64,000 bases of DNA. Origin: Parabacteroides merdae ATCC 43184 (GTDB taxonomy: Bacteria; Bacteroidota; Bacteroidia; Bacteroidales; Tannerellaceae). The notes under the pieces were generated by a model. The model was not told where the DNA came from and made no database searches. It saw nothing but the letters and a program-made list of their open reading frames with translations. Each line of letters starts with the position of its first letter. Position 1 is the stretch's first letter. Positions 1 through 64,000 of the stretch are shown here, one piece after another. The DNA lies in assembly GCF_025151215.1 (NCBI RefSeq), contig NZ_CP102286.1:3534001-3598000 (forward strand). The letters run 5' to 3'. A program made the position numbers and the translations under genes.

Positions 1-1806
1 ATTGAGAATTCAATGTATGAATTGGGATTCGATTTAAAACCTTTGAAAGATCTGGTTATTACGGGACAAGGCACTTATAAGTCGTATGAATATAAAAATA
101 AGGCTTATGTGAGTTTAAAGGATGATGTTCCAAGTTTTCTTAATCCAGGTACAGTGATAGGTGGTACGGGTAATACAACTAACTCGATGGAAGTTAATTG
201 GAAAAAACATAGTTTTTTAACTTACACTGGAATGGCTAATTATAGCTTGACGAAAAATATTCATTCACTTTCGGTTTTAGCTGGAGTATCTTATGAACAT
301 TATCAAGAAGAGACATTAATGGCTTCCCGACAAGATTTTCCTGCAGATTCTTTTAGTGATTTGTCGGCAGGTGCGACTTCTGGGGCATTGTATCAAAATG
401 GTTCTAGTATGCAAGAATATAAAATGTTTTCTTATTTTGGACGTATCAATTATACGTTGATGGATCGGTATCTGTTTGAAGCGAATTTTAGAGCAGATGC
501 TTCTTCTCGTTTCTACGCGGATAATCGTTGGGGGTATTTTCCTTCGTTTTCTATGGGATGGAGGATTAGTGAAGAGCCATTTATGAAAAGTATGCGTCAT
601 ATTATCGATAATTTAAAATTTCGTGTTTCTTATGGTACTTTGGGAAATATTAATAATGTGGGTAATTATGATTATTTCCAAAATTATTCGGGGACCGGTT
701 ATTATTCTTTTGACGATACATCGGCCAAAGTAATTAAGGAGTCAAAGCCTGCTAATCCTTCGTTGAGTTGGGAAAAAGTAGCATTGACTGATATTGGTTT
801 GGATTTCGATTTGTGGAATGGTAAACTGAGTGGTACAGCTGATTATTATATTAAAAATACGAGTGATATATTGCTTGCTTATAATGTTCCATTGGAAACA
901 GGTATATCAAATGCACCTTCACAAAATGTAGCAAAAGTTCGTAATAGAGGTTTTGAATTCGCATTGACACACCGCAATACAATAGGTGAGGTTTCTTATA
1001 TGGTTAGCGCAAATATTGCGACGAATAATAATGAAATAACGGATCTATCTTCTTCAAATGACATTATTAATAACTTGGAAAATGGTCATGGTGTAGCTAA
1101 ATATATTTTACGAGAAGGAGAGTCTATCGGTTCTTTCTATGGTTTTGAAAGTGATGGTTTGTACACGCAGGAAGAGATTGATGCTGGACATTATTATACT
1201 TATGGAGGTGTAACACCGAATGCTGGTGATACGAAATTTGTTCCTCAGCGAGAATTGGATTGGGGTGAAGAAATTACAGATAGTGACCGTACAATTATCG
1301 GTTGTGAAGTTCCTGATTTTACTTATGGGATTAACCTTTCAGTTAATTATAAAAACTTTGAGTTTTCTATATTTGGACAAGGTATCTGTGGGGCAGATGT
1401 TGCTTTTGAGGTTTATCAGGTACACCCGTTTTTTCATGGACAAGATAATCCGAGGAGATACCATATGGGTAGATGGAGTGAGGAAAATCCTAATCCTCAT
1501 GCAATTTATCCCAGAATTTATACGGCAAGTAGCCCCCATACTACTTATAATAGGGCATTTAATGATTATCATGTATTTGATGCGGATTATTTCCGTTTTA
1601 AAACAATGACTATCGGATATAATATACCCAGGAATATAGTCTCACGTTTGGGTATGTCTTCGTTAAAAGTCTATTTAACTGGGGAAAATCTATTTACGAT
1701 TCGTGCAGATCATAAGATGAAAGATTTTGATCCAGAAGCAACAAGTAGTACGGTTCGTGCCTTAGGTAGCAAATCTTTGGCATTGGGAGTGAATGTTTCA
1801 TTTTAA
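1..1806 (+). CDS. SusC/RagA-type TonB-dependent outer-membrane receptor, 3' part
   Basis: This is the C-terminal part (about 600 residues) of a SusC-like TonB-dependent transporter, which imports glycan oligosaccharides across the outer membrane together with a SusD lipoprotein. The reading frame is already open at base 1, so the N-terminus and plug lie outside the window. What is visible is beta-barrel sequence: alternating aromatic strands, Tyr/Asn-rich loops, and a terminal strand ending in Val-Ser-Phe, the usual outer-membrane sorting signal. The stop is followed 17 bases later by a SusD-type gene, the standard SusC/SusD order. The gene is clearly AT-rich compared with the DNA after about 10.1 kb. 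Family assignment is secure; the glycan substrate cannot be told from the sequence. Confidence 0.93.
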   Translation: MENSMYELGFDLKPLKDLVITGQGTYKSYEYKNKAYVSLKDDVPSFLNPGTVIGGTGNTTNSMEVNWKKHSFLTYTGMANYSLTKNIHSLSVLAGVSYEHYQEETLMASRQDFPADSFSDLSAGATSGALYQNGSSMQEYKMFSYFGRINYTLMDRYLFEANFRADASSRFYADNRWGYFPSFSMGWRISEEPFMKSMRHIIDNLKFRVSYGTLGNINNVGNYDYFQNYSGTGYYSFDDTSAKVIKESKPANPSLSWEKVALTDIGLDFDLWNGKLSGTADYYIKNTSDILLAYNVPLETGISNAPSQNVAKVRNRGFEFALTHRNTIGEVSYMVSANIATNNNEITDLSSSNDIINNLENGHGVAKYILREGESIGSFYGFESDGLYTQEEIDAGHYYTYGGVTPNAGDTKFVPQRELDWGEEITDSDRTIIGCEVPDFTYGINLSVNYKNFEFSIFGQGICGADVAFEVYQVHPFFHGQDNPRRYHMGRWSEENPNPHAIYPRIYTASSPHTTYNRAFNDYHVFDADYFRFKTMTIGYNIPRNIVSRLGMSSLKVYLTGENLFTIRADHKMKDFDPEATSSTVRALGSKSLALGVNVSF

Positions 1807-1823
1807 TAGGAGGAAATTGGTTT

Positions 1824-3587
1824 ATGAAATTATATATAAAAAATTTGATTCTGTTTTGTTCATTAGTGAGTGTGTTGACATCTTGTGATTTGGATGTTGT
1901 ACCGCCGGCTGAAATTTCTGCAGAGAATTTCTGGAAAACGGAGAAGGATGCGTGGTATGCATTGAATGGTTGTTATCAATCTATGCCTGCTGTGGATATT
2001 TGGGATGAAATGTGTACGGATAATGCGCATAGTCATAAACCGTGGGAAGGGAATATGGAAATGGTTCAACAAAATGGCATTAATACGGCGGCTCCTTATG
2101 GAAATTATGATTTTAATGCTATTCGAACTGCAAATACATATATTGCTCGTGTCGACGAGTGCGATATGAGTGAAGAACTAAAAGTCAGGACAAAGGCTGA
2201 AGCACGTTTTTTTAGAGCTTTTGCATATTTGACCTTGACGCAATATTTTGGTAAGGTGGCTATAGTTACAGAAGAATTACCTTATGATGCTCCGACAATT
2301 GCTCGTAATTCTGTGGAAGAAGTTCGTAATTTTATATTAACAGAGTTAGCGGAGGTTGCTGAAATATTACCAGAAAGTTATAGCGGTGGATTTATGAATG
2401 AAATAGGGCGTGTAACGCGATATGCAGCTTTAGCATTGCGTTCTCGGGCCGCACTGTATTTTGGTAATTATGAAGAAGCAGAGAAATCAGCAAAAGCAGT
2501 GATAGACAGCGGTAAATATTCATTGTTTAAATTGACTTCACTGAATGCGGCTCAAGAGCAAGAGGCTGAGGAGATGGACTTGTATATAGACTTCGCTGAA
2601 CTAGGAATTGATAAAGATAAATTTATAAAGGGCATGTTCAGCTACGAAGCTCTTTGGCAAGGTGCAAACGCGACACCTGCAAATCCTGAATATGTTTTGA
2701 CTCATGAATATATGGGTGATCCGAATGCTTATGATCAATATCGTTATACTTATTTTATTCCGTTATCAATGTCTATTCAAAATGGTTATTCTTCTTTTGA
2801 ACCAATGCAAGATTTGGTGGATGCTTATTGGAAAGTAGATGGAAAAACACTTCCGGAAAAGATTCAAGTAGATGCTCGTAAGGCCAATTATGAGAAAATT
2901 TGGAATTATGCAAAAAATTTGAGTGAAGAAGATTATAAAACGTTTGCTACCAGTCCAGAGTTGATGTCTTATGATTATATGAAAGAATTTAAGAATCGTG
3001 ATAGTCGTTTGTATGTGACATTGATGTTTCCGTTTAAAGGATGGCATGAAACAGCTGTGGGAGAGTTTTATTATAAGTGGAATCCTGATGTAATCAATAA
3101 GGACGGAAATGAATCTTGGACCGGTTTCAGTTATCGAAAAATGGTTGCTTGGGAACCTTATATCGCGAGTGTATATGGGTCTGCAGATGATTATCCGACC
3201 ATTCGTTATGCAGAAGTTTTGTTGACGTTTGCAGAAGCTCATTTAATGACAACAGGATATGATGATCAGGTTCGTTTTGCATTGAATCAACTACGTGACC
3301 GTTGTGGTATGCCAGATGTTCCAGAATCTTTAGGAACACAGGAAGCAATAGATTTTTTGCGAAAAGAAAGACGCATTGAGCTAGCTGTGGAAGGTCATCG
3401 TTATGATGATGTCAGGCGTTATGGTAATGAATATTGCCAAAAGTATCTGCAAGGTCCGTCGACTGCTCCGAATGGTGCAGTTGTGGTTGATAAAAAGTGG
3501 AATGAACGTTTGATGCTGATGCCAATACCCACTACGGCTATAGATGTAAATCCGTTGTTGAAAGAAGACCAAAATCCAGGATATTAA
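1824..3587 (+). CDS. SusD/RagB-family glycan-binding lipoprotein
   Basis: A 587-residue surface lipoprotein that would cap the SusC barrel encoded just upstream and bind the glycan. The N-terminus is a lipoprotein signal with the lipobox Leu-Thr-Ser-Cys near residue 20. The next stretch (DLDVVPPAEISAENFWKTEK) is the typical mature SusD start. TPR-like helices follow (KAEARFFRAFAYLTLTQYFG near residue 130), and the family's C-terminal pattern is present: RKERRIELAVEGHRYDDVRR near residue 520, then a final LMPIPTTAID. A GGAGG-like ribosome site (aggaggaaat) precedes the start. Length is normal for the family. The gene shares the AT-rich composition of its neighbours. Confidence 0.95.
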   Translation: MKLYIKNLILFCSLVSVLTSCDLDVVPPAEISAENFWKTEKDAWYALNGCYQSMPAVDIWDEMCTDNAHSHKPWEGNMEMVQQNGINTAAPYGNYDFNAIRTANTYIARVDECDMSEELKVRTKAEARFFRAFAYLTLTQYFGKVAIVTEELPYDAPTIARNSVEEVRNFILTELAEVAEILPESYSGGFMNEIGRVTRYAALALRSRAALYFGNYEEAEKSAKAVIDSGKYSLFKLTSLNAAQEQEAEEMDLYIDFAELGIDKDKFIKGMFSYEALWQGANATPANPEYVLTHEYMGDPNAYDQYRYTYFIPLSMSIQNGYSSFEPMQDLVDAYWKVDGKTLPEKIQVDARKANYEKIWNYAKNLSEEDYKTFATSPELMSYDYMKEFKNRDSRLYVTLMFPFKGWHETAVGEFYYKWNPDVINKDGNESWTGFSYRKMVAWEPYIASVYGSADDYPTIRYAEVLLTFAEAHLMTTGYDDQVRFALNQLRDRCGMPDVPESLGTQEAIDFLRKERRIELAVEGHRYDDVRRYGNEYCQKYLQGPSTAPNGAVVVDKKWNERLMLMPIPTTAIDVNPLLKEDQNPGY

Positions 3588-3594
3588 ATAGACG

Positions 3595-6500
3595 ATGGAT
3601 ATGATGAGGAAATATATAGAATATATAGTGTTGTTTTTATTTTTATTGTCTTGTTCCTCAAAAGTGGAAATACTGACTGGGGATAGCCAATATCAGCCTT
3701 TTGCTCCTGATGGAATTCCTTTTGTTGTTGCGGATTCTATGTGGAATGTTGATATGCGAGGTAACCATAGAGCAGTTGTACGAGTTTCCGATATAAATAG
3801 CAATACAGCCGTTAAGGCTGTATTGCCTTGGCGACGTCCAGATTTACGTCCGGAGACTAAAAAAGTTGTAGTTGTGGATGGACAGACTGGCATAGAAATA
3901 AAGAATGTCGAGATTCTGGATTTTTCTTCAGAGTCTGGAACGATTATATTTGAACCAATTTCAGGAGAAGGGCTCTATTATATCTATTATTTGCCGTATA
4001 AATATAGAAAAGGAGCTGGTGATGCACGTTACGGTAAACCTTGGAATGATTATCTTCCCCCTATTTATGAGGTAGACGGCAAATGGAAGTCTGAATTACC
4101 AACTAATTTACCGATAGCCCAGGTTCTTCGTTTTGAAAGTCGAACGAAATTGGATGCTTTTACTCCAATGGGGATTATCGCGACGATAGATGAGACCGAT
4201 AGCTTGTTGCAGCAGTACCCAGAAACGCCGATTTTGTTTCCGGAGGATAGAGCATTTCCTATTCGTTTGACAGATCGATTGCCAATTCGTTGGATAGAAA
4301 AGGGACCGGCTAAATCTTTTGCTGGTGTAGCTTTGCGAAATGAGTATTATGTTTGGCAAATTGGAGTGTGGGCTGCTCATGAAGGGCTGGATAACGTTAA
4401 ACTTTCATTTAGCGATTTGAAAAATGGTTCTACGAAAATAGCAAAAGAATCTATTACTTGTTTTAATCAAGAAGGTATAAATTGGGATGGGAAACCAATA
4501 AGTTTTGATATCCAGATTCCAAAAGGAAAAGTGCAAGCTCTTTGGTGTGGAGTTCAAATTCCGGAAGATGCCAAAATCGGAACTTATGTGGGGACAATTG
4601 ATTTTCAGGTAAATGAAGTCGTTACAAAAACGATTCCATTAGAAATAACAGTCACGGGAGAAGTTTTGGCTGATAAAGGAGATGGAGATCTTTGGAGGCA
4701 TGCAAGGTTGAGATGGCTGAATTCTCAAATAGGAGAAGATCGTGAACCGGTCACTCCTTTTCTTCCGATGAAAGTAAATGGCAATATAATTCAGGCAACA
4801 GAGAAAACATTTCGTATTGCTTCCAACGGGCTACCGGCTTCGATAGAAATTAACGGCAAACAGGTTTTGGCGAAACCATTTCGTTTTGTTGTTGTTACAA
4901 ATGATGGTGATATTGCTTTTGATGCGGAAGATGCTGTTCTGAAAAAAGAGGCGGATGGAATGGTTTCTTGGATATCATCTTATGAAAAAGACGGGATCCA
5001 TTTTATCAGTAATGCTTTTATGGAATATGATGGCTATGTGCATTATGATTTGAAAGTTTCGACAGAGCGGGATTTAATTGTGAAAGATATACGTCTGGAA
5101 ACGGATTATACACCTTATGCCTCGGAGTATTTTATGGGAACTGGTTTTGACGGAGGTTTCCGTCCGGTAACTTATCAATGGAATTGGGATGGACCTTGGG
5201 ATAGTTATTGGATGGGAAATGCTTTGGCAGGTTTGCATGTAGAATATAGAGGAGGCAGTTATCATGGTCCTTTATTGAATGATTATAAGCCTGCTCCTTC
5301 GAGAGTTTGGGCAAATAGTGGAAAAGGTATGATAAAGGTGTCTGGAGCAAAAGGGTTAGGTGCAAAAGTTATAGCTAGTACGGGAGTGGATACATTATCG
5401 ATTCAGCCGAAAAATTATGAATTTGCATTGATGATAACTCCTTCTAAAAGATTGAATTCAGGTAAGCATTTTTCTGAACGCTATTATCATGCCATACATT
5501 CAGGGTTTGATAAGGCGGCAGAGGAAGGAGCAAATATTATTAATATTCATCATGCTAAGCCTTTGAATCCAGTTATTAATTATCCATTTATTGTGCGAGA
5601 TTCTTTGGTTGCATTTATTGATCATGAGCATAAATTCGGACGGAAAGTTAAGCTGTATTATACCATTCGGGAATTGACTAATTATGCTCAAGAGATTTAT
5701 GCTTTAAAAAGTTTGAATCATGAGATATTTGTTTCTGGGCCTGGATATGGATTGCCATGGCAATGTGAGCATTTGATAGATGACTATAAGCCTGCATGGT
5801 ATACAGAATTACCTCAGGATTGTTCGGATGCAGCATTAGTATTGAATGGATTTTCACGTTGGATTAATTATTATTTGGAAGGTTTGCGTTGGATGTTTGA
5901 AAATTATGAAATAGATGGTATTTATATGGATGATGTTTCTTTCGATCGTACTGTTATGAAACGAATTAGGAAGATTATTGCGAAATATCGCCCCGATGCT
6001 TTAATTGATCTTCATTCAAATACTGGGTATTCCATAGGTCCGGCTAATCAATATACAGATTTCTTCCCGTATGTGGATCGATTGTGGTTTGGTGAGAGTT
6101 TTAAATATAATCAAATGCGTCCGGATGAATGGCTTGTTACTTTTTCTGGGATTCCATTTGGTGTTATGAGTGAAATGTTACAAGACGGAGGAAATCGTTT
6201 TCTGGGAATGGTATATGGAACGACAGCCCGTCATTCGTATGGACGATTTTCTCCTGCTCCTGTATGGAATCTGTGGAAATCCTTTGGTATAGAGGAGGCG
6301 AAAATGTTAGGATATTGGGATGAATTTTGTCCTATAAAAACTTCTGATCCAGAAGTTAAAGCTACTGCTTTTGTGAAAACAGATAGTATTTTGATTTCTG
6401 TAGGTAATTTTTCTGAATCGGATAGGAATGTTCATCTGATCATAGATTGGAATTCTTTAGGAATGGATAAGACGAAAGCACTATTGAAAGCTCCGTTTGT

Positions 6501-6597
6501 CAATGATTTTCAACAAGCTTCTACATTTAGTTTAGACGAGATGATTCCAATAAAACGAAAAGAGGGATTGTTATTGATCCTGTCTATTTCAAAATAG
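3595..6597 (+). CDS. Secreted DUF6067 / GH123-like putative glycoside hydrolase (lipoprotein)
   Basis: A 1000-residue secreted protein with a short hydrophobic leader and a probable lipobox (LLSCS) near residue 20. The first ~350 residues look like beta-sandwich sequence, as in the N-terminal domains that accompany GH123-type enzymes. The middle and C-terminal part looks like a (beta/alpha)8 catalytic domain: the segment EIDGIYMDDVSFDR near residue 785 has paired acidic residues at a barrel-strand end, followed by IDLHSNTGYS and a small C-terminal beta domain. I assign it to the DUF6067/GH123-related group from overall pattern. The reaction is not demonstrated; cleavage of a glycan taken up by the adjacent SusC/SusD pair is inferred. 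It starts 7 bases after the SusD stop, so it is co-transcribed. Confidence 0.7.
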   Translation: MDMMRKYIEYIVLFLFLLSCSSKVEILTGDSQYQPFAPDGIPFVVADSMWNVDMRGNHRAVVRVSDINSNTAVKAVLPWRRPDLRPETKKVVVVDGQTGIEIKNVEILDFSSESGTIIFEPISGEGLYYIYYLPYKYRKGAGDARYGKPWNDYLPPIYEVDGKWKSELPTNLPIAQVLRFESRTKLDAFTPMGIIATIDETDSLLQQYPETPILFPEDRAFPIRLTDRLPIRWIEKGPAKSFAGVALRNEYYVWQIGVWAAHEGLDNVKLSFSDLKNGSTKIAKESITCFNQEGINWDGKPISFDIQIPKGKVQALWCGVQIPEDAKIGTYVGTIDFQVNEVVTKTIPLEITVTGEVLADKGDGDLWRHARLRWLNSQIGEDREPVTPFLPMKVNGNIIQATEKTFRIASNGLPASIEINGKQVLAKPFRFVVVTNDGDIAFDAEDAVLKKEADGMVSWISSYEKDGIHFISNAFMEYDGYVHYDLKVSTERDLIVKDIRLETDYTPYASEYFMGTGFDGGFRPVTYQWNWDGPWDSYWMGNALAGLHVEYRGGSYHGPLLNDYKPAPSRVWANSGKGMIKVSGAKGLGAKVIASTGVDTLSIQPKNYEFALMITPSKRLNSGKHFSERYYHAIHSGFDKAAEEGANIINIHHAKPLNPVINYPFIVRDSLVAFIDHEHKFGRKVKLYYTIRELTNYAQEIYALKSLNHEIFVSGPGYGLPWQCEHLIDDYKPAWYTELPQDCSDAALVLNGFSRWINYYLEGLRWMFENYEIDGIYMDDVSFDRTVMKRIRKIIAKYRPDALIDLHSNTGYSIGPANQYTDFFPYVDRLWFGESFKYNQMRPDEWLVTFSGIPFGVMSEMLQDGGNRFLGMVYGTTARHSYGRFSPAPVWNLWKSFGIEEAKMLGYWDEFCPIKTSDPEVKATAFVKTDSILISVGNFSESDRNVHLIIDWNSLGMDKTKALLKAPFVNDFQQASTFSLDEMIPIKRKEGLLLILSISK

Positions 6598-6620
6598 TTT
6601 GGAACAAACATAAAGAATGG

Positions 6621-6670
6621 AAAGGAGAATCTTTGGTTTCATGTTTAAAAGATTTTCCTTTTCTCTTTTT
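6621..6670 (+). terminator. Probable intrinsic terminator of the SusC-SusD-DUF6067 operon
   Basis: An imperfect stem, AAAGGAGAATCTT (6621-6633) with AAGATTTTCCTT (6649-6660), is followed by a pyrimidine/T-rich run (6661-6670). It sits 24 bases after the hydrolase stop and before the next gene, so it would end or attenuate the operon. Confidence 0.6.
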
Positions 6671-6722
6671 GGCCTATTTGATTTCAATTTTTTATTTGAC
6701 ATAATTTTTTAGCATAATAGAT

Positions 6723-9700
6723 ATGAAAAGTATTTTTATTTTCTTTTGCTTGATGATAATGGACTCTTTATATGCACAACATGAACGAGCGTCTGTTACA
6801 GAAATGGTACAGAATATGAAAACTTATCCTTTTTCAGATCCTGATCCAGTCGCTAACCCTTCCGACATTTTCTATCCTTATTTTCGTTTTGATGGTTTTT
6901 CTGAAAAAAGTATAGATAAGGAATGGAAGGTTGTTTTGCTTGAAAATGATTATATATGTTTGACCCTTTTTCCCGAAATAGGAGGAAAAATATGGGGAGC
7001 TTTTGATAAAGTTTCTAAGAAGGAGTTTATTTATAATAATCATGTGGTGAAATTCCGTGATATTGCAATGCGAGGGCCTTGGACGTCTGGTGGCATTGAA
7101 TTTAATTTTGGTATTATCGGACATGCTCCGACAACAAGTACTCCAGTTGATTATCTGACGAAGAAAAAAAGTGATGGAAGTGTTAGTTGTTATATCTCTT
7201 CCTTTGATTTAATTACTCGTACATTTTGGACAGTTGAAGTTAATTTACCTAAAGATAAAGCTTATTTCACTACGAAAACAACATGGTATAATAGTTCGTC
7301 GATTGACCAACCTTATTATCAGTGGATGAATGCAGCTTATAAAGCAGAAAGGAATGCTCAGTTTTGTTATCCGGGAACAAATTATATTGGTCATGGAGGG
7401 GAACTTCATTCTTTTCCATTCGATGAACAAGGGCGTGATATATCTTGGTATGAAAAGAACAATTTCGGAAATTCGAAATCTTATCATGTCTTAGGACAAT
7501 ATAATGATTTTTATGGGATTTATTGGCATGATGATGATTTCGGTTCTATTCATCATGCTAACTATGACGAGAAATTAGGTATGAAAATATTCCTTTGGGG
7601 ATTATCTCGTGAAGGAGAGATATGGAAAGATTTGTTAACCGATACGGATGGGCAATATATAGAACTTCAGTCTGGTCGGATGTTTAACCAACCAGCCTCG
7701 AATAGTTGTTTTACGCCTTATAAGCATACGGCTTTTAGTCCTCAAGCAACAGACACTTGGATAGAATATTGGTTTCCAGTAAGGAATATTAAGGGTGTAT
7801 CCAAAGTTAGCAGTATAGGAGCTTTGAATGTATTAAAAGAAAAGAATTGTTTAAAATTATATTTTTCTCCCTTGCAACAGTTATCGACAACAGTAAAGTT
7901 GTATGAGGGTGAACAAGAGATTTATTCAACTTTTTTTAATTGTGATGTTTTAGAAACTTGGGAAGATTCGATTCCATTTAAAAGTAGGGGTACATGTGGA
8001 AGATTAAAGGTGGTAATAGGGGATAATCTATTAGTTTATTCGGAAGAAACTTCTGATAATGTAACAAATCGTCCCAAAGAACTGCCTGCTGACTTTGATT
8101 GGAATTCCGCGTATGGTCTTTACATACAAGGTGAGCAGTGGATGAACCAGAAAGTATATGACAAAGCAGAAAAGTATTTAACTGCTTCTTTAGAAAAAGA
8201 GGCTTATTTTCTTCCAGCTTTGACGAGTTTGGCTTCATTGTATTATCGTCAAGGACGTTATGAAGATGCATTGTTTAATTGCCATATAGCTTTAAGTGTC
8301 AATGCTTATGATGGTTATTCTAATTATTTGTACGGTTTGTGCAATATGGCTTTAGGTAATGAAACGGATGCTAAAGATGGTTTTTCTGTCGCTTCATATT
8401 CAATTTCTTTTCGCAGTGCTGCTTACGAAAAGTTAGCAGAAATGTTTTTGATTGCTTGTGATTGGAAAAAGGCTGAACATTATGCATTGAAAAGTAAGGA
8501 TTTTAATCAACAGAATTTAAAGGCGGATCAGGTTTTGATGATTGCATATCGAAAGATGGGACAGATGAATAAGGCGAAAGCGGTTATTGATTCTTTGTTG
8601 GATGATCTGCCATTATATCATTTGGCTCGTTTTGAAGATCTTCTGTTAGGAACATTTAATGAGGCTAATAAAAATAGTTTTGCTTCGTTGATTCGTAGTG
8701 AATTGTCTTTTGAGACATTCATGGAAATGGCAGAGTGGTATGAAACCGTAGGATGTAAAGACGAAGCTTTGATATTATTTTCTTTTATAGATGATTATCC
8801 TATTGCTAATTATAAGAGAGCTTGGCTGTTATATGAAAAAGGGAATATATCGGAAAGTCTGGAGATGTTGGATAGAGCAAATGAATTGTCTCCTGAATAT
8901 ATTTTTCCATTCCGTTCTTCTACGATAAAGGTTCTGGAATGGGCTAAAACACTTCGGCCGAATTGGAAAATCGATTATTACGAAGGTTTAATATATTGGG
9001 CAAATCAGAATAAGGAAAAAGCATTGGAGCTGTTTGATAATTGTGGGGAAGTAGAGTATGCTCCGTTTTATTTAAGTCGTGCTTCTTTAAAAAAAGGAGA
9101 GGGGCGTTTAATGGATTTATTAAAAGCAGAACAAAAAAGGATATCTTGGCGCACAGGTTTCGCTTTGATTAATTATTATGTAGCAGATCATCTGTGGGAA
9201 CAAGCTGTTGAAGTCGGGGAAAAATATATGAAACGGTATCCATCAAATTATTATATAGGATTGAAATATGCAAAATCTTTATGTGAAATGGGGCAATATA
9301 GCCAATGTATATCTTTATTGAATAAAATGTCGGTTCTTCCGAACGAAGGTGCATACGAAGGACGTGCTGTTTATCGAGCTGCTAATTTATATCGAGCTAT
9401 AGAACAACTGAATCTTGGAAATTATGAATCGGCTATGAAAAGTGTGGAAGATTCTAAAAAATGGCCGGAAAATTTAGGAGTCGGAAAACCTTATGATAAT
9501 ATGATTGATAATCGTTTGGAAAACTATCTGGAAGCGAAAGTTGCAAAAAAACAAGGAGATAGGCAGAAAGAACTGGAAATTTTATCATTGGTTGCAAATT
9601 ATAAATTTTCAAGAGAGTATTTCGAATCAGGGAATTTATTGAGTGCATTGGCTTTACAGGAATTAGGAAAAGTTTCAGAAGCGGATGATATGGTTAAAAT

Positions 9701-9881
9701 TTGGAGTATTAGGTTCCCGAATGATCAAAAAGTTCAATGGTGTACGGCTATTTATCATAAAGAATATGATAAAGCTATAGAGTGCCTTAAATCTCGAAAA
9801 GAACAGATTGATTCTACCCCTTGGGAAAACTCATTCTATGATTCAAATTTTGATTTGCTCGTCCGTTTATTTGGGTTATAA
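6723..9881 (+). CDS. DUF5107 domain protein with C-terminal TPR repeats, secreted
   Basis: A 1052-residue protein with a signal peptide (MKSIFIFFCLMIMDSLYA, cut before QH). Residues about 60-340 match the DUF5107 pattern: an LFPEIGGKIWGAFDK segment, RGPWTSGGIEFNFG, and a WIEYWFPV segment resembling galactose-mutarotase-like or glycosidase-associated sandwich folds. From about residue 460 the chain is alpha-helical repeats of TPR type (AYGLYIQGEQWMNQKVYDKA, LTSLASLYYRQGRYEDALFN). DUF5107-TPR proteins are common in Bacteroidota glycan loci; some are thought to be glycosidases, but the reaction is not certain here. It follows a terminator-like hairpin, so it may have its own promoter, and its AT-rich composition ties it to the preceding locus. 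Confidence 0.75.
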   Translation: MKSIFIFFCLMIMDSLYAQHERASVTEMVQNMKTYPFSDPDPVANPSDIFYPYFRFDGFSEKSIDKEWKVVLLENDYICLTLFPEIGGKIWGAFDKVSKKEFIYNNHVVKFRDIAMRGPWTSGGIEFNFGIIGHAPTTSTPVDYLTKKKSDGSVSCYISSFDLITRTFWTVEVNLPKDKAYFTTKTTWYNSSSIDQPYYQWMNAAYKAERNAQFCYPGTNYIGHGGELHSFPFDEQGRDISWYEKNNFGNSKSYHVLGQYNDFYGIYWHDDDFGSIHHANYDEKLGMKIFLWGLSREGEIWKDLLTDTDGQYIELQSGRMFNQPASNSCFTPYKHTAFSPQATDTWIEYWFPVRNIKGVSKVSSIGALNVLKEKNCLKLYFSPLQQLSTTVKLYEGEQEIYSTFFNCDVLETWEDSIPFKSRGTCGRLKVVIGDNLLVYSEETSDNVTNRPKELPADFDWNSAYGLYIQGEQWMNQKVYDKAEKYLTASLEKEAYFLPALTSLASLYYRQGRYEDALFNCHIALSVNAYDGYSNYLYGLCNMALGNETDAKDGFSVASYSISFRSAAYEKLAEMFLIACDWKKAEHYALKSKDFNQQNLKADQVLMIAYRKMGQMNKAKAVIDSLLDDLPLYHLARFEDLLLGTFNEANKNSFASLIRSELSFETFMEMAEWYETVGCKDEALILFSFIDDYPIANYKRAWLLYEKGNISESLEMLDRANELSPEYIFPFRSSTIKVLEWAKTLRPNWKIDYYEGLIYWANQNKEKALELFDNCGEVEYAPFYLSRASLKKGEGRLMDLLKAEQKRISWRTGFALINYYVADHLWEQAVEVGEKYMKRYPSNYYIGLKYAKSLCEMGQYSQCISLLNKMSVLPNEGAYEGRAVYRAANLYRAIEQLNLGNYESAMKSVEDSKKWPENLGVGKPYDNMIDNRLENYLEAKVAKKQGDRQKELEILSLVANYKFSREYFESGNLLSALALQELGKVSEADDMVKIWSIRFPNDQKVQWCTAIYHKEYDKAIECLKSRKEQIDSTPWENSFYDSNFDLLVRLFGL

Positions 9882-10157
9882 AGTCAAGTGAAAAGTATAA
9901 TGCTTATATCCAGAATAGCCCTGAAGTTCTAAAGTTTTGTAGAATGACATTTATAACTTAACGGTATTGGTAGACTATTAGTAAAGGGAGTGAATTGGCA
10001 ATTTAATTGTGATAATGATTGATTTCGTTTTTGTGGAAAAACGGATTTTGATGCAGTCGTCCAGTTTTTTTCTCCGGTTTATCATTAGTTCTTACTTTTT
10101 TCGTTACATTAGCACCTGTTTTTAATAACTCAGTTAATGATTAAGAATTAATACCTT

Positions 10158-10970
10158 ATGAAACACATTCTTTTACTTCTCTTATCGTTCTTTGTACCCG
10201 TGGTATGGGGGCAGCAGGTAGAACAGTTCAAGCTCTGGCCGGATAAGCCGGAAGCGGGCGAGGCGGAAATCTTTGTTTATCATCCGGCGAAGGGCGGGAA
10301 AGCGGCGCCGGCGGTGCTGATATGTCCGGGTGGCGGATATAGAGGGCTGGCGATGAATCATGAAGGGCATGATATGGCGAAATGGTACGCTTCGAATGGG
10401 TTTGTTGCAGTCGTTTTGAAATACAGGATGCCGGAAGGTGTACATACGATCCCGCTGAGCGATGCGGAGAAAGCGATGTCTGTTATTCGGGGCAATGCAG
10501 CCAAATGGAACCTGGATGCGAATAAGGTCGGAGTGATCGGCTCGTCGGCAGGCGGACATTTGGCAGCTTCACTCAGTACGCTTGCAGCAGATGCCAACCG
10601 GCCGGACTTTGCAATCCTTTATTATCCGGTGATCAGCTTCGATAATATGACGACACATGGCGGTTCCAAGAAGAACCTTTTAGGCACAGATATCGAGAAT
10701 AAGGAGTTGGTAGACCGCTATTCCTTGCAGAAACAGGTGGATGATAAGACACCGAAGACTTTGCTTCTGCTGAGCGATGACGATCAGACCGTTCCGCCGT
10801 TGAACTCTATCCTTTATTATACGGCGCTGAATGAACACCATATCCCGGCTTCTCTCTATATGTTCCCCAGTGGAGGACACGGTTGGGGATTCCGGTATGA
10901 CTTCACCTACTATCAGGAAGTGAAAGACCTGATACAGAAATGGCTTACCTACATAAAAATCACAGATTAA
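10158..10970 (+). CDS. Secreted alpha/beta-hydrolase, acetyl-xylan-esterase-like
   Basis: A 270-residue secreted serine hydrolase. The signal peptide ends near residue 19 (VVWGQQ). The fold is the BD-FAE/acetyl-esterase type: an oxyanion-hole motif CPGGGYRGL near residue 55, the nucleophile elbow GSSAGGHLA near residue 129, a likely acid in LLLSDDDQTVPP near residue 206, and the catalytic His in SGGHGWGF near residue 242. These form a complete Ser-Asp-His triad. The likely role is removing acyl groups from a glycan. It opens a run of four close genes (to 14816). Composition changes here from AT-rich to the window norm, which marks the boundary of the left locus. Confidence 0.85.
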   Translation: MKHILLLLLSFFVPVVWGQQVEQFKLWPDKPEAGEAEIFVYHPAKGGKAAPAVLICPGGGYRGLAMNHEGHDMAKWYASNGFVAVVLKYRMPEGVHTIPLSDAEKAMSVIRGNAAKWNLDANKVGVIGSSAGGHLAASLSTLAADANRPDFAILYYPVISFDNMTTHGGSKKNLLGTDIENKELVDRYSLQKQVDDKTPKTLLLLSDDDQTVPPLNSILYYTALNEHHIPASLYMFPSGGHGWGFRYDFTYYQEVKDLIQKWLTYIKITD

Positions 10971-10982
10971 TCTACCGATATC

Positions 10983-12758
10983 ATGAAACCGATTACGCTA
11001 TTGTTGGCAGCAGGCTCCCTGCTGCTGAGCGCACAAGGACTTTCCGCACAGACGGACGGTTCTGGGAAAAAGGAATATTGGAATGCAAATACCCTCTTGA
11101 TCCCTTATCGGCTGCCACCTGCTCCCGCAGGGTATAAGCCTACCTATATAGACTTGGACGGTGACGGTGATCCGGATATCCTGCGTACGGTGACGGCCAA
11201 CGGCATTCCGGTGCAATGGATCGATGACGACGACGATATGCAGTACGGCGATCTGGAGGGAGATACCGATAACGACTGCCTGATGATAGACCGTAATAAG
11301 GACGGTGTCTACGGTGGTTACGGCGACCTTATCATCGACTGGGTGGGCGAAGATGAAGACGGTAATCCGGCCATGCAGGTCGTAGTCGACAATATCCCCG
11401 AAGCAAATCGGATGAAGACCGGCAACGGACATTATATGTGGGTGGTGGATACGGACAAGGACGACGTGTTCAACTATATCGACTGGAACACGTTCACCCT
11501 CCGCTGTTGGATACATAACGGCCTGTCGGATTTCTACGAAGATTATAACGGGAAGAGCACTTTCATGAAGATACACAGCACGACCGAACGTGTGAACGAT
11601 GTCCGTATGAACTGGGAAAACCCTTTCCTGTTCTATGATCCCGACAATGACGGGCTGACAGAGATGGCGATCCGTTTCTGCGACTCTCCCAAGATCGTGA
11701 AAGAGAACGGACAGGCAAATTCCGTCCTCTCAGGTGATATCGACTGGGTTTCCGTCTCGATGGATACGGATAACGACAATGCGCCGGGCAATGAGTTCGA
11801 TTTCGATATGACCATTCATTTTACAGGTCCCGGCTTCAACTACGAAAACCAGAAACATATCAACAAGAACCTGCGCGGACTTCCCGAAGCCGATACATTC
11901 TTCCTCGATGCCCGTTGGCGTAAGCTTCCGGAACTGTTATATCCGGATCATGACGCTGCTTGGGATTTGACGTTCAAGGAAGGTAAATGGGATAAGGTCT
12001 GGTTTACCTACGATGAGGACGACGATTGCAACCGTTGGGAACGCGTGGAGTTGTACCAGCCGCGGGATCCGTTCAAGGTAGGAAAGAACCAAGGCGGAAT
12101 AGACAATAACGGACAGGCTGATCCGGCGGGTGACCGGGGTGAATGGGATGAGGACAATTCCGGCCACGGGCAGTTGTATGTCAGCCCGATAGACGGCAAG
12201 ATCCACCTGTACGGAGCCGAATGGGGTTGCTGGCGCATCGACCAGAATGCCCGTTACTATCAGGGAATGGGCGGAATCTATGACGGTTACGGTCCGAAAC
12301 GTATCGAGACCGAGCCGACCGTGTTTCCGACTGTCAAATATACGGATACGGACAATAACGGCTTCTTCGACCTGATGGAATTCGACCTGGATGGCGACAA
12401 GGTGTTCGAACAACGCCTTTCCATGAAAGAACTGGGGCTGGACGACCGTTGTCAGGTGATCAATACCGCTTCCATGAAGTACGAAGATTTTGTCGATCTC
12501 GAATCGAAAGTCTCCGATGCCATGTGGAAGAATGCCGAGAAAGCGGTCGAAGTGGCAAAAACCAAAAAACTGAATACCAAATGGTATGCTTTGATGTTGC
12601 AGCCGAAATCCATTCGCGAACGCTATCATTATGGTTTTTGGTTGCAGTTCTATCTGTACAATGACCTGAAAGATTTGGCCGAACGGACAAACGACAAGGC
12701 GTTGGCAAGCGTAATCGACAAGGCTTATTTGCAAGGCAAATGGGAGCTGATTAAATAA
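10983..12758 (+). CDS. Secreted protein with repeated Asp-rich calcium-binding-like motifs, function unknown
   Basis: A 591-residue protein with a clear signal peptide (cut near residue 22, LSAQ). The chain carries many Asp-rich loops of dockerin/EF-hand or FG-GAP type: DLDGDGDPD, DTDNDC, DRNKDGVYGGYGD, DTDKDDVFNYID, DPDNDGLTEM, DTDNDN, DTDNNGFFDLMEFDLDGDKV. Their spacing suggests a multi-bladed fold held by calcium; calcium binding is inferred. I recognise no catalytic signature. It lies 12 bases after the esterase gene and 26 bases before the isomerase-like gene, so it belongs to the same putative glycan operon. It could be a lyase, a binding protein or a structural protein. Confidence 0.7.
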   Translation: MKPITLLLAAGSLLLSAQGLSAQTDGSGKKEYWNANTLLIPYRLPPAPAGYKPTYIDLDGDGDPDILRTVTANGIPVQWIDDDDDMQYGDLEGDTDNDCLMIDRNKDGVYGGYGDLIIDWVGEDEDGNPAMQVVVDNIPEANRMKTGNGHYMWVVDTDKDDVFNYIDWNTFTLRCWIHNGLSDFYEDYNGKSTFMKIHSTTERVNDVRMNWENPFLFYDPDNDGLTEMAIRFCDSPKIVKENGQANSVLSGDIDWVSVSMDTDNDNAPGNEFDFDMTIHFTGPGFNYENQKHINKNLRGLPEADTFFLDARWRKLPELLYPDHDAAWDLTFKEGKWDKVWFTYDEDDDCNRWERVELYQPRDPFKVGKNQGGIDNNGQADPAGDRGEWDEDNSGHGQLYVSPIDGKIHLYGAEWGCWRIDQNARYYQGMGGIYDGYGPKRIETEPTVFPTVKYTDTDNNGFFDLMEFDLDGDKVFEQRLSMKELGLDDRCQVINTASMKYEDFVDLESKVSDAMWKNAEKAVEVAKTKKLNTKWYALMLQPKSIRERYHYGFWLQFYLYNDLKDLAERTNDKALASVIDKAYLQGKWELIK

Positions 12759-12784
12759 TTTATTAACGTAAGAACAAGAATAGT

Positions 12785-13669
12785 ATGAAAAACATTTCGA
12801 GAAGAACCGCCATTAAGACGGTGTTGGCCGGAAGCGCAGCGATGGCTGTATCCGGTATGGAAGCAGCAGCTCCCGCAAAGAAGAAGAAAGTGGAGAAACC
12901 GGAGCCGCTGAAAGGCAATATCCGCCATTCTGTAAGTAAGTGGTGCTTCGGCAGTTATCCGTTGGATGAATTTTGTGAGATTTGTAAAAACATAGGAATC
13001 GAATCGATAGAACTGCTCGACCCGAAAGACTGGCCTATCGTGCAGAAACATGGTTTGACGGTTGCGATGGCGCAGGGTGCGGGCTTAGGTATCGACAGGG
13101 GGTTCAATGATCCCAAGTTGCATGACGAGCTGGTTGCCAGTTATGAACAAGTCATTCCGATGGTGGCCGAGGCCGGGCTGACGAACCTGATCTGTTTCGC
13201 TGGGCGCCGGAACGGTGTGACCGACTTGCAGGGGTGGGAGAACTGCGAGAAAGGCCTGAAACGTCTGATGCCGATAGCCGAAAAGTATAATGTCGTCCTC
13301 ACGATGGAGCTTCTGAACAGTGTCGGTCATAAGGATTACTTGTGCGACCATACCGTTTGGGGAGCGGAACTGTGCCGCCGTATCGGTTCGCCGAACTTCA
13401 AGCTGTTGTATGATATCTACCATATGCAGATCATGGAAGGAAACGTGATCGAGCATATCCGGAAATATCACCAGTATTTCTCTCATATCCATACCGGAGG
13501 CGTTCCCGGCCGTGCGGAGATCGACGAAACGCAGGAACTCTACTATCCGGCTATCATGAAAGCGATTGTGGAAACCGGCTATAAAGGGTTTGTCGGACAG
13601 GAATTTGTCCCGAAGCAGGAAGACAAAATCGCCTCGCTTGAGAAATGTATCCGTATCTGCGATGTATAA
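12785..13669 (+). CDS. Hydroxypyruvate-isomerase-like TIM-barrel protein with Tat-type leader
   Basis: A 294-residue protein of the xylose-isomerase-like/AP-endonuclease-2 TIM-barrel superfamily, closest in pattern to hydroxypyruvate isomerase. The N-terminus has a twin-arginine-like leader (SRRTAIKTVLAGSAAMAVSG). Likely metal and catalytic positions fit the family: Glu in LTMELLN near residue 176, Asp and His in LLYDIYHMQI near residue 210, His in SHIHTGG near residue 236, and Glu in VGQEFVP near residue 272. It would isomerise or epimerise a small sugar acid in the periplasm. Its substrate is unknown; it sits between the calcium-motif protein and the GH43-like gene. Confidence 0.8.
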   Translation: MKNISRRTAIKTVLAGSAAMAVSGMEAAAPAKKKKVEKPEPLKGNIRHSVSKWCFGSYPLDEFCEICKNIGIESIELLDPKDWPIVQKHGLTVAMAQGAGLGIDRGFNDPKLHDELVASYEQVIPMVAEAGLTNLICFAGRRNGVTDLQGWENCEKGLKRLMPIAEKYNVVLTMELLNSVGHKDYLCDHTVWGAELCRRIGSPNFKLLYDIYHMQIMEGNVIEHIRKYHQYFSHIHTGGVPGRAEIDETQELYYPAIMKAIVETGYKGFVGQEFVPKQEDKIASLEKCIRICDV

Positions 13670-13679
13670 ACAGCCAAGT

Positions 13680-14816
13680 ATGAAACGAATTGCTATTTAT
13701 CCTCTGCTGTTGCTCTTCGCTTTGTGCGGATGTAAAGGGAAAACCGGGACTTCACAGGCCGGGAATGTTTTTAAACCCGGTGAAATCTGGCCGGACAATA
13801 ACGGCGTGCACATCAATGCTCATGGCGGCGGTATGTTGCAGCAGGGCGATACCTATTATTGGTTCGGCGAGCATAAGACAGAAGGCGAAGGGGGAAATGT
13901 AGCCCAGGTCGGCGTTCATTGCTATTCTTCCAAAGACTTATATAACTGGAAAGACGAAGGAATCGCTTTGTCTGTTTCGGATGACGAGTCGAGTCCGATC
14001 GTGAAAGGTTGCATTCTGGAGCGGCCAAAGGTGATTTTCAATAAAAAGACGGGTAGGTACGTGATGTGGTTCCATCTTGAACCGAAAGGCGCCGGTTATA
14101 CGGGAGCCAAAAGCGGTGTGGCTGTCAGCGAAAAGGTTACAGGACCGTACAAGTTGTTGTCTGCCGATCGTCCGAACGCCGGTTTCTGGCCGAAGAATGT
14201 GTTGGATATCCATAAAGGTCCGGTTCCCGAAGAATCGAAGAAAGGTTTCGGTGGAGGTGGTCTGCCTGCCCATCCTGACACGTTGAACCTGCTGGGACGC
14301 GATTTTGAGAGCGGGCAGATGGCACGTGACATGAACCTGTTTGTCGACGACGATGGAAAGGCTTATCATATCTACGCTTCGGAGGATAACAGCACGTTGC
14401 ATATTTCCGAGCTGACGGACGATTATACGGCTTGTTCCGGTAATTACGCCCGTTTCTTTGTCGGTCGTTTCATGGAAGCGCCTGCCATGTTCAAGAAAGA
14501 CGGCAAGTATTATCTGATCATGTCCGGCTGCACCGGCTGGGCGCCGAATCCAGGCCGTTCCGCTGTCGCATCTTCTATCTGGGGGCCGTGGAAAGAGTTG
14601 GCGAATCCGTTTGTGGGAGCCGATTCGGAAACCTCTTTCCACTCGCAGAGCACTTATGTGCTGCCTGTTCCCGGCAAGCCCGGACAGTTCATCTACATGG
14701 GAGACCGCTGGACACCGAAGAACGCCATAGACGGCCGTTATATCTGGTTGCCTATCCGTTTCGAAGGCGAACAGCCGGTTATCGAGTGGCTGGACGAATG
14801 GGGAATTGAGAATTGA
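13680..14816 (+). CDS. GH43-type five-bladed propeller glycosidase, lipoprotein
   Basis: A 378-residue lipoprotein (lipobox near residue 17, ALCGC). I chose the ATG at 13680 because it gives the lipoprotein signal and lies just after the previous stop (13669); an earlier in-frame ATG at 13566 would overlap that gene by 100 bases. The motif HINAHGGGML near residue 40 followed by YYWFGEHK is characteristic of the GH43 branch that includes exo-beta-1,3-galactanases. Propeller-like repeats follow (LERPKVIFNKKTGRYVMWFH, MARDMNLFVDDDGKAYHIYAS, FMEAPAMFKKDGKYYLIMSG). The linkage specificity is inferred only. The final residues and stop codon lie inside an AATTGAC-type repeat element. Confidence 0.82.
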   Translation: MKRIAIYPLLLLFALCGCKGKTGTSQAGNVFKPGEIWPDNNGVHINAHGGGMLQQGDTYYWFGEHKTEGEGGNVAQVGVHCYSSKDLYNWKDEGIALSVSDDESSPIVKGCILERPKVIFNKKTGRYVMWFHLEPKGAGYTGAKSGVAVSEKVTGPYKLLSADRPNAGFWPKNVLDIHKGPVPEESKKGFGGGGLPAHPDTLNLLGRDFESGQMARDMNLFVDDDGKAYHIYASEDNSTLHISELTDDYTACSGNYARFFVGRFMEAPAMFKKDGKYYLIMSGCTGWAPNPGRSAVASSIWGPWKELANPFVGADSETSFHSQSTYVLPVPGKPGQFIYMGDRWTPKNAIDGRYIWLPIRFEGEQPVIEWLDEWGIEN

Positions 14817-14888
14817 CAATGGATAACTGCCAATCGGGAAGGGAATGATATTTAATTGTCAATTCTCAATTCTCAATTGTCAATTGTT
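14803..14888. repeat. AATTGAC/GTCAATT inverted-repeat element spanning the GH43 stop codon
   Basis: The left arm GAATTGAGAATTGACAAT (from 14803) is mirrored by ATTGTCAATTCTCAATTC (from about 14855), with a further CAATTGTCAATTG tail to 14888 and about 34 bases between the arms. The GH43 stop codon TGA lies within the left arm. Related blocks of AATTGAC or its complement occur at about 23584-23612, 28682-28775, 33497-33624 and 54276-54291. Confidence 0.65.
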
Positions 14889-14891
14889 TTG

Positions 14892-14899
14892 TACTTTTG
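14892..14899 (+). promoter_or_regulatory. Putative promoter -7 box for the YitT gene
   Basis: TACTTTTG matches the Bacteroidota -7 consensus TAnnTTTG and lies 23 bases before the ATG at 14923, just after the repeat element. No good TTG is present at 19 bp spacing. Confidence 0.5.
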
Positions 14900-14922
14900 C
14901 AGCCGCATAAAACAAACGAAGA

Positions 14923-15822
14923 ATGAAACCAACATTGTCAATGAACTCTAACCATGTAATGGTCAGAGAATTAAAGGACTACCTGATGATCGCCTTAGGT
15001 ATGATCTTTTATGGAATCGGGTGGACTGTTTTCCTGTTGCCAAACGATTTGCCTTCCGGGGCGGTTCCGGGTATTGCCTCTATTGTCTATTGGGGAACGG
15101 GCTTGCCTGTACAATACACTTATTTTGCCATTAATGCTTTGCTATTATTGCTCTCGCTGAAGATTTTGGGTTGGAAGTTCAGTATGAAGACGGTGTATGC
15201 CGTTTTCGTCCTGACGTTTTTCCTTTCCGTGATACAGCGTTTGACATCCGGGCTTCAATTGTTGCACGACCAACCGTTTATGGCTTGTATCCTGGGGGCT
15301 ATCTTTTGCGGTAGCGGTATCGGTTTCGCTTTCACTGCGAACGGGAGTACGGGAGGTACGGATATTATTGCAGCGATTGTCAACAAATACAGGGATGTCA
15401 GCTTGGGGCGTATGATTATGTTCTGCGATATGATCATCATCGCGTCCAGCTATTTTGTGCTACACGATTTGGAGAAGGTTGTTTACGGGTATGTGACGCT
15501 GTTTGTCACAGGGTATATGATTGACCAGGTGGTTAACAGCTCTCGCCAGTCGGTCCAGTTCTTCATTATTTCCAGTAAATATGAGGAGATCGGTAGGGAG
15601 ATTAATGCTTTGCATAGAGGTGTGACTGTGATCGACGGGACCGGGCTTTATACGGGAAAGCAAGTGAAAATGATGTTTGTCTTGGCAAAAAAGAGCCAGT
15701 CCAATACGATTTTCCAAATCATCAATGATATTGATCCGAGGGCTTTCGTTTCGCAAAGTGCCGTTATCGGTGTATACGGGGAAGGATTCGATCATTTCAA
15801 AGTGAAGAAGAAAACTAATTGA
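14923..15822 (+). CDS. YitT-family membrane protein (DUF161 + DUF2179)
   Basis: A 299-residue inner-membrane protein. Residues about 15-215 contain five to six hydrophobic helices with the YitT-type motifs LPNDLPSGAVPGIASI and the Gly-rich GSGIGFAFTANGSTGGTDIIA. The last ~80 residues form a soluble DUF2179 domain (YEEIGREINALHRGVTVIDG...FVLAKKSQSNTIFQIINDID). YitT proteins are widespread, and their transport substrate is not established. It stands alone with its own promoter. The next gene is on the opposite strand and converges on it across a 414-bp gap full of repeats. Confidence 0.88.
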   Translation: MKPTLSMNSNHVMVRELKDYLMIALGMIFYGIGWTVFLLPNDLPSGAVPGIASIVYWGTGLPVQYTYFAINALLLLLSLKILGWKFSMKTVYAVFVLTFFLSVIQRLTSGLQLLHDQPFMACILGAIFCGSGIGFAFTANGSTGGTDIIAAIVNKYRDVSLGRMIMFCDMIIIASSYFVLHDLEKVVYGYVTLFVTGYMIDQVVNSSRQSVQFFIISSKYEEIGREINALHRGVTVIDGTGLYTGKQVKMMFVLAKKSQSNTIFQIINDIDPRAFVSQSAVIGVYGEGFDHFKVKKKTN

Positions 15823-15921
15823 CGCTTTGTTCAGAGTGCTTCTATGTCCATGTCCATACTCTTTTTTCGAGATCCTCTGTCACTCTATCACTAACAGCTT
15901 TGCAAGCATTGGTAAACATGA

Positions 15922-15966
15922 TACACAGGAGTGATACATGCCGGATTCATGTATCACTCCTGTGTA
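15922..15966. repeat. Perfect 19-bp inverted repeat with GTGATAC core
   Basis: The arm TACACAGGAGTGATACATG (15922-15940) and its exact complement CATGTATCACTCCTGTGTA (15948-15966) flank the 7-base loop CCGGATT. No T-run follows the right arm, so a simple terminator is unlikely. An operator or the fold of a non-coding RNA is possible. Confidence 0.8.
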
Positions 15967-16041
15967 CTTATGTATCACATCTTACTCATGCTTTGTAAAA
16001 CATACAGTCTTTTTTTACTTAGCAAGTATCTTGATTACAAC

Positions 16042-16145
16042 AGATTGGTATGTAATCTTCCCAAACATCCGGGTGTCGGAGCCATGAACATCCGGATGTC
16101 GAGGGCGGCAACATCCGGGTGTATGAAGCCTGAAGATGGGCGTGT
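16042..16145. repeat. Period-23 array of a 12-bp near-palindrome (ACATCCGGRTGT)
   Basis: Three clear copies, ACATCCGGGTGT (16065-16076), ACATCCGGATGT (16088-16099, a perfect palindrome) and ACATCCGGGTGT (16111-16122), are each separated by exactly 11 unrelated bases. Weaker in-phase copies flank them: AGATTGGTATGT (16042-16053) and AGATGGGCGTGT (16134-16145). The same array with the same 23-bp period occurs at 44663-44743. Only the 12-mer and the spacing are conserved, not the spacers. Confidence 0.85.
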
Positions 16146-16236
16146 TCCTGTACATTTCCGCTTGCTTTTCACTTTTTTCCTGCTTGTTTTCTGTAAAAAT
16201 GTACCTTATGTAGGCGTAATAACTTCTGCAAGGCGG

Positions 16237-19053
16237 TTACGGCTCCATTACCACTTCGATCCGGTTGCCCTGTCCTAACAACTTTTTGGCAAAAGCTTGA
16301 ATCTTGGCTGGCGTGATGCCTTTTATCGTTTCTTCGTATGCTGTCTCGCCGTTGAACCCGCGGAAGTAATAATTATCCAAAGTCGTCAGCCAGTAAACAT
16401 TCTCCTGCAGGTTCTCTGTGTGGCGCTTCAGGATATTGTCCTGGCTCTTCTTGAAATCTTCGTCGCGCGGGCCGGATTTGACGATGTTATCCAGTTCTGT
16501 CCGGACGATAGCGTTCATCTTTTCCCGTTTGGCCGGATCCGTATCGAAATAGGCTTGCAGGAATGTCTGCCCTTCAGGGAAGGAAGAAATCTGTGCGGAA
16601 GTCTGTACTCCATATGTCCCGCCTTCGTCCTCGCGTACCTTTTCCATGTAGACCAGATCGAGAATCTGCTTTAACATAGTGGCGGTGAGGATGTTTTCAA
16701 GGTTATATTCCATCTTGCCGGACCAGAAGTTGACAACCGACGCTTTCGGTGTTTCCAGAGCGCGTTTGAAGATATTCGTGTATTCGCCCTTGCGGATAGC
16801 CGGTACTTCGGCGGGATTGGCTTTTTCGGCACGTCCTTTGACCGGGAGTGTCGCCAGATATTGTTCTACAAAAGGACGGATACTGTCTGTGTCGATATTT
16901 CCGACGAACGTAAAGACAAAGTCTGAAGCGTCGGCAAACCGTTCTTTGTACATCTCCATGATGCGTGGGTAGCTGATCTGCTTGAAGTCGTCGGCCGTGA
17001 TGCGGGCGGCACGCGGGTTATTGTCGTAAATCGCCTTTGTCAGTGTGTCGCTGAACGCCACCATCGGGTTCAGTTCCAGGTTTTTCAACTGTGCGATCAT
17101 ACGGTTCTCGAAGGATGTATAAGCCTCTTCGTCCATGCGCGGAGCCGTGAAATAGAGATAAACCAGCTCAAACAATGTCTTCAGGTCGGCAGGAGCGGCA
17201 TAACCGTTTACGTTTTCCGTATTCAGGCCGATGGAAGGAGAGCAGGAGACTTTCTTTCCTGCCAATACCTTGTTCAGATCGGTTGCCGAGAAATTGCCGG
17301 CTCCGCCAAGCGTAATGACATCGTTGAATACTTTCAGGTTGTCGATATCTTTCGCTCCGAACAAGGTGCTGCCACCGGGGCTGGTGGCCGTCATCAGGAT
17401 CTCGTCTTTCTTGAAGTCCGTATGTTTCAGTACGACCTTGATACCGTTGTCGAGTGTCAGGACCGTCGCGCCGAACAGCGGGTCCGTTTTCATCTCCCTG
17501 ATCTTTCCCGGAGCGGGCAGTTCGGGGATCAGCGGTTCGTTGGAAACAGTCTCTTCATAGGGTTTGACCGGTAATTGTTGCGCCTTGATAAAGTCTTCCA
17601 ATAATTGGGCCTCGGTCGGATATTTTATGTCTGCCTTGTCAGGGCCGGTCAAGCCGATTACGATATTCTTGTCGCCGATCAAGCTCTGGGCGTATTGGTT
17701 CACCTGCTCGATCGGGATTTGCGGTGCGATCTGGCTGATTAGCTGATATTCCGTTTCTATGCCCGGAATGTAACCACCGTCTGTAAAGTGGCGGACATAT
17801 TCGTTCGTATAAGAGCGGTTCTTTTGTTTGTCGCGGTCGTTGAACAGCGATTCGTATTGTTTCAGGACATTGATACGGGCGCGGTCATATTCGGAAGCCG
17901 TGAAGCCGTACCGTTTCACCCGTTCCGTCTCCGTCACAAGCGCGTCGAGCGCCTTGTCGATCTCACCTTCCTTTACCAGGGCGGCAACCGTGAAAGCGCC
18001 TTTTGTCTTGGCAATCATGAAATCTCCGTCCGAAGCCTGGGCGGCGACAAAGGGAGGATCCGCTTTTTGCATCATCTCGGCAAAGCGTTCGTTTATCATC
18101 GTTTCGACGACATTCTCCATATAGTCCTTCATCAATCCGGCGGCGGTGGCATACAGCTCTTTCGGCATCTTGTCGTGCTTATAGAATATGGAAAGGATCA
18201 TATTGGAAGCCTCCTTGTCCGTAGCAATGGAAACAAGCGGTTTATCATTGTCCGCCACTTCCGTATATTCCCGTTTGGCCGGATTTACCGGAGCCGGGAT
18301 ATCAGCAAAAATACGTTTTACGGCCGCCTCCACCTTGTCTACATCTATATCCCCTACAATGATAATGCCCTGCAAGTCGGGGCGATACCATTTTTTATAA
18401 TAGTCGCGAAGCTCGTCCGGCTTGAAGTTGTTGATCACGTCGATCGTGCCGATCGGCATCCGGTATGCATATTTGTTGTCCGGAAACATTTTCGGCAGTT
18501 GCTGTTCCCAGATACGCGCCTGGGCATCCTGTCGCGTGCGCCATTCCTCCCGGATCACGCCCCGTTCCTTTTCGATGGCCGTATCTGCGAGGGTGATGAA
18601 GCCCGACCAGTCGTGCAGGATCAGCAGGCAGGAGTCGACAATGCTCTCGCGAGTGACCGGAGCGTTCATGATCATGTAGACCGTTTCGTCGAAACTTGTA
18701 TAAGCGTTGAAGTTCTCACCTCCGCGCATCCCGATGCTTTCGGTAAATTCATCCATGCCATGCCCTGGGAAGTTCTTTGTTCCGTCGAACGCCATGTGTT
18801 CAAGGAAATGGGCCAGTCCGCGCTGGTTCTCGTCTTCCAGGATCGATCCGACATTCTGGGCGATAAAGAAATCCGCACGGTCTTTCGGCTGTGCATTGTG
18901 TCGGATGTAATAAGTCAACCCGTTATTTAGCTGTCCGTATCTTATTTTCGGGTCTATGGGCAAGGGTTGTATTTCCGGTTGCTGCGCTGCCAAACGGAGG
19001 GAGGCTAGTATCCAAAGGAAACATCCGATGGATAGAATCTGTCTGATCTTCAT
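16237..19053 (-). CDS. M16-family zinc metallopeptidase (pitrilysin type), secreted
   Basis: A 938-residue protease with a signal peptide (cut near residue 23, RLAAQQ). The inverted zinc motif HxxEH is present as HFLEH at residues 82-86, and the downstream Glu ligand fits ERGVIREEW near residue 160. Two M16 halves are visible: the active N-terminal pair of domains to about residue 500, and a second, inactive pair (DNGIKVVLKHTDFKKDEILM onward) as expected for the full-length form. A Tyr/Arg-type substrate-binding stretch (EDEGGTYGVQTSAQ) lies near residue 830. It probably degrades peptides in the periplasm. It is transcribed divergently from the oxidoreductase gene at 19250. Long open frames on its complementary strand are codon-bias artefacts. 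Confidence 0.95.
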   Translation of the reverse strand: MKIRQILSIGCFLWILASLRLAAQQPEIQPLPIDPKIRYGQLNNGLTYYIRHNAQPKDRADFFIAQNVGSILEDENQRGLAHFLEHMAFDGTKNFPGHGMDEFTESIGMRGGENFNAYTSFDETVYMIMNAPVTRESIVDSCLLILHDWSGFITLADTAIEKERGVIREEWRTRQDAQARIWEQQLPKMFPDNKYAYRMPIGTIDVINNFKPDELRDYYKKWYRPDLQGIIIVGDIDVDKVEAAVKRIFADIPAPVNPAKREYTEVADNDKPLVSIATDKEASNMILSIFYKHDKMPKELYATAAGLMKDYMENVVETMINERFAEMMQKADPPFVAAQASDGDFMIAKTKGAFTVAALVKEGEIDKALDALVTETERVKRYGFTASEYDRARINVLKQYESLFNDRDKQKNRSYTNEYVRHFTDGGYIPGIETEYQLISQIAPQIPIEQVNQYAQSLIGDKNIVIGLTGPDKADIKYPTEAQLLEDFIKAQQLPVKPYEETVSNEPLIPELPAPGKIREMKTDPLFGATVLTLDNGIKVVLKHTDFKKDEILMTATSPGGSTLFGAKDIDNLKVFNDVITLGGAGNFSATDLNKVLAGKKVSCSPSIGLNTENVNGYAAPADLKTLFELVYLYFTAPRMDEEAYTSFENRMIAQLKNLELNPMVAFSDTLTKAIYDNNPRAARITADDFKQISYPRIMEMYKERFADASDFVFTFVGNIDTDSIRPFVEQYLATLPVKGRAEKANPAEVPAIRKGEYTNIFKRALETPKASVVNFWSGKMEYNLENILTATMLKQILDLVYMEKVREDEGGTYGVQTSAQISSFPEGQTFLQAYFDTDPAKREKMNAIVRTELDNIVKSGPRDEDFKKSQDNILKRHTENLQENVYWLTTLDNYYFRGFNGETAYEETIKGITPAKIQAFAKKLLGQGNRIEVVMEP

Positions 19054-19081
19054 ATCACTTATATTCTTATTTAAAAGTCGA

Positions 19082-19089
19082 CAAATGTA
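19082..19089 (-). promoter_or_regulatory. Putative -7 box for the M16 peptidase gene
   Basis: On the minus strand this reads TACATTTG, matching TAnnTTTG, 28 bases upstream of the M16 start codon. The -33 element is not clear. Confidence 0.4.
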
Positions 19090-19184
19090 TATAGTTTTTT
19101 GTTACAACACCCATAAACCGGAAAACGTTTGCTAAGATTTAGGAAAAAACTTCTGAGAAAGCTTTTATGTAAGAAAAAAATATC

Positions 19185-19192
19185 TATTTTTG
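19185..19192 (+). promoter_or_regulatory. Putative -7 box for the Gfo/Idh/MocA oxidoreductase gene
   Basis: TATTTTTG matches TAnnTTTG and gives a leader of about 55 bases before the ATG at 19250. The upstream half is not clear. Confidence 0.4.
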
Positions 19193-19249
19193 TGAGGTTG
19201 TTGTTTTTATGTGCACGCAAACATTAATAATTTATCTAATATATTTACC

Positions 19250-20686
19250 ATGAAATCTGAAGATATTTCACGTCGCTCGTTCCTGAAACGGGCAGCCGCC
19301 CTTTCAGCTGCGGCAGCAATTCCTTCTTTTTGGATTCCGTCTAAGGCCAATGCCATGCCGGGTGTTCCTTTTGTCAGTGCCAACGAAAAAGTGAGAATCG
19401 CTTTTATCGGTATCGGTAACCGTGGAGGCGAGATCGCACAGGAACTGTATAAAACCGGTTTGTGCGAAGTGGTTGCACTTTGTGATGTAGATATGGGTGC
19501 ACCTCATACTCAGAAACTTATTTCCATGTTCCCGAAAGTTCCGCGTTTCCAGGATTTCCGCCAGATGTTCGACAAGATGGCCGACAAGATCGATGCTGTT
19601 ACAGTCGGTGTACCTGATCACGCGCATTTCCCGATCACGATCGAGGCAATGGCTCATGGAAAACATGTATATGTGGAAAAACCGATGGCCCGCACCTTCC
19701 AGGAAATCGAAGTGATGATGCGTGCCGAAAAGAAATTCGGTGTCGTTACCCAGATGGGTAACCAGGGACATTCCGAAGCCAACTACTTCCAGTTCAAGGC
19801 ATGGAAAGAAGCCGGTTTGATCAAAGACGTCACTGCTATAACAGCTCACATGAACTCTCCGCGCCGTTGGCATAACTGGAACCCGAACATCACGCACATG
19901 CCGATGGGTGAACCAGTTCCCGAAACATTGGATTGGGACACTTGGTTGGGTGTTCGTCCGTTCCACGAATATAATCATGACTACCATTTGGGACAGTGGC
20001 GTTGCTGGTACGATTTCGGTATGGGCGCATTGGGCGACTGGGGGGCTCACATCATCGATACCGCACACGAATTCCTGGATCTCGGTCTGCCGACGGAAGT
20101 AAACCCGTTGTATCTGAAAGATCATAACCCGTTCTTCTTCCCGATGTCTTCCCGTATCCTGTTCAGATTCCCGGAAAGAAAAGAAATGCCGGCTGTCGAT
20201 ATTACCTGGTATGACGGTCTGGATAATATTCCTCCTGTTCCTGAGAACTACGGTTCTTCCGATGTCGATCCGAATATCCCGACGGTTGCCGGTGGCAAAC
20301 TTCAGTTGGCAAAATTGAACCCGGGTAAGGAAATCTATACGAAGACTTTGACATTCAAGGGTGGTTCTCATGGTAGCACCTTGTCTGTGATTCCTGATCA
20401 GGTAGCCAAGGATATGAATCCGAAGTTGCCGGAATATCAAAAGAGCCCGTCCAACCACTACGCAAACTTCCTATTGGCTTGCCAGGGCAAGGAAAAGACT
20501 CGTTCTCCGTTCTCTATCGCAGGTCCGTTGAGCCAGGTATTCTGTCTCGGCGTGTTGGCACAGCGCATGAACCGCAAGATCGTGTTCGACCGCGACACGA
20601 AGCAGATCGTGAACGATCCGGTTATGAACCAGATGCTGGTTGGCGAAATGCCGCGTAAAGGCTGGGAACAATACTACAATATTTAA
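19250..20686 (+). CDS. Gfo/Idh/MocA-family NAD(P)-dependent oxidoreductase with Tat-type signal
   Basis: A 478-residue exported oxidoreductase. The ATG at 19250 is preferred because the protein then begins with a twin-arginine leader (SRRSFLKRAAALSAAAA); an upstream in-frame ATG at 19211 would add 13 unlikely residues. A Rossmann motif follows (RIAFIGIGNRGGEIAQELYK near residue 50). The family Lys is in VYVEKPMARTFQE near residue 145, and the C-terminal substrate domain contains WGAHIIDTAHEFL. Members of this secreted group act on sugars or glycosides. It stands alone, followed by a strong terminator hairpin. Confidence 0.9.
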   Translation: MKSEDISRRSFLKRAAALSAAAAIPSFWIPSKANAMPGVPFVSANEKVRIAFIGIGNRGGEIAQELYKTGLCEVVALCDVDMGAPHTQKLISMFPKVPRFQDFRQMFDKMADKIDAVTVGVPDHAHFPITIEAMAHGKHVYVEKPMARTFQEIEVMMRAEKKFGVVTQMGNQGHSEANYFQFKAWKEAGLIKDVTAITAHMNSPRRWHNWNPNITHMPMGEPVPETLDWDTWLGVRPFHEYNHDYHLGQWRCWYDFGMGALGDWGAHIIDTAHEFLDLGLPTEVNPLYLKDHNPFFFPMSSRILFRFPERKEMPAVDITWYDGLDNIPPVPENYGSSDVDPNIPTVAGGKLQLAKLNPGKEIYTKTLTFKGGSHGSTLSVIPDQVAKDMNPKLPEYQKSPSNHYANFLLACQGKEKTRSPFSIAGPLSQVFCLGVLAQRMNRKIVFDRDTKQIVNDPVMNQMLVGEMPRKGWEQYYNI

Positions 20687-20769
20687 TGACGTCGGTAGGG
20701 GCGAGGTCTACTCGTCCTCTCATAAAGATAGTTTCTAAGATCGTTATTCATAACGGTTGATTGTTTGAG

Positions 20770-20806
20770 AAGGCAAGCTTGTCGGGTAAGCTTGCCTTTC
20801 TTTTTT
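20770..20806 (+). terminator. Intrinsic terminator after the oxidoreductase gene
   Basis: A perfect 11-bp stem, AAGGCAAGCTT (20770-20780) with AAGCTTGCCTT (20788-20798), has the loop GTCGGGT and is followed by TCTTTTTT. The promoter of the next operon follows directly. Confidence 0.88.
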
Positions 20807-20809
20807 GAT

Positions 20810-20817
20810 TATCTTTG
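20810..20817 (+). promoter_or_regulatory. Promoter -7 box for the DUF4271-hemD-rnpA operon
   Basis: TATCTTTG, an exact TAnnTTTG match, lies immediately after the terminator T-run and 21 bases before the DUF4271 start. Confidence 0.6.
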
Positions 20818-20838
20818 CACCTGTAATACGCAGGGAAC

Positions 20839-21567
20839 ATGAATATATTTGAAGGATATGTGGGCATTCGCTTATGGGACGGGCAGTTGGTGGATGATGT
20901 CATCTTCTCCCTGCTGTTATTCCTGTTTATTGTCTTTTCCTTTGTGTTCCGGACGAATTTCCAACTGTTTGTGAAGATGCTGAAAGATGCTTTTCTCGTG
21001 AAGGAAAGGCAGAATCTATTTGACGATGTAATAGGGAAGAGCATATTCTTTTTCCGCAATTTTATGACATTCCAAGTCTTGTTCCTTTCAAGTATCGCCC
21101 TGATTGCGGTCGGCAGGATATACGGATTTGTGAATTATGCGGAATGGCAGGCGGTTTTATCGGCGATCGGAACGGTTTTTTGTGTTTTATTCCTGTTTTA
21201 TCAGTTTAAACAATGCTGTTATTACCTCCTGGGCAGCGTGTTTTCCGACCCAGATAAGTATAAGTTATGGAAGACGAGTTATAATGCTATTATGGGGATT
21301 TGGGGAGTATCTTTATACGTTCCGGTGTTGTGGTTGGTGTTTGTCGGGACATACGTAACTATACCGATAGTAATGTTTTGTATTCTCTATATTTTGTGTC
21401 GTTTTGTAATAATTTATAAGACAATACGGATATTTCACAAGAAAAGCACTGGTTTATTGTATATAAGTTTGTACCTTTGCGGCCAAGAAATTTTACCTCT
21501 GGTATTTTTGTACGAAGGTATGGTTTATTTGTATAACTTTATCGAGACAAGTACTCTATGGCATTGA
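20839..21567 (+). CDS. DUF4271 integral membrane protein
   Basis: A 242-residue multi-pass membrane protein with about six hydrophobic helices (VIFSLLLFLFIVFSFVF near residue 21 through QEILPLVFLYEGMVYLY near residue 220). The pattern and the position directly before hemD match the Bacteroidota DUF4271 family. The function is unknown. Its 3' end overlaps the start of hemD by 10 bases, so the two are translationally coupled. Confidence 0.85.
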   Translation: MNIFEGYVGIRLWDGQLVDDVIFSLLLFLFIVFSFVFRTNFQLFVKMLKDAFLVKERQNLFDDVIGKSIFFFRNFMTFQVLFLSSIALIAVGRIYGFVNYAEWQAVLSAIGTVFCVLFLFYQFKQCCYYLLGSVFSDPDKYKLWKTSYNAIMGIWGVSLYVPVLWLVFVGTYVTIPIVMFCILYILCRFVIIYKTIRIFHKKSTGLLYISLYLCGQEILPLVFLYEGMVYLYNFIETSTLWH

Positions 21568-22331
21568 ACATCAAAAAGTTGCTGGTATCACAACCGAAGC
21601 CTGCATCCGAGAAGTCCCCGTATTTCGACATTGCAGAGAAGTATGGAGTTGAGATTGACTTCCGTCCATTCATTAAAGTAGAACCTCTTTCATCTAAGGA
21701 GTTCAGACAGCAGAAAATTTCTATTTTGGATCATACGGCTGTTGTTTTCACGGCCCGTACGGCGATCGATCATTTCTTTCACCTGTGTGAGGAGCTGCGT
21801 GTTGCCATTCCCGAAACGATGAAGTATTTCTGTATGACTGAGGCCATTGCCGTATATTTGCAAAAATATATTGTGTATAGGAAGCGTAAGATCTTTTTTG
21901 GACAGACCGGAAAGCTGGATGATCTGGTTACAGTTATCGGCAAACATGCAAAAGAAAAATATCTTGTGCCCGTTTCCGACGTGCATAAAGATGATTTGTT
22001 AACTATGTTGGAAGCGAAAAAGATTTCTTTTACGAAAGCTGTTATGTACCGCACCGTAAGCAATGATTTCTCTAAAGACGAGAAATTCGACTATGATATG
22101 CTGGTATTTTTCAGCCCTTCGGGAATTTCCTCTCTGTTGAAGAACTTCCCGAATTTCAAACAAGAAGATATAAAGATCGGATGTTTCGGCCCGACAACAG
22201 CCAAAGCGGTGAAAGAGGCCGGTTTGCGCCTGGATGTGGAAGCGCCGACTCCCGAAGCTCCGTCTATGACGGCTGCCCTGGAATTGTATCTGAAAAAAGA
22301 GATGGGTAGTAACAAAAAGAATGGTAAATAG
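21558..22331 (+). CDS. hemD: Uroporphyrinogen-III synthase
   Basis: A 257-residue cytoplasmic enzyme of tetrapyrrole synthesis that cyclises hydroxymethylbilane to uroporphyrinogen III. The protein is poorly conserved, but the two-lobed HemD pattern is present: VVFTARTAIDHFFHLCEEL near residue 60, and in the C-terminal lobe FDYDMLVFFSPSGISSLL near residue 180, then IGCFGPTTAKAVKEAGLR and EAPTPEAPSMTAAL. The start at 21558 overlaps DUF4271 by 10 bases, and the 3' end overlaps rnpA by 11 bases, forming a tight operon that is usual in this order. Confidence 0.85.
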   Translation: MALNIKKLLVSQPKPASEKSPYFDIAEKYGVEIDFRPFIKVEPLSSKEFRQQKISILDHTAVVFTARTAIDHFFHLCEELRVAIPETMKYFCMTEAIAVYLQKYIVYRKRKIFFGQTGKLDDLVTVIGKHAKEKYLVPVSDVHKDDLLTMLEAKKISFTKAVMYRTVSNDFSKDEKFDYDMLVFFSPSGISSLLKNFPNFKQEDIKIGCFGPTTAKAVKEAGLRLDVEAPTPEAPSMTAALELYLKKEMGSNKKNGK

Positions 22332-22707
22332 AAGGTATACCCTTTCAAAAGAAGAACGTCTGTCGTGGAAACGTTACATTGACCTGTTGTTTGCAAAAGG
22401 GCAATCGTTTGTGGCGTTTCCACTGCGGGTCGTTTATTTAGCGGTGGAAGAAGAGACATTAGCTCCAGTGTCTATCTTGGTGAGTGTTCCCAAAAAAAAA
22501 TTCAGGCGTGCCGTAAAACGGAATCTGATCAAACGTCAGGTTCGCGAAGCCTATCGGGTACGCAAATATGATCTGATCGATCCGCTGACGGGAAAAAACA
22601 AGCGTATGCTGGTTGCTTTCCTTTATTTGGACAAGGAAATCCATCCTTTTGCCGATATGGAAAAAGCCATGACAAAAGCATTGAACGTACTTCGCGACAA
22701 GGCATGA
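22321..22707 (+). CDS. rnpA: Ribonuclease P protein component
   Basis: A 128-residue basic protein that binds the RNase P RNA and helps mature the 5' ends of tRNAs. The family signature is visible: [20 protein letters not shown] near residues 57-76, followed by [10 protein letters not shown]. It overlaps hemD upstream by 11 bases and yidD downstream by 4 bases. The rnpA-yidD order is conserved widely in bacteria. Confidence 0.95.
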
Positions 22708-22928
22708 TAAAGCGTTTTTTTACTTTCCTTCTGTTGTTGCCGGTCTATTTTTATAAATATTGTATTTCTCCCATGACGCCGGCATCGTGCAGGTACACGC
22801 CTACTTGTTCCGAATATGCCGTGCAGGCTCTCAAAAAACATGGTCCGGTAAAGGGATTGTATTTAGCAGTCAAACGCATTCTTCGCTGCCATCCCTGGGG
22901 AGGAAGCGGATATGATCCTGTACCGTAA
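22704..22928 (+). CDS. yidD: Membrane protein insertion efficiency factor YidD
   Basis: A 74-residue protein. The family hallmarks are complete: [25 protein letters not shown] near residues 19-43, and the C-terminal [13 protein letters not shown]. YidD assists the YidC insertase at the inner membrane. The ATGA overlap with rnpA indicates coupling. The next gene starts 3 bases after its stop. Confidence 0.95.
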
Positions 22929-22931
22929 AGT

Positions 22932-23564
22932 ATGGTTTATTACGATATACATACTCACCATTTGCCCGTTCATCCGGAAGATGCCGCTATAGTTAACAGT
23001 TTGGTTCCTACGTTCGATGTGGAAACGGGGTTGTTCCGTTCTGTCGGCATTCATCCCTGGTATATATATAACGTGGAAGAACAGCTTGCCGAATTGAAGC
23101 GGCAGGTCTCATTTCCGGATGTAGTGGCTATTGGAGAAACGGGCTTGGATAAAGGTGCGGAAGCTCCGTTGGACTGTCAGCGGGAAATCTTTAGGGCGTC
23201 GGCCTCTCTTGCCGAAAATGCCGGCGTCTTTTTAATCATTCATTGCGTGAAAGCTTGGGACGAACTGATAGCCTCGAAAAAAGAACTAAAGCCCCGTGTA
23301 CCGTGGATTATACACGGTTTTCGTGGTAATGCCACATTAGCCGGGCAACTTATCCGACAGGGTTTTTACCTCTCCTTTGGCGAGTATTTCAACCCCGGAG
23401 CCGTACGTGAAGCATGGCCCGGCCGTTTGTTTGCCGAAACGGACGATCGCGAAATCGATATCCGAACTGTCTACCGGAACCTTTCGGTTTCCTTGAATCT
23501 CCGGCTTGAACAGTTTGCCGGACAGGTTGCCGAAAACGTCCGCGACATCCTTCATCTACCTTAA
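22932..23564 (+). CDS. TatD-family metal-dependent hydrolase
   Basis: A 210-residue TIM-barrel hydrolase, somewhat short for TatD (usually about 250-260). Metal-site motifs are present: DIHTHH at residues 5-10, GIHPWY near residue 39, GETGLD near residue 68, IIHCVKAWDE near residue 101, IIHGFRG near residue 121, and FAETDD near residue 159. TatD proteins are cytoplasmic nucleases or phosphoesterases. It is the last gene of the operon that begins with DUF4271. Confidence 0.88.
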   Translation: MVYYDIHTHHLPVHPEDAAIVNSLVPTFDVETGLFRSVGIHPWYIYNVEEQLAELKRQVSFPDVVAIGETGLDKGAEAPLDCQREIFRASASLAENAGVFLIIHCVKAWDELIASKKELKPRVPWIIHGFRGNATLAGQLIRQGFYLSFGEYFNPGAVREAWPGRLFAETDDREIDIRTVYRNLSVSLNLRLEQFAGQVAENVRDILHLP

Positions 23565-23621
23565 ATCATTGTTATACCCTAATTTTCAATTCTCAATTCT
23601 CCATTTTCAATTATAAAGTCG

Positions 23622-23629
23622 TACCTTTG
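23622..23629 (+). promoter_or_regulatory. Putative promoter -7 box for tyrS
   Basis: TACCTTTG matches TAnnTTTG, 32 bases before the tyrS ATG. It follows a TCAATTCTCAATTCT repeat tract related to the AATTGAC elements. Confidence 0.55.
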
Positions 23630-23661
23630 CCCGCATTCAATTAATACTATAATCTAAAACG

Positions 23662-24954
23662 ATGAATTTTGTTGAAGAATTAACATGGAGGGGCATGATC
23701 GCTGATATGATGCCCGGAACAGAAGAACAGTTGCAAAAAGAGATGACTTCTGCTTATGTAGGTATTGACCCGACGGCTGACTCATTACATATCGGTCACC
23801 TGGTATCGGTTATGATGCTGAAACATCTCCAACGTGCAGGACACCGTCCTATTGCTCTGGTCGGCGGAGCTACCGGTATGATCGGAGACCCTTCAATGAA
23901 GTCGGCGGAACGTAATCTGCTCGATGAAGCAACGCTTCGTCATAACCAGGATAGCATTAAGAAGCAGTTGTCCAAGTTTTTGGATTTCGATTCGGACGCG
24001 CCTAATGCTGCCAAGTTGGTAAACAATTACGACTGGATGAAGGATTATTCTTTCTTGAATTTTATCCGCGATATCGGTAAGCATATCACTGTTAACTATA
24101 TGATGGCTAAAGAATCCGTTAAAAAACGCCTGAGCCGCGAATCTTCTGTCGGTATGTCGTTTACGGAATTCTCTTACCAGTTGCTTCAGGGATACGATTA
24201 TATGTATCTGTATGAACACGAAGGCTGCCGCTTGCAAATGGGAGGAACCGACCAGTGGGGTAACATCACGACCGGTACGGAGCTGATCCGCCGTAAGTTG
24301 GGTGGTGAGGCTTTTGCTTTGACCTGCCCGTTGATTACGAAAGCCGACGGAGGCAAGTTCGGCAAGACTGAGTCTGGCAACGTTTGGTTGGATCGCCGTT
24401 ATACATCTCCTTATAAATTCTACCAGTTCTGGCTGAACGTGAGCGATGCCGATGCTGCCAAATATATCAAGATCTTTACCGATCTGCCCAAGGAAGAAAT
24501 TGATGCCCTGATCAAAGAACAGGAAGAAGCACCGCATCTCCGTCCGTTGCAGAAACGTTTGGCAAAGGAAGTGACGGTCATGGTTCATTCCCAGGAAGAT
24601 TACGATGCTGCCGTCGAGGCTTCCAATATACTGTTCGGAAACTCTACATCGGAAGCATTGAAACATTTGGATGAACAGACATTGTTGGATGTGTTCAACG
24701 GTGTTCCCCAGTTTGAGGTTTCCCGTGAAGAATTGAGTGCCGGCGTTAAAGCGATCGACCTGTTCACTGAAAAGGCGGCAATTTTCCCGTCGAAAGGCGA
24801 AATGCGCAAGTTGGTTCAGAGCGGCGGTATTAGTGTAAACAAAGAGAAACTGACGGATCAGGATATGGTTATCGACTGCTCTTCCCTGTTGGATGAGAAA
24901 TATTTGCTGGTTCAGAGAGGTAAGAAGAATTACTATTTACTGATCGTAAAATAA
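23662..24954 (+). CDS. tyrS: Tyrosyl-tRNA synthetase
   Basis: A 430-residue class I aminoacyl-tRNA synthetase that charges tRNA-Tyr. The HIGH motif is at residues 43-46 (DSLHIGHLV), the tyrosine-binding region includes [10 protein letters not shown] and [11 protein letters not shown], and the KMSKS-equivalent loop is KFGKTESG near residue 234. A C-terminal S4 RNA-binding domain is visible ([20 protein letters not shown] near residue 380). The length is normal. It has its own promoter and stands alone ahead of a tRNA gene. Confidence 0.97.
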
Positions 24955-24984
24955 GAAACTGTTTGGATTTTTTACAAAAAATGC

Positions 24985-25014
24985 TTGCAAGGTAAGATTT
25001 TATTCTTACCTTTG
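24985..25014 (+). promoter_or_regulatory. Promoter of the tRNA-Gln gene
   Basis: TTG (24985-24987) and the -7 box TACCTTTG (25007-25014) are separated by 19 bases. The tRNA begins 25 bases downstream. The arrangement matches that upstream of the tRNA-Leu gene at 52266. Confidence 0.7.
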
Positions 25015-25039
25015 CATTGCTTTAGATAAAGCGCCGGAT

Positions 25040-25110
25040 TGTCTCATGGTGTAATGGTAGCACTACAGTTTTTGGTTCTGTCTGTCGAGGTTCGAATCCT
25101 CGTGAGACAA
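25040..25110 (+). tRNA. tRNA-Gln (anticodon TTG)
   Basis: A 71-nt cloverleaf. The 7-bp acceptor stem TGTCTCA (25040-25046) pairs with TGAGACA (25103-25109), with U8 at 25047. The D-arm contains GGTAG, and the anticodon loop TTTTGGT has anticodon TTG. The T-arm is CGAGG-TTCGAAT-CCTCG (25086-25102). CCA is not encoded. The last base pair of the anticodon stem is a T-T mismatch. Confidence 0.95.
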
Positions 25111-25121
25111 CTCACAGAACA

Positions 25122-25155
25122 AAAGGGTCGGAATGAAAGTTCCGGCCCTTTTTGA
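25122..25155 (+). terminator. Terminator after tRNA-Gln
   Basis: AAAGGGTCGGAA (25122-25133) pairs with TTCCGGCCCTTT (25140-25151), with one G-T wobble. A T-run closes the structure. Confidence 0.75.
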
Positions 25156-25286
25156 TTTTATGGCGGGAAATCTTTCTTCTTGTATCATTTCTGCATGATT
25201 AATTCTCAAATTTGTAAGTGGCGGATGACGGTATATCCATATATTTGTGCATTGGATATCATGGAAATTCAGTTGATCTTAATGTT

Positions 25287-27934
25287 ATGAAGTATTATTG
25301 TCTGTTACTCTCTTTCCTTTGGGGATTTGTGTTTTTTGTTTCGGGACAGGAAAGAATATCTGTCTGCAATCTTCGGTGTGAATATCTGGAAGATCCGGTT
25401 GCAGTGGAGAATGAAAAGCCCTTGTTGAGTTGGCAGTTGCAATCCTCCGGGCAAGCGAAAAGTCAGACAGCCTACCGTATCCTCGTGGCAAGCTCTCCTT
25501 CTTTGCTAGCTGAAGGAAAAGCGGATTTTTGGGATTCCGGGAAAATAACATCTTCCCGTTCCAGCCAGGTAGGATATGAAGGGAAACCGCTTGATTCCAG
25601 GCAAACGCTTTACTGGAAAGCGATGGTTTGGGATGAAGCGGGAGAGGCTTCGCCTTGGAGTGAAACAGGGAGATGGACGATGGGATTGTTGGAACCGTCT
25701 GATTGGACAGCCCGGTGGATCGGCAACCGGGAAGACGCTTATCCCGACTCGACGTTGACTACTCCGGCTCCTTATTTCCGTAAAACATTCCGGATAAACA
25801 AGCCGGTCAAACAGGCGAAAGCCTATATATGCGGACTGGGCTTTTATGAAATGTACCTGAATGGCGAAAGGGTAGGCGACCAGGTATTGGCTCCCGCCGT
25901 TACCAATTTCGATCGTCGTCCGCTCAAAAAGATGTTGTATTTCTTTGATGATCAATCTAACCAAAGGGTTCTCTATAATACGTTCGATGTCACGTCTTTG
26001 GTGCAGAAAGCGGAGAATACGGTTGGAGTTCTGTTGGGAAACGGCTGGTATAACCAGCGTGACCGGACGGTGGAAGGTTGTATGTGGTACGATACACCCC
26101 GGCTGTTATGCCAGTTGGAGATAGAATACACTGATGGATCGACGGAACTGGTTGTTACGGATGATAGCTGGAAAACAACGACCGGCCCTTTACTGCATGA
26201 CGCCATATTCACAGGTGAAGAATATGATGCCCGGCTAGAGCTGGACGGCTGGAACCGGAACGGGTACAAGGATTCTTCCTGGAAGAAAGCCCTTTTGGTA
26301 AGGGCGCCGAAGGGCAGTCTGCATGCTCAACTTGCCCCTCATGAGAAAATTATCCGGATATTGCAGCCGGTAAGCTGCGAACAAAAGGACGATTCTACTT
26401 ATTGGTATGCATTTCCGGAGATGATTTCCGGCTGGGCGCATATAAAAGTGCAAGGCAATGCCGGTGACCGGATCAAGCTTCGTTTTGTCGGAGAGGAAAA
26501 AAATGATTTCGGACAAGTGGACCTCTATACGTTGCGGGGCGGTGGAGTGGAACAATGGGAACCGCGTTTTACCTGGCACACGTTCCGCTATATCGAAGTC
26601 ATATCCCGACAGGTCAGGATGAACAAGGAAAGTCTGGTTGCAAAAGTCGTGCATACCGATCCGCAGCCTGCCGGAAGTTTCAGTTGTTCGAACGAATTGT
26701 TTAATAAGATCAACGAAGTCTACTTGCGGACGCAGAAGAATAACTTTCACGGCAGTATCAGCAGTGATTGCCCGCACCGGGAACGGTTGGCTTATACTGG
26801 AGACGCGCAGGTGGTCGTGGAAAGTTCTATCTTATCTTTCGATATGACGCAGTTTTGCCGGAAATGGTTTGACGATATGGGGGATGCCCGGAATCGGAAG
26901 AGCGGTTATGTTCCGCATACCGCACCCTTCGGTGGTGGAGGAGGCGGTCCGGCATGGGGATCGGCTTATGTGATCATGCCCTGGGCCTATTATTGTTATT
27001 ATGGCGATACGGTTTTGTTGAACCGTCATTATGAAGGTATGAAACAATGGGTTGCCTATCTGGGAACAAGGACCGACGCCCGTGGAATCATCGTCCGGGA
27101 AGAGCCGGATGGCTGGTGCCTGGGGGATTGGTGTGCGCCGGGGAAGAAGATGGAGCTGCCCGAACCGTTGGTCAATACGGCTTATTACTATCATTCGGCA
27201 GACTTGATGTCGAAGGTTGCGGCTGTCTTAGGGAAAGAGGAAGACAGACTGCACTTTGACCGGTTGTGCACACGGATCAGGCAGGATTTCAATACTGTCT
27301 TTTTCAACCCGTCGACCTATCATTATTGGGAAGGGCGACAAGGTGCGGATGTATTCCCGCTGGCTTTCGAATGGTGCCGGAAGGTGAAAAGGAAGCCGTG
27401 TTCAACGCTTTGCTCGCTCATTTGGATAGTATAGGAAATCATTTTGACACAGGTATCATGGCAACGCCTTTGCTCTTGAAAGCATTGAGTGATAACGGAC
27501 GTGCCGATATTGCTTTCCGGTTGATGAACCAGCGCGAGATACCGGGGTTCGGGTATGTGATGGATGACCGTTATTCTTGTTTATGGGAGCGATGGGAAGG
27601 AAAGGCATCCCGTTGCCATCCGATGTTCGGCAGTGTGGTGGCTTGGTTTTACTGGACACTTGCCGGAATCCGTTATGATGAAGCGGAGCCGGGTATGAAG
27701 CACATTGTCATTGCTCCTCAACCGGTGGGCGGCCTCATTTATTGCAGCGGATCGTATCAATCCCTGTACGGTCCCGTCCGCTCGGACTGGCGGATAGAAG
27801 CGGATTCGTTTGAGTTGACAGTCGAGGTACCCGTCAATACGACTGCCACGGTTATCTTGCCGGACGGCAAGATATACAGAAATGTCGGATCGGGCATCCA
27901 TCGGTTCGCGTCGCCCCTTATGTCGGATCGTTGA
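25287..27934 (+). pseudogene. GH78 alpha-L-rhamnosidase gene broken by one frameshift
   Basis: Together the two frames encode a full-length (~880-residue) secreted GH78 enzyme that would release rhamnose from pectin-type or other plant glycans. The start is taken at ATG 25287, which gives a signal peptide (LWGFVFFVSGQ). GH78 features include PLLSWQLQSS, the Bac_rhamnosid_N-type WIGNRED...YFRKTF, and the catalytic-domain motif SDCPHRERLAYTGDAQ near residue 513. The frame is lost near 27369-27370: the text reads TTCG|AATG where TTCGGAATG would restore it, so one base is missing. The protein then continues in the next frame (MVPEGEKEAVFNALL to the stop at 27934). It could be a real pseudogene or a sequencing error; without correction the enzyme lacks the last part of its (alpha/alpha)6 barrel. 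Confidence 0.85.
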
Positions 27935-28155
27935 ACCAGATAGAAGGGAAAATTCCTCATCCGGCAGTGCTTATCGAGGTCAGTTTCTTTTATTTGTTGG
28001 GTGTTGGTTGTGAAGTGCAGTCTTTAAACTGACAAAGAACCTTTGCTATGATATTATGACATGCCGATAGGAAAATGAGAATGACCTTTCTGTTTTTGTA
28101 GGAGGATGCGACAAATATATCCTGCGAGAGCATCTTGAAAAAGATAAAAAACTTG

Positions 28156-28163
28156 TATGTTTG
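28156..28163 (+). promoter_or_regulatory. Promoter -7 box for the PNPOx-like gene
   Basis: TATGTTTG matches TAnnTTTG, with TTG at 28135-28137 (18-base spacer). The start codon is 24 bases downstream. Confidence 0.6.
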
Positions 28164-28187
28164 TAGGGATAAAAACAGAAATGCGAA

Positions 28188-28676
28188 ATGAAGACATTAG
28201 TACATACCGACAAAGAACTGATTGAAGCGACCATTAAGAAGTGTGATATCTGTTATGTGGGACTGGCCGATACGGATGGGACTCCCTATGTATTGCCGAT
28301 GAACTTTGGCTATCGTGATGGTGTTATATACCTGCATTCGGCACAGGAAGGACGGAGTATTTCCATTTTGGAACGGAATCCGCGTGTCTGCATTACATTT
28401 AGCACGGACCATGATCTCGTTTTCCAGCATCCGGAGGTCGCTTGTAGTTACCGGATGCGCTCCAAGAGCGTGATTTGCTGGGGTGAAGTCCACTTTGAAG
28501 AAGATTTCGATAAAAAAACGGAAGCTCTGGATATCATTATGAAACAGTATTCGGATAAGGAATTCCGCTATTCCGATCCGGCTGTGAAGAATGTCAAAAT
28601 ATGGATTGTGGAAATGGACGAAGTGACCTGCAAGGAATTCGGGGCACCGCATAATAAGCTGAAAATTGGAAGTTAA
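28188..28676 (+). CDS. Pyridoxamine-5'-phosphate-oxidase-like FMN-binding protein (NimA-related group)
   Basis: A 162-residue split-barrel flavin protein. Typical pattern: CDICYVGLADTDGTPYVLPM near residue 19, GVIYLHSAQEGRSISILERN near residue 44, NPRVCITF, and SVICWGEVHFEED near residue 93. This branch includes the nitroimidazole-reductase NimA relatives, but many members are simply unassigned flavin reductases, so no resistance role is claimed. It stands alone with its own promoter. Confidence 0.85.
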   Translation: MKTLVHTDKELIEATIKKCDICYVGLADTDGTPYVLPMNFGYRDGVIYLHSAQEGRSISILERNPRVCITFSTDHDLVFQHPEVACSYRMRSKSVICWGEVHFEEDFDKKTEALDIIMKQYSDKEFRYSDPAVKNVKIWIVEMDEVTCKEFGAPHNKLKIGS

Positions 28677-28681
28677 AAATT

Positions 28682-28775
28682 GAAAATTGACGTTGCCGGG
28701 TGGTTTGTCTTTTTGGATAAAGCGTTGTATGATGGGCAAATAATTGTCAATTGTCAATTGTTAATTGTCAATTTC
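28682..28775. repeat. AATTGAC-type inverted-repeat tract
   Basis: AATTGACG just after the PNPOx-like stop is mirrored at 28742-28775 by AATTGTCAATTGTCAATTG and related units. The right-hand block contains a TTG (28758-28760) lying exactly 19 bases before the -7 box at 28780, so the repeat appears to provide part of a promoter. Confidence 0.55.
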
Positions 28776-28779
28776 TTCT

Positions 28780-28787
28780 TACTTTTG
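28780..28787 (+). promoter_or_regulatory. Promoter -7 box for the serine acetyltransferase gene
   Basis: TACTTTTG matches TAnnTTTG, with TTG at 28758-28760 (19-base spacer) inside the repeat tract. The start codon is 26 bases downstream. Confidence 0.6.
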
Positions 28788-28812
28788 TTGCCAAATATGA
28801 TATTGCTGAATA

Positions 28813-29718
28813 ATGGGATTGCAAAAGCATAGCAAGGTCTTGAATGATACAGTTGAGATGCTCTCGGACGAGGGGTCTTACCATCAACTGTTTCATGCTT
28901 ACCGCGATGAAGAGGCGCTTCCTTCGGGTGAGGTGCTGAAAGAGATCATAGATTTATGCCGGGCAATCCTTTTCCCCGGTTATTACGGGAATGCACGGAT
29001 CAGCAAGCAGACCATCCGTTTTCATACCGGCGTGAACGTCGGAACGTTGCATACGCTGCTTTCCAAGCAGATTTATGCAGGGCTTTGTTTTGCTGATACT
29101 GCCTGTGTTTCTTGTCCCGAAGAAAAGATCCTTACCGAGGCGGAAAAACTGTCGGAAGCCTTTATCCGTACGCTTCCCGAAATGCGCGCCTTGTTGGCGA
29201 CGGATGCCGAGGCTGCTTTCAACGGTGATCCTGCTGCTCAGAACATCAACGAAGTTATTTTTTGCTATCCCGGTTTCCGGGCTGTCTGCAACTATCGTAT
29301 TGCGCACCAGCTATACCGGTTGGGCGTTCCCTTTATTCCCCGCATGATTACTGAAATGGCCCATTCGGAGACAGGTATCGATATCCATCCGGGGGCGGAG
29401 ATCGGACACTATTTCTCGATTGACCACGGGACAGGAACCGTTATCGGTGAGACCAGTGTTATCGGGAACCACGTCCGTATCTTCCAAGGAGTCAGTCTGG
29501 CAGGAGAGAAACTGCCGCCTGACGAAAACGGGAATGCGATACGCGGTGTGCCGCGTCATCCGGTGTTGGGCGATCATGTGACTGTCTATTCCAATGCCAC
29601 ATTGTTAGGGCGTATTCGTATTGGCGAAGGAGCTACGATCTGTGGCAACGTCTGGATCACGGAAGATGTTCCGGCGGGAGCAACCGTGAGCCAGCAGACA
29701 ATTAATAAAGTCAGTTGA
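28813..29718 (+). CDS. epsC: Serine O-acetyltransferase (EpsC/CysE type)
   Basis: A 301-residue cytoplasmic enzyme that makes O-acetylserine from serine and acetyl-CoA, the first step of cysteine synthesis. The N-terminal ~150 residues are helical. The C-terminal left-handed beta-helix has hexapeptide repeats (IDIHPGAEIGHYFSIDHGTG near residue 193, TVIGETSVIGNHVRIFQGVSLAG). The catalytic His/Asp are in SIDHGTG. The closing segment HPVLGDHVTVYSNATLLG is typical of the family. Confidence 0.92.
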   Translation: MGLQKHSKVLNDTVEMLSDEGSYHQLFHAYRDEEALPSGEVLKEIIDLCRAILFPGYYGNARISKQTIRFHTGVNVGTLHTLLSKQIYAGLCFADTACVSCPEEKILTEAEKLSEAFIRTLPEMRALLATDAEAAFNGDPAAQNINEVIFCYPGFRAVCNYRIAHQLYRLGVPFIPRMITEMAHSETGIDIHPGAEIGHYFSIDHGTGTVIGETSVIGNHVRIFQGVSLAGEKLPPDENGNAIRGVPRHPVLGDHVTVYSNATLLGRIRIGEGATICGNVWITEDVPAGATVSQQTINKVS

Positions 29719-29810
29719 CTGCCAGTGAAGTCATAGAACAAAGAATAATTAATAATTAAAATAGAATTACTAATAAACGATGAGGAATCATTGTTAACTT
29801 TCAACTTAAA

Positions 29811-31316
29811 ATGAGCGAAACATTTGAAATGGTGGCTAAGACCCTTTACGGGTTGGAAGAAATCCTGGCCGGCGAGTTATTATCTTTAGGTGCCAACGAT
29901 ATACAGATTGGCCGCCGGATGGTTTCCTTTACCGGGGATAAGGAAGTGCTTTACAAAGCCAACTTCTATTGCCGTACGGCATTGCGTATCTTGAAGCCTA
30001 TCTATCACTTTAAAGCTAAAGACGCCGATACTGTCTACAAAGAGGTTAAGAAGGTGAAATGGGAAAACTACATGTCTTTGGACAAGACGTTTGCCATCGA
30101 CTCTGTAATCTACTCTGAAGATTTCAATCACTCCAAGTTTGTTGCTTATCGTACGAAGGATGCGATCGTGGATTATTTCATGGAGAAGGATCAGAAGCGC
30201 CCCTCTGTCCGTGTAAACAATCCGGATCTGTATATCAATATTCATATTTCACATAACGACTGTACGCTCTCTATCGACAGTTCGGGCGAGAGCTTGCATA
30301 AACGTGGTTACCGCGTGGACCAGACGGAAGCTCCGTTGAATGAGGTGTTAGCTGCCGGTATGATCTTGAAAACAGGCTGGAAAGGCGAATCGAATTTCGT
30401 CGATCCGATGTGCGGTTCCGGTACGTTGCTGATCGAAGCGGCGATGATCGCCTTGAATATTGCGCCGGGCGTGCATCGTAAGGAGTTTGCTTTCGAGAAA
30501 TGGATCGATTTCGACCAGGAACTGTTCGACCGTATCTATAACGACGAGAGTCAGGAACGTGAGTTTAATTTCAAATGTTATGGTGCCGATATCAATCCGG
30601 CGGCGATCGAGATTGCCGAGAAGAATATCCGTAGTGCCGGCCTGATGAAATATATCGAACTGAGGACCCAGCCGTTCCAGCAATGCACGGAGGCTCCCCA
30701 GCCGGGCATCATGGTGACCAATCCCCCTTATGGAGAACGTATTTCCAGTCGTGATTTGTTGGGGTTGTACAATATGATCGGTGAACGTGTCAAACATGTG
30801 TTTACTGGCTATAAAGTATGGATTCTGAGTTATAAGGATGAATGCTTCGATAAGATCGGCTTGAAACCGAGTGAAAAGATGAAGCTTATGAACGGATCGT
30901 TGGAATGCGAATACCGTTGTTACGATATATTCGAAGGAAAAATCAAAGACTATAAGAAAGCACTGAACGAAGAAGGTGAAGCACGTCCTTCCCGCCCGGA
31001 AAGACCTTCTTTCGAACGTAAGCCGGACCGCTCGTCACGTCCGAATTTCCGTACCGACCGCATGGATCGTCCCGCCCGCCGTTTTGCTGCCGCGCATGCT
31101 GAGGACGACAACGAGCGGACACCTTTTATTCCCGGCAAACGCTATTTCGGCGATGACCGTGCAGATGGCCGTTCGGCTCGTAGGGATTTTGTCGGCAAAC
31201 GTCCTGTCAAGAGACATTTTAAGGATGACGAGGAGTTTGGCGGTAAGAAAAAGTTCGGTGACCGTTCGTTTAAGAAACCATTCAAAAGAAGAGGAAAGGA
31301 TGATTTTGAGGATTAA
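29811..31316 (+). CDS. THUMP-domain class I RNA methyltransferase (RlmL/YpsC-like)
   Basis: A 501-residue enzyme expected to N2-methylate a guanine in 23S rRNA. The N-terminal THUMP domain spans about residues 1-160. The SAM-binding motif is VDPMCGSGTLLIEAA near residue 198, and the catalytic NPPY motif is in TNPPYGERIS near residue 304. From about residue 380 to the end there is a low-complexity Arg/Lys/Asp-rich tail (PSRPERPSFERKPDRSSRP, RRDFVGKRPVKRHFKDD), probably unstructured and RNA-binding. The last 17 bases overlap the start of the DPP-IV-like gene. The exact rRNA position modified is inferred from the family. Confidence 0.9.
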   Translation: MSETFEMVAKTLYGLEEILAGELLSLGANDIQIGRRMVSFTGDKEVLYKANFYCRTALRILKPIYHFKAKDADTVYKEVKKVKWENYMSLDKTFAIDSVIYSEDFNHSKFVAYRTKDAIVDYFMEKDQKRPSVRVNNPDLYINIHISHNDCTLSIDSSGESLHKRGYRVDQTEAPLNEVLAAGMILKTGWKGESNFVDPMCGSGTLLIEAAMIALNIAPGVHRKEFAFEKWIDFDQELFDRIYNDESQEREFNFKCYGADINPAAIEIAEKNIRSAGLMKYIELRTQPFQQCTEAPQPGIMVTNPPYGERISSRDLLGLYNMIGERVKHVFTGYKVWILSYKDECFDKIGLKPSEKMKLMNGSLECEYRCYDIFEGKIKDYKKALNEEGEARPSRPERPSFERKPDRSSRPNFRTDRMDRPARRFAAAHAEDDNERTPFIPGKRYFGDDRADGRSARRDFVGKRPVKRHFKDDEEFGGKKKFGDRSFKKPFKRRGKDDFED

Positions 31317-33501
31317 TATTTTAGGTGTATTATGTGCTTTGGCACTTATAAATCCGTTGTCGATGATGGGACAAGACAAACAGTTTACTTTGCATGACTT
31401 GATTCCCGGTGGAAAGACGCAAAGTCGTTTTGTGCCTCGCAACTTGAAACAGTTGCAGTGGTGTGGAGACACATATCTGTATGTCAAGGGTGACAGCATG
31501 ATGAGTGGAGAATCGACAAAGGCGGTGAAAGTCGCCTTTACTCGCCAGCAGTTGAACGAAGCGCTTGCGGTGGCCGGTGCGCAGTCGGTTGGCGGTATGC
31601 CCTTCTTCTCGGTTCCTTACAAAGATCAGCCGGTGCTTGCTTTTAATGCCAAGCACCATCGTTTCCATTACGATTTTGTGGAAAACAGGATTGTAAGCAT
31701 GTATGATCTGAATGGTTCCTGGGAGAACTTCGACTTTTGTCCGGCCAATGGTTATTTGGCTTTTACGGAGGAGGACAACCTGAAAATCCTTTCGCCGGAT
31801 AACGCTGTCAGTATCGTGACGGACGAAACGGCTGAAGGTGTTGTTTGCGGGAAGTCCGTTCATCAGAACGAGTTCGGTATCCATAAAGGGACTTTTTGGT
31901 CTCCGAATGGTTCGGCGCTGGCTTTTTACCGGATGGATGAAAGCATGGTGACGGATTATCCGTTTGTCGACATTACTGCCCGTTGCGCGAAAGCCGAACC
32001 GCACAAATATCCGATGGCTGGGATGAAAAGCCATGAGGTGACAGTCGGTGTCTACAACCTGGCGACCGGAAAAACCGTCTGGTTGAAAACCGGATTACCG
32101 AAGGAAAAGTATCTGACGAATATTACCTGGAGCCCGGATGAAAAGAGCATTTATATTGCCGAACTGAACCGGGATCAGAACGAGATGCACCTGGTACGCT
32201 ATTCTGCCTTGACAGGTGATAAAGAGGCGGATTTGTTTACCGAAAAGAACGAACATTATGTAGAGCCGCAACATCCGGTGCTTTTCCTGCCGAACAATCC
32301 GGATCAGTTTATCTGGCAGAGCCGGCGTGATGGTTATAATCATTTGTATCTGTATAATACGAAGGGAGAACTGTTGAAGCAGTTGACGGAAGGCGAGTGG
32401 GAAGTCCTGGACATCCTCGGTTTCGATGTTAAGGGAAAGGCGTTGTTTTTCTCTTCCACAAGGCCGTCAATGCTGAGCTCGTTCAGTTATGGTGATGCTC
32501 TGTATGTCGGAACGTCACGCCTGGATCTGAAAAAGGGAACTTCTTACGAATTGACTTCGGGAGGTTTGCAAGGAGTTCATGCTACGCAACTGAGTGCTTC
32601 CGGTAAATATTTGATCGACAGTTATTCAGCTCCCGATGTTCCACGTGAAATTTCGATTATCGACGGACAGAAACGTGAAACTTTACGGACGTTGCTGACG
32701 GCGAAGAATCCGTACGAAGGTTATGCGATGCCGGAAATCGTTACCGGAAAAATCAAGGCGGCAGATGGTGTCACCAATTTGAATTTCCGTCTGGTAAAAC
32801 CTGTCGGTCTGGATGAGACGAAGAAATATCCGACGATCGTCTATGTGTACGGCGGCCCGCATGCCCAGTTGGTAACAGGCGGATGGAAGAACGGTGTAGG
32901 CGGTTGGGATATCTATATGGCTCAACGCGGATATGTGGTTTTTACGCTTGATAGTCGGGGATCGGCAAACCGGGGACAGGCTTTCGAAAATGTCATACAT
33001 CGTAATTTGGGTGTGAATGAGATGGCAGACCAGGTAAAAGGCGTTGAGTTTCTGAAATCACTTCCGTATGTCGATGCCGACCGTATCGGTGTGCACGGAT
33101 GGAGCTACGGCGGCTTTATGACGACGAACCTGATGTGTTCGTATCCGGAACTGTTCAAAGTGGGGGTTGCCGGTGGTCCGGTGATCGACTGGAGCAACTA
33201 CGAGATTATGTATGGCGAGCGCTATATGGACCGTCCGCAGGACAATCCGGAAGGTTATAGGAATGCCAACCTGAAATTGAAAGCAGGTAATCTGAAGGGA
33301 CATCTGCTGTTGATCCACGGAGATATCGATCCGGTTGTTGTTTGGCAGCACAGCCTGGGATTCCTGAAAGCCTGTGTGGATGCGGATACATATCCCGATT
33401 ATTTCGTTTATCCCCGCCATCTGCATAATGTGATTGGTAAAGACCGTCCGCATCTGTATGAGAAGATAACGCGCTACTTTGACGACTACCTTAAGGATTG
33501 A
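31300..33501 (+). CDS. S9-family dipeptidyl-peptidase IV-like serine protease, secreted
   Basis: A 733-residue exported peptidase that would remove X-Pro dipeptides. I chose ATG 31300 because it gives a clean signal peptide (ILGVLCALALINPLSMMGQ); the same frame is open far upstream, but inside the methyltransferase gene. Residues to about 480 form the beta-propeller (DPPIV_N). The catalytic domain has the Ser motif GWSYGGFMT near residue 600, the Asp motif HGDIDPVV near residue 675, and the catalytic His in PRHLHNV near residue 707. It overlaps the methyltransferase stop by 17 bases. The stop codon lies at the edge of an AATTGAC repeat. Confidence 0.94.
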   Translation: MILRINILGVLCALALINPLSMMGQDKQFTLHDLIPGGKTQSRFVPRNLKQLQWCGDTYLYVKGDSMMSGESTKAVKVAFTRQQLNEALAVAGAQSVGGMPFFSVPYKDQPVLAFNAKHHRFHYDFVENRIVSMYDLNGSWENFDFCPANGYLAFTEEDNLKILSPDNAVSIVTDETAEGVVCGKSVHQNEFGIHKGTFWSPNGSALAFYRMDESMVTDYPFVDITARCAKAEPHKYPMAGMKSHEVTVGVYNLATGKTVWLKTGLPKEKYLTNITWSPDEKSIYIAELNRDQNEMHLVRYSALTGDKEADLFTEKNEHYVEPQHPVLFLPNNPDQFIWQSRRDGYNHLYLYNTKGELLKQLTEGEWEVLDILGFDVKGKALFFSSTRPSMLSSFSYGDALYVGTSRLDLKKGTSYELTSGGLQGVHATQLSASGKYLIDSYSAPDVPREISIIDGQKRETLRTLLTAKNPYEGYAMPEIVTGKIKAADGVTNLNFRLVKPVGLDETKKYPTIVYVYGGPHAQLVTGGWKNGVGGWDIYMAQRGYVVFTLDSRGSANRGQAFENVIHRNLGVNEMADQVKGVEFLKSLPYVDADRIGVHGWSYGGFMTTNLMCSYPELFKVGVAGGPVIDWSNYEIMYGERYMDRPQDNPEGYRNANLKLKAGNLKGHLLLIHGDIDPVVVWQHSLGFLKACVDADTYPDYFVYPRHLHNVIGKDRPHLYEKITRYFDDYLKD

Positions 33502-33624
33502 CAATTGACAATTGAGAGAAAGAACAAAAATGAAATAACAAAGAAAACAATAACCATTAAAAAAAGATGATTGGGAAAGGATAATGACAAGTAATTGTCA
33601 ATTGTCAATTGTCAATTGTCAATT
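33497..33624. repeat. AATTGAC inverted-repeat element between the S9 peptidase gene and purD
   Basis: The left arm ATTGACAATTGACAATTG starts inside the peptidase stop codon (33497 onward). The right arm, several copies of AATTGTC (about 33593-33624), ends 9 bases before the purD ATG. About 75 AT-rich bases lie between. The arms are mutual complements, so the unit looks like a small MITE-like element. Confidence 0.65.
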
Positions 33625-33632
33625 ATAAAAAA

Positions 33633-34904
33633 ATGAATATTCTTTTATTAGGCTCAGGCGGCCGCGAACATGCAATAGCCTGGAAGATTGCTCAAAGTCC
33701 GAAAGTGGATCAGTTATTTATCGCTCCCGGTAATGCAGGTACTGCATTGGTAGGCACGAATGTAAATATCAAGGCTGACGATTTCTCTGCTATCAAGGAA
33801 TTTGCCTTGGCAAATCATATCGGTATGGTGGTGGTAGGTCCGGAAGATCCGCTGGTGAAAGGGGTGTATGATTATTTCAAGAACGATGTCGCCCTGGCAG
33901 GTATTCCCGTGATAGGACCTTCGAAAGAGGGAGCGCAACTGGAAGGCAGCAAGGACTTTGCGAAGGCCTTCATGATGCGCCACAACATTCCGACAGCCCG
34001 TTATAAGAGTATTTCTGCCGGAAATTTAGAAGAAGGATACGCTTTCCTGGAAGAATTGCAGGCTCCCTACGTATTGAAGGCCGACGGTCTGGCTGCCGGT
34101 AAAGGTGTGCTGATTCTCGACACGCTCGAAGAAGCAAAGAAGGAGCTGGACGATATGCTGGGGGGTATGTTCGGCGATGCCAGCAAGACGGTCGTGATCG
34201 AAGAGTTCCTGGACGGTATCGAATGTTCCGTGTTTGTGATGACGGATGGCGAGAGCTACAAGGTGCTTCCGGTGGCAAAAGACTATAAGCGTATCGGCGA
34301 AGGCAATACAGGTTTGAATACAGGTGGAATGGGAGCCGTTTCTCCGGTTCCTTTTGCCGATGAGACGTTTATGCAGAAGGTGGACGAGCGTATTATCCGT
34401 CCGACGATCGAAGGGCTGAAAGCGGAAAATATCGACTATAAGGGTTTCATCTTCCTTGGTCTGATCAATGTGAAGGGCGAACCTATGGTGATCGAATATA
34501 ATTGCCGCATGGGTGATCCGGAAACGGAAGTTGTCATGTTACGTATCCAAAGCGACTTGGTTGAACTGTTGGAAGGTGTGGCCGAAGGTAATTTGGGCAG
34601 TCGTACATTGGTTCACGATCCGCGTGCGGCCGTAACAGTCATGCTGGTAAGCGGCGGTTATCCTGAAGCGTATGAAAAAGGAAAGGTTATCAGTGGCCTG
34701 GATAAGGTTCCCGCCGAAAACATCATTTTCCACGCAGGGACAAAAGCTGCCGATGGGCAAATCCTGACCAGTGGCGGTCGTGTCATCGCTGTCAGCTCTT
34801 ACGGAGCCGACAAGGAAGAAGCCCTTGCCCGATCTTTCGCCGGTGCCAAGCTCATCGATTTCGAAAAGAAATATTTCCGTAATGATATCGGATTCGATTT
34901 ATAA
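33633..34904 (+). CDS. purD: Phosphoribosylamine-glycine ligase (GAR synthetase)
   Basis: A 423-residue ATP-grasp enzyme, step 2 of purine synthesis. The start at 33633 gives the canonical N-terminus [18 protein letters not shown]; an upstream in-frame ATG lies in the repeat. Family motifs: [13 protein letters not shown] near residue 69, [17 protein letters not shown] near residue 98, the ATP-grasp core [13 protein letters not shown] near residue 148, [14 protein letters not shown] near residue 230, and [14 protein letters not shown] near residue 288. Length is normal. Confidence 0.96.
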
Positions 34905-34913
34905 ATTGTTGTC

Positions 34914-35016
34914 ATAAATGCTGATTTATGGGGTGAGCTAACAGACGATTCAAGCCTTGTGTGTTGCAGGCTCTCTTTTGCCTCGTCTGTTGGCTCGCAT
35001 GTAAATCAGCATTTAT
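34914..35016. repeat. Large imperfect stem-loop between purD and the DUF6427-like gene
   Basis: ATAAATGCTGATTTA (34914 onward) pairs with TAAATCAGCATTTAT (ending 35016). After a short internal loop, GAGC-TA-ACAGACGA pairs with TCGTCTGT-TG-GCTC. The 34-base apical part contains a small AGCCT/AGGCT hairpin. There is no T-run after it. It ends 16 bases before the next start codon, so it could act as a 5' leader structure. Confidence 0.75.
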
Positions 35017-35032
35017 CTATTCCTGATCAGAA

Positions 35033-36046
35033 ATGCGAGTAGCTTATAACAAATATTCCCGTCGATTCGACTTCTCCGCGCCACCGACATTCGTGCCGGT
35101 CTTATTGGCATGTATTGCCTGTTGGGTGGTCAGTTATTTGTACTCCGTGGGCTATCCTGTCTATGGCGAGGTCTCGGCTACTCCTCTCTGGAATACGATT
35201 TGCCAGACATTGCCAGGCAAGGAGTTTACCTATATTATCGGGATGGCGTTGATGTTCGGAGGGGCTTTCCTATTGCATCGTGCGAACTATGTACTGGTGT
35301 TGATACGGGAGAAGACGATGCTGCCCTTCCTCTTCTATGTCCTGTTCATCAGTACGAATCCCGACTTCTTTCCTTTGAAATCGACTTCGGTCGGTGTTTT
35401 CTGCCTGATTCTGGCTATTTACCAACTGTTCACGACCTATCATGATCCCGAGGCGAGAGAGAAGGCCTACAGTGCCGCCTTGCTGATCGGTATAGGCAGT
35501 CTGCTTTGGGTTCATTTGCTGTGGTTTTTGCCGTTGTTCTGGCTGGGGATGTATAATTTCCGTTCGCTGACGTCCCGTACCTTTATCGCCTCTTTGTTAG
35601 GGGTGGCGACGGTATATTGGTTCCTGTTGGGGTGGTGTGTCTGGCAACGGGATTTCACGCTGTTCAACGTCCCTTTCTCGACGCTTTTCAAGGTGCGCCT
35701 CTTGGCGACGGACGGAATAGTGTTGCTGGATTGGATCAGTATCATGGCGATTGCCCTGTTGACAGTTGTCGCTTCCCTGAATATTGTCATGCACGATACG
35801 GAGGATTCGCTTCGCTCCCGTCAGTTTCTCTCGTTCCTGATTGCGATGTCCGTATGGGCGTTCAGCCTTTATTTCCTCTATGATCAGGTTTCGGAAGAAT
35901 TTTTGGAAACAGCTTGCGTGCCAGCCTCTATCCTGATCGCTCATTTCTTTACGGTGACACGTGGCAAGATCGTGTTTTGGTCGTTTTTTACAACTGTGGC
36001 AGTCCTGGTTGCCACTCTATTCATTCGTATATGGAATTTCTTATAG
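35033..36046 (+). CDS. Multi-pass membrane protein, DUF6427-like
   Basis: A 337-residue integral membrane protein with about nine to ten hydrophobic segments (VPVLLACIACWVVSYLY near residue 22, LMFGGAFLLH near residue 74, SLLWVHLLWFLPLFWLGMYN near residue 156, IVFWSFFTTVAVLVATLFI at the end). The hydrophobic pattern resembles the Bacteroidota family DUF6427; I know no function for it. The gene overlaps the following YqaA-like gene by 16 bases, so the two are coupled. The large stem-loop at 34914-35016 lies just upstream. Confidence 0.65.
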   Translation: MRVAYNKYSRRFDFSAPPTFVPVLLACIACWVVSYLYSVGYPVYGEVSATPLWNTICQTLPGKEFTYIIGMALMFGGAFLLHRANYVLVLIREKTMLPFLFYVLFISTNPDFFPLKSTSVGVFCLILAIYQLFTTYHDPEAREKAYSAALLIGIGSLLWVHLLWFLPLFWLGMYNFRSLTSRTFIASLLGVATVYWFLLGWCVWQRDFTLFNVPFSTLFKVRLLATDGIVLLDWISIMAIALLTVVASLNIVMHDTEDSLRSRQFLSFLIAMSVWAFSLYFLYDQVSEEFLETACVPASILIAHFFTVTRGKIVFWSFFTTVAVLVATLFIRIWNFL

Positions 36047-36480
36047 AATACGGATATATCGGTGTGTTCATCGCCTCTTTTTTGGCTGCTACCGTTTTGC
36101 CGTTCAGCAGCGAGGTCGTTCTAACCGGAGTGTTGTTGGCGGGAGCGGCCTACTGGCCTTGTATGATTGCGGCTACGTTAGGTAATTTCTTAGGTGGCAT
36201 GAGTTGTTATTGGCTGGGTATGCTGGGCAAGGTCGAATGGATAGAGAAATATCTGAAACTGGATGCCGTCAAATTGCAGAAAGTGCAGGATTGGATAAAA
36301 GGGAAAGGTTCCTGGATGGGCTTTTTCGTTTTCCTTCCCGGTATAGGCGATTTTATCGCCGTGGCGCTCGGTTTTCTCCGCGCCAATATCTGGATCGTGG
36401 CTGTCTCGATGTTTCTCGGAAAGGCGATCCGATATTGGGTTTGGATGGAATTTGTCTATAAAGTACAGGGAATGTTCTGA
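36031..36480 (+). CDS. YqaA/DedA-family membrane protein
   Basis: A 149-residue inner-membrane protein of the SNARE-associated/DedA (VTT) superfamily, small YqaA type. Motifs: EYGYIGVFIASFLAATVLPFSSE at the N-terminus, AATLGNFLGGMSCYWLG near residue 47, and the FFVFLPGIGDFIAVALGFLR re-entrant segment near residue 97. ATG 36031 is chosen because it gives this canonical N-terminus; the same frame is open earlier inside the preceding gene. DedA-type proteins act in lipid scrambling or membrane homeostasis. Confidence 0.85.
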   Translation: MEFLIEYGYIGVFIASFLAATVLPFSSEVVLTGVLLAGAAYWPCMIAATLGNFLGGMSCYWLGMLGKVEWIEKYLKLDAVKLQKVQDWIKGKGSWMGFFVFLPGIGDFIAVALGFLRANIWIVAVSMFLGKAIRYWVWMEFVYKVQGMF

Positions 36481-37194
36481 TTATTCCACTTTGACATATA
36501 TTTTCGTATACACCTCGTTATGGCGGGCGTAAATGGCATAATTTCCCCGGATGTCGCTCCACGAAGGCAGAAGTGTGACTTTCAGTATGCCGCCTTCGGT
36601 CGTAATCTGAAAGAGGTCTTCGAGGTCGCTATCGTAGCTGAACTCCGTGTCTTTGGGAAATTCCCGGACAATCTCGTCTTCATAACCGCTTACCACTGTC
36701 CCGATCGTGCTGTCGTAGGCGGGTAACCCGTCTGCTTCGGGATTGATCAGGGCAAACTGGATGACAGCGCCTACTCTTTTCTCCTCTTTCATGATCTCGG
36801 ATCCGACATAGAATTGGTAGTAGTCTCCTGCCAGCGCCAATGCGAATTTTCCCGATGGAAATTGCTTCACGGCTTCTTCCTTGAAAGCTTGGTAGAGGTG
36901 TCCCGGCGTTACGGCTGCTTGATAAACCAATCCGTTGCCGACTTGGGGCGGAATGACTTTTCCAATCCCTTTCGACGGACCGATTTCGGCGATCAGGCAT
37001 TCGTTTGTTTGAAAGTTGTTTGCCGCGTTGATATAGATGTCCGAATTGCCCAGACGGGTCGCTCCATTCTCCACATCGAGCATGTTCAAGGTAGTTGCAT
37101 TGTTGATTTCAGGAGCCGAATCGTCGTCCGAACAAGAAAAAGCCGGTAACAGGAATGCTGCCAGCAAGAGCTGGAACAAGAAATTCTTTTTCAT
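36481..37194 (-). CDS. Lipoprotein of unknown function (possibly DUF5036)
   Basis: A 237-residue lipoprotein with lipobox PAFSC near residue 20, followed by an acidic SDDDS linker. The rest has a beta-rich pattern (ATRLGNSDIYINAANNFQ, SDIRGNYAIYARHNEVYTKI) without catalytic signatures. The BACON/DUF5036-like appearance is only an impression. It is followed by the YqaA stop in convergent orientation, without a gap. A TACCTTTG box at 37236-37243 on the same strand would drive it separately from the AraC-type gene. Confidence 0.7.
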   Translation of the reverse strand: MKKNFLFQLLLAAFLLPAFSCSDDDSAPEINNATTLNMLDVENGATRLGNSDIYINAANNFQTNECLIAEIGPSKGIGKVIPPQVGNGLVYQAAVTPGHLYQAFKEEAVKQFPSGKFALALAGDYYQFYVGSEIMKEEKRVGAVIQFALINPEADGLPAYDSTIGTVVSGYEDEIVREFPKDTEFSYDSDLEDLFQITTEGGILKVTLLPSWSDIRGNYAIYARHNEVYTKIYVKVE

Positions 37195-37235
37195 TTCTTC
37201 TTTATTTATAAGTTAGACAATAGGTAAAACATGCA

Positions 37236-37243
37236 CAAAGGTA
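37236..37243 (-). promoter_or_regulatory. Putative promoter -7 box of the lipoprotein gene
   Basis: The minus strand reads TACCTTTG (TAnnTTTG), 41 bases upstream of the lipoprotein start, in the gap after the AraC-type gene. Confidence 0.5.
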
Positions 37244-37262
37244 TTTATATTTTCCTGAAAAG

Positions 37263-37709
37263 CTAATCATTCCCTTTATATTTCGCCCGCCAATGGGACG
37301 GAGGTATGCCGACACGCTCGATGAAGGCGCGACTGAAGGTTTTCACCGAACTGTAGCCCATTTTCGTCGCCACTTCGCCCAAAGGCCAGTCCGTATGGAG
37401 CAGGACGTCGCGGATGGCCACCCAACGGTAGGCTTCGAGCCATTCGTCTGTAGTCACCCCGGTCAGTACCCTCAGGCAGCCGGACAGATCGACTCGCGAG
37501 ACGCCCAATTTTTTTGCATAGAAAACCGGATCATGATTCATATAATGATGAACCATCGAGGCGAAAAGGTCCAAAAATTCGTTGCCCGTTCGTTTATGGA
37601 AAATGATACCCGATTGTACGCCTTGCCAGCGTTCCGCTTCGGTCGCTTCCCGGCCGCAGAAGGAGATAAAGATATCTTTGGGAGTGTATAGGGGGTATTT
37701 TGTGTCCAT
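37263..37709 (-). CDS. AraC-type helix-turn-helix transcription regulator, short
   Basis: A 148-residue protein with two helix-turn-helix units of AraC type in the C-terminal 90 residues. The first is YAKKLGVSRVDLSGCLRVLTG near residue 63; the second is LGEVATKMGYSSVKTFSRAF near residue 110, followed by the typical GIPPSHWRAKY end. The N-terminal 50 residues are too short for a cupin sensor domain, so the ligand part is missing or atypical. An array of inverted heptamers with a 42-bp period lies just upstream (37754-37910) and could be its own operator. Target genes are not known; the lipoprotein next to it is a candidate. Confidence 0.85.
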   Translation of the reverse strand: MDTKYPLYTPKDIFISFCGREATEAERWQGVQSGIIFHKRTGNEFLDLFASMVHHYMNHDPVFYAKKLGVSRVDLSGCLRVLTGVTTDEWLEAYRWVAIRDVLLHTDWPLGEVATKMGYSSVKTFSRAFIERVGIPPSHWRAKYKGND

Positions 37710-37753
37710 TTTTGTATATATTCGTTTGTTTATAGCTTATACAAGACCGACGG

Positions 37754-37910
37754 ATTCGTTCAAGGGGCAATTAGAGAACGAATCTGCCGGTTATAATTCG
37801 TTAACCGGATAATTGTAGAATGAATATGGGAGTTATGATTCATTCGCTAAATGCTCGTTAAACGAATCTGTTGATCATAATTCGTTCTACAATTAATTGA
37901 GAAACGAATC
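37754..37910. repeat. 42-bp-period array of inverted heptamers AACGAAT-N12-ATTCGTT
   Basis: Three inverted pairs start at exact 42-bp intervals: AACGAAT 37777-37783 with ATTCGTT 37796-37802; AATGAAT 37819-37825 with ATTCATT 37838-37844; AACGAAT 37861-37867 with ATTCGTT 37880-37886. Each pair has a 12-base spacer. Half units continue in phase on both sides: ATTCGTT 37754-37760 and AACGAAT from 37903. Heptamers therefore recur about every 21 bp in alternating orientation. The middle unit has compensatory changes in both arms (C to T with G to A), so the pairing is conserved rather than the sequence. A longer complementary pair AATTGTAGAA/TTCTACAATT (37811 and 37885) spans the middle unit. Confidence 0.88.
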
Positions 37911-37912
37911 CG

Positions 37913-39217
37913 CTATTCTGCCAGCCATTTGTTAATCTGTGTCAGTATCTTTTCCTTCATGTCTTCGGGCATGTTGCCGATACGGGCGCGGTGGCTGCCT
38001 CCGGGTTGGATGTAGACTTGTTCGTTTACCTTGCCTTTGAAGATCGGGACGCGGGTGGCGCTCCACGGGTCTACTTCGCCATAGATAAAGATCATCTTCG
38101 GATCGTTGTCACGGAGGAAATCATAGACTTTGTGGTAAAGTTCGGGGCGGTATTCAACTTTGTCGACCAGCTCTTTCGGCAGCATGATGCGGTTCAGGTA
38201 TCCCCGGCTGCTGTCGATTGTCAGGTATTTCCTGAACGGTTTCGTGTCATAGCCGTAATAACCCAATTCGCGGGCAGCTTGTACGAAGAAGGAGATATTC
38301 GGCTGGTTTTCGGCAAAATAGTCGGGCCCGCTGATGTCAACCAAATGATAAAACAGTGTCTTTGCATCGGATGTGAGCGGCGGGATCACGCTGGTCGGCG
38401 TACCCCATTGCCAGAGGGCGAACGGGTATTCCAGGACGCAATAATCCAATACTTCGGCTATCGGAATGCGGAATTCCAGCTTCTTGTCCTTGCAGAACTT
38501 TTCCAGCATCGGGACGATTTCGTCCTTGTGTTTCAATATTTCAATCTGGAAAGCTTCGATCTTCTGACGGTCTTTCTTCGTGCCTACTTTGCGGAGGAAC
38601 GGTTCGTGGCGCCCGTCTTCCACACCGCGGTTCAAGGGGGCTACGTAGGGAACGGAGAAGTCTACGTCGTCCGGAAACCAGGCACGGTACAGGCAAGTGG
38701 TTTGTCCGCCTTTGCTGATGCCGGTGCTGACCCATTTACCGGTGTACAGCTCTCGGAATGTTTGGTTGACGTTATGCAGGTCGTAGGCCGAGTTCTCTGC
38801 CGTCAGGTATTCCCAATTACAGGGGGTCGGGGTGGATTCGAGGAAATAACGGTATTCCACGAATACCATATTGGCATCGAGCAGCTTCGACAGCTCTTCC
38901 TGATAACGAGGGTTCAAGGCATACGCCGCACCATATCCTTCCGTGACCAATATGGTCGGGCGGTCGAAACCGACGTGGGCGACGATCACGCGTTGCGTGA
39001 ATGTTCCGGCTGCCGGGTTCTTATGGTCGACAGGCTGTGTGATGCGTACGAGATATTTCTCGGCATAATGGTCCGATTCCAGCTTCTCGATGCCGCTGAT
39101 TCCTTTCAGCCCTTCCAATTTCTTTTGTAATTCCTGTGCGTTACCTGCAAATGCGACTGTCAGCATCAACAGGAATGCGACGAGGCATGGCGATAAGGTT
39201 TTCAATGTCCTTCTCAT
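37913..39217 (-). CDS. Secreted serine peptidase of S28/S37 type
   Basis: A 434-residue exported peptidase with a signal peptide (cut near residue 27, AFAGNAQ). The pattern TILVTEGYGAAYALNPRYQEELSKLL near residue 90 and the nucleophile elbow GISKGGQTTCLY near residue 168 are typical of prolyl-tripeptidyl/S28-S37 peptidases. A likely Asp/His pair lies in FIYGEVDPWSAT near residue 380 and GGSHRARIG near residue 410. It would cut N-terminal peptides in the periplasm. It starts 4 bases after queG and is probably the last gene of the DUF2723 operon. Its 3' end runs into the 42-bp repeat array. Confidence 0.85.
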   Translation of the reverse strand: MRRTLKTLSPCLVAFLLMLTVAFAGNAQELQKKLEGLKGISGIEKLESDHYAEKYLVRITQPVDHKNPAAGTFTQRVIVAHVGFDRPTILVTEGYGAAYALNPRYQEELSKLLDANMVFVEYRYFLESTPTPCNWEYLTAENSAYDLHNVNQTFRELYTGKWVSTGISKGGQTTCLYRAWFPDDVDFSVPYVAPLNRGVEDGRHEPFLRKVGTKKDRQKIEAFQIEILKHKDEIVPMLEKFCKDKKLEFRIPIAEVLDYCVLEYPFALWQWGTPTSVIPPLTSDAKTLFYHLVDISGPDYFAENQPNISFFVQAARELGYYGYDTKPFRKYLTIDSSRGYLNRIMLPKELVDKVEYRPELYHKVYDFLRDNDPKMIFIYGEVDPWSATRVPIFKGKVNEQVYIQPGGSHRARIGNMPEDMKEKILTQINKWLAE

Positions 39218-39221
39218 GGTA

Positions 39222-40229
39222 TTAATCTTTTAAGTTATGTATATTTCGTATCAATCCTTCGTATTTGGCTCTTTTGACCGCCGATTTGGCAAATATACGA
39301 TTATAATCCTCACGGGAAAAGACCTTTAGATCCTCTTTTCGAAGAGAAAGCAAAGTCGGTTTCGGACGGAATGCCTCTATTTGGGTCGGGCGGGCGAAAC
39401 GGTTCCAGGGGCAGACCTCCTGGCAGGTGTCGCAACCGTAGAGGCGGTTACCGAGTCGGGAAGCCTGTTCGGTGGGGATTTCTCCGCGGTTCTCGATGGT
39501 GAGATAGGAGAGGCATTTGCGGGCATTCAGGTGGCGGGGGCCTTCCAGTGCTCCTGTCGGGCAGGCATCCAGGCAACGGCTACAACTGCCGCAACGGTTC
39601 TTCTGCGGTGTGTCGTACTGGTCCGCTTCGAGGGTGGTGACGATTTCTCCCAAGAAGAAGAAAGAGCCTTTTCCGGGAATAATCAGGTTTGTGTTCTTCC
39701 CGATCCATCCCAGTCCGGCTTTCCAGGCCCAATAGCGTTCGAGGATGGGAGCTGAGTCGGTGAAAAAGCGGGCGGCTGTTACGTCTGCCTGTTCCGTTCC
39801 CGCGCTTGACGCGGGATCGCAAAAGAACTGCCCGTTGCGATCCATTCCTTTCCCGTCCGTCTCTATGCGATCCCGCGCGGGGCGCGGGAACAGGGCGGTC
39901 CATAGCTCGCTCAACATCTCTTTGACGACGAGATGGTAATCCTTCCCGTAGGCGTAGTAGGCGATATGGGGCGCTTCGGGTGGAAGTTTCTGCTCCGGAT
40001 AATAGTTCAACGCCACGGATATGACTGTCTTGGCTCCTTCCACCAATCCGGCGGGATTCAACCGGATCTCGCGGTGGTTCTCCATATAGGCCATCCCTGC
40101 ATGGTTGCCCTCCTTTAGCCATCTGTCAAAAAATAAGGCCTCGCTGTCTGCGGCCGCTACTTGTGCGATCCCGCAGGCATCGAAGCCGATCTCTTTTGCT
40201 TTCTCTTTTATTTCGATAGCTGGAAGCAT
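39222..40229 (-). CDS. queG: Epoxyqueuosine reductase, with an in-frame repeat insertion
   Basis: A 335-residue cobalamin/iron-sulfur enzyme that reduces epoxyqueuosine to queuosine in tRNA. The start at 40229 gives MLPAIEIKEKAKEIGFDACG, the usual N-terminus; an ATG at 40250 is also possible but overlaps the previous gene. The catalytic region RFFTDSAPILERYWA is intact near residue 154. Two 4Fe-4S clusters are indicated by CGSCSRCLDACPTGAL and CDTCQEVCPWN. Residues about 114-145 are not typical of QueG and are encoded by the palindromic 96-bp element at 39796-39891. Whether the protein still folds is unknown. Confidence 0.93.
   Translation of the reverse strand: MLPAIEIKEKAKEIGFDACGIAQVAAADSEALFFDRWLKEGNHAGMAYMENHREIRLNPAGLVEGAKTVISVALNYYPEQKLPPEAPHIAYYAYGKDYHLVVKEMLSELWTALFPRPARDRIETDGKGMDRNGQFFCDPASSAGTEQADVTAARFFTDSAPILERYWAWKAGLGWIGKNTNLIIPGKGSFFFLGEIVTTLEADQYDTPQKNRCGSCSRCLDACPTGALEGPRHLNARKCLSYLTIENRGEIPTEQASRLGNRLYGCDTCQEVCPWNRFARPTQIEAFRPKPTLLSLRKEDLKVFSREDYNRIFAKSAVKRAKYEGLIRNIHNLKD
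39796..39891. repeat. 96-bp REP/MITE-like palindromic element inside queG
   Basis: The left end, 39796-39821, is a hairpin with stem CCCGCG/CGCGGG and loop CTTGA. The right end, 39866-39891, is its near-exact inverted copy (only the loop differs: CCCCG for CTTGA when read on the complement). Both ends are 26 bp, with 44 bp between them. The total of 96 bp is 32 codons, and the queG frame is kept. The core CTTGACGCGGG recurs in the hairpin at 58243-58285. Confidence 0.85.
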
Positions 40230-40230
40230 A

Positions 40231-40839
40231 TTAAAACACTTTGAACTCATACCCTTGTTCCTGTAGCCATTCGATGGCCCTGGGCATCGCTTCGCGCATG
40301 TTGCGTTCGGCTTTCAGCGAGTCGTGAAAGACGATTACGGAACCGTTGCGGGTATAGTTCTTCACCACGTTGAAGACACCGTTCGGTGTCATGTGCGGAC
40401 TGTAATCGCGCGTCACCACGTCCCACATGATGATCCGGTAATGCCTCCTGAGTCCTACCACCTGTGGGAAACGCATGTGTCCGTGGGGCGGACGGAACAG
40501 GTCGCTTTTTATATATTCGGCAGCCTTTTCCACATTCGCCAGATAGTTCTTGGTCCAGAAGCGGATACCTTGAATATGGTTGAAAGTGTGGTTGCCTACA
40601 CGATGCCCCCTGTCCAGTACCATCTGGTAGATGTCCGGATGTTTGCGGACGTTGTCCCCGACACAGAAGAAGGTCGCCTTCACGCCATATTTGTCTAATA
40701 TATCCAATACCCAAGGGGTAACCTCGGGGATCGGACCATCGTCGAAGGTGAGATATACACACTTCTTCTTTGCCGGAATCCGCCAGATTACCCCTGGAAA
40801 CAGAGCCCTGTAAAACCAGGGCGGTTGTTCTATAAACAT
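40231..40839 (-). CDS. NodB-type polysaccharide deacetylase family protein
   Basis: A 202-residue carbohydrate-esterase-4-type protein. Motif 1 TFDDGPIPE is near residue 32, the metal-binding HTFNHIQ (H-x3-H) near residue 83, RPPHGHMR near residue 115, and VIVFHDS near residue 170, so the metal site and catalytic Asp are complete. It may deacetylate an N-acetylated envelope sugar. No signal peptide is evident, only a weakly hydrophobic start (FYRALFPGVIW). Downstream it abuts queG; upstream it is 2 bases from the DUF2723 gene, so all are co-transcribed. Confidence 0.9.
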   Translation of the reverse strand: MFIEQPPWFYRALFPGVIWRIPAKKKCVYLTFDDGPIPEVTPWVLDILDKYGVKATFFCVGDNVRKHPDIYQMVLDRGHRVGNHTFNHIQGIRFWTKNYLANVEKAAEYIKSDLFRPPHGHMRFPQVVGLRRHYRIIMWDVVTRDYSPHMTPNGVFNVVKNYTRNGSVIVFHDSLKAERNMREAMPRAIEWLQEQGYEFKVF

Positions 40840-40841
40840 AT

Positions 40842-43800
40842 CTATTCTCTGCGCACCGATTCGTAAGCCATACGGTAGTTGTCAAACTCTTCCTGGTATT
40901 TCTTGTTGAATTCGGGGTTGTAATGTTTGTTGATTAACAATACTTGATTCAAAACCTGCATGTCCTGTAACAGTTCTGTTTCTACGGACGCCAACTGCAC
41001 CGGGTTCAAGCGGAAGTACCAGTTTATGTTACGCATCATGTTATCGGCGATGCCTGTAAATATTTCTGCCGCTTTTTCTTTCTGGCCCAGCACATAATAG
41101 AGTTCACCGGTTGAAAGAGCCGTGTAGTCGAGCGGGACATTTTCCGGCGGCAACACCTGCATACATTTGTCCAATACTTCCAAAGCCTTGTCGTTCTTGC
41201 CTTCTTTCACCAATGCTTCTGCCAACTTGTTGAACAGCATCATGCGGTAGCTCTTGCACATGCGCATTACATTTTCGTCGATGTAAACGCCTGGCTTGTC
41301 TACGCCGCCCCATTTGAATTTGTTCATCACGTTGTCGTACATTTTGTCGGTGTTGACTGCTTTGTTGGCATTTTTCGGAACGACCTGGTAAGCGAGACCG
41401 GTCTGTTCGAAGTAGCCGTCCAGGTTGACGAACTGATCCGGGCTGACCGTGATCGCGTAGTACATAGGACGTTCGAAATTGTTGGTCTGCAACATGTCGA
41501 GGATCGTCAGTTCCTGTTTACCCAGCGCATTCTTTCCGGCGAGGTTGATCATCATCTGGTCTACCATGCCGTCTGTCTTACCGCCTAAGATCTTGGCGCC
41601 GGCGACCGAGTCGACTTTGTAGTACAGTTTGTCGGCCGGGATATAATCGAGTTCCTGGTTGATACCCGGAATCTTCTTGAACTTCGGATCATCGCTACGG
41701 ACAAAGTTCAAGGCCGTGTTCAGGTCGATCGAATCTTTTGTCAACGGGAATACATAAGCTGCATCGCGGGTCCCTTGTATATACTGGTCGCGTGTCCAGG
41801 TGATCGGCAGCGGAGCGGACTCGTAAGCCTGTTTCTTCATCTGGTCGATATACCAGTCTGTTTGCAGGTAGCTGGTGTTACATACGCGGACATCGGTACG
41901 GACGCCTTCTACCTCCTGGGCATACCACAAGGGGAATGTGTCGTTGTCACCATTGGTGAAGATGATGGCATTCGGCTCGCAGGATTCCAGATAGTTAGAA
42001 CCGAAATCACGGCAGACATAGCGGCCTGAACGGTCGTGGTCGTCCCAGTTTTGTCCGGCCATCTGGATAGGTATGAACAAGCAAAGCACGGTTGCCACCG
42101 ATCCGGCGATGACCGGATTCAGTTTGCCGTATCGCTCCAGTCCCTTTGCCAGTGCCGCGACACCGAACCCGATCCAGATACAGAACGCATAGAACGATCC
42201 GGCATACGCATAGTCTCGTTCACGCGGCTGATATGGCGTCTGATTCAGATACAGAACGATAGCCAGACCAGTCATGAAAAACAGGAAGAAAGTCACCCAG
42301 AAACTCTGGATTCCTTTTTCGCCCGAATAAGCCTGGAACAGCAAACCTAAAATACCTAACAGCAACGGCAGCATATAATAGACATTGTGCCCTTTATTAT
42401 TGATAATATCGAACGGCATATCTTTCTGCGGGCCCACCAGAACTTCGTCGATAAACGGAATGCCGGTAATCCAGTTGCCGTTCAGCACCTCTCCATTTCC
42501 CTGGATGTCGTTCTGACGGCCGGAGAAGTTCCACATGAAGTAGCGCCAGTACATAAAGTTCAGCTGGTAGGAGAAGAAGAACTTCAGGTTTTCCGCGAAT
42601 GTCGGTTTCATTACGCTCTTCATCTCTCCGCAATAGTTATATTTCACCGGTTGGCCTTTTACCTGCGCCCATTCCTTATAGGCCTGTACATGGCGCGGAT
42701 CGGAGCTGTACATACGCGGGAACAGCATGTTCAGTTCGTCGACATATTTGTATTCCTGATCGGTGCGGGACACGAAATAACGGTCTTTCTCGTTTTTGTC
42801 CTTCTTGATCACACGGCTCCAGGTCGGTTCGCCTTCTGTCGTGACAGGTACGCAGCTTCCTCCCTGGTTTTCGCGCTGTACTTCCGAAACGTAGGTCTGC
42901 CCATAAAGAAGCGGGGTTTTACCGTACTGTTCACGTGCCAGATAGGTACGCAACGTAAAGATATCGCTCGGCGCGTTCTGGTTCATCGGCGTATCGGCCG
43001 TTGCACGGATCAGTGTCAGTGCATACGAAGAATAGCCTACAACGACTACCATCAGGCAGACCAGGATCGTATTCAGCGTCTTGATATCCACCTTCTTGCT
43101 CTTGAACAGGTACAGGCTTAATGCAGCAGTCAGAATGACCGCCAAAACATAACCGCTACCGATAAACGGAATACCGATCAATACGACCGACAGGATGAAA
43201 GCGATCTTCATGCGTGTCGGATGGATCTCGTCGCGCATGGTTTCCCAGATAGACCAGATCAACACGCCTGCCACAATGATCACATAAGCGAATACCCCGG
43301 AATTGTAAGGCATGCCTAAGACATTGACAAACAACAGTTCGAAATAGCCGCAAACCTCGACCAGCCCCTGTACGACACCATACATCATCAGCGCAACGAT
43401 GGCGAAGGAAGCGAGCAAAGCAACCAATGTACCCTTCATCGTCGGGTTCGGGAATTTCTTATAGTAATATACCAGCACGATAGCCGGGATACACAGCAAG
43501 TTCAGCAAGTGGACACCGATACTCAACCCCATCAGGTAAGCGATCAGTACGATCCAACGGTCTGCATGTGGTTTGTCGGCAACAGCTTCCCACTTCAGGA
43601 TTAGCCAGAAAACAACGGCTGTAAAGAGTGATGAATAGGCATACACTTCTCCTTCCACGGCACTGAACCAGAACGTATCACTGAATGTATAAGCCAGTGC
43701 TCCGACCAGACCGCTACCCATAACGGTAATCATCTGGCCTAAAGACGCTTCTTCTCCGTCTTTCACCATGATCTTGCGGGCAAGGTGAGTGATACTCCAG

Positions 43801-44081
43801 AAAAGGAACAAGATCGTCAGTCCGCTAAACAAGGCGGACATCGTATTTACCATCTTCGCCACTGTGGACGGATCGGATGCAAGTTGTGTGAACAGGTTGG
43901 CCGTCAACATAAAGAACGGTGCTCCGGGCGGATGCCCTACTTCCAGCTTGTAAGCTGAAGAAATGAACTCACCGCAATCCCAGAAGCTGGCAGTGGGTTC
44001 CATAGTCATCAAATAGACGGTTGAAGCGATCGCAAAAACGATCCAGCCCAACACGTTGTTGATCAATTTATACTTTCCCAT
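40842..44081 (-). CDS. DUF2723 membrane protein, protein O-mannosyltransferase-like
   Basis: A 1079-residue membrane protein. The N-terminal half carries about a dozen transmembrane helices with the DUF2723 signature ASFWDCGEFISSAYKLEVGHPPGAP near residue 31, whose Asp/Glu are the presumed glycosyltransferase catalytic acids (GT-C fold). A large periplasmic part follows, with TFPLWYAQEVEGVRTDVRVC near residue 715, and the last ~150 residues contain TPR-like helices. DUF2723 proteins of Bacteroidota are linked to O-glycosylation of secreted proteins; the substrate is inferred. It leads a minus-strand operon with the deacetylase, queG and peptidase genes, from the promoter at 44145-44152. Confidence 0.9.
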   Translation of the reverse strand: MGKYKLINNVLGWIVFAIASTVYLMTMEPTASFWDCGEFISSAYKLEVGHPPGAPFFMLTANLFTQLASDPSTVAKMVNTMSALFSGLTILFLFWSITHLARKIMVKDGEEASLGQMITVMGSGLVGALAYTFSDTFWFSAVEGEVYAYSSLFTAVVFWLILKWEAVADKPHADRWIVLIAYLMGLSIGVHLLNLLCIPAIVLVYYYKKFPNPTMKGTLVALLASFAIVALMMYGVVQGLVEVCGYFELLFVNVLGMPYNSGVFAYVIIVAGVLIWSIWETMRDEIHPTRMKIAFILSVVLIGIPFIGSGYVLAVILTAALSLYLFKSKKVDIKTLNTILVCLMVVVVGYSSYALTLIRATADTPMNQNAPSDIFTLRTYLAREQYGKTPLLYGQTYVSEVQRENQGGSCVPVTTEGEPTWSRVIKKDKNEKDRYFVSRTDQEYKYVDELNMLFPRMYSSDPRHVQAYKEWAQVKGQPVKYNYCGEMKSVMKPTFAENLKFFFSYQLNFMYWRYFMWNFSGRQNDIQGNGEVLNGNWITGIPFIDEVLVGPQKDMPFDIINNKGHNVYYMLPLLLGILGLLFQAYSGEKGIQSFWVTFFLFFMTGLAIVLYLNQTPYQPRERDYAYAGSFYAFCIWIGFGVAALAKGLERYGKLNPVIAGSVATVLCLFIPIQMAGQNWDDHDRSGRYVCRDFGSNYLESCEPNAIIFTNGDNDTFPLWYAQEVEGVRTDVRVCNTSYLQTDWYIDQMKKQAYESAPLPITWTRDQYIQGTRDAAYVFPLTKDSIDLNTALNFVRSDDPKFKKIPGINQELDYIPADKLYYKVDSVAGAKILGGKTDGMVDQMMINLAGKNALGKQELTILDMLQTNNFERPMYYAITVSPDQFVNLDGYFEQTGLAYQVVPKNANKAVNTDKMYDNVMNKFKWGGVDKPGVYIDENVMRMCKSYRMMLFNKLAEALVKEGKNDKALEVLDKCMQVLPPENVPLDYTALSTGELYYVLGQKEKAAEIFTGIADNMMRNINWYFRLNPVQLASVETELLQDMQVLNQVLLINKHYNPEFNKKYQEEFDNYRMAYESVRRE

Positions 44082-44144
44082 ACTTTGTATAAAGTGTAAT
44101 AATTAATTGTCTTAATTCTGTATCCTCACACGGATAGTCGGCCG

Positions 44145-44152
44145 CAAAGGTA
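44145..44152 (-). promoter_or_regulatory. Promoter -7 box of the DUF2723 operon
   Basis: The minus strand reads TACCTTTG, an exact TAnnTTTG match, giving a leader of about 57 bases before the DUF2723 ATG. Confidence 0.6.
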
Positions 44153-44223
44153 AGCATTTACGTTTAATACCAACGTCCTGATACGCTATAAATTGTGTGG
44201 AAGAGATTAGAAATATATTAAAA

Positions 44224-44304
44224 GAATCCGTTGAATGACAGTCTGAAATCTGTCAGTTTGCCGACATTCGGATGGTGGCAAACTGACATTTGCGGACAGG
44301 ATTC
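44224..44304. repeat. Long inverted repeat, MITE-like hairpin
   Basis: A perfect 11-bp inner stem GTCAGTTTGCC (44252-44262)/GGCAAACTGAC (44277-44287) has a 14-base loop, with outer arms GAATCC (44224) and GGATTC (44299-44304). No coding function is seen. Confidence 0.7.
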
Positions 44305-44662
44305 CATTTAAACTACTCTGTTTACCGTCCCTTCGAGTAAGGCGTTATTATAGTTTGTGTCAACAGCCGCCTGTACCGCACCTTGTCGGCTGTAATGTTA
44401 TATGCGAATCCGACCAGACTGTTGCTTGCGGATTTTTCAGCCTCTCGTTTTGACGAAAATGAACCTTGAGCCATTTACTTATTCCAAGAAATGGATCGGT
44501 ATTACATTTTTTAGGCTACCTTTGACCGTTGCAGATATTTACTTGCATTATAGCATCTTTTACCACTATCATTCTACCATCATACTAAATTGGCAAAATA
44601 CGGTTCTTCATTCTACAAAAGCCCTCTCTTCTTTTAGCGAAAACAAGCAGATAATTCCGTAA

Positions 44663-44743
44663 ACATCCCCATGTTGCCATCCTTTACATCCGGGTGTAGG
44701 GAGCTGGTACATCCGGGTGTAAAAGGGGGTAACATGGGGGTGT
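44663..44743. repeat. Second period-23 array of the 12-bp near-palindrome
   Basis: Four copies start exactly 23 bp apart: ACATCCCCATGT (44663), ACATCCGGGTGT (44686), ACATCCGGGTGT (44709) and ACATGGGGGTGT (44732). The 11-base spacers are unrelated to each other and to those at 16042-16145, whose two outer clear copies are the same 12-mer. Confidence 0.88.
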
Positions 44744-44932
44744 CCGGCAACTAAAGTACCGTGCCGGAGAATGAAAACCACCCGGTTTTACCTATTTTAT
44801 AGCCGTTTTTACATAAAATAATCGAGTGATTTGCAGAGATGGGGATCTGGTGTTTATTGTTTGTTTTTATTTGTAATATGTCGATATACAGATATGTATA
44901 AGCGGAATGCCTGTTCTCCATCCAAGTTGCCA

Positions 44933-45040
44933 GTGATAGGGTTGTGATACTGTAGTGATAGAGAAAACGGGCATATATCACAAATAAAACAAGTTGAATA
45001 TCAATTGGTAAAAAGGAATCAGTGATACAGTGACAGAGGA
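44933..45040. repeat. GTGATA motif cluster, related to the 15.87-15.98 kb region
   Basis: GTGATA occurs at 44933, 44944 and 44955 (period 11) and again at 45022, with an inverted ATATCAC near 44975. The right end AGTGATACAGTGACAGAGGA (45021-45040) matches the complement of 15873-15892 at 19 of 20 bases. Both loci also have a period-23 array nearby, in inverted order. Confidence 0.7.
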
Positions 45041-45331
45041 AATGGGAAAAACTTTGGTTCTTCGTCACTTCTGCAAGGGCTTGAAATAGCGGGTCATCCG
45101 CTTACGCTCATGGTCAATGTGAGTAAGTTCCGCTGCAGAAATACCGCGTGTCAAAGAAAAGTCTTCAGCGCCCCCCTCTCTCCGCTGGCTTCTTCGCACG
45201 CGCGAAATACCCGGAAAGTGGAGGAACGCATCCGGAGCATATCCTTGAAGACCACTTCCCGTATCGCCAGTAATCTGCTGCATGAACAAAACATCGTCTG
45301 CAGCCAATCTTCTTGCCTGAGACGTGCCAAT

Positions 45332-45622
45332 GTCCGTATACTGGTTGCGGACAGCATAGGGTTACAGAGCCCATCTCAGTCGGTGCAATGGTCCGTAATA
45401 ACTTCGGCAAACGTCGAATGCAAAGGAAATACTGCCGTTCTCAGGAAAGACGGTAAATCTTTTTCCTTGAAGATTGTTTCGCCTGTCTATGCTTCTTTTA
45501 CGACAAGGGCGGCAAAAAGAGGAACGGAAGCAGAGAAACCGATAGAGGGATATACGATCCTATCTGCATCGGTATCAGGTGACCCTGTACAGGTGATTAA
45601 AGTTCTCCTGTCGGGAGAATAG
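45332..45622 (+). pseudogene. Remnant of a heparinase II/III-like lyase, C-terminal end
   Basis: Only the last ~95 residues are readable. The text SVQWSVITSANVECKGNTAV followed by LRKDGKSFSLKIVSP, and the ending QVIKVLLSGE, fit the C-terminal beta-domain of heparinase II/III-type polysaccharide lyases. Upstream DNA in the same frame has no family pattern and no start, so the catalytic part is gone. It lies 26 bases before a decayed GH88 gene, the usual partner of such lyases. Confidence 0.6.
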
Positions 45623-45648
45623 AAGAGTAGTTACATTAAAAATAAATC

Positions 45649-46384
45649 ATGGTAAAAGTGAAGTATTTAATGGGCATGGTACTCAGTGTTGCGTTGATTT
45701 CCTGCGGGGGGGGACAGGAGACGGGTTTGTTGAAGAGAACGTAGAATTTGCCCGTAAACAGATCAAAAACATCAAGTGGAACCATGATGTCGGTTTTATG
45801 ATCTATTGCAGTTTTGGGAACGGTTTGCGTCTGACGGGCGATCCAGAATATAAGGAGGTGATTGTTGAGGCTGCCCGTTCCTTGTCCACCCGCTTCCGTC
45901 CGGTGGCAGGGATTATCCAGTCGTGGGATGTGGATAGAGGATGGATTTCGGAAAGGGGTTGGGAGTGCCCGGTGATTATCGATAATATGATGAACCTCGA
46001 GCTGTTGTTTGCCGCTACACGGTTGTCCGGCGACTCAACTTTCTATAAGGTTGCCGTTTCGCACGTCGACCGCACTATGAAAGAACAATATCGTCCGGAT
46101 GGCAGTTGCTATCATGTGGTGGATTACAGTATGAAAGACGGTTCCGTACGCAATCGCCATACGACACAGGGATATGCGCACGAATCGGCGTGGAGCCGTA
46201 GACAAGCTTGGGGTATTTACGGTCTGATGCTGTGTTATCGAGAAACTTCTTGCTGATGCATTGTGTCGGAAGCATTCCGCATAATGGAGAAATAGATGTC
46301 CCGTTGAACTATGCCGACTATTACTTCTTGGAGGCTTTGAAGCGGAAACGGGATATCGAGCAGAAGGGCTCCAAAGGCTGCTAA
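45649..46384 (+). pseudogene. Decayed GH88 unsaturated glucuronyl hydrolase gene
   Basis: The start (ATG 45649) encodes a lipoprotein leader ending ALISC, directly before a poly-G tract (around 45706) where the frame is lost. In the next frame FVEENVEFARKQI is followed at once by KWNHDVGFMIYCSFGNGLRL, so about 80-90 residues, including one of the two catalytic Asp regions, are deleted. The middle is well preserved (IIQSWDVDRGW, CPVIIDNMMNLELLF, HTTQGYAHESAWSRRQAWG). A second deletion and frame change then joins LCYRET to a C-terminal LLMHCVGSIPHNGEIDVPL with YADYYFLEALKRK, ending at 46384. At least three lesions make it non-functional. GH88 enzymes act on lyase products of glycosaminoglycans or pectins. 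Confidence 0.88.
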
Positions 46385-46854
46385 TTGCATCTGCAAAACC
46401 GGTTCGCGCCACAGGTACAAGTCGGTCCGTATCCGCCGTTTTGTATTTCGTCGCAGTACAGGTCGTACATTTTCATTTTGATTTGGTTGCTGATCCGACG
46501 AAATTCATTAGCAATGGATTCAGGCGTGCCTTTCGCACGTGTCGGGTTGTAGAAATTGCTGTGTATCAGATTGCGTACTTTTCCTGTGAAAGCAGGACAG
46601 TTTTCTTCCGCATCTCTGCTGACGGTGATTACATAGTCCCAAGGTTCATCTATATATTCTTCTACAGCTTCTGGTTTATGATGGCTGATATCGATGCCGG
46701 AGGATGCCAGTGTCTGGACGGCGAGCGGATGTACCTCTATGGCCGGACTGATTCCGGCGGAACAGACTGTGAGTGATTTGTCGAATGATTGCAACCAGCC
46801 TTGCGCCATTTGGCTAAGGCAGCTGTTGTCGGAGCAAAGAATCAATATTTTCAT
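46381..46854 (-). CDS. Low-Mr phosphatase / thioredoxin-type arsenate-reductase-like protein with altered P-loop
   Basis: A 157-residue protein of the LMW-PTPase/ArsC fold. The ATG at 46854 gives the usual start MKILILCSDNSC; upstream in-frame codons encode nothing typical. Family features include VCSAGISPAIEVHPLAVQTL, GIDISHHKPEAVEEY, WDYVITVSRDAEENCPAF, and EFRRISNQIK. The P-loop, normally C-x5-R-S, reads C-SDNSC-L-S, so the phosphate/arsenate-binding Arg is replaced by Leu. The C-terminus has an unusual Cys cluster (CTCGANRFCRC). The gene is intact among pseudogenes; its activity is doubtful. Confidence 0.8.
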   Translation of the reverse strand: MKILILCSDNSCLSQMAQGWLQSFDKSLTVCSAGISPAIEVHPLAVQTLASSGIDISHHKPEAVEEYIDEPWDYVITVSRDAEENCPAFTGKVRNLIHSNFYNPTRAKGTPESIANEFRRISNQIKMKMYDLYCDEIQNGGYGPTCTCGANRFCRCN

Positions 46855-47173
46855 CGTTTTCTTTTTATCGTTACGGATGCAAAAATAATAAATGCCGGGC
46901 TTTGATGACTTTACAGTAAATTGATTTTGTTTATCGCATGAAAGATATTTTCTATATATGTTCGTTATTGTTTGCTCTGGCAGCTTGTCTCTTGTGAAAA
47001 ACAGGTAGCCTCTTTTCCTGATCAATGAAGTTGTCGAATCTCTTTTACTGCTGCGTTTGCCCTATGCGTTTGTACTGGCTGGGATGCAGAAGAATTGGGT
47101 TAGGGATGTGTTGGAAGAGAAAATACGGTATTATGGAAGAAGGATGAAATATTATATGTGACCGGTTGTTGTT
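46855..47173. other. 319-bp region with a decayed lipoprotein gene start
   Basis: A short frame from ATG 46938 encodes a plausible signal sequence (KDIFYICSLLFALAACL), interrupted by a stop; a neighbouring frame continues SCEKQVASFPDQ and stops again. No further gene is visible before the outer-membrane barrel remnant. I regard this as debris of a small lipoprotein gene. Confidence 0.4.
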
Positions 47174-47383
47174 ATGCCCAGTCGGGAAAACCTGTATATG
47201 TTGTCCGTTATGTACAAACATAAGCGAATCACTGTCGGTGTGGGAATGGGCAACCCGTTTGTCGATAACTACAAGCGGATTAATGAAACCTGGAATTTCC
47301 CGTTTGGACGGAACTATCAGAGTGGTGGAAAGAAAATCTGGAATCAGGATACGGATACTGGCGTGATGAATACTTCCAAATAA
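47174..47383 (+). pseudogene. Remnant of an outer-membrane beta-barrel (TonB-receptor-like) protein, C-terminal end
   Basis: The frame encodes LYMLSVMYKHKRITVGVGMG, then a deletion-like join, then WNFPFGRNYQSGGKKIW and QDTDTGVMNTSK. The pattern is that of the last barrel strands of carboxypeptidase-regulatory-type outer-membrane proteins. About 70 residues remain; everything upstream is missing. Confidence 0.6.
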
Positions 47384-47512
47384 TGAATTTTTGCAGGCCT
47401 TGTCTTGTTCTTTTTATTATTTCGGCAATATTTCGTATATTTACAGCCTATTATGGCTTATGAGCAATTACCGCAGAGCCCGGGATGATGCAAAAGATTT
47501 GGATAGAGATAT

Positions 47513-50245
47513 ATGAGACCAGAAGATATTACTGAACAGGACGAAAACGGAAAAATAAAAGATACGGAAGGACAACTGGCTGCTGATGAAAACAGGAATG
47601 AGACTGTCGAAACAGAAGTAAGCCAGGAGACACATTCGGAATATAAGATACCGGGCAAATCGGAAAGCCGGGTATCTTATCATTTGTCGGGTATGTATCA
47701 GGATTGGTTCCTCGATTATGCCTCCTATGTGATTTTGGAGCGTGCCGTTCCGCATATCAACGACGGGCTGAAACCCGTACAACGTCGAATTTTGCACTCA
47801 ATGAAGCGGTTGGACGACGGACGCTACAACAAGGTGGCGAACATTGTCGGACATACCATGCAATTCCATCCGCATGGCGATGCTTCCATCGGTGATGCAC
47901 TGGTACAACTCGGACAGAAAGACCTGTTGATCGACTGCCAGGGAAACTGGGGTAATATCCTCACCGGTGACGGTGCTGCGGCTCCGCGTTATATAGAGGC
48001 GCGCCTCTCCAAGTTTGCGCTGGAAACGGTCTTCAATCCGAAAACGACTCTCTGGCAACTTTCCTACGACGGGCGGAACAAGGAGCCGGTGACGCTTCCC
48101 GTCAAGTTCCCTTTGCTGCTGGCGCAAGGTGTGGAAGGTATTGCCGTAGGGCTTTCTTCCAAAATATTGCCGCATAATTTCAACGAACTTTTGGATGCCT
48201 CCGTCGCTTATCTGCGGGGGGAAGAGTTTACCCTGTATCCCGATTTCCAGACTGGCGGGTATATTGATGTCTCAAAATATAATGACGGCGAACGTGGAGG
48301 TTCCGTAAAAGTACGTGCCAAGATTACGAAACTGGACAACAAGACGCTTGTCATCAGCGAGATCCCTTATGGAAAGACAACCTCTACTTTGATCGAATCG
48401 ATCCTGAAAGCAAACGATAAGGGAAAGATCAAGATCAAGAAAGTGGATGATAATACGGCTCGTAACGTGGAGATTCTCGTGCATCTGGCTCCGGGTGTAT
48501 CTTCCGACAAGACGATCGACGCGTTGTATGCTTTCACGGATTGCGAGATCAGCATTTCGCCGAACTGTTGTGTCATTATGGACAACAAGCCGCACTTCCT
48601 GACGGTAAGCGATGTGCTGAAACATTCGACTGACGACACGCTGCATCTGCTCCGTACCGAACTGGAGATACAGAAAGGGGAACTGGAAGAATCGCTCTTC
48701 TTTGCCTCCCTGGAAAAGATATTCATCGAAGAACGTATTTATAAAGACAAGGAATTTGAGGAGGCGAAAGATATGGACGAGGCGATTGCTCATATCGACC
48801 GACGTCTCGATCTGTTCAAACCGCACTTTATCCGCGAAGTGACTCGCGAAGATATCCTGAAACTGATGGAGATTAAGATGGGACGTATCCTCAAGTTTAA
48901 TACGGACAAGTGTAATGCGACTATTGCCCAATATAAGGAAGATATTGCCAAGATCGACGATCATCTGGCGCATATCGTCGATTATACGGCTGACTGGTTC
49001 ATGATGCTGAAAGAAAAATACGGCAAGAACTATCCACGTATGACCGAGGTGCGCAACTTCGACACGATCGAGGCGACCAAAGTGGTTGAGGCGAATGAGA
49101 AACTGTATATCAACCGTGCCGAAGGATTTATCGGGACAGGTTTGAAGAAGGATGAATTTGTCTGCAACTGTTCCGACATCGACGATATTATTCTTTTCTA
49201 TCGCAACGGTACATACAAGGTTGTGAAAGTGAGCGAGAAAATGTTCGTCGGAAGGGATATCCTTTACCTGAATGTGTTCAAGCGGAATGATAACCGCACG
49301 ATCTATAATGTGATCTACCGAGATGGAAAGGTGGGTTATAATTATATCAAGCGTTTTGCCGTAACAGGTGTGACACGTGATAAAGAATATGACATTACCA
49401 AGGGAACGGAAGGTTCGCGTATCCTTTATTTCAGCGCCAATACCAATGGCGAAGCCGAGACGGTGAAAGTGATCCTGAAGCCGAAACCCCGCCAGAAGTT
49501 GTTGGTGTTCGAAAAGGATTTCAGCACGATCGCGATCAAAGGACGCGGTTCGATGGGGAATATCCTGACAAAGGCGGATGTGCATAAGATCAGCCTGAAG
49601 CAGAAAGGGAGTTCGACACTAGGAGGCCGTATGGTTTGGTTTGACCGTGATGTGTTACGCCTGAATTATGACGGGCGTGGAGAAGAGTTGGGCGAGTTCC
49701 AGAGTGACGATCTGATCCTGGTGATCCTTCAGAATGGCGATTTCTATACGACCAATTTCGATTTGAGCAATCATTACGAACCTGATATATTGAATATTGA
49801 GAAGTATGATGCGAATAAGGTTTGGACGGCAGCCCTTTACGATGCCGACCAGAAGTATTACTACCTGAAACGTTTCCAGCTGGAGGCTGGAAGCCGCAAG
49901 CAGAATTTTCTCGGCGAGAACCCGAAAAGCCGCCTGATGCTGCTTACCGACGAGGCCTATCCGCGAATCGAGGCAGTGTTTGGCGGGCATGACGCTTTCC
50001 GTGAACCGCTGGTGTTGGATGCGGAAGAATTCATTGCCGTGAAAGGATTCAAAGCGAAAGGAAAACGTATTTCGACTTTTGATATAGAGACGATCAACGA
50101 ACTCGATCCCGTCCGTTTTGCTCCGGCGGAACAACCGCAGGAGCAGAATGACGACGATGGAGAGGATCCAGATCTCGATCCGGATGCCGATAAGAGTAAC
50201 TCGGATATTATTGATGAGATTACCGGGCAAATGAAGCTTTTTTGA
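47513..50245 (+). CDS. parC: DNA topoisomerase IV subunit A
   Basis: A 910-residue type IIA topoisomerase subunit that separates daughter chromosomes together with ParE. The catalytic Tyr is in AAAPRYIEARL near residue 160, with the conserved LKPVQRRILHSM near residue 86 and FHPHGDASIGDALV near residue 118. The C-terminal DNA-wrapping region (from about 520) is of the short Bacteroidota type and lacks an exact GyrA box. The N-terminal ~45 residues and the last ~50 are acidic extensions (EQNDDDGEDPDLDPDADKSN), usual in the order. A long complementary-strand frame over 48272-49585 is an artefact. The next gene follows after 28 bases. Confidence 0.95.
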   Translation: MRPEDITEQDENGKIKDTEGQLAADENRNETVETEVSQETHSEYKIPGKSESRVSYHLSGMYQDWFLDYASYVILERAVPHINDGLKPVQRRILHSMKRLDDGRYNKVANIVGHTMQFHPHGDASIGDALVQLGQKDLLIDCQGNWGNILTGDGAAAPRYIEARLSKFALETVFNPKTTLWQLSYDGRNKEPVTLPVKFPLLLAQGVEGIAVGLSSKILPHNFNELLDASVAYLRGEEFTLYPDFQTGGYIDVSKYNDGERGGSVKVRAKITKLDNKTLVISEIPYGKTTSTLIESILKANDKGKIKIKKVDDNTARNVEILVHLAPGVSSDKTIDALYAFTDCEISISPNCCVIMDNKPHFLTVSDVLKHSTDDTLHLLRTELEIQKGELEESLFFASLEKIFIEERIYKDKEFEEAKDMDEAIAHIDRRLDLFKPHFIREVTREDILKLMEIKMGRILKFNTDKCNATIAQYKEDIAKIDDHLAHIVDYTADWFMMLKEKYGKNYPRMTEVRNFDTIEATKVVEANEKLYINRAEGFIGTGLKKDEFVCNCSDIDDIILFYRNGTYKVVKVSEKMFVGRDILYLNVFKRNDNRTIYNVIYRDGKVGYNYIKRFAVTGVTRDKEYDITKGTEGSRILYFSANTNGEAETVKVILKPKPRQKLLVFEKDFSTIAIKGRGSMGNILTKADVHKISLKQKGSSTLGGRMVWFDRDVLRLNYDGRGEELGEFQSDDLILVILQNGDFYTTNFDLSNHYEPDILNIEKYDANKVWTAALYDADQKYYYLKRFQLEAGSRKQNFLGENPKSRLMLLTDEAYPRIEAVFGGHDAFREPLVLDAEEFIAVKGFKAKGKRISTFDIETINELDPVRFAPAEQPQEQNDDDGEDPDLDPDADKSNSDIIDEITGQMKLF

Positions 50246-50273
50246 GAATGAATAATTAAAAACGAATGATTTA

Positions 50274-51152
50274 GTGGCAACTGTTAAACGTCAACTATTA
50301 ATTGTTAATTCCCTCTGCCTTCTCTTCTTTTGCCTCGCTTTCCCGGCAACCGCTCAGGCAGAGGACGTACCCCGCTCGATCAATGAGAGCACTATGGTTG
50401 GGATCGGCGGTTATAATTTGAGGGACACCTATCTATCGCCCAGTACGGACATTAATTATACGGGCTGGGTGGCACGGGTCCTCAATGAACGGATGAAGAT
50501 CGTTCGGTTGGCAGACTATAATGTGTCCCGCCAGCAACTGATCAACGTGGAGTTCGGTTCGACCCGCAACGGCGCGGAGACGGCAAACGAATATGCCGGA
50601 TTTGTGGACTACAGTCTGGGTTATCATTACCGTTTTCCGCAAGTGCTGTCCGGATTAAAGGTCTTGACCGGGGCATCCGCACGTCTTTCAGGTGGTTTTA
50701 TCTATAATACGCGTAACAGTAATAATCCGGTTTCCGGCAAGGCGGATTTCGACTTGAATCTGTCAGCCATGGCGATCTATAATTTCAGGATCAAGGATTT
50801 TCCGCTCACGCTCCGTTATCAGGCGGAGATACCGTTTGCCGGTGTGCTCTTCTCAGTGCATAAAGGCGAACCCTATTATTTCTTGACGCAAGGCAGTGCG
50901 GACGGGGTTGTGCGATTCAGTTCGTTCCATAATAAGTTTGCGATGAAGAATTATTTCACGCTCGACATTCCGGTATCGAGCTTTACGGTCCGTGTCGGTT
51001 ACCTGAACAGTATGTACCGGACGGATGTGAACAGCATCAAGACTCATGTCCTTTCCAATTCGTTTATGATCGGGCTTGTGAAAGAGTTTGTTTCTTTCGG
51101 AGGCAAACGGTTGAAGAGCGAGCGATATCGGTACAAAAGCGCATACTATTAA
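50274..51152 (+). CDS. DUF3316 family exported protein
   Basis: A 292-residue protein with a signal peptide ending near ATAQAED. The rest is beta-strand rich and resembles the DUF3316 family (outer-membrane barrel-like; LSPSTDINYTGWVARVLNER near residue 53, RFPQVLSGLKVLTGASARLS near residue 118). The function is unknown. Only a GTG (50274) is available as a start in this frame ahead of the signal peptide, and that 5' end (TCAACTATTAATTGTTAATT) resembles the local intergenic repeat, so the true start may have been altered by repeat insertion. Confidence 0.75.
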   Translation: MATVKRQLLIVNSLCLLFFCLAFPATAQAEDVPRSINESTMVGIGGYNLRDTYLSPSTDINYTGWVARVLNERMKIVRLADYNVSRQQLINVEFGSTRNGAETANEYAGFVDYSLGYHYRFPQVLSGLKVLTGASARLSGGFIYNTRNSNNPVSGKADFDLNLSAMAIYNFRIKDFPLTLRYQAEIPFAGVLFSVHKGEPYYFLTQGSADGVVRFSSFHNKFAMKNYFTLDIPVSSFTVRVGYLNSMYRTDVNSIKTHVLSNSFMIGLVKEFVSFGGKRLKSERYRYKSAYY

Positions 51153-51165
51153 AGATTTATGATTT

Positions 51166-52182
51166 ATGAAGCCTTTCTTCTTTTTCCTCTGTTTTCTCTT
51201 TCTCTTCGGTTGCGAGAAAGCGACAAAATATAACTCGTCTCCCCGTGATAATTTCGAGGCGCTTTGGCGTATCATGGACGAGAATTACTGCTTCTTTGCC
51301 TTCAAGGATGTGGACTGGGACGATGTGTATGACCGCTATAATCTGCTTGTTAAAGACACGATGAACCAGTACGAATTGTTTGATATCCTCGGAAAAATGC
51401 TTGCCGAGGTGAAAGACGGACATACCAATCTGATCTCTTCTTTCGATATGTCCCGTTATTGGGCTTGGTATGAAGATTATCCGGCTAACTTCTATAAAGA
51501 AATACAGGACAATTATCTTGGTACGGACTACAAGATTGCCGGGGGAATGAAGTATAAGCGTCTGGCGGACGATCAGATTGGATATGTCTATTACGGTAGT
51601 TTTTCAAGTGGCGTGGGTGAAAACAACCTCGATTATATGTTTGCGCATTTCAAGGAATGCAAAGGATTGATATTCGATGTGCGCGACAATGGGGGCGGTT
51701 CCATGCTCTATTCCGACCGCATCGCCTCGCGTTTCCTTGAGGAAAGGATTCTGACGGGTTACACGCAATATAAGAAAGGAAACGGGCATAACGATTTTAC
51801 CCAGCCCAATCCGGTCTATCTTTCCCCGTCTGACCGCACTCGTTGGTTGCGCCCGGTCATCGTCTTGACTAACCGGCATTCTTACAGCGCTACGAACGAT
51901 TTTGTCAATGTGATGCGTCTCCTTCCGCAAGTCACGGTCATGGGTGACCGTACGGGAGGTGGCAGCGGCCTGCCTTTCAGTTCGGAATTGCCGAATGGGT
52001 GGAGTGTCCGTTTCTCGGCTTGTCCGGTCCTGGATGTGAACAAACAGCACACGGAGTTCGGAATCGATCCCGACACCGCGGTAGCCATTACGGGCGAGGA
52101 TATCATGAAAGGACGGGACACGATTATAGAGGCGGCGATAGGGTTGTTGCTGGCAAAGGGGGATTCGGCCATCTCATACTAA
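51166..52182 (+). CDS. S41-family serine peptidase, lipoprotein
   Basis: A 338-residue lipoprotein with lipobox LFGC near residue 16. The S41 core shows the catalytic Ser in VLTNRHSYSATNDFVN near residue 240 and the expected strand GLIFDVRDNGGGSMLYSD near residue 166, with GGGSGLPFSSELPNG near residue 265. The N-terminal 150 residues are a helical S41 N-terminal domain; no separate PDZ domain is evident. It probably cleaves periplasmic or surface peptides. It follows the DUF3316 gene by 13 bases, so the two are co-transcribed. Confidence 0.9.
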   Translation: MKPFFFFLCFLFLFGCEKATKYNSSPRDNFEALWRIMDENYCFFAFKDVDWDDVYDRYNLLVKDTMNQYELFDILGKMLAEVKDGHTNLISSFDMSRYWAWYEDYPANFYKEIQDNYLGTDYKIAGGMKYKRLADDQIGYVYYGSFSSGVGENNLDYMFAHFKECKGLIFDVRDNGGGSMLYSDRIASRFLEERILTGYTQYKKGNGHNDFTQPNPVYLSPSDRTRWLRPVIVLTNRHSYSATNDFVNVMRLLPQVTVMGDRTGGGSGLPFSSELPNGWSVRFSACPVLDVNKQHTEFGIDPDTAVAITGEDIMKGRDTIIEAAIGLLLAKGDSAISY

Positions 52183-52225
52183 ACTGGCGTGAAAACGAAA
52201 ATTCATTTAAATCCTATGGCAACAT

Positions 52226-52255
52226 TTGCATATTAACAGAATTTGTTTACCTTTG
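52226..52255 (+). promoter_or_regulatory. Promoter of the tRNA-Leu gene
   Basis: TTG (52226-52228) and TACCTTTG (52248-52255) have a 19-base spacer, as at the tRNA-Gln gene. The tRNA begins 10 bases after the box. Confidence 0.7.
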
Positions 52256-52265
52256 CAAACGCAAT

Positions 52266-52347
52266 GCGGCTGTGGTGTAATTGGTAGCCACGTCAGACTT
52301 AGGATCTGATGCTTCACGGCGTGGGGGTTCGAGTCCCTTCAGCCGCA
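52266..52347 (+). tRNA. tRNA-Leu (anticodon TAG)
   Basis: An 82-nt class II tRNA. The acceptor GCGGCTG (52266-52272) pairs with CAGCCGC (52340-52346), with discriminator A and U8 at 52273. The anticodon stem-loop TCAGA-CTTAGGA-TCTGA gives TAG. A long variable arm (TGCTTCACGGCGTG) is present, and the T-loop is TTCGAGT. CCA is not encoded. Confidence 0.96.
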
Positions 52348-52350
52348 CAA

Positions 52351-52387
52351 AAGAGTTTGTTCGATTGAGAGCAAGCTCTTTTTTTAT
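52351..52387 (+). terminator. Terminator after tRNA-Leu
   Basis: AAGAGTTTG (52351-52359) pairs with CAAGCTCTT (52372-52380) with one wobble, and a run of T residues follows. Confidence 0.75.
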
Positions 52388-52401
52388 TTGTCGGATGTTC
52401 C

Positions 52402-52409
52402 TATCTTTG
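52402..52409 (+). promoter_or_regulatory. Promoter -7 box for the zinc-binding lipoprotein gene
   Basis: TATCTTTG matches TAnnTTTG, 16 bases before the start codon. I see no inverted Zur-like operator beside it. Confidence 0.5.
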
Positions 52410-52425
52410 TGTCCTTGTCAAAATA

Positions 52426-53340
52426 ATGAATAAGATGAAATATACCGGAATATATATCCTGTTGACGGTGCTGTTGTTACTTGCCGCATGTACCGGAAAG
52501 CTGACGGAAGGAAAGGTGGTGACGGTGACGATAGAGACGCAACGCTTCTTTGCAGAAAGGATTGCAGGAGATAAGTTTGTTGTCCATTGTGTAGTTCCAT
52601 CCGGGCAGAGTCCGGAAACGTATGATCCTACTCCGAAGCAAATGGTGCAGATCGGACAGAGTGAAGCGTATTTGCAAATCGGTTATATTGGCTTCGAGCA
52701 GGTATGGATGCAGAAGATTCGCGAGAATAATCCCGATTTGAAGATATTCGATGTCTCGAAGGGCATGCAGTTTGTAAAAGAAACGGAAGAAGGGGAGCAC
52801 CGGCACGAGGGGCATGAAGCGGATGACGGACATCATCATCACCATGCGGGTGGTATCGATCCGCATATATGGAGTTCCATCGAAGGGGCAAGGGTCGTTG
52901 CCTGGAATACACTGAACGCTTTTATCGAGCTGGATAAGGAGAATACGGAGTATTATTGGAAAAATTATAACGATTTACTGGCGGAGATCGATAAGACAGA
53001 GGCCGAGATCAAACGTTTGCTCGATCCGCTGAACGACCGTACTTTTATCATCTATCATCCAGCATTGACTTATTTTGCAGCTGAATTCGAACTCGTCCAG
53101 CTTTGTATCGAAATGGATGGGAAAGAACCTTCACCTGCTCAATTGAAACAATTGGTGATGACGGCAAGGGAGAACCATGCGAAAGTCGTTTTTATCCAGC
53201 AGGAGTTCGATCAGAAAAATGCCGAACTGATTGCGAAGGAAACAGGTTGCCGGCTCGTGAAAATCAACCCGCTGGATTATCATTGGAATACGGAACTGAT
53301 TCATATAGCGAAAGCATTGGCTGATGGAGAAACTGATTGA
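52426..53340 (+). CDS. znuA: Zinc-type ABC transporter substrate-binding lipoprotein
   Basis: A 304-residue cluster A-I binding protein for zinc (or manganese). It has a lipobox LLAAC near residue 22, a His/Asp/Glu-rich loop (EEGEHRHEGHEADDGHHHHH near residue 125) typical of ZnuA, and metal-site His residues in GGIDPHIWSS, then IIYHPALTYFA near residue 206. The stop overlaps the ABC ATPase start by 17 bases. The usual permease gene is absent from the cluster. Confidence 0.9.
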   Translation: MNKMKYTGIYILLTVLLLLAACTGKLTEGKVVTVTIETQRFFAERIAGDKFVVHCVVPSGQSPETYDPTPKQMVQIGQSEAYLQIGYIGFEQVWMQKIRENNPDLKIFDVSKGMQFVKETEEGEHRHEGHEADDGHHHHHAGGIDPHIWSSIEGARVVAWNTLNAFIELDKENTEYYWKNYNDLLAEIDKTEAEIKRLLDPLNDRTFIIYHPALTYFAAEFELVQLCIEMDGKEPSPAQLKQLVMTARENHAKVVFIQQEFDQKNAELIAKETGCRLVKINPLDYHWNTELIHIAKALADGETD

Positions 53341-54085
53341 CATAGATCATGTGACGGCTGCCTACGGCAATAAAACCGTATTGCGGGATATTTCCCTGAC
53401 AATCTGGAAAGATGATTTCCTGGGGATTATCGGACCGAACGGGGGAGGGAAGACGACTTTGCTGAAGGTTATACTCGGCTTGTTGCCGCCTGTCTCCGGC
53501 GTGATCCGCTTTTATGAAGACGGACGATCTGTCCCTTCTCTACGGATCGGTTATCTTCCTCAGTTGAACAATATAGATAAGAAATTTCCGATCTCTGTGC
53601 GCGAAGTGGTGACTTCGGGGTTGGCCTCGGAAAAGCCGCTTTTCCGTTCCTACAGTGCAAGCCAGAAACAGCGCGTGGAGGAGGTGCTTGGAAAAATGGG
53701 ACTGGAAGATTTGGCGAACCGGGCAATCGGCGAACTGTCCGGCGGACAGTTGCAACGTGTGTTGTTGGGGCGTTCTATCGTTTCCCGTCCGCAAGTGCTG
53801 ATCTTAGACGAACCGAATTCGTATGTGGACAAACGGTTCGAGTCTCATTTCTATAAGCTCTTGGACGAGATTAATAAAGAAAGTGCAGTCATTCTGGTTT
53901 CACACGATATCGGGACTGTATTGGCGATGGTGAAAAACATCGCTTGTGTAAACGAAACATTACATTACCATCCCGGAGCGGATGTGTCCGAAGAGTGGCT
54001 GGGCGAGAAATATGCTTGCCCGATAGAGCTGATCGGACATGGCGATTTGCCGCACCGGGTTTTGAAAAAACACGAACATGAGTAA
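53324..54085 (+). CDS. znuC: Metal-type ABC transporter ATP-binding protein
   Basis: A 253-residue ATPase for the binding protein upstream. Walker A is GPNGGGKTT at residues 37-45, the signature is LSGGQLQRV near residue 140, and Walker B is VLILDEPNSYVD near residue 160, with the H-loop in LVSHDIG near residue 190. The D-loop reads NSYVD rather than the more usual TAGVD, a mild oddity. The gene overlaps both neighbours, so it sits in an operon. No integral membrane permease follows; the next gene is a 66-residue peptide. Confidence 0.92.
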   Translation: MEKLIDIDHVTAAYGNKTVLRDISLTIWKDDFLGIIGPNGGGKTTLLKVILGLLPPVSGVIRFYEDGRSVPSLRIGYLPQLNNIDKKFPISVREVVTSGLASEKPLFRSYSASQKQRVEEVLGKMGLEDLANRAIGELSGGQLQRVLLGRSIVSRPQVLILDEPNSYVDKRFESHFYKLLDEINKESAVILVSHDIGTVLAMVKNIACVNETLHYHPGADVSEEWLGEKYACPIELIGHGDLPHRVLKKHEHE

Positions 54086-54278
54086 TCTTTGTTTGATAGG
54101 CCTACCGGAAGTCGGATATATTGCTGGTATCGCTGTTCTTATTTTCGGCATTACTGCGGTGAGGCAAAATCCTTTCATCAGTCGCGGACAGAAGATTCTT
54201 TGGATACTGACTATTGTCGTATTGAATTGGATCGGTCTGTTGCTGTATTACTATACTTATTACATTAAGAAGAATTGA
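54078..54278 (+). CDS. PLDc_N-type two-helix small membrane protein
   Basis: A 66-residue protein with two hydrophobic helices (IAGIAVLIFGITAV near residue 15, ILWILTIVVLNWIGLLLYYYT near residue 40), the pattern of PLD-nuclease N-terminal (PLDc_N) proteins. The function is unknown. It overlaps the ATPase gene by 8 bases. Its stop codon lies within an AATTGACAATTGACAATT tract that runs up to the next start codon. Confidence 0.8.
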   Translation: MSNLCLIGLPEVGYIAGIAVLIFGITAVRQNPFISRGQKILWILTIVVLNWIGLLLYYYTYYIKKN

Positions 54279-54290
54279 CAATTGACAATT

Positions 54291-55301
54291 ATGAAAAAGA
54301 TATTGATTACGGGGGCCAGTGGCTTTATTGGCGGTTTCCTGGTGAAGGAGGCGCTTAACCGGGGATATGAAACCTGGGCAGGTGTCCGTTCGACAAGTAG
54401 CCGCGTTAATTTGCAGGATGAACGGATTCGTTTTATCGACTTGAAATATTCCGACCGTGAGTCGTTGACCGCCCAGTTGGCTGATTTTGTCCGTGAGCAT
54501 GGTCCTTGGGATTATGTGATCCATAATGCCGGACTGACGAAGACGCTTGATAAAAGAAACTTTTATCGTATCAATGCCCAGAATACGGCCAACTTGATCG
54601 AGGCACTTGCCGCATCGGGTTGCAAGCCTGAGAAATTTCTTTTGATGAGCAGCTTGAGCAGCTACGGGCGTGGAGACGAGAAAACATTCCGCCCTATCTC
54701 TCTGGATGATCCTCAATTGCCCGATACAGATTATGGAAAGAGCAAGCTGGAAGCGGAGAATTATTTGCGTCACCAGTCTTATTTCCCGTATGTGATCCTG
54801 CGTCCGACAGGGGTGTATGGACCGGGTGAGAAAGATTACTTCATGGAGATTAAAAGTGTAAAGTCCGGTTTTGATTTTGCTGTCGGCTTTACGCCCCAGC
54901 GTATTACTTTTATATATGTAAAGGATTTGGCTACCGTTGCTTTCCTTGCTTTGGAGAATGAGGCTGTCCGGAACCGCCATTATTTTGTAGCGGACGGTGA
55001 TGTCTATACGGATGAATCGTTCGCCCGGATGATACAGGAAATCCTGCGGAAGAAACATGTCCTGCATGCCCGTATTCCAATGGGACTGGTGCATATAGCC
55101 TGCCAGGGGTCCGAATGGATAGGCAAGCTGCTGAAGAAGAGTATGACATTGAATACGGATAAATATATAATCCTGAAACAGCGTAACTGGATTTGTGATG
55201 TTACACCGCTTCAGGATGAATTGGGCTTCGTTCCGGCTTACCCGTTACGCCGTGGCCTGGAAGAAAGCATAGAATGGTATAGGAAAGAAGGTTGGCTGTA
55301 G
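54291..55301 (+). CDS. NAD(P)-dependent extended-SDR epimerase/dehydratase
   Basis: A 336-residue enzyme. ATG 54291 gives the canonical MKKILITGASGFIGGFLVKE with the GxxGxxG nucleotide motif. The active-site YxxxK is in DTDYGKSKLEAENYLR near residue 150, with Ser in LLMSSLSSYGRG near residue 125. It probably acts on a nucleotide sugar or related substrate. It starts 12 bases after the PLDc_N peptide, inside the repeat tract. Confidence 0.9.
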   Translation: MKKILITGASGFIGGFLVKEALNRGYETWAGVRSTSSRVNLQDERIRFIDLKYSDRESLTAQLADFVREHGPWDYVIHNAGLTKTLDKRNFYRINAQNTANLIEALAASGCKPEKFLLMSSLSSYGRGDEKTFRPISLDDPQLPDTDYGKSKLEAENYLRHQSYFPYVILRPTGVYGPGEKDYFMEIKSVKSGFDFAVGFTPQRITFIYVKDLATVAFLALENEAVRNRHYFVADGDVYTDESFARMIQEILRKKHVLHARIPMGLVHIACQGSEWIGKLLKKSMTLNTDKYIILKQRNWICDVTPLQDELGFVPAYPLRRGLEESIEWYRKEGWL

Positions 55302-55329
55302 ACCAACTTTTCTTTTGCCGATTCGTATT

Positions 55330-56115
55330 TTATTTTACTTCTTCAACAGTTCCTTTGCCGATGACTTTCTGTTGTACGGCTGTCGGGCCTTTATAGCGGA
55401 TATTTCCTTTACCTACGATTGTTGCTTTTAGGTTGTCGGTCGGATGGATCTGGGCGGAACCTTTGCCTGTGATTTTACAGTTCACTTCGGGCACTGCCAC
55501 CCCGAAAGCCATGATTTCACCGTCGGTCGTGATGCTGTAGTCTGCTTCTTCGGCGTTTCCAGCTTTTAGGTTGATCGTGCCGGAACCGTTAATGCTGCAT
55601 TCCAACTTGTCGGTTTTGAGTTCATTCACGACCATATTGGCGCTACCGGACACGTTCAGGTCGAGCTTGCCGACTTCGACTTTCTGCTTTAGCTGGACGA
55701 GGCAGTTAGAGTTGGCGTTGATTTTCAATTCGTCACCCTTCAATGGGCTGTTGGCTATGAAGTTAGCATTGCCAGAGGCTTTTACCTCTTTCAGCCATTT
55801 GGAGTTAGTCTTGACGATGAATTTGGTGAAATGGTCGACTTTGGCACCTTTGAATCCAACGGTCAGGACACGGTCTTGGATATCGATGTTTACGTATGGG
55901 TGCAGGTTTTCATCTACGGTTATTTCGATATGCGGAGTAGATTCCGATTGTTCGTAGTTGAAGTCGATCACCCCGTCGAACTTGATGGCATTGAAGTCGT
56001 CGATCGTTATTTTCTTGGTCGAGAGCTTTCCGTTTCCTTTCACATGATCTGCTGCCTGGGTAGAGAAAAACATTCCCATTAGGAAAGCGATCATTAGTAA
56101 ACCTTTTGTTTTCAT
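55330..56115 (-). CDS. DUF2807 (GIN domain) exported protein, copy 1
   Basis: A 261-residue exported protein with a signal peptide (cut near AADHVKG). The DUF2807/GIN domain is a right-handed beta-helix with repeated strands such as LDLNVSGSANMVVNELKTDK and LECSINGSGTINLKAGNAEE, the hallmark of bactofilin-like solenoids. It is a paralogue of the next gene. The precise role is unknown; such proteins are common in the Bacteroidota envelope. A minus-strand TACATTTG box lies at 56167-56174. Confidence 0.9.
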   Translation of the reverse strand: MKTKGLLMIAFLMGMFFSTQAADHVKGNGKLSTKKITIDDFNAIKFDGVIDFNYEQSESTPHIEITVDENLHPYVNIDIQDRVLTVGFKGAKVDHFTKFIVKTNSKWLKEVKASGNANFIANSPLKGDELKINANSNCLVQLKQKVEVGKLDLNVSGSANMVVNELKTDKLECSINGSGTINLKAGNAEEADYSITTDGEIMAFGVAVPEVNCKITGKGSAQIHPTDNLKATIVGKGNIRYKGPTAVQQKVIGKGTVEEVK

Positions 56116-56194
56116 GTCTATCTTCTTTATGTTACACTTAGGAATGCGTTTGCCGCACTTTGGTTACAAATGTAGAATGAATTTTATAGAAATA

Positions 56195-57004
56195 CTAATT
56201 CTTTTTGATCGAACCTCCGCCTATGACGCTTTTGCTTAGCTCTGGATCGCCTTCATATTGTATATGGCCACCGCCGGCTATACTGGCATCCAGTTGTTCG
56301 GACGCATGTACTTCGATGTCTCCGCCACCGGCTACGCTGCATTCCGCTTTCCGAAGGACACATCCGAAAGCACTGATATCCCCACCGCCAGCTACGCTCA
56401 GATCTCCTCTTTCTGCCTCTCCTTTGAGCAGGATGGAACCACTGCCTGCCACGCTACAATCCAGGTTGTCTACTTTCAGTTGGGTTGCGTTGATATCTCC
56501 TGATCCAGCCACGCTAAAGTTGATTTTGCGCGCTTCCAGCTGCTTATCGAAGTTTATTGTGCTGCTTCCGGCAATACTGATATCCAGTTTGTCGGTTTTA
56601 AGAGGGCTTTTGGCGATAAACTCTCCGCCTCCTACTGCACTTATCTCTTTCAGTTCACGGGAGCTGGTCTTTATCTCGCATACGGTCGGTTGGAGATTGA
56701 GTCCGTAAGAATTTCCGTTAAAATATTTTTTTTCATTTTTGGGCTGTATGATCAATGTCTTGCCCTTTATCTTTATGTCGAGGTGGGGTAGTATGTTCTC
56801 GTCTATTGTTATCTTAAAAAAGGGGGAGGCGTTGGATTGTTCATATTTGATGTTTACTTTTCCTACATATGAGATCTCATCATAATCGGATATGGAAATT
56901 TCTTTCGTGATGATGTTCCCGTCCCCTTTTATTGTATTCTGGGCAAATCCGTTAGTTGTCAGCAACCAGATACAAACCATAAAGAAAAATGCTTTTGTTT
57001 TCAT
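56195..57004 (-). CDS. DUF2807 (GIN domain) exported protein, copy 2
   Basis: A 269-residue paralogue of the neighbour, with a signal peptide ending FAQ near residue 22. The solenoid repeats are even more regular (KINFSVAGSGDINATQLKVD, LDCSVAGSGSILLKGEAERG, AECSVAGGGDIEVHASEQLD). The first ~110 residues match copy 1 in order (IKGDGNIITKEISISDYDEI). Its first half is more AT-rich than copy 1. The two genes are 79 bases apart; copy 2 lies first in the direction of transcription. Confidence 0.9.
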   Translation of the reverse strand: MKTKAFFFMVCIWLLTTNGFAQNTIKGDGNIITKEISISDYDEISYVGKVNIKYEQSNASPFFKITIDENILPHLDIKIKGKTLIIQPKNEKKYFNGNSYGLNLQPTVCEIKTSSRELKEISAVGGGEFIAKSPLKTDKLDISIAGSSTINFDKQLEARKINFSVAGSGDINATQLKVDNLDCSVAGSGSILLKGEAERGDLSVAGGGDISAFGCVLRKAECSVAGGGDIEVHASEQLDASIAGGGHIQYEGDPELSKSVIGGGSIKKN

Positions 57005-57133
57005 GTCTTGTTATATTTTCGTTTATTTTCTTTTATAGACGAGAGGGGGCATATTACGGTTGCATATTTTCTTTACTTTTTGATGAATTAGTTTTTATTA
57101 TATGCTTTACAACACAAATTAGTACTTTAACTA

Positions 57134-57285
57134 TTGACGAATTAGGAAAAGCCCGTATCTTTGTATCGTGGTTTTTTCATAATAGTATTAGATTTAAGGT
57201 TAACAAAGTTGGTTAGGGGTTGTCGTGAGACAGCCTTTAATTTTTTATAGGATTTCTGTACTACAGAAATATTTTCTATTTCCTG
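57134..57285 (+). ncRNA. Putative small RNA, copy 1, with promoter and terminator
   Basis: The promoter has TTG 57134-57136, a 19-base spacer and TATCTTTG 57156-57163, so transcription should start near 57169. The next ~75 bases are almost identical to 61682-61768 (85 of 87 bases). They contain the stem GGTTGTC (57218-57224)/GACAGCC (57229-57235) with a GTGA loop. An ATTTCTGT/ACAGAAAT hairpin (57252-57270) and TATTTTCTATTT would end it. It runs antisense over the last ~100 bases of the DUF6807 gene. The layout resembles Rfam-type Bacteroidales RNAs, but I cannot name the family. Confidence 0.7.
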
Positions 57286-58203
57286 GTTGGAAAGATAATC
57301 TCCGTCCTTTATCAAAATCTGATGGGTGAAAGTGATGGAATCCTCTTTTTTTAGCAGGATTTGAACTTTTTCCGCCTGTTTATCGAAACACCGTCCTCCC
57401 AGGTTATTAATCGCAAACAGGCCGTATTCACGTGCATGCGACCAACCCGGATAATTGGGATTTTCAGGATGGTCTATGATAGCTATCGATATTTTCTCAT
57501 CTTTTATCTTCCCGTTCAAAACAACCCAAGCCGAACGTTTTCCCCAAACATCGTTACCGGTATCTCCTTCTTTATTTTGATAGATTCCGGAAATGTCGGC
57601 TTCAAGGTTTCGATCTAAACGCATACCGAGTAAGCCTTCTTTATTTTCCGTAATGAAAATAGAATCGTTGAAAGCAGTCAGTGTAGTGGTTCGCTGAATG
57701 CCTCTTTCGTGTGGCTTACCGGTGAATGCGTAGGTGGTTTTTTCTTTTAGTAGGATATATCCATTGTGGTTTGTCCAATTTGCTTCGACTGTAAATTGGT
57801 TTTCTTTTTCGTTTATATTTTTGATGCCGGTAAACCGGATAATGCCGTAATGTTCTTTTTTATCGAGGGGAATGCGATTCGAATTATTCCAAAAATCCAA
57901 TCCGTTGATGCTTCCGAAGCTAAACCATAGTCCCATCTGATGAGGATGGTCTGTCCGTTCATCGGCTTTCGGGCGGGCAGGATAGCCGCGAGTAATTTCG
58001 GTACCGGATGCAGTATAGATAGGATAAAGGACTTGTTTATATAAAGTGTCAGAGTAAAGAAATTCTGTAAAAAGAGTCTGGTCTATGTATATGCTTATTT
58101 TTTGTGAGTCGGGCTTCTCTATAAAGTGTATGTGTGAATCCTGACCTATTACAGAATTGCAATAAGACAGAGAGAAGAGGATAAGTAGAATCAGTTTGTT
58201 CAT
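57142..58203 (-). CDS. DUF6807 (PmoA-like) exported protein; 3' end overlaps a repeated RNA element
   Basis: A 353-residue exported protein with a signal peptide (cut near VIGQ). The DUF6807 pattern is clear: PIYTASGTEITRGYPARPKA near residue 62, DERTDHPHQMGLWFSFG, SAWVVLNGK, and HPENPNYPGWSHAREYGLFA near residue 245. It may be a sugar-related oxidoreductase or hydrolase; function not known. The natural domain end is about residue 320. The last ~33 residues (from KLKAVSRQPL) are encoded by the complement of the small RNA element at 57156-57242, so the original stop was probably lost when that element arrived. The oxidoreductase gene upstream is 100 bases away, with a hairpin between. Confidence 0.85.
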   Translation of the reverse strand: MNKLILLILFSLSYCNSVIGQDSHIHFIEKPDSQKISIYIDQTLFTEFLYSDTLYKQVLYPIYTASGTEITRGYPARPKADERTDHPHQMGLWFSFGSINGLDFWNNSNRIPLDKKEHYGIIRFTGIKNINEKENQFTVEANWTNHNGYILLKEKTTYAFTGKPHERGIQRTTTLTAFNDSIFITENKEGLLGMRLDRNLEADISGIYQNKEGDTGNDVWGKRSAWVVLNGKIKDEKISIAIIDHPENPNYPGWSHAREYGLFAINNLGGRCFDKQAEKVQILLKKEDSITFTHQILIKDGDYLSNQEIENISVVQKSYKKLKAVSRQPLTNFVNLKSNTIMKKPRYKDTGFS

Positions 58204-58242
58204 GGAGTAAAAATAATTAAAATGGGCTAAAAAGAAGGGCTA

Positions 58243-58285
58243 AACCTACCCTGTCCCCACACTTGACGCGGGGACAGGGTAGGTT
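58243..58285. repeat. Perfect 16-bp palindrome with CTTGACGC loop
   Basis: AACCTACCCTGTCCCC (58243-58258) pairs perfectly with GGGGACAGGGTAGGTT (58270-58285), with an 11-base loop. It shares the core CTTGACGCGGG with the element in queG. It lies between two co-oriented genes and may also modulate transcription there. Confidence 0.8.
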
Positions 58286-58303
58286 GACATCCTCTTTGAA
58301 TGT

Positions 58304-59692
58304 TTATAAGATACGTTTATACAACTTCTTTTCCTGTGGTTGGATCGATGTTAAATCTGCAATTTTTACCGGTTGTCCGGATGCTATACTGTTGCGGGCC
58401 GCGATTCCGACCAGACAGGCCAAAGCTCCGTCGCGGGTATTTGCACACTGTTGGAACGGATCGTCGATATTGGGCAGGAATATCTGGTCTTTTAATAATG
58501 CATCCCCGCCGCCATGTCCGGATGTTCCGAACGGAATCTGGATATATTGCCGTTTATTGAAGTTCTTGAACAAAACGATTTCGTCATAATTGGCATCCGA
58601 TGTCGGTTTGGATTCCTGAATCCAGGCTTCCAGACGTCCTTTTGTTCCGTTGAATGCAATCCGGTAACCTTCGTATGGAGAATAGGTTGTCAACGAATAG
58701 GCTACTTGTACACCATTTTTATATTTGATTGTTGCTGCCATTTTGTCGAAGATGTTTACATCTTTTTTGAACACACAACCGTCGCGCAGGTAACCGTCGT
58801 GCTTTTCATTGGCCACGTACAGTTCCATGTAGTTCTTGTTCTTGGTGATGTCAAAAAAGAACTTGCATTTGTCTGTATGCGGGCATGTACGGCAGTTTTC
58901 TGCCCGTATGGTTCCATTCTTTCCATAATGGTTGAGAGCCCCAAGCGCATAAACACTTTCGGGATCGCTGTCGATCCACCAGTTCAGGAGGTCGAAATGA
59001 TGGCTGGCTTTGTGTACCCATAACGAACCGCTACATTCAACGAGCCTGTGCCAGCGGCGGAAATAATCGGCTCCGTGTGAGGTATCCAGATACCAGTGGA
59101 AATCGACGGAAGTGATATCACCGATTTCTCCGGCACGAAGCAGTTCCCATATTTTTGCCCGGTGAGGGGAATAACGGTAGTTGAACGTGACCCGGCATGT
59201 CTTGCCCGTCCGCTTTTCAGCATCCAGAATCGCTTGGATTTTCTTTTCATCGGTCGTCATCGGTTTTTCCGTGATAATGTCGGCTCCCAACTCCATTCCC
59301 CGGATAATGAATTGATGGTGTGTGCTGTCCATTGTCGTGACAATCAATACATCCGGTTTTGTCTCGTTTATCATTTTTTCAAAATCGGTATATGTCGGAC
59401 AAGAAGTGCCGATGATACGTTTGCCGGTTTCAACACGTCCTTCGTTTTTATCGCAAAGGCCTACGAACTCAAGGTAATCAGGATAACTTTTCAGAATGTC
59501 CCTTCCCCACATGGATGTCCCGCGGCCCCCTGTCCCGACAAGTGCGATCCGGAGTTTTTTACCTGTCGGTGCTGAAATACCGGTAGTTTTTGCTTTTATA
59601 TCAGATAAGGGATTGAGCAAGGCCGTTCCGGCAATCGCCCCTGTGGTTGCAAGAAAATGTCTTCTTGACATTTGGTTTGTTGTGTTATGCAT
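58304..59692 (-). CDS. Gfo/Idh/MocA-family oxidoreductase with Tat-type signal
   Basis: A 462-residue exported oxidoreductase. ATG 59692 is preferred (then SRRHFLATTGAIAGTALLN, a twin-arginine-like leader); ATG 59671 (MSRRHF) is an alternative. The Rossmann motif LRIALVGTGGRGTSMWGRD is near residue 42, and the conserved ADIITEKPMTTDEKK near residue 130 carries the family Lys. The C-terminal domain contains WVHKASHHFDLLNWWI and a Cys-rich loop (CRTCPHTDKCKF). It would act on sugars or glycosides. It is probably co-transcribed with DUF6807, from a promoter at 59795. Confidence 0.9.
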   Translation of the reverse strand: MHNTTNQMSRRHFLATTGAIAGTALLNPLSDIKAKTTGISAPTGKKLRIALVGTGGRGTSMWGRDILKSYPDYLEFVGLCDKNEGRVETGKRIIGTSCPTYTDFEKMINETKPDVLIVTTMDSTHHQFIIRGMELGADIITEKPMTTDEKKIQAILDAEKRTGKTCRVTFNYRYSPHRAKIWELLRAGEIGDITSVDFHWYLDTSHGADYFRRWHRLVECSGSLWVHKASHHFDLLNWWIDSDPESVYALGALNHYGKNGTIRAENCRTCPHTDKCKFFFDITKNKNYMELYVANEKHDGYLRDGCVFKKDVNIFDKMAATIKYKNGVQVAYSLTTYSPYEGYRIAFNGTKGRLEAWIQESKPTSDANYDEIVLFKNFNKRQYIQIPFGTSGHGGGDALLKDQIFLPNIDDPFQQCANTRDGALACLVGIAARNSIASGQPVKIADLTSIQPQEKKLYKRIL

Positions 59693-59794
59693 GGTAATGA
59701 TGTTTTGTATGTTTTTGTGGTCTGTTTTTAGATTTTCGATGATTTCATATTCAGCTATACTTGAATTTTTCTCGAATAGTTCCTCCGAACATTG

Positions 59795-59824
59795 CAAATA
59801 TATGCAATTTTGGGGCATTGGCAA
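59795..59824 (-). promoter_or_regulatory. Promoter of the oxidoreductase-DUF6807 operon
   Basis: On the minus strand the -7 box is TATATTTG (59795-59802), with TTG 19 bases upstream (complement of CAA at 59822-59824). The leader would be about 95 bases. Confidence 0.6.
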
Positions 59825-59920
59825 AGATCGAATGAATATCTTTGGGGAGGCTATCAATGCTTTTTTATCGGGATTATTCCGTTATTCGCCGGGATTTAGT
59901 AGTTACTGACCGTTTTTTTA

Positions 59921-59951
59921 TTGTGTAAGCGGTTATGTGGCGGTAGTTTTG
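59921..59951 (+). promoter_or_regulatory. Promoter of the LiaF-like/LytTR operon
   Basis: TTG (59921-59923) and TAGTTTTG (59944-59951) have a 20-base spacer. The start codon of the LiaF-like gene is 23 bases downstream. Confidence 0.65.
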
Positions 59952-59974
59952 CAACAAATTAAAAATGTACGAGT

Positions 59975-60736
59975 ATGAGAACGAATCAACAAGGGAATTT
60001 TATCAGAGGCGGTTATCCCAGCCACAGTAGACTGAACACGGTTACGACAGCTGCTGTGTTTATCATAGTAGGTCTGTTGTTTCTTGGGCGGAATTTCGGG
60101 ATAATAGACTCTGATCTGTTCGGTATCCTGGTTTCCTGGCAGATGTTGCTGATTGTGGTTGGCGTTGTCAATTTGATTAAACGGCATTTCTTCGGGGGAG
60201 TGATTACGATTGCCATAGGAGCCTATTTCCTATTGCCGGAAATAAGCTGGGTAGAGGGCGAATGGCTCGATATGTTCTGGCCGGTATTGTTTATTTTTGT
60301 GGGAATCATGATACTCTTTAAACCGGAACGTCACCACTTCAATGCTCATTGGGATGGCAGAAGGCCGGAGTATACAAAAGAGGTATATGGTTCTGAAGAC
60401 GGTTTTATCGTATCGGACAATACTTTTGGATCGGTTCAGCAGATTGTTTTGGACCCTGTGTTCAGAGGGGCACGACTTAGGAATGCGTTTGGTGGGACTG
60501 TCCTGGATTTACGGAGGAGCAAGCTGGAAGCTCCCCAGACGTTTATAGATATCGACTGTACTTTTGGAGGGGTCGAGATTTATTTGCCGTCGGATTGGAA
60601 TTTGCTGACGCAGATTGATGCATTTATCGGCGGATGTGACGATAAACGCTATAATTCGTCTGTGGAGATAGACAAGGAACACATTTTGATCGTGAGAGGA
60701 AAAGTCTCTTTCGGAGGTATTGAGTTTAAAAGTTGA
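59975..60736 (+). CDS. LiaF-like membrane protein (DUF5668 plus C-terminal beta domain)
   Basis: A 253-residue protein. The first ~120 residues hold about four hydrophobic helices of DUF5668 type (AAVFIIVGLLFLGRNFGI, VSWQMLLIVVGVVNLI, MFWPVLFIFVGIMILF). The C-terminal half is beta-rich, with a FGSVQQIVLDPVF motif and FGGVEIYLPSDWN, matching the LiaF/cell-wall-active-antibiotics-response domain. LiaF-like proteins sense or transmit envelope stress. It is 3 bases upstream of a membrane LytTR regulator and near two DUF2807 genes. Confidence 0.87.
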   Translation: MRTNQQGNFIRGGYPSHSRLNTVTTAAVFIIVGLLFLGRNFGIIDSDLFGILVSWQMLLIVVGVVNLIKRHFFGGVITIAIGAYFLLPEISWVEGEWLDMFWPVLFIFVGIMILFKPERHHFNAHWDGRRPEYTKEVYGSEDGFIVSDNTFGSVQQIVLDPVFRGARLRNAFGGTVLDLRRSKLEAPQTFIDIDCTFGGVEIYLPSDWNLLTQIDAFIGGCDDKRYNSSVEIDKEHILIVRGKVSFGGIEFKS

Positions 60737-60739
60737 TTT

Positions 60740-61537
60740 ATGCAGACGCATCCATTTATAGGGTCGGTCATCAATCGCGTGATGGGGATTACCCTGTCGG
60801 TTGTGGCCTGGATGATGTGTTCATGGCTCCTGTTCTGCTATGGAGGAGAGGAGATATGGATAGCCTGCCTGGATGGATTGGTCTCTGTCGGATTATTGGC
60901 TGCCGCCGGTTTCCTGTACGGATATGTTGACGGGACTATTCATGCTCTGCAAATACAGGTCGCATTGGCGGTATTGGTTCAGGCGATCAGTCTGGCAGGG
61001 GCTTTCGAGCTACAGGTGCTTTTGGAACGAGGAAATGCCGGTGATTTTATGGATAGTGTTTCCCTCCGTCTGGTCTTTGGCATATTATGCTGGATCATCC
61101 TGTTGCAATGGTATCGGATGAACCGGACGGATGAATCGGATTTTGAGGAGATATCCGGAACTGAGGCGGATAAGGGACAAGAAGAAGCGGTTCCCGCTGG
61201 TGAAACTTTTCTGGATCGCGTAGCGGTAAAAGACGGTTCCCGCATTCATATCATCCATCTCGAGGAACTGTTATATCTGCAAGCCGGAGGCGATTATGTG
61301 ACGATTTTTACTCCGGATGGCCAGTATGTGAAGGAACAGACGATGAAATATTTTGAGACACATCTTCCACCTGCTCTGTTTGTGCGGATTCACCGTTCTT
61401 GCATTGTCAATACCGAACAGATTTTACGAGTGGAGCTATTCGGAAAAGAAAATTATCAGGTCCGTTTGAAAAACGGAGTTTGTTTGCGGGCAAGCAATGC
61501 CGGTTATAAGCTCCTGAAAGAGCGTCTTTCTCTTTAA
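60740..61537 (+). CDS. Membrane-anchored LytTR DNA-binding regulator
   Basis: A 265-residue protein. The N-terminal ~130 residues contain four hydrophobic helices (VMGITLSVVAWMMCSWLLFC, LVSVGLLAAAGFLYGYV, LAVLVQAISLAGAFELQVLL, LVFGILCWIILLQWY). After an acidic linker the C-terminal ~105 residues are a LytTR domain (VKDGSRIHIIHLEELLYLQA near residue 166, FVRIHRSCIVNTEQI near residue 220). There is no receiver domain and no adjacent kinase, so this is a one-component membrane regulator, probably acting with the LiaF-like protein. Confidence 0.9.
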   Translation: MQTHPFIGSVINRVMGITLSVVAWMMCSWLLFCYGGEEIWIACLDGLVSVGLLAAAGFLYGYVDGTIHALQIQVALAVLVQAISLAGAFELQVLLERGNAGDFMDSVSLRLVFGILCWIILLQWYRMNRTDESDFEEISGTEADKGQEEAVPAGETFLDRVAVKDGSRIHIIHLEELLYLQAGGDYVTIFTPDGQYVKEQTMKYFETHLPPALFVRIHRSCIVNTEQILRVELFGKENYQVRLKNGVCLRASNAGYKLLKERLSL

Positions 61538-61658
61538 GAAAGAGGAATTGAAATGTTAATTTTAGCAGAATTTGATACCATTGTGTAAAGTTTTGCCCTT
61601 TGTAACACTTTTTATTGCAAAGCTCTTCCGGACTTAACATATATTGTCTGTAAAAGGC

Positions 61659-61799
61659 TTGACAAACGGTCTTGACGCATGTATCTTTGCATTGTGGTTT
61701 TTTCATAATAGTATTAGATTTAAGGTTAACAAAGTTGGTTAGGGGTTGTCGTGAGACAGCCTTTAATTGTTTATAGAGGGGAGCTTTTCCCCTTTTTTA
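61659..61799 (+). ncRNA. Putative small RNA, copy 2, with promoter and terminator
   Basis: TTG (61659-61661) and TATCTTTG (61682-61689) with a 20-base spacer give a start near 61695. Bases 61682-61768 match copy 1 at 57156-57242 except at two positions, both just after the -7 box. The GGTTGTC-GTGA-GACAGCC stem-loop is kept. A different terminator follows: AGGGGA (61777-61782) with TCCCCT (61788-61793) and a T-run. Mature length would be about 100 nt. Confidence 0.75.
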
Positions 61800-61830
61800 T
61801 TTTTCATATGACGGATCTTGTTATGTTTTG

Positions 61831-61883
61831 GCTTCACCTTGTCCTTTCACTCTTTGATTATCAAAGTGTACAAGGGTGAAGGT
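61831..61883. repeat. Long imperfect hairpin with TTCACC/GGTGAA units
   Basis: CTTCACCTTGT pairs with ACAAGGGTGAAG. An inner CACTCTTTGA/TCAAAGTG stem closes on ATTA. Further CTTCACCTT and TTTCACCC units follow to about 61925. Confidence 0.6.
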
Positions 61884-62076
61884 GAACATCGGGACTGCCT
61901 TCACCTTAAAAATTTGCTTTCACCCAGTGTCTCGTCCTGAAATAGGTTGACTATGCTCCCCCTTCTGTCTCTTATCCGAAGCAACCTATTTAAGTGAAAA
62001 ATAAAGAGATTATGAATGTGTATAATGGTTTAATATATAATCATTTAATGTTTGTCTTATATCCTTCTATCTTATC

Positions 62077-62171
62077 GACCTAAGTCGAAAACCTTTTTGC
62101 CCATTGTCGAAAGCCTTTTTGCCCAAGGTCGAAAAGGTATTCGACTTAGGTCAAAAGCTCTATGGCATTAT
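62077..62171. repeat. 22-bp tandem array with GTCGAAA head
   Basis: GTCGAAA starts at 62084, 62106 and 62128, and GTCAAAA at 62150, exactly 22 bp apart. The first two units agree at 19 of 22 bases. The block is bordered by a complementary pair GACCTAAGTCGAA (62077-62089) and TTCGACTTAGGTC (62140-62152). Confidence 0.85.
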
Positions 62172-62348
62172 AGTTTGGCGATAGAAGCATGGCAGTTGTA
62201 GCTTTATAACACACTTTCCGTACTCGGTTTACTTTTTCCGGTGAAGGCGGTTGGCAGATTATGGCGAAAAAACAAACAGATAGTGTGTAGTCAACCTTCG
62301 TTTGTTTAAAAAGAACGTGTATCTTTATCTTCAAATAACTGGAATGTG

Positions 62349-63131
62349 ATGGAATTACGAACAGAGAATGTGACGCGTTATATCATGCCTCTTCGGGAAG
62401 GCGGATCGTTGCCGGCATTGGCGGAAGCTGATGACGAGTTTAAATATGTCGTGAAGTTCCGTGGGGCAGGCCATGGGACGAAAGCGTTGATAGCCGAGCT
62501 GATTGGCGGTGAGATAGCCCGTGCACTTGGTTTCCGGGTTCCCGAGCTGGTCTTTCTGAATCTGGACGAAGCTTTCGGGCGTACCGAAGGTGATGAGGAA
62601 ATCCAGGATCTGCTGCAAGGCAGCCGGGGATTAAACCTCGGCCTGCATTTTCTGTCGGGAGCTCTTACTTACGACCCGGTAGTGACGAAGGTCGGGGCTG
62701 AGTTGGCGTCCCGTATCGTGTGGCTGGATGCGTTTCTGACCAATGTAGACCGTACATTCCGGAATACCAATATGCTGATGTGGCATAAGGAACTGTGGCT
62801 GATCGATCATGGCGCTTCGCTTTATTTCCATTATTCATGGGTGAACTGGCAAAAGCATGCCGTAAGTCCGTTCGTGCAGGTCAAAGATCACGTGCTGTTG
62901 CCCGAAGCTTCCGGGTTGGAAGAGGCAGATGCCGAGATGAAACGCCTGCTGACGGAAGAGAAGATCCGGGAGATCGTGGCTCTGATTCCCGACGACTGGT
63001 TGCACTGGAGTGAAAGTCCCGGTAGGCCGCAAGAGATAAGAGAGATTTATATCCGGTTCTTATGTGAGAGACTGGCACATTCCGAAACATTTATAAAAGA
63101 AGCACAAGATGCAAGGAAAGCACTTATATGA
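62349..63131 (+). CDS. HipA-like kinase family protein
   Basis: A 260-residue protein of the short HipA-like group (HipA_2 type). I take ATG 62349 as the start; a GTG at 62346 is one codon earlier. The nucleotide-binding part includes KYVVKFRGAGHGTKALIAEL near residue 32. The catalytic-type segment LDAFLTNVDRTFRNTNML near residue 125 has the D-x4-N pattern, and WLIDHGASLYF near residue 148 has the metal Asp. It lacks the N-terminal domain of classical HipA toxins and has no HipB-type partner. It overlaps a DUF3037 gene by 23 bases; this pair recurs in bacteria and is of unknown function. Confidence 0.85.
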   Translation: MELRTENVTRYIMPLREGGSLPALAEADDEFKYVVKFRGAGHGTKALIAELIGGEIARALGFRVPELVFLNLDEAFGRTEGDEEIQDLLQGSRGLNLGLHFLSGALTYDPVVTKVGAELASRIVWLDAFLTNVDRTFRNTNMLMWHKELWLIDHGASLYFHYSWVNWQKHAVSPFVQVKDHVLLPEASGLEEADAEMKRLLTEEKIREIVALIPDDWLHWSESPGRPQEIREIYIRFLCERLAHSETFIKEAQDARKALI

Positions 63132-63492
63132 ATATGCCGTTATCCGTTTGGTCCCCAAAGTAGAACGTGAGGAGTTCTTTAATGTGGGAATTATTCTGTT
63201 CTCGAAAAGAGCGAAGTACATCAAGGCGCTTTATAAGGTAGACGAGAACAAGTTGAATCTGTTTTCTTCTGAGTTGGATCGTGAATCGTTGTTTGCCAAT
63301 CTGCATGTTTTCGATAAAATCTGTTCCGGTACGAAGGAGGGCGGTCCTATCGCTGCTCTGGACGTCCCGGAACGGTTTCGGTGGCTGACAGCAGTGCGGA
63401 GTGCATCTATCCAGACTTCACGTCCGCATCCGGGTTTCTCCGATGACTTGGACCAGACGTTGGAGATACTGTTCAGGGAATTGGTTCTGTAA
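63109..63492 (+). CDS. DUF3037 family protein
   Basis: A 127-residue cytoplasmic protein matching DUF3037: HLYEYAVIRLVPKVEREEFF at the N-terminus, VGIILFSKRAKYI near residue 26, and RFRWLTAVRSASIQTSRPHP near residue 88. The function is unknown. The start overlaps the HipA-like gene, so both are made from one message. Confidence 0.88.
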   Translation: MQGKHLYEYAVIRLVPKVEREEFFNVGIILFSKRAKYIKALYKVDENKLNLFSSELDRESLFANLHVFDKICSGTKEGGPIAALDVPERFRWLTAVRSASIQTSRPHPGFSDDLDQTLEILFRELVL

Positions 63493-63597
63493 CGATATTG
63501 TAATTGATAGTAAACAGCGATTTAATACTCCGGTTGTTCCTTTGCAGCGGTTTTAATTAGGTGAAAATATATTTGTTTTAACGCAAAAAGAACAAAC

Positions 63598-64000
63598 ATG
63601 GAGATTAAGAGTAGAGTGACCCGATTTGCGGGTTTGCTATGTATCGCAGGTGCATTACAGGGATTCCCTGTAATCTATTCCGCCAATCCGGGCGGAATCA
63701 TAAGCGTAGCCCGGCAGGGCACGTATCATCTGACAGGTACGATTGTGGATGGATACGGAGAACCCGTTATCGGAGCCAATGTAGTGGAAAAAGGAACGAC
63801 TAACGGGGCGGTGACCGATATTGACGGGAAGTTTTCGCTGGAGGTAGCCCCTGACGCTGTGTTAACCATCTCTTTTATCGGATATATCTCGAAAGAAATC
63901 ACACTGAAAGGAGAGAAAGAGCTGAAAGTGGCCTTGGTGGAAGATACGCAGACGCTGGACGAAGTGGTCGTGGTCGGTTATGGCACACAGAAGAAAGTGA
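63598..64000 (+). CDS. SusC/RagA-type TonB-dependent receptor, 5' part
   Basis: The first 134 residues of another SusC-like receptor; the frame is open at the window edge. After a long leader, the carboxypeptidase-regulatory-like domain reads TYHLTGTIVDGYGEPVIGAN and TTNGAVTDIDGKFSLEV, and then comes the TonB-box/plug start TLDEVVVVGYGTQKK. This is the classic N-terminus of a glycan-uptake SusC, so a polysaccharide utilization locus probably begins here and continues outside the window. A TTCCTTTG near 63536 could be a weak promoter box. Confidence 0.95.
   Translation, partial: MEIKSRVTRFAGLLCIAGALQGFPVIYSANPGGIISVARQGTYHLTGTIVDGYGEPVIGANVVEKGTTNGAVTDIDGKFSLEVAPDAVLTISFIGYISKEITLKGEKELKVALVEDTQTLDEVVVVGYGTQKKV

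Follow-up and report, generated by a model that had tools for sequence, protein, structure and literature searches.

The window analyzed here, a 64-kb stretch of a 4.38-Mb genome, harbors on its forward strand two fopS genes, which encode small RNAs (sRNAs) of the FopS family, together with their promoters, upstream elements and hairpins. These and four protein-coding genes, two on each strand, are listed below. The two copies lie 4.5 kb apart.

57088..57122, + strand: B1 element upstream of copy 1, TTAGTTTTTATTATATG ... AACACAAATTAG (B1 pattern count)
57142..58203, − strand: DUF6807 gene, with a 353-aa frame that crosses fopS copy 1 on the opposite strand (Pfam; last domain residue 311)
57156..57163, + strand: −7 box TATCTTTG of copy 1, with the −33 TTG at 57134; conserved in class B promoters (logo)
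57168..57249, + strand: fopS copy 1, for a class B FopS sRNA; extent of the predicted RNA as far as its first terminator (RF04319, 60.9 bits)
57172..57204, + strand: 5′ seed region of copy 1 (sequence, fold of the 82-nt RNA, complementarity tests)
57211..57242, + strand: 14-bp terminator stem-loop of copy 1, then TTTTATAG (fold, terminator scan, covariation)
57252..57270, + strand: second hairpin beyond copy 1, which may serve as a back-up terminator (sequence; absent from the terminator-scan list)
58304..59692, − strand: Gfo/Idh/MocA oxidoreductase, separating copy 1 from the LiaF-LytTR pair (Pfam)
59975..60736, + strand: LiaF-like membrane protein (Pfam LiaF-TM, LiaI-LiaF-like_TM1), between the two fopS genes
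60740..61537, + strand: DNA-binding regulator of the LytTR type, with 156 bp between its end and fopS copy 2 (Pfam)
61604..61645, + strand: bipartite B2 element upstream of copy 2, AACACTTTTT-N20-TTAACATATATT, half-sites 32 bp apart
61682..61689, + strand: −7 box TATCTTTG of copy 2, with the −33 TTG at 61659 (sequence)
61694..61776, + strand: fopS copy 2, class B FopS sRNA (RF04319, 58.0 bits)
61698..61730, + strand: 5′ seed region of copy 2, with no difference from the copy 1 seed (sequence)
61737..61768, + strand: 14-bp stem-loop of copy 2, then GTTTATAG (fold, covariation; absent from the terminator-scan list)
61775..61795, + strand: second hairpin and T-run beyond copy 2, which probably serve as a back-up terminator (terminator scan)

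Two Paralogous FopS Genes of a Distinct Subclass

The near-identity of the two loci described in the initial annotation was borne out by direct alignment, in which 57156-57242 and 61682-61768 share 85 of 87 bases, and flanking similarity is at chance level both in the 100 bases 5′ of the copies (27/100 identical) and in the 100 bases 3′ of them (23/100, counted from 57251 and 61777). The repeat unit was also found independently, at 57155-57250 and 61681-61776, with 97% identity. Since the genome holds ten FopS matches, nine of them over the Rfam cut-off, this similarity is far beyond chance.

Both loci are FopS copies, that is, paralogous sRNAs. Against the RF04319 (FopS) covariance model they score above the Rfam cut-off of 56 bits, by 2-5 bits only, and carry 12-13 bases inserted relative to the model. 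The earlier proposal of a multicopy trans-acting RNA from a known Rfam family was therefore right in kind, although the family named as a candidate, Bacteroidales-1, gave no match at the gathering score in a scan of the 64-kb window. GibS (RF04182), which has a related 5′ seed (R1), was likewise rejected: its cut-off is 115 bits, and the copies reach 31.6 and 27.7. The FopS family, reported within Bacteroidaceae, was described in Bacteroides thetaiotaomicron as a set of paralogs (FopS-01 to -14) for which repression of SusC translation, RbpB binding and bile-salt induction were shown; in its accessible part, this paper names no transcription factor for FopS and considers a possible transcriptional regulator (PMC11697453). 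Few sRNA families of gut Bacteroidales, FopS among them, have been shown to control SusC/PUL output post-transcriptionally. A single mention of it occurs in the accessible part of a paper on a P. gingivalis RNA-binding protein.

The window copies share with the FopS of RF04319 the multicopy state, the GTG start, the GTATTAGATTTAAGGTTAA seed, the terminator hairpin and the housekeeping promoter. They nevertheless belong to a subclass, here termed class B, in which the seed is 3 nt longer, CATAATAG replaces the CATGG of class A (Rfam consensus CAUgG), the stem has 14 bp as opposed to 7 bp in the model, and conserved upstream elements are present, unlike in RF04319. Class B was found in 99 of the 123 genomes of the window's family and occurs mainly in this family and its kin, in contrast to the Bacteroidaceae of the FopS paper (PMC11697453, as far as accessible), while FopS as a whole is present in all 38 genomes of the genus. 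The FopS core contains no ATG, and the frame opened by the 5′ GTG stops after 4 codons.

Orthologous FopS copies occupy equivalent chromosomal places in other species. Copy 1 occurs with the same core in two other species, and its orthologs in genomes G012 and G014 are identical from the GTGG start through the whole 14-bp stem, whereas the flanks differ. Across five genomes, the mean identity of the upstream regions is 0.645 for copy 1 and 0.691 for copy 2, compared with 0.535 between copies 1 and 2. Because the upstream regions are conserved separately for the two copies and copy 1 is found in two other species, the idea that their identity stems solely from copy 2 having recently arisen by duplication of copy 1 was rejected. 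No clear signal of gene conversion between them emerged from the hairpins of the five genomes, where identity of the two copies inside one genome is 0.976, 0.951, 0.976, 0.902 and 0.878, and the between-genome means are 0.930 and 0.897.

The open frame of the DUF6807 gene crosses copy 1 on the opposite strand, which would allow this copy to be a cis antisense RNA on the overlapping gene, with its likeness to copy 2 incidental. This reading is very improbable, given that the DUF6807 domain ends (residue 311 of 353) before the overlap, that the frame of the orthologs in G012 and G014 stops at residues 320 and 329, that DUF6807 relatives occur in only 4 of the 38 genus genomes that all carry FopS, and that ten FopS matches exist in the genome.

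Promoters, Upstream Elements and Terminators

Each copy has the canonical Bacteroidota promoter that is a feature of FopS, its TTG and TATCTTTG boxes being separated by 19 bases in copy 1 and 20 bases in copy 2; these boxes and the class B promoter logo confirm the individual promoters with a spacing of 19-20 that had been proposed. Further upstream, the two copies differ. Of 117 regions upstream of class B genes, 17 contain the B1 pattern, which is represented in front of copy 1; none of 2340 mononucleotide shuffles contains it. A B2-type bipartite element with 32-bp spacing precedes copy 2 and its relatives: the pattern AACAnTTTTT-N20-TTAACAnnnATT, allowing up to one mismatch, yielded 21 matches in 21 genus genomes, all located 93-95 nt 5′ of a FopS core, and its reversed control yielded one. 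As the upstream elements differ, the two copies probably answer to different signals.

The shared 14-bp stem is the FopS family's own terminator. Covariation analysis found 95.0% of cells paired and double changes in 12 of the 14 pairs, which none of 500 shuffles reached; the number of further pair types was reached by 4 of 500. The fold and the covariation also show that the GGTTGTC-GTGA-GACAGCC stem-loop, previously taken as separate from the terminator, is the top of this stem. The unrelated hairpins then assigned to the copies as their own terminators do exist, at 57252-57270 and 61775-61795, but they are extra to the shared terminator. In G012 and G014, a hairpin read by eye stands at the place of the former with differing stem letters. 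The terminator scan listed the shared stem for copy 1, but for copy 2 it listed the downstream hairpin alone, so that copy 2 may end at either hairpin.

The repeated core could also be the end of a mobile element or an integration site, in which case transposition or phages, and not selection for an RNA, would account for its spread. Phage spread of FopS has indeed been suggested (PMC11697453, accessible part), and an 18-mer of the FopS core was found on 55 IMG/VR contigs, preceded in 45 by TTCAT as in FopS genes. These phage-contig genes typically show TTTTTCATAGTATTAGATTTAAGGTTAA followed by a hairpin and a T-run (by eye), and differ from the window copies in their hairpins, in a spacing that is almost always CATAG or CATGG and, for some, in the lack of a −7 box. 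A few FopS matches in phage records H8-H10 and the 55 contigs lie near contig ends. No phage att site at FopS was shown in this same set. The compensatory changes in the stem, which call for an RNA, and the orthologous FopS places kept in several species make the mobile-element reading highly unlikely. A larger transposon end, raised beforehand as a possible source of the core, was rejected as well: the shared sequence does not extend beyond about 96 nt, no transposase was detected among the 8 neighboring proteins (Pfam), and the window copies have no inverted ends.

Complementarity to SusC Start Regions

The reverse complement of the copy 1 seed reads ...AATCTAATACTATTATGAAAAAA, corresponding to a 5′ UTR and start codon. 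Folding of the 82-nt RNA leaves most of the seed unpaired; when the fold is continued to 57290, the best structure pairs part of the seed with downstream sequence, whereas the centroid does not. The genome has 56 SusC matches and four RRM_1 matches, one of them partial. Taking the first ATG as the start and mechanical ORFs as controls, complementarity to the FopS 5′ end at z < −2 was observed for 25 of 53 SusC starts versus 25 of 228 control ORFs (p = 5.5e-9), or versus 19 of 143 AT-matched controls (p = 6.6e-7). Exact 7-mers to FopS were present in 75% of SusC starts and 44% of controls, compared with 40% and 38% for the reversed sRNA. Complementarity to SusC starts, a FopS feature, holds here statistically only: it is modest per gene, 28 of the 53 starts fall short of z < −2, and equal or better scores are reached by some non-SusC genes, the top of all for class A being a peptidase S37 gene. 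Target preferences of classes A and B were not separable (SusC mean z of −1.88 and −1.75). A whole-genome search for near-perfect class B targets of TTAANNCTAATACNNNNATGA, with up to 2 mismatches, gave no signal beyond FopS itself (24 matches, 10 of them FopS genes, against 12 for the reversed control). A local target was rejected, since pairing with the nearest SusC gene (63598), 1.8 kb 3′ of copy 2, has an E of −13.9 and falls outside the start region.

Together, these observations make it very probable that the locus holds two paralogous FopS sRNAs with their own housekeeping promoters, which repress in trans the translation of chiefly SusC proteins. Action in trans on SusC/PUL translation is the most likely role, and for this genome we infer expression, targets and regulator. 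Each copy would be transcribed from its housekeeping Bacteroidota promoter, starting near 57168 or 61694, and end at the 14-bp hairpin terminator after about 80 nt, or perhaps about 110 nt in copy 2. About 33 nt of unpaired 5′ sequence would then base-pair with mRNA start regions, chiefly those of SusC-type outer-membrane transporters, so that the start codon is covered and translation is blocked, and RRM proteins of the RbpB kind may modulate pairing or repression. Because their seeds are identical, the two copies would share target specificity.

A Linked LiaF-like/LytTR Pair

The arrangement of a FopS pair bracketing LiaF-like and LytTR genes is kept in several Parabacteroides. The LiaF-like gene adjoins LytTR in all 30 loci read, and LytTR matches at E ≤ 1e-25 were found in 67 of the 123 genomes of the window's family. 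As an addition to the trans-acting FopS explanation rather than an alternative to it, the pair might sense envelope stress, with LytTR driving B2-type FopS through AACA-TTTTT / TTAACA and large outer-membrane porins being shut down in response. We regard this circuit as possible but doubtful. It is supported by the 105-174 nt separating LytTR from a FopS core 3′ of it in 15 of the 30 loci (with FopS on both sides in six), by the fixed position of the B2 element before the FopS core in the genus, by its occurrence in 9 of 10 genomes with a LytTR match versus 2 of 11 without (p = 0.0016, uncorrected for kinship), and by the bile-salt induction of FopS in B. thetaiotaomicron (PMC11697453, accessible part). 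On the other hand, the linkage may be inherited only; in the remaining 15 loci no FopS lies 3′ of LytTR, although 2 of these end less than 200 bases past it. B2 elements also precede FopS copies far from LytTR, e.g., at genome position 3139441. In P. distasonis NM39_I3, two FopS genes with B1-like and B2 elements lie 635 bases apart with no LiaF/LytTR between them, and the matching genome (G005) has no LytTR match. Nor is a spacing of 32 bp known to be usual for LytTR repeats.

Slightly more speculative is the broader view that, in Parabacteroides and kin, the LiaF-like/LytTR pair constitutes an envelope-stress sensor dedicated to FopS, reading the bipartite operator and shutting off SusC porins in trans. 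If true, it would represent, for class B, the regulator considered possible in the accessible part of the FopS paper (PMC11697453). The class B subclass, the LiaF-like/LytTR bracket and the bipartite element (operator), none of them found in the passages of the literature searched, appear to be new here, as does the excess of SusC-start complementarity. In their accessible parts, PMC12596196 contains neither LytTR nor FopS, and PMC10861873 has no relevant passage on LytTR and related terms. Class B, the FopS-specific element with fixed spacing and the linked sensor-regulator pair make the question of a FopS transcription factor directly testable. In six relatives the two FopS genes are just 1.9-2.4 kb apart, with no room for the Gfo/Idh/MocA gene.

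Identity, subclass and terminator of the two loci

The two loci, described as near-identical in the initial annotation, are identical at 85 of 87 positions, and the likeness ends on both sides, the adjoining flanks matching at 27/100 and 23/100 bases. An Rfam search assigned both to RF04319 (BTncRNA_FopS), which bears out the suspicion of a known Rfam family and the general reading of a promoter-driven, multicopy RNA family. The threshold of the related sRNA GibS was not reached by either (31.6 and 27.7 bits for copies 1 and 2, against 115 needed). Copies 1 and 2 belong to a previously described family of sRNAs, within which they form part of a distinct subclass whose context is new and testable.

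57168-57249, + strand: FopS copy 1 (RF04319, 60.9 bits; cut-off 56)
57252-57270: further hairpin after copy 1
61694-61776, + strand: FopS copy 2 (RF04319, 58.0 bits; cut-off 56)
61775-61795: further hairpin after copy 2, a terminator by itself in the scan

The window occupies positions 3534001-3598000 of a 4,377,447-base, one-contig genome, that of a Parabacteroides near P. massiliensis (88% over 2.9 kb). This genome holds ten FopS matches, nine of them above the cut-off. Three copies belong to class A (beginning GTGTTTTTCATGGTATTAGAT, 72-73 nt) and six, including copies 1 and 2, to class B (beginning GTGGTTTTTTCATAATAGTATTAGAT, 82-84 nt), which is distinguished from class A by CATAATAG in the seed (+3 nt) and by a longer stem. 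The tenth match, a divergent FopS-like sequence at genome positions 933186-933265 (L010:1501-1580), scored 46.0 bits, under the cut-off, and has no obvious -7 box.

The predicted fold from the GTG start comprises about 40 nt that are weakly paired or unfolded, followed by a 14-bp stem, capped by a GTGA loop, and a T-rich tail. When copy 1 is folded to 57290, some of the seed is paired with downstream bases in the optimal structure, though not in the centroid. The terminator scan listed the copy 1 stem (57211-57242), whereas for copy 2 the sole terminator listed was 61775-61795; the weaker tail of copy 2, TTTAATTGTTT, occurs in 38/138 class B sequences and TTTAATTTTTT in 26/138. Covariation was assessed in 41 sequences chosen for diversity from 113 with distinct hairpins; all had been selected by an exact 33-base core, so that core invariance is by construction, and the hairpin was no criterion of choice. 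Across the stem 95.0% of cells pair, and both-sided changes occur in 12 of the 14 pairs. Of 500 shuffles, none equalled this covariation on four of five measures and 4 did so on the remaining one, further pair types; no slid stem register approached the true one. This covariation therefore establishes the shared stem as both the FopS terminator and a genuine RNA structure. The unrelated terminator hairpins initially proposed for each locus do exist downstream, but fold, scan and covariation make them additional to the shared stem-loop, which is the terminator itself.

Distribution and age of the pair

Exact patterns, which overlook diverged copies, detected class A in 64 of 393 genomes sampled over the order and class B in 10 of them, these 10 including 5/5 of the window's family (the window genome counted). 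Within that family, class B occurs in 99/123 genomes, in 54/61 of those of good quality and in 15/16 genera. The at least 120 matches to the 33-base core listed from named genomes include Parabacteroides, Tannerella, Massilibacteroides, Proteiniphilum, Seramator, Porphyromonas macacae, Candidatus Azobacteroides and Candidatus Symbiothrix; PMC11697453 places the family within Bacteroidaceae, plus one phage.

In two related genomes (G012 and G014) the copy 1 ortholog lies in the same place; no base differs from the GTGG start through the stem end, and the flanks have visibly diverged. The corresponding class B copies are separated by 4.5 kb in G014, the same distance as in the window, and by 11.5 kb in G012. 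In five genomes, upstream identity was 0.645 among copy 1 loci, 0.691 among copy 2 loci and 0.535 between the two. The pair is of old standing and maintained by selection, not newly duplicated, because each upstream region resembles its own orthologs and not the other copy, and the cores are kept while flanks diverge.

As a separate observation, TTCAT precedes the core in 45 of 55 viral contigs bearing an 18-mer of it (L263-L317, IMG/VR); by eye, most of the 45 look FopS-like, with other hairpins, and the remaining 10 are apparent chance matches. Phages may carry an anti-start sRNA of their own. In one contig (L265) the FopS-like gene directly follows a tRNA-Arg; ARAGORN found no tRNA before the gene in three other contigs of similar appearance.

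Complementarity to SusC start regions

When reverse-complemented, the sRNA 5' end gives GTTAACCTTAAATCTAATACTATTATGAAAAAACCAC, which reads as a 5' UTR, a start codon and lysine codons. The 41-nt sRNA 5' region was compared with positions -45 to +20 of 53 of the 56 genomic SusC matches, three being dropped since the fetched stretch lacked an in-frame ATG; controls were 228 other ORFs of at least 150 codons, extracted by a mechanical rule from the window plus fourteen stretches of 20 kb, and z scores were computed against 100 shuffled sRNAs. For class B, z<-2 was reached by 25/53 SusC starts versus 25/228 controls (p 5.5e-9) and 19/143 AT-matched controls (p 6.6e-7); for class A the figures were 21/53, 31/228 and 24/143. 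Any exact 7-mer to class B was present in 75% of SusC starts versus 44% of AT-matched controls (40% versus 38% for the reversed sRNA). Searching the whole genome for near-perfect sites with a stricter pattern gave no signal beyond FopS (24 matches, 10 of them FopS; 12 for the reversed control).

According to PMC11697453, FopS-10 of B. thetaiotaomicron binds the start region of the susC gene BT_3983 and blocks its translation, RbpB relieves this block, and bile salts induce FopS. By analogy, FopS most likely acts in the same way in this genome, where its 5' region would pair with the SusC mRNA start and block translation. The window's genome has four RRM_1 matches. Among the 228 controls, the highest class A complementarity was at the start of a peptidase S37 gene (37913-39217, minus strand; E -27.0, z -6.94; ATTAATACCATGA).

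Promoter elements and the LiaF-LytTR neighborhood

Two recurrent upstream elements were found among 117 class B upstream regions: B1, as at copy 1, in 17, and the bipartite B2, as at copy 2, in 32, with neither as written in 68; both patterns were absent from 2,340 mononucleotide shuffles. The AACA half-sites of B2 are exactly 32 bases apart in 27/27 regions having both as searched, with a diverged spacer. Across 21 genus genomes including the window's, B2 (at most one mismatch) gave 21 matches in 11 genomes, all 93-95 bases upstream of a FopS core, against one for the reversed pattern; the pattern being derived from FopS promoters, such matches are expected, and the finding is its absence elsewhere, where few would arise by chance anyway. 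To judge by eye, the promoters of class A (L001-L003, L011-L039) share another conserved element, TATGCTGCATAA / TGTTATATAACA, which is partly palindromic and spans roughly -36 to -22, where the -33 box would lie.

Copy 2 begins 156 bases past the end of a LytTR regulator gene, which itself follows a gene for a LiaF-like membrane protein. The order FopS, LiaF, LytTR, FopS recurs on a single strand over ~1.9-2.4 kb in P. bouchesdurhonensis, Parabacteroides sp. ZJ-118, P. faecis and P. goldsteinii. The window has two additional genes, DUF6807 and a Gfo/Idh oxidoreductase, between copy 1 and LiaF. In Tannerella, FopS follows LytTR in three records (L072, L096, L106). LytTR matches at E<=1e-25 occur in 67/123 family genomes. 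LiaF adjoins LytTR in all of the 30 best loci. Of these, 15 have a FopS core 105-174 nt downstream, 7 have one within 1.5 kb upstream and 6 have one on both sides; copy 1 of the window is too distant to be counted, and the sequence of two loci breaks off no more than 200 bases from LytTR. Among the 21 genus genomes, B2 is present in 9/10 with a LytTR match versus 2/11 without (p 0.0016, kinship ignored). An argument against strict dependence is P. distasonis NM39_I3 (L090/G005), where two FopS genes with B1-like and B2 elements lie 635 bases apart with no LiaF/LytTR between them.

On the opposite strand, the last residues of the DUF6807 open frame overlap copy 1 (57142-57260). Since the frames in G012 and G014 stop at residues 320 and 329, the C-terminal tail in the window is probably reversed FopS sequence into which the frame reads through. 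The stretch from copy 2 to the HipA_2 gene contains an inverted repeat (62077-62152; 36-nt arms, 81% complementary, 4-nt loop) composed of repeated GTCGAAAA/TTTTTGCCCA units. The HipA_2-DUF3037 pair that follows copy 2 also adjoins FopS in P. gordonii and Parabacteroides sp. PF5-9 (L053, L065), where FopS comes after the pair, opposite to the order in the window.
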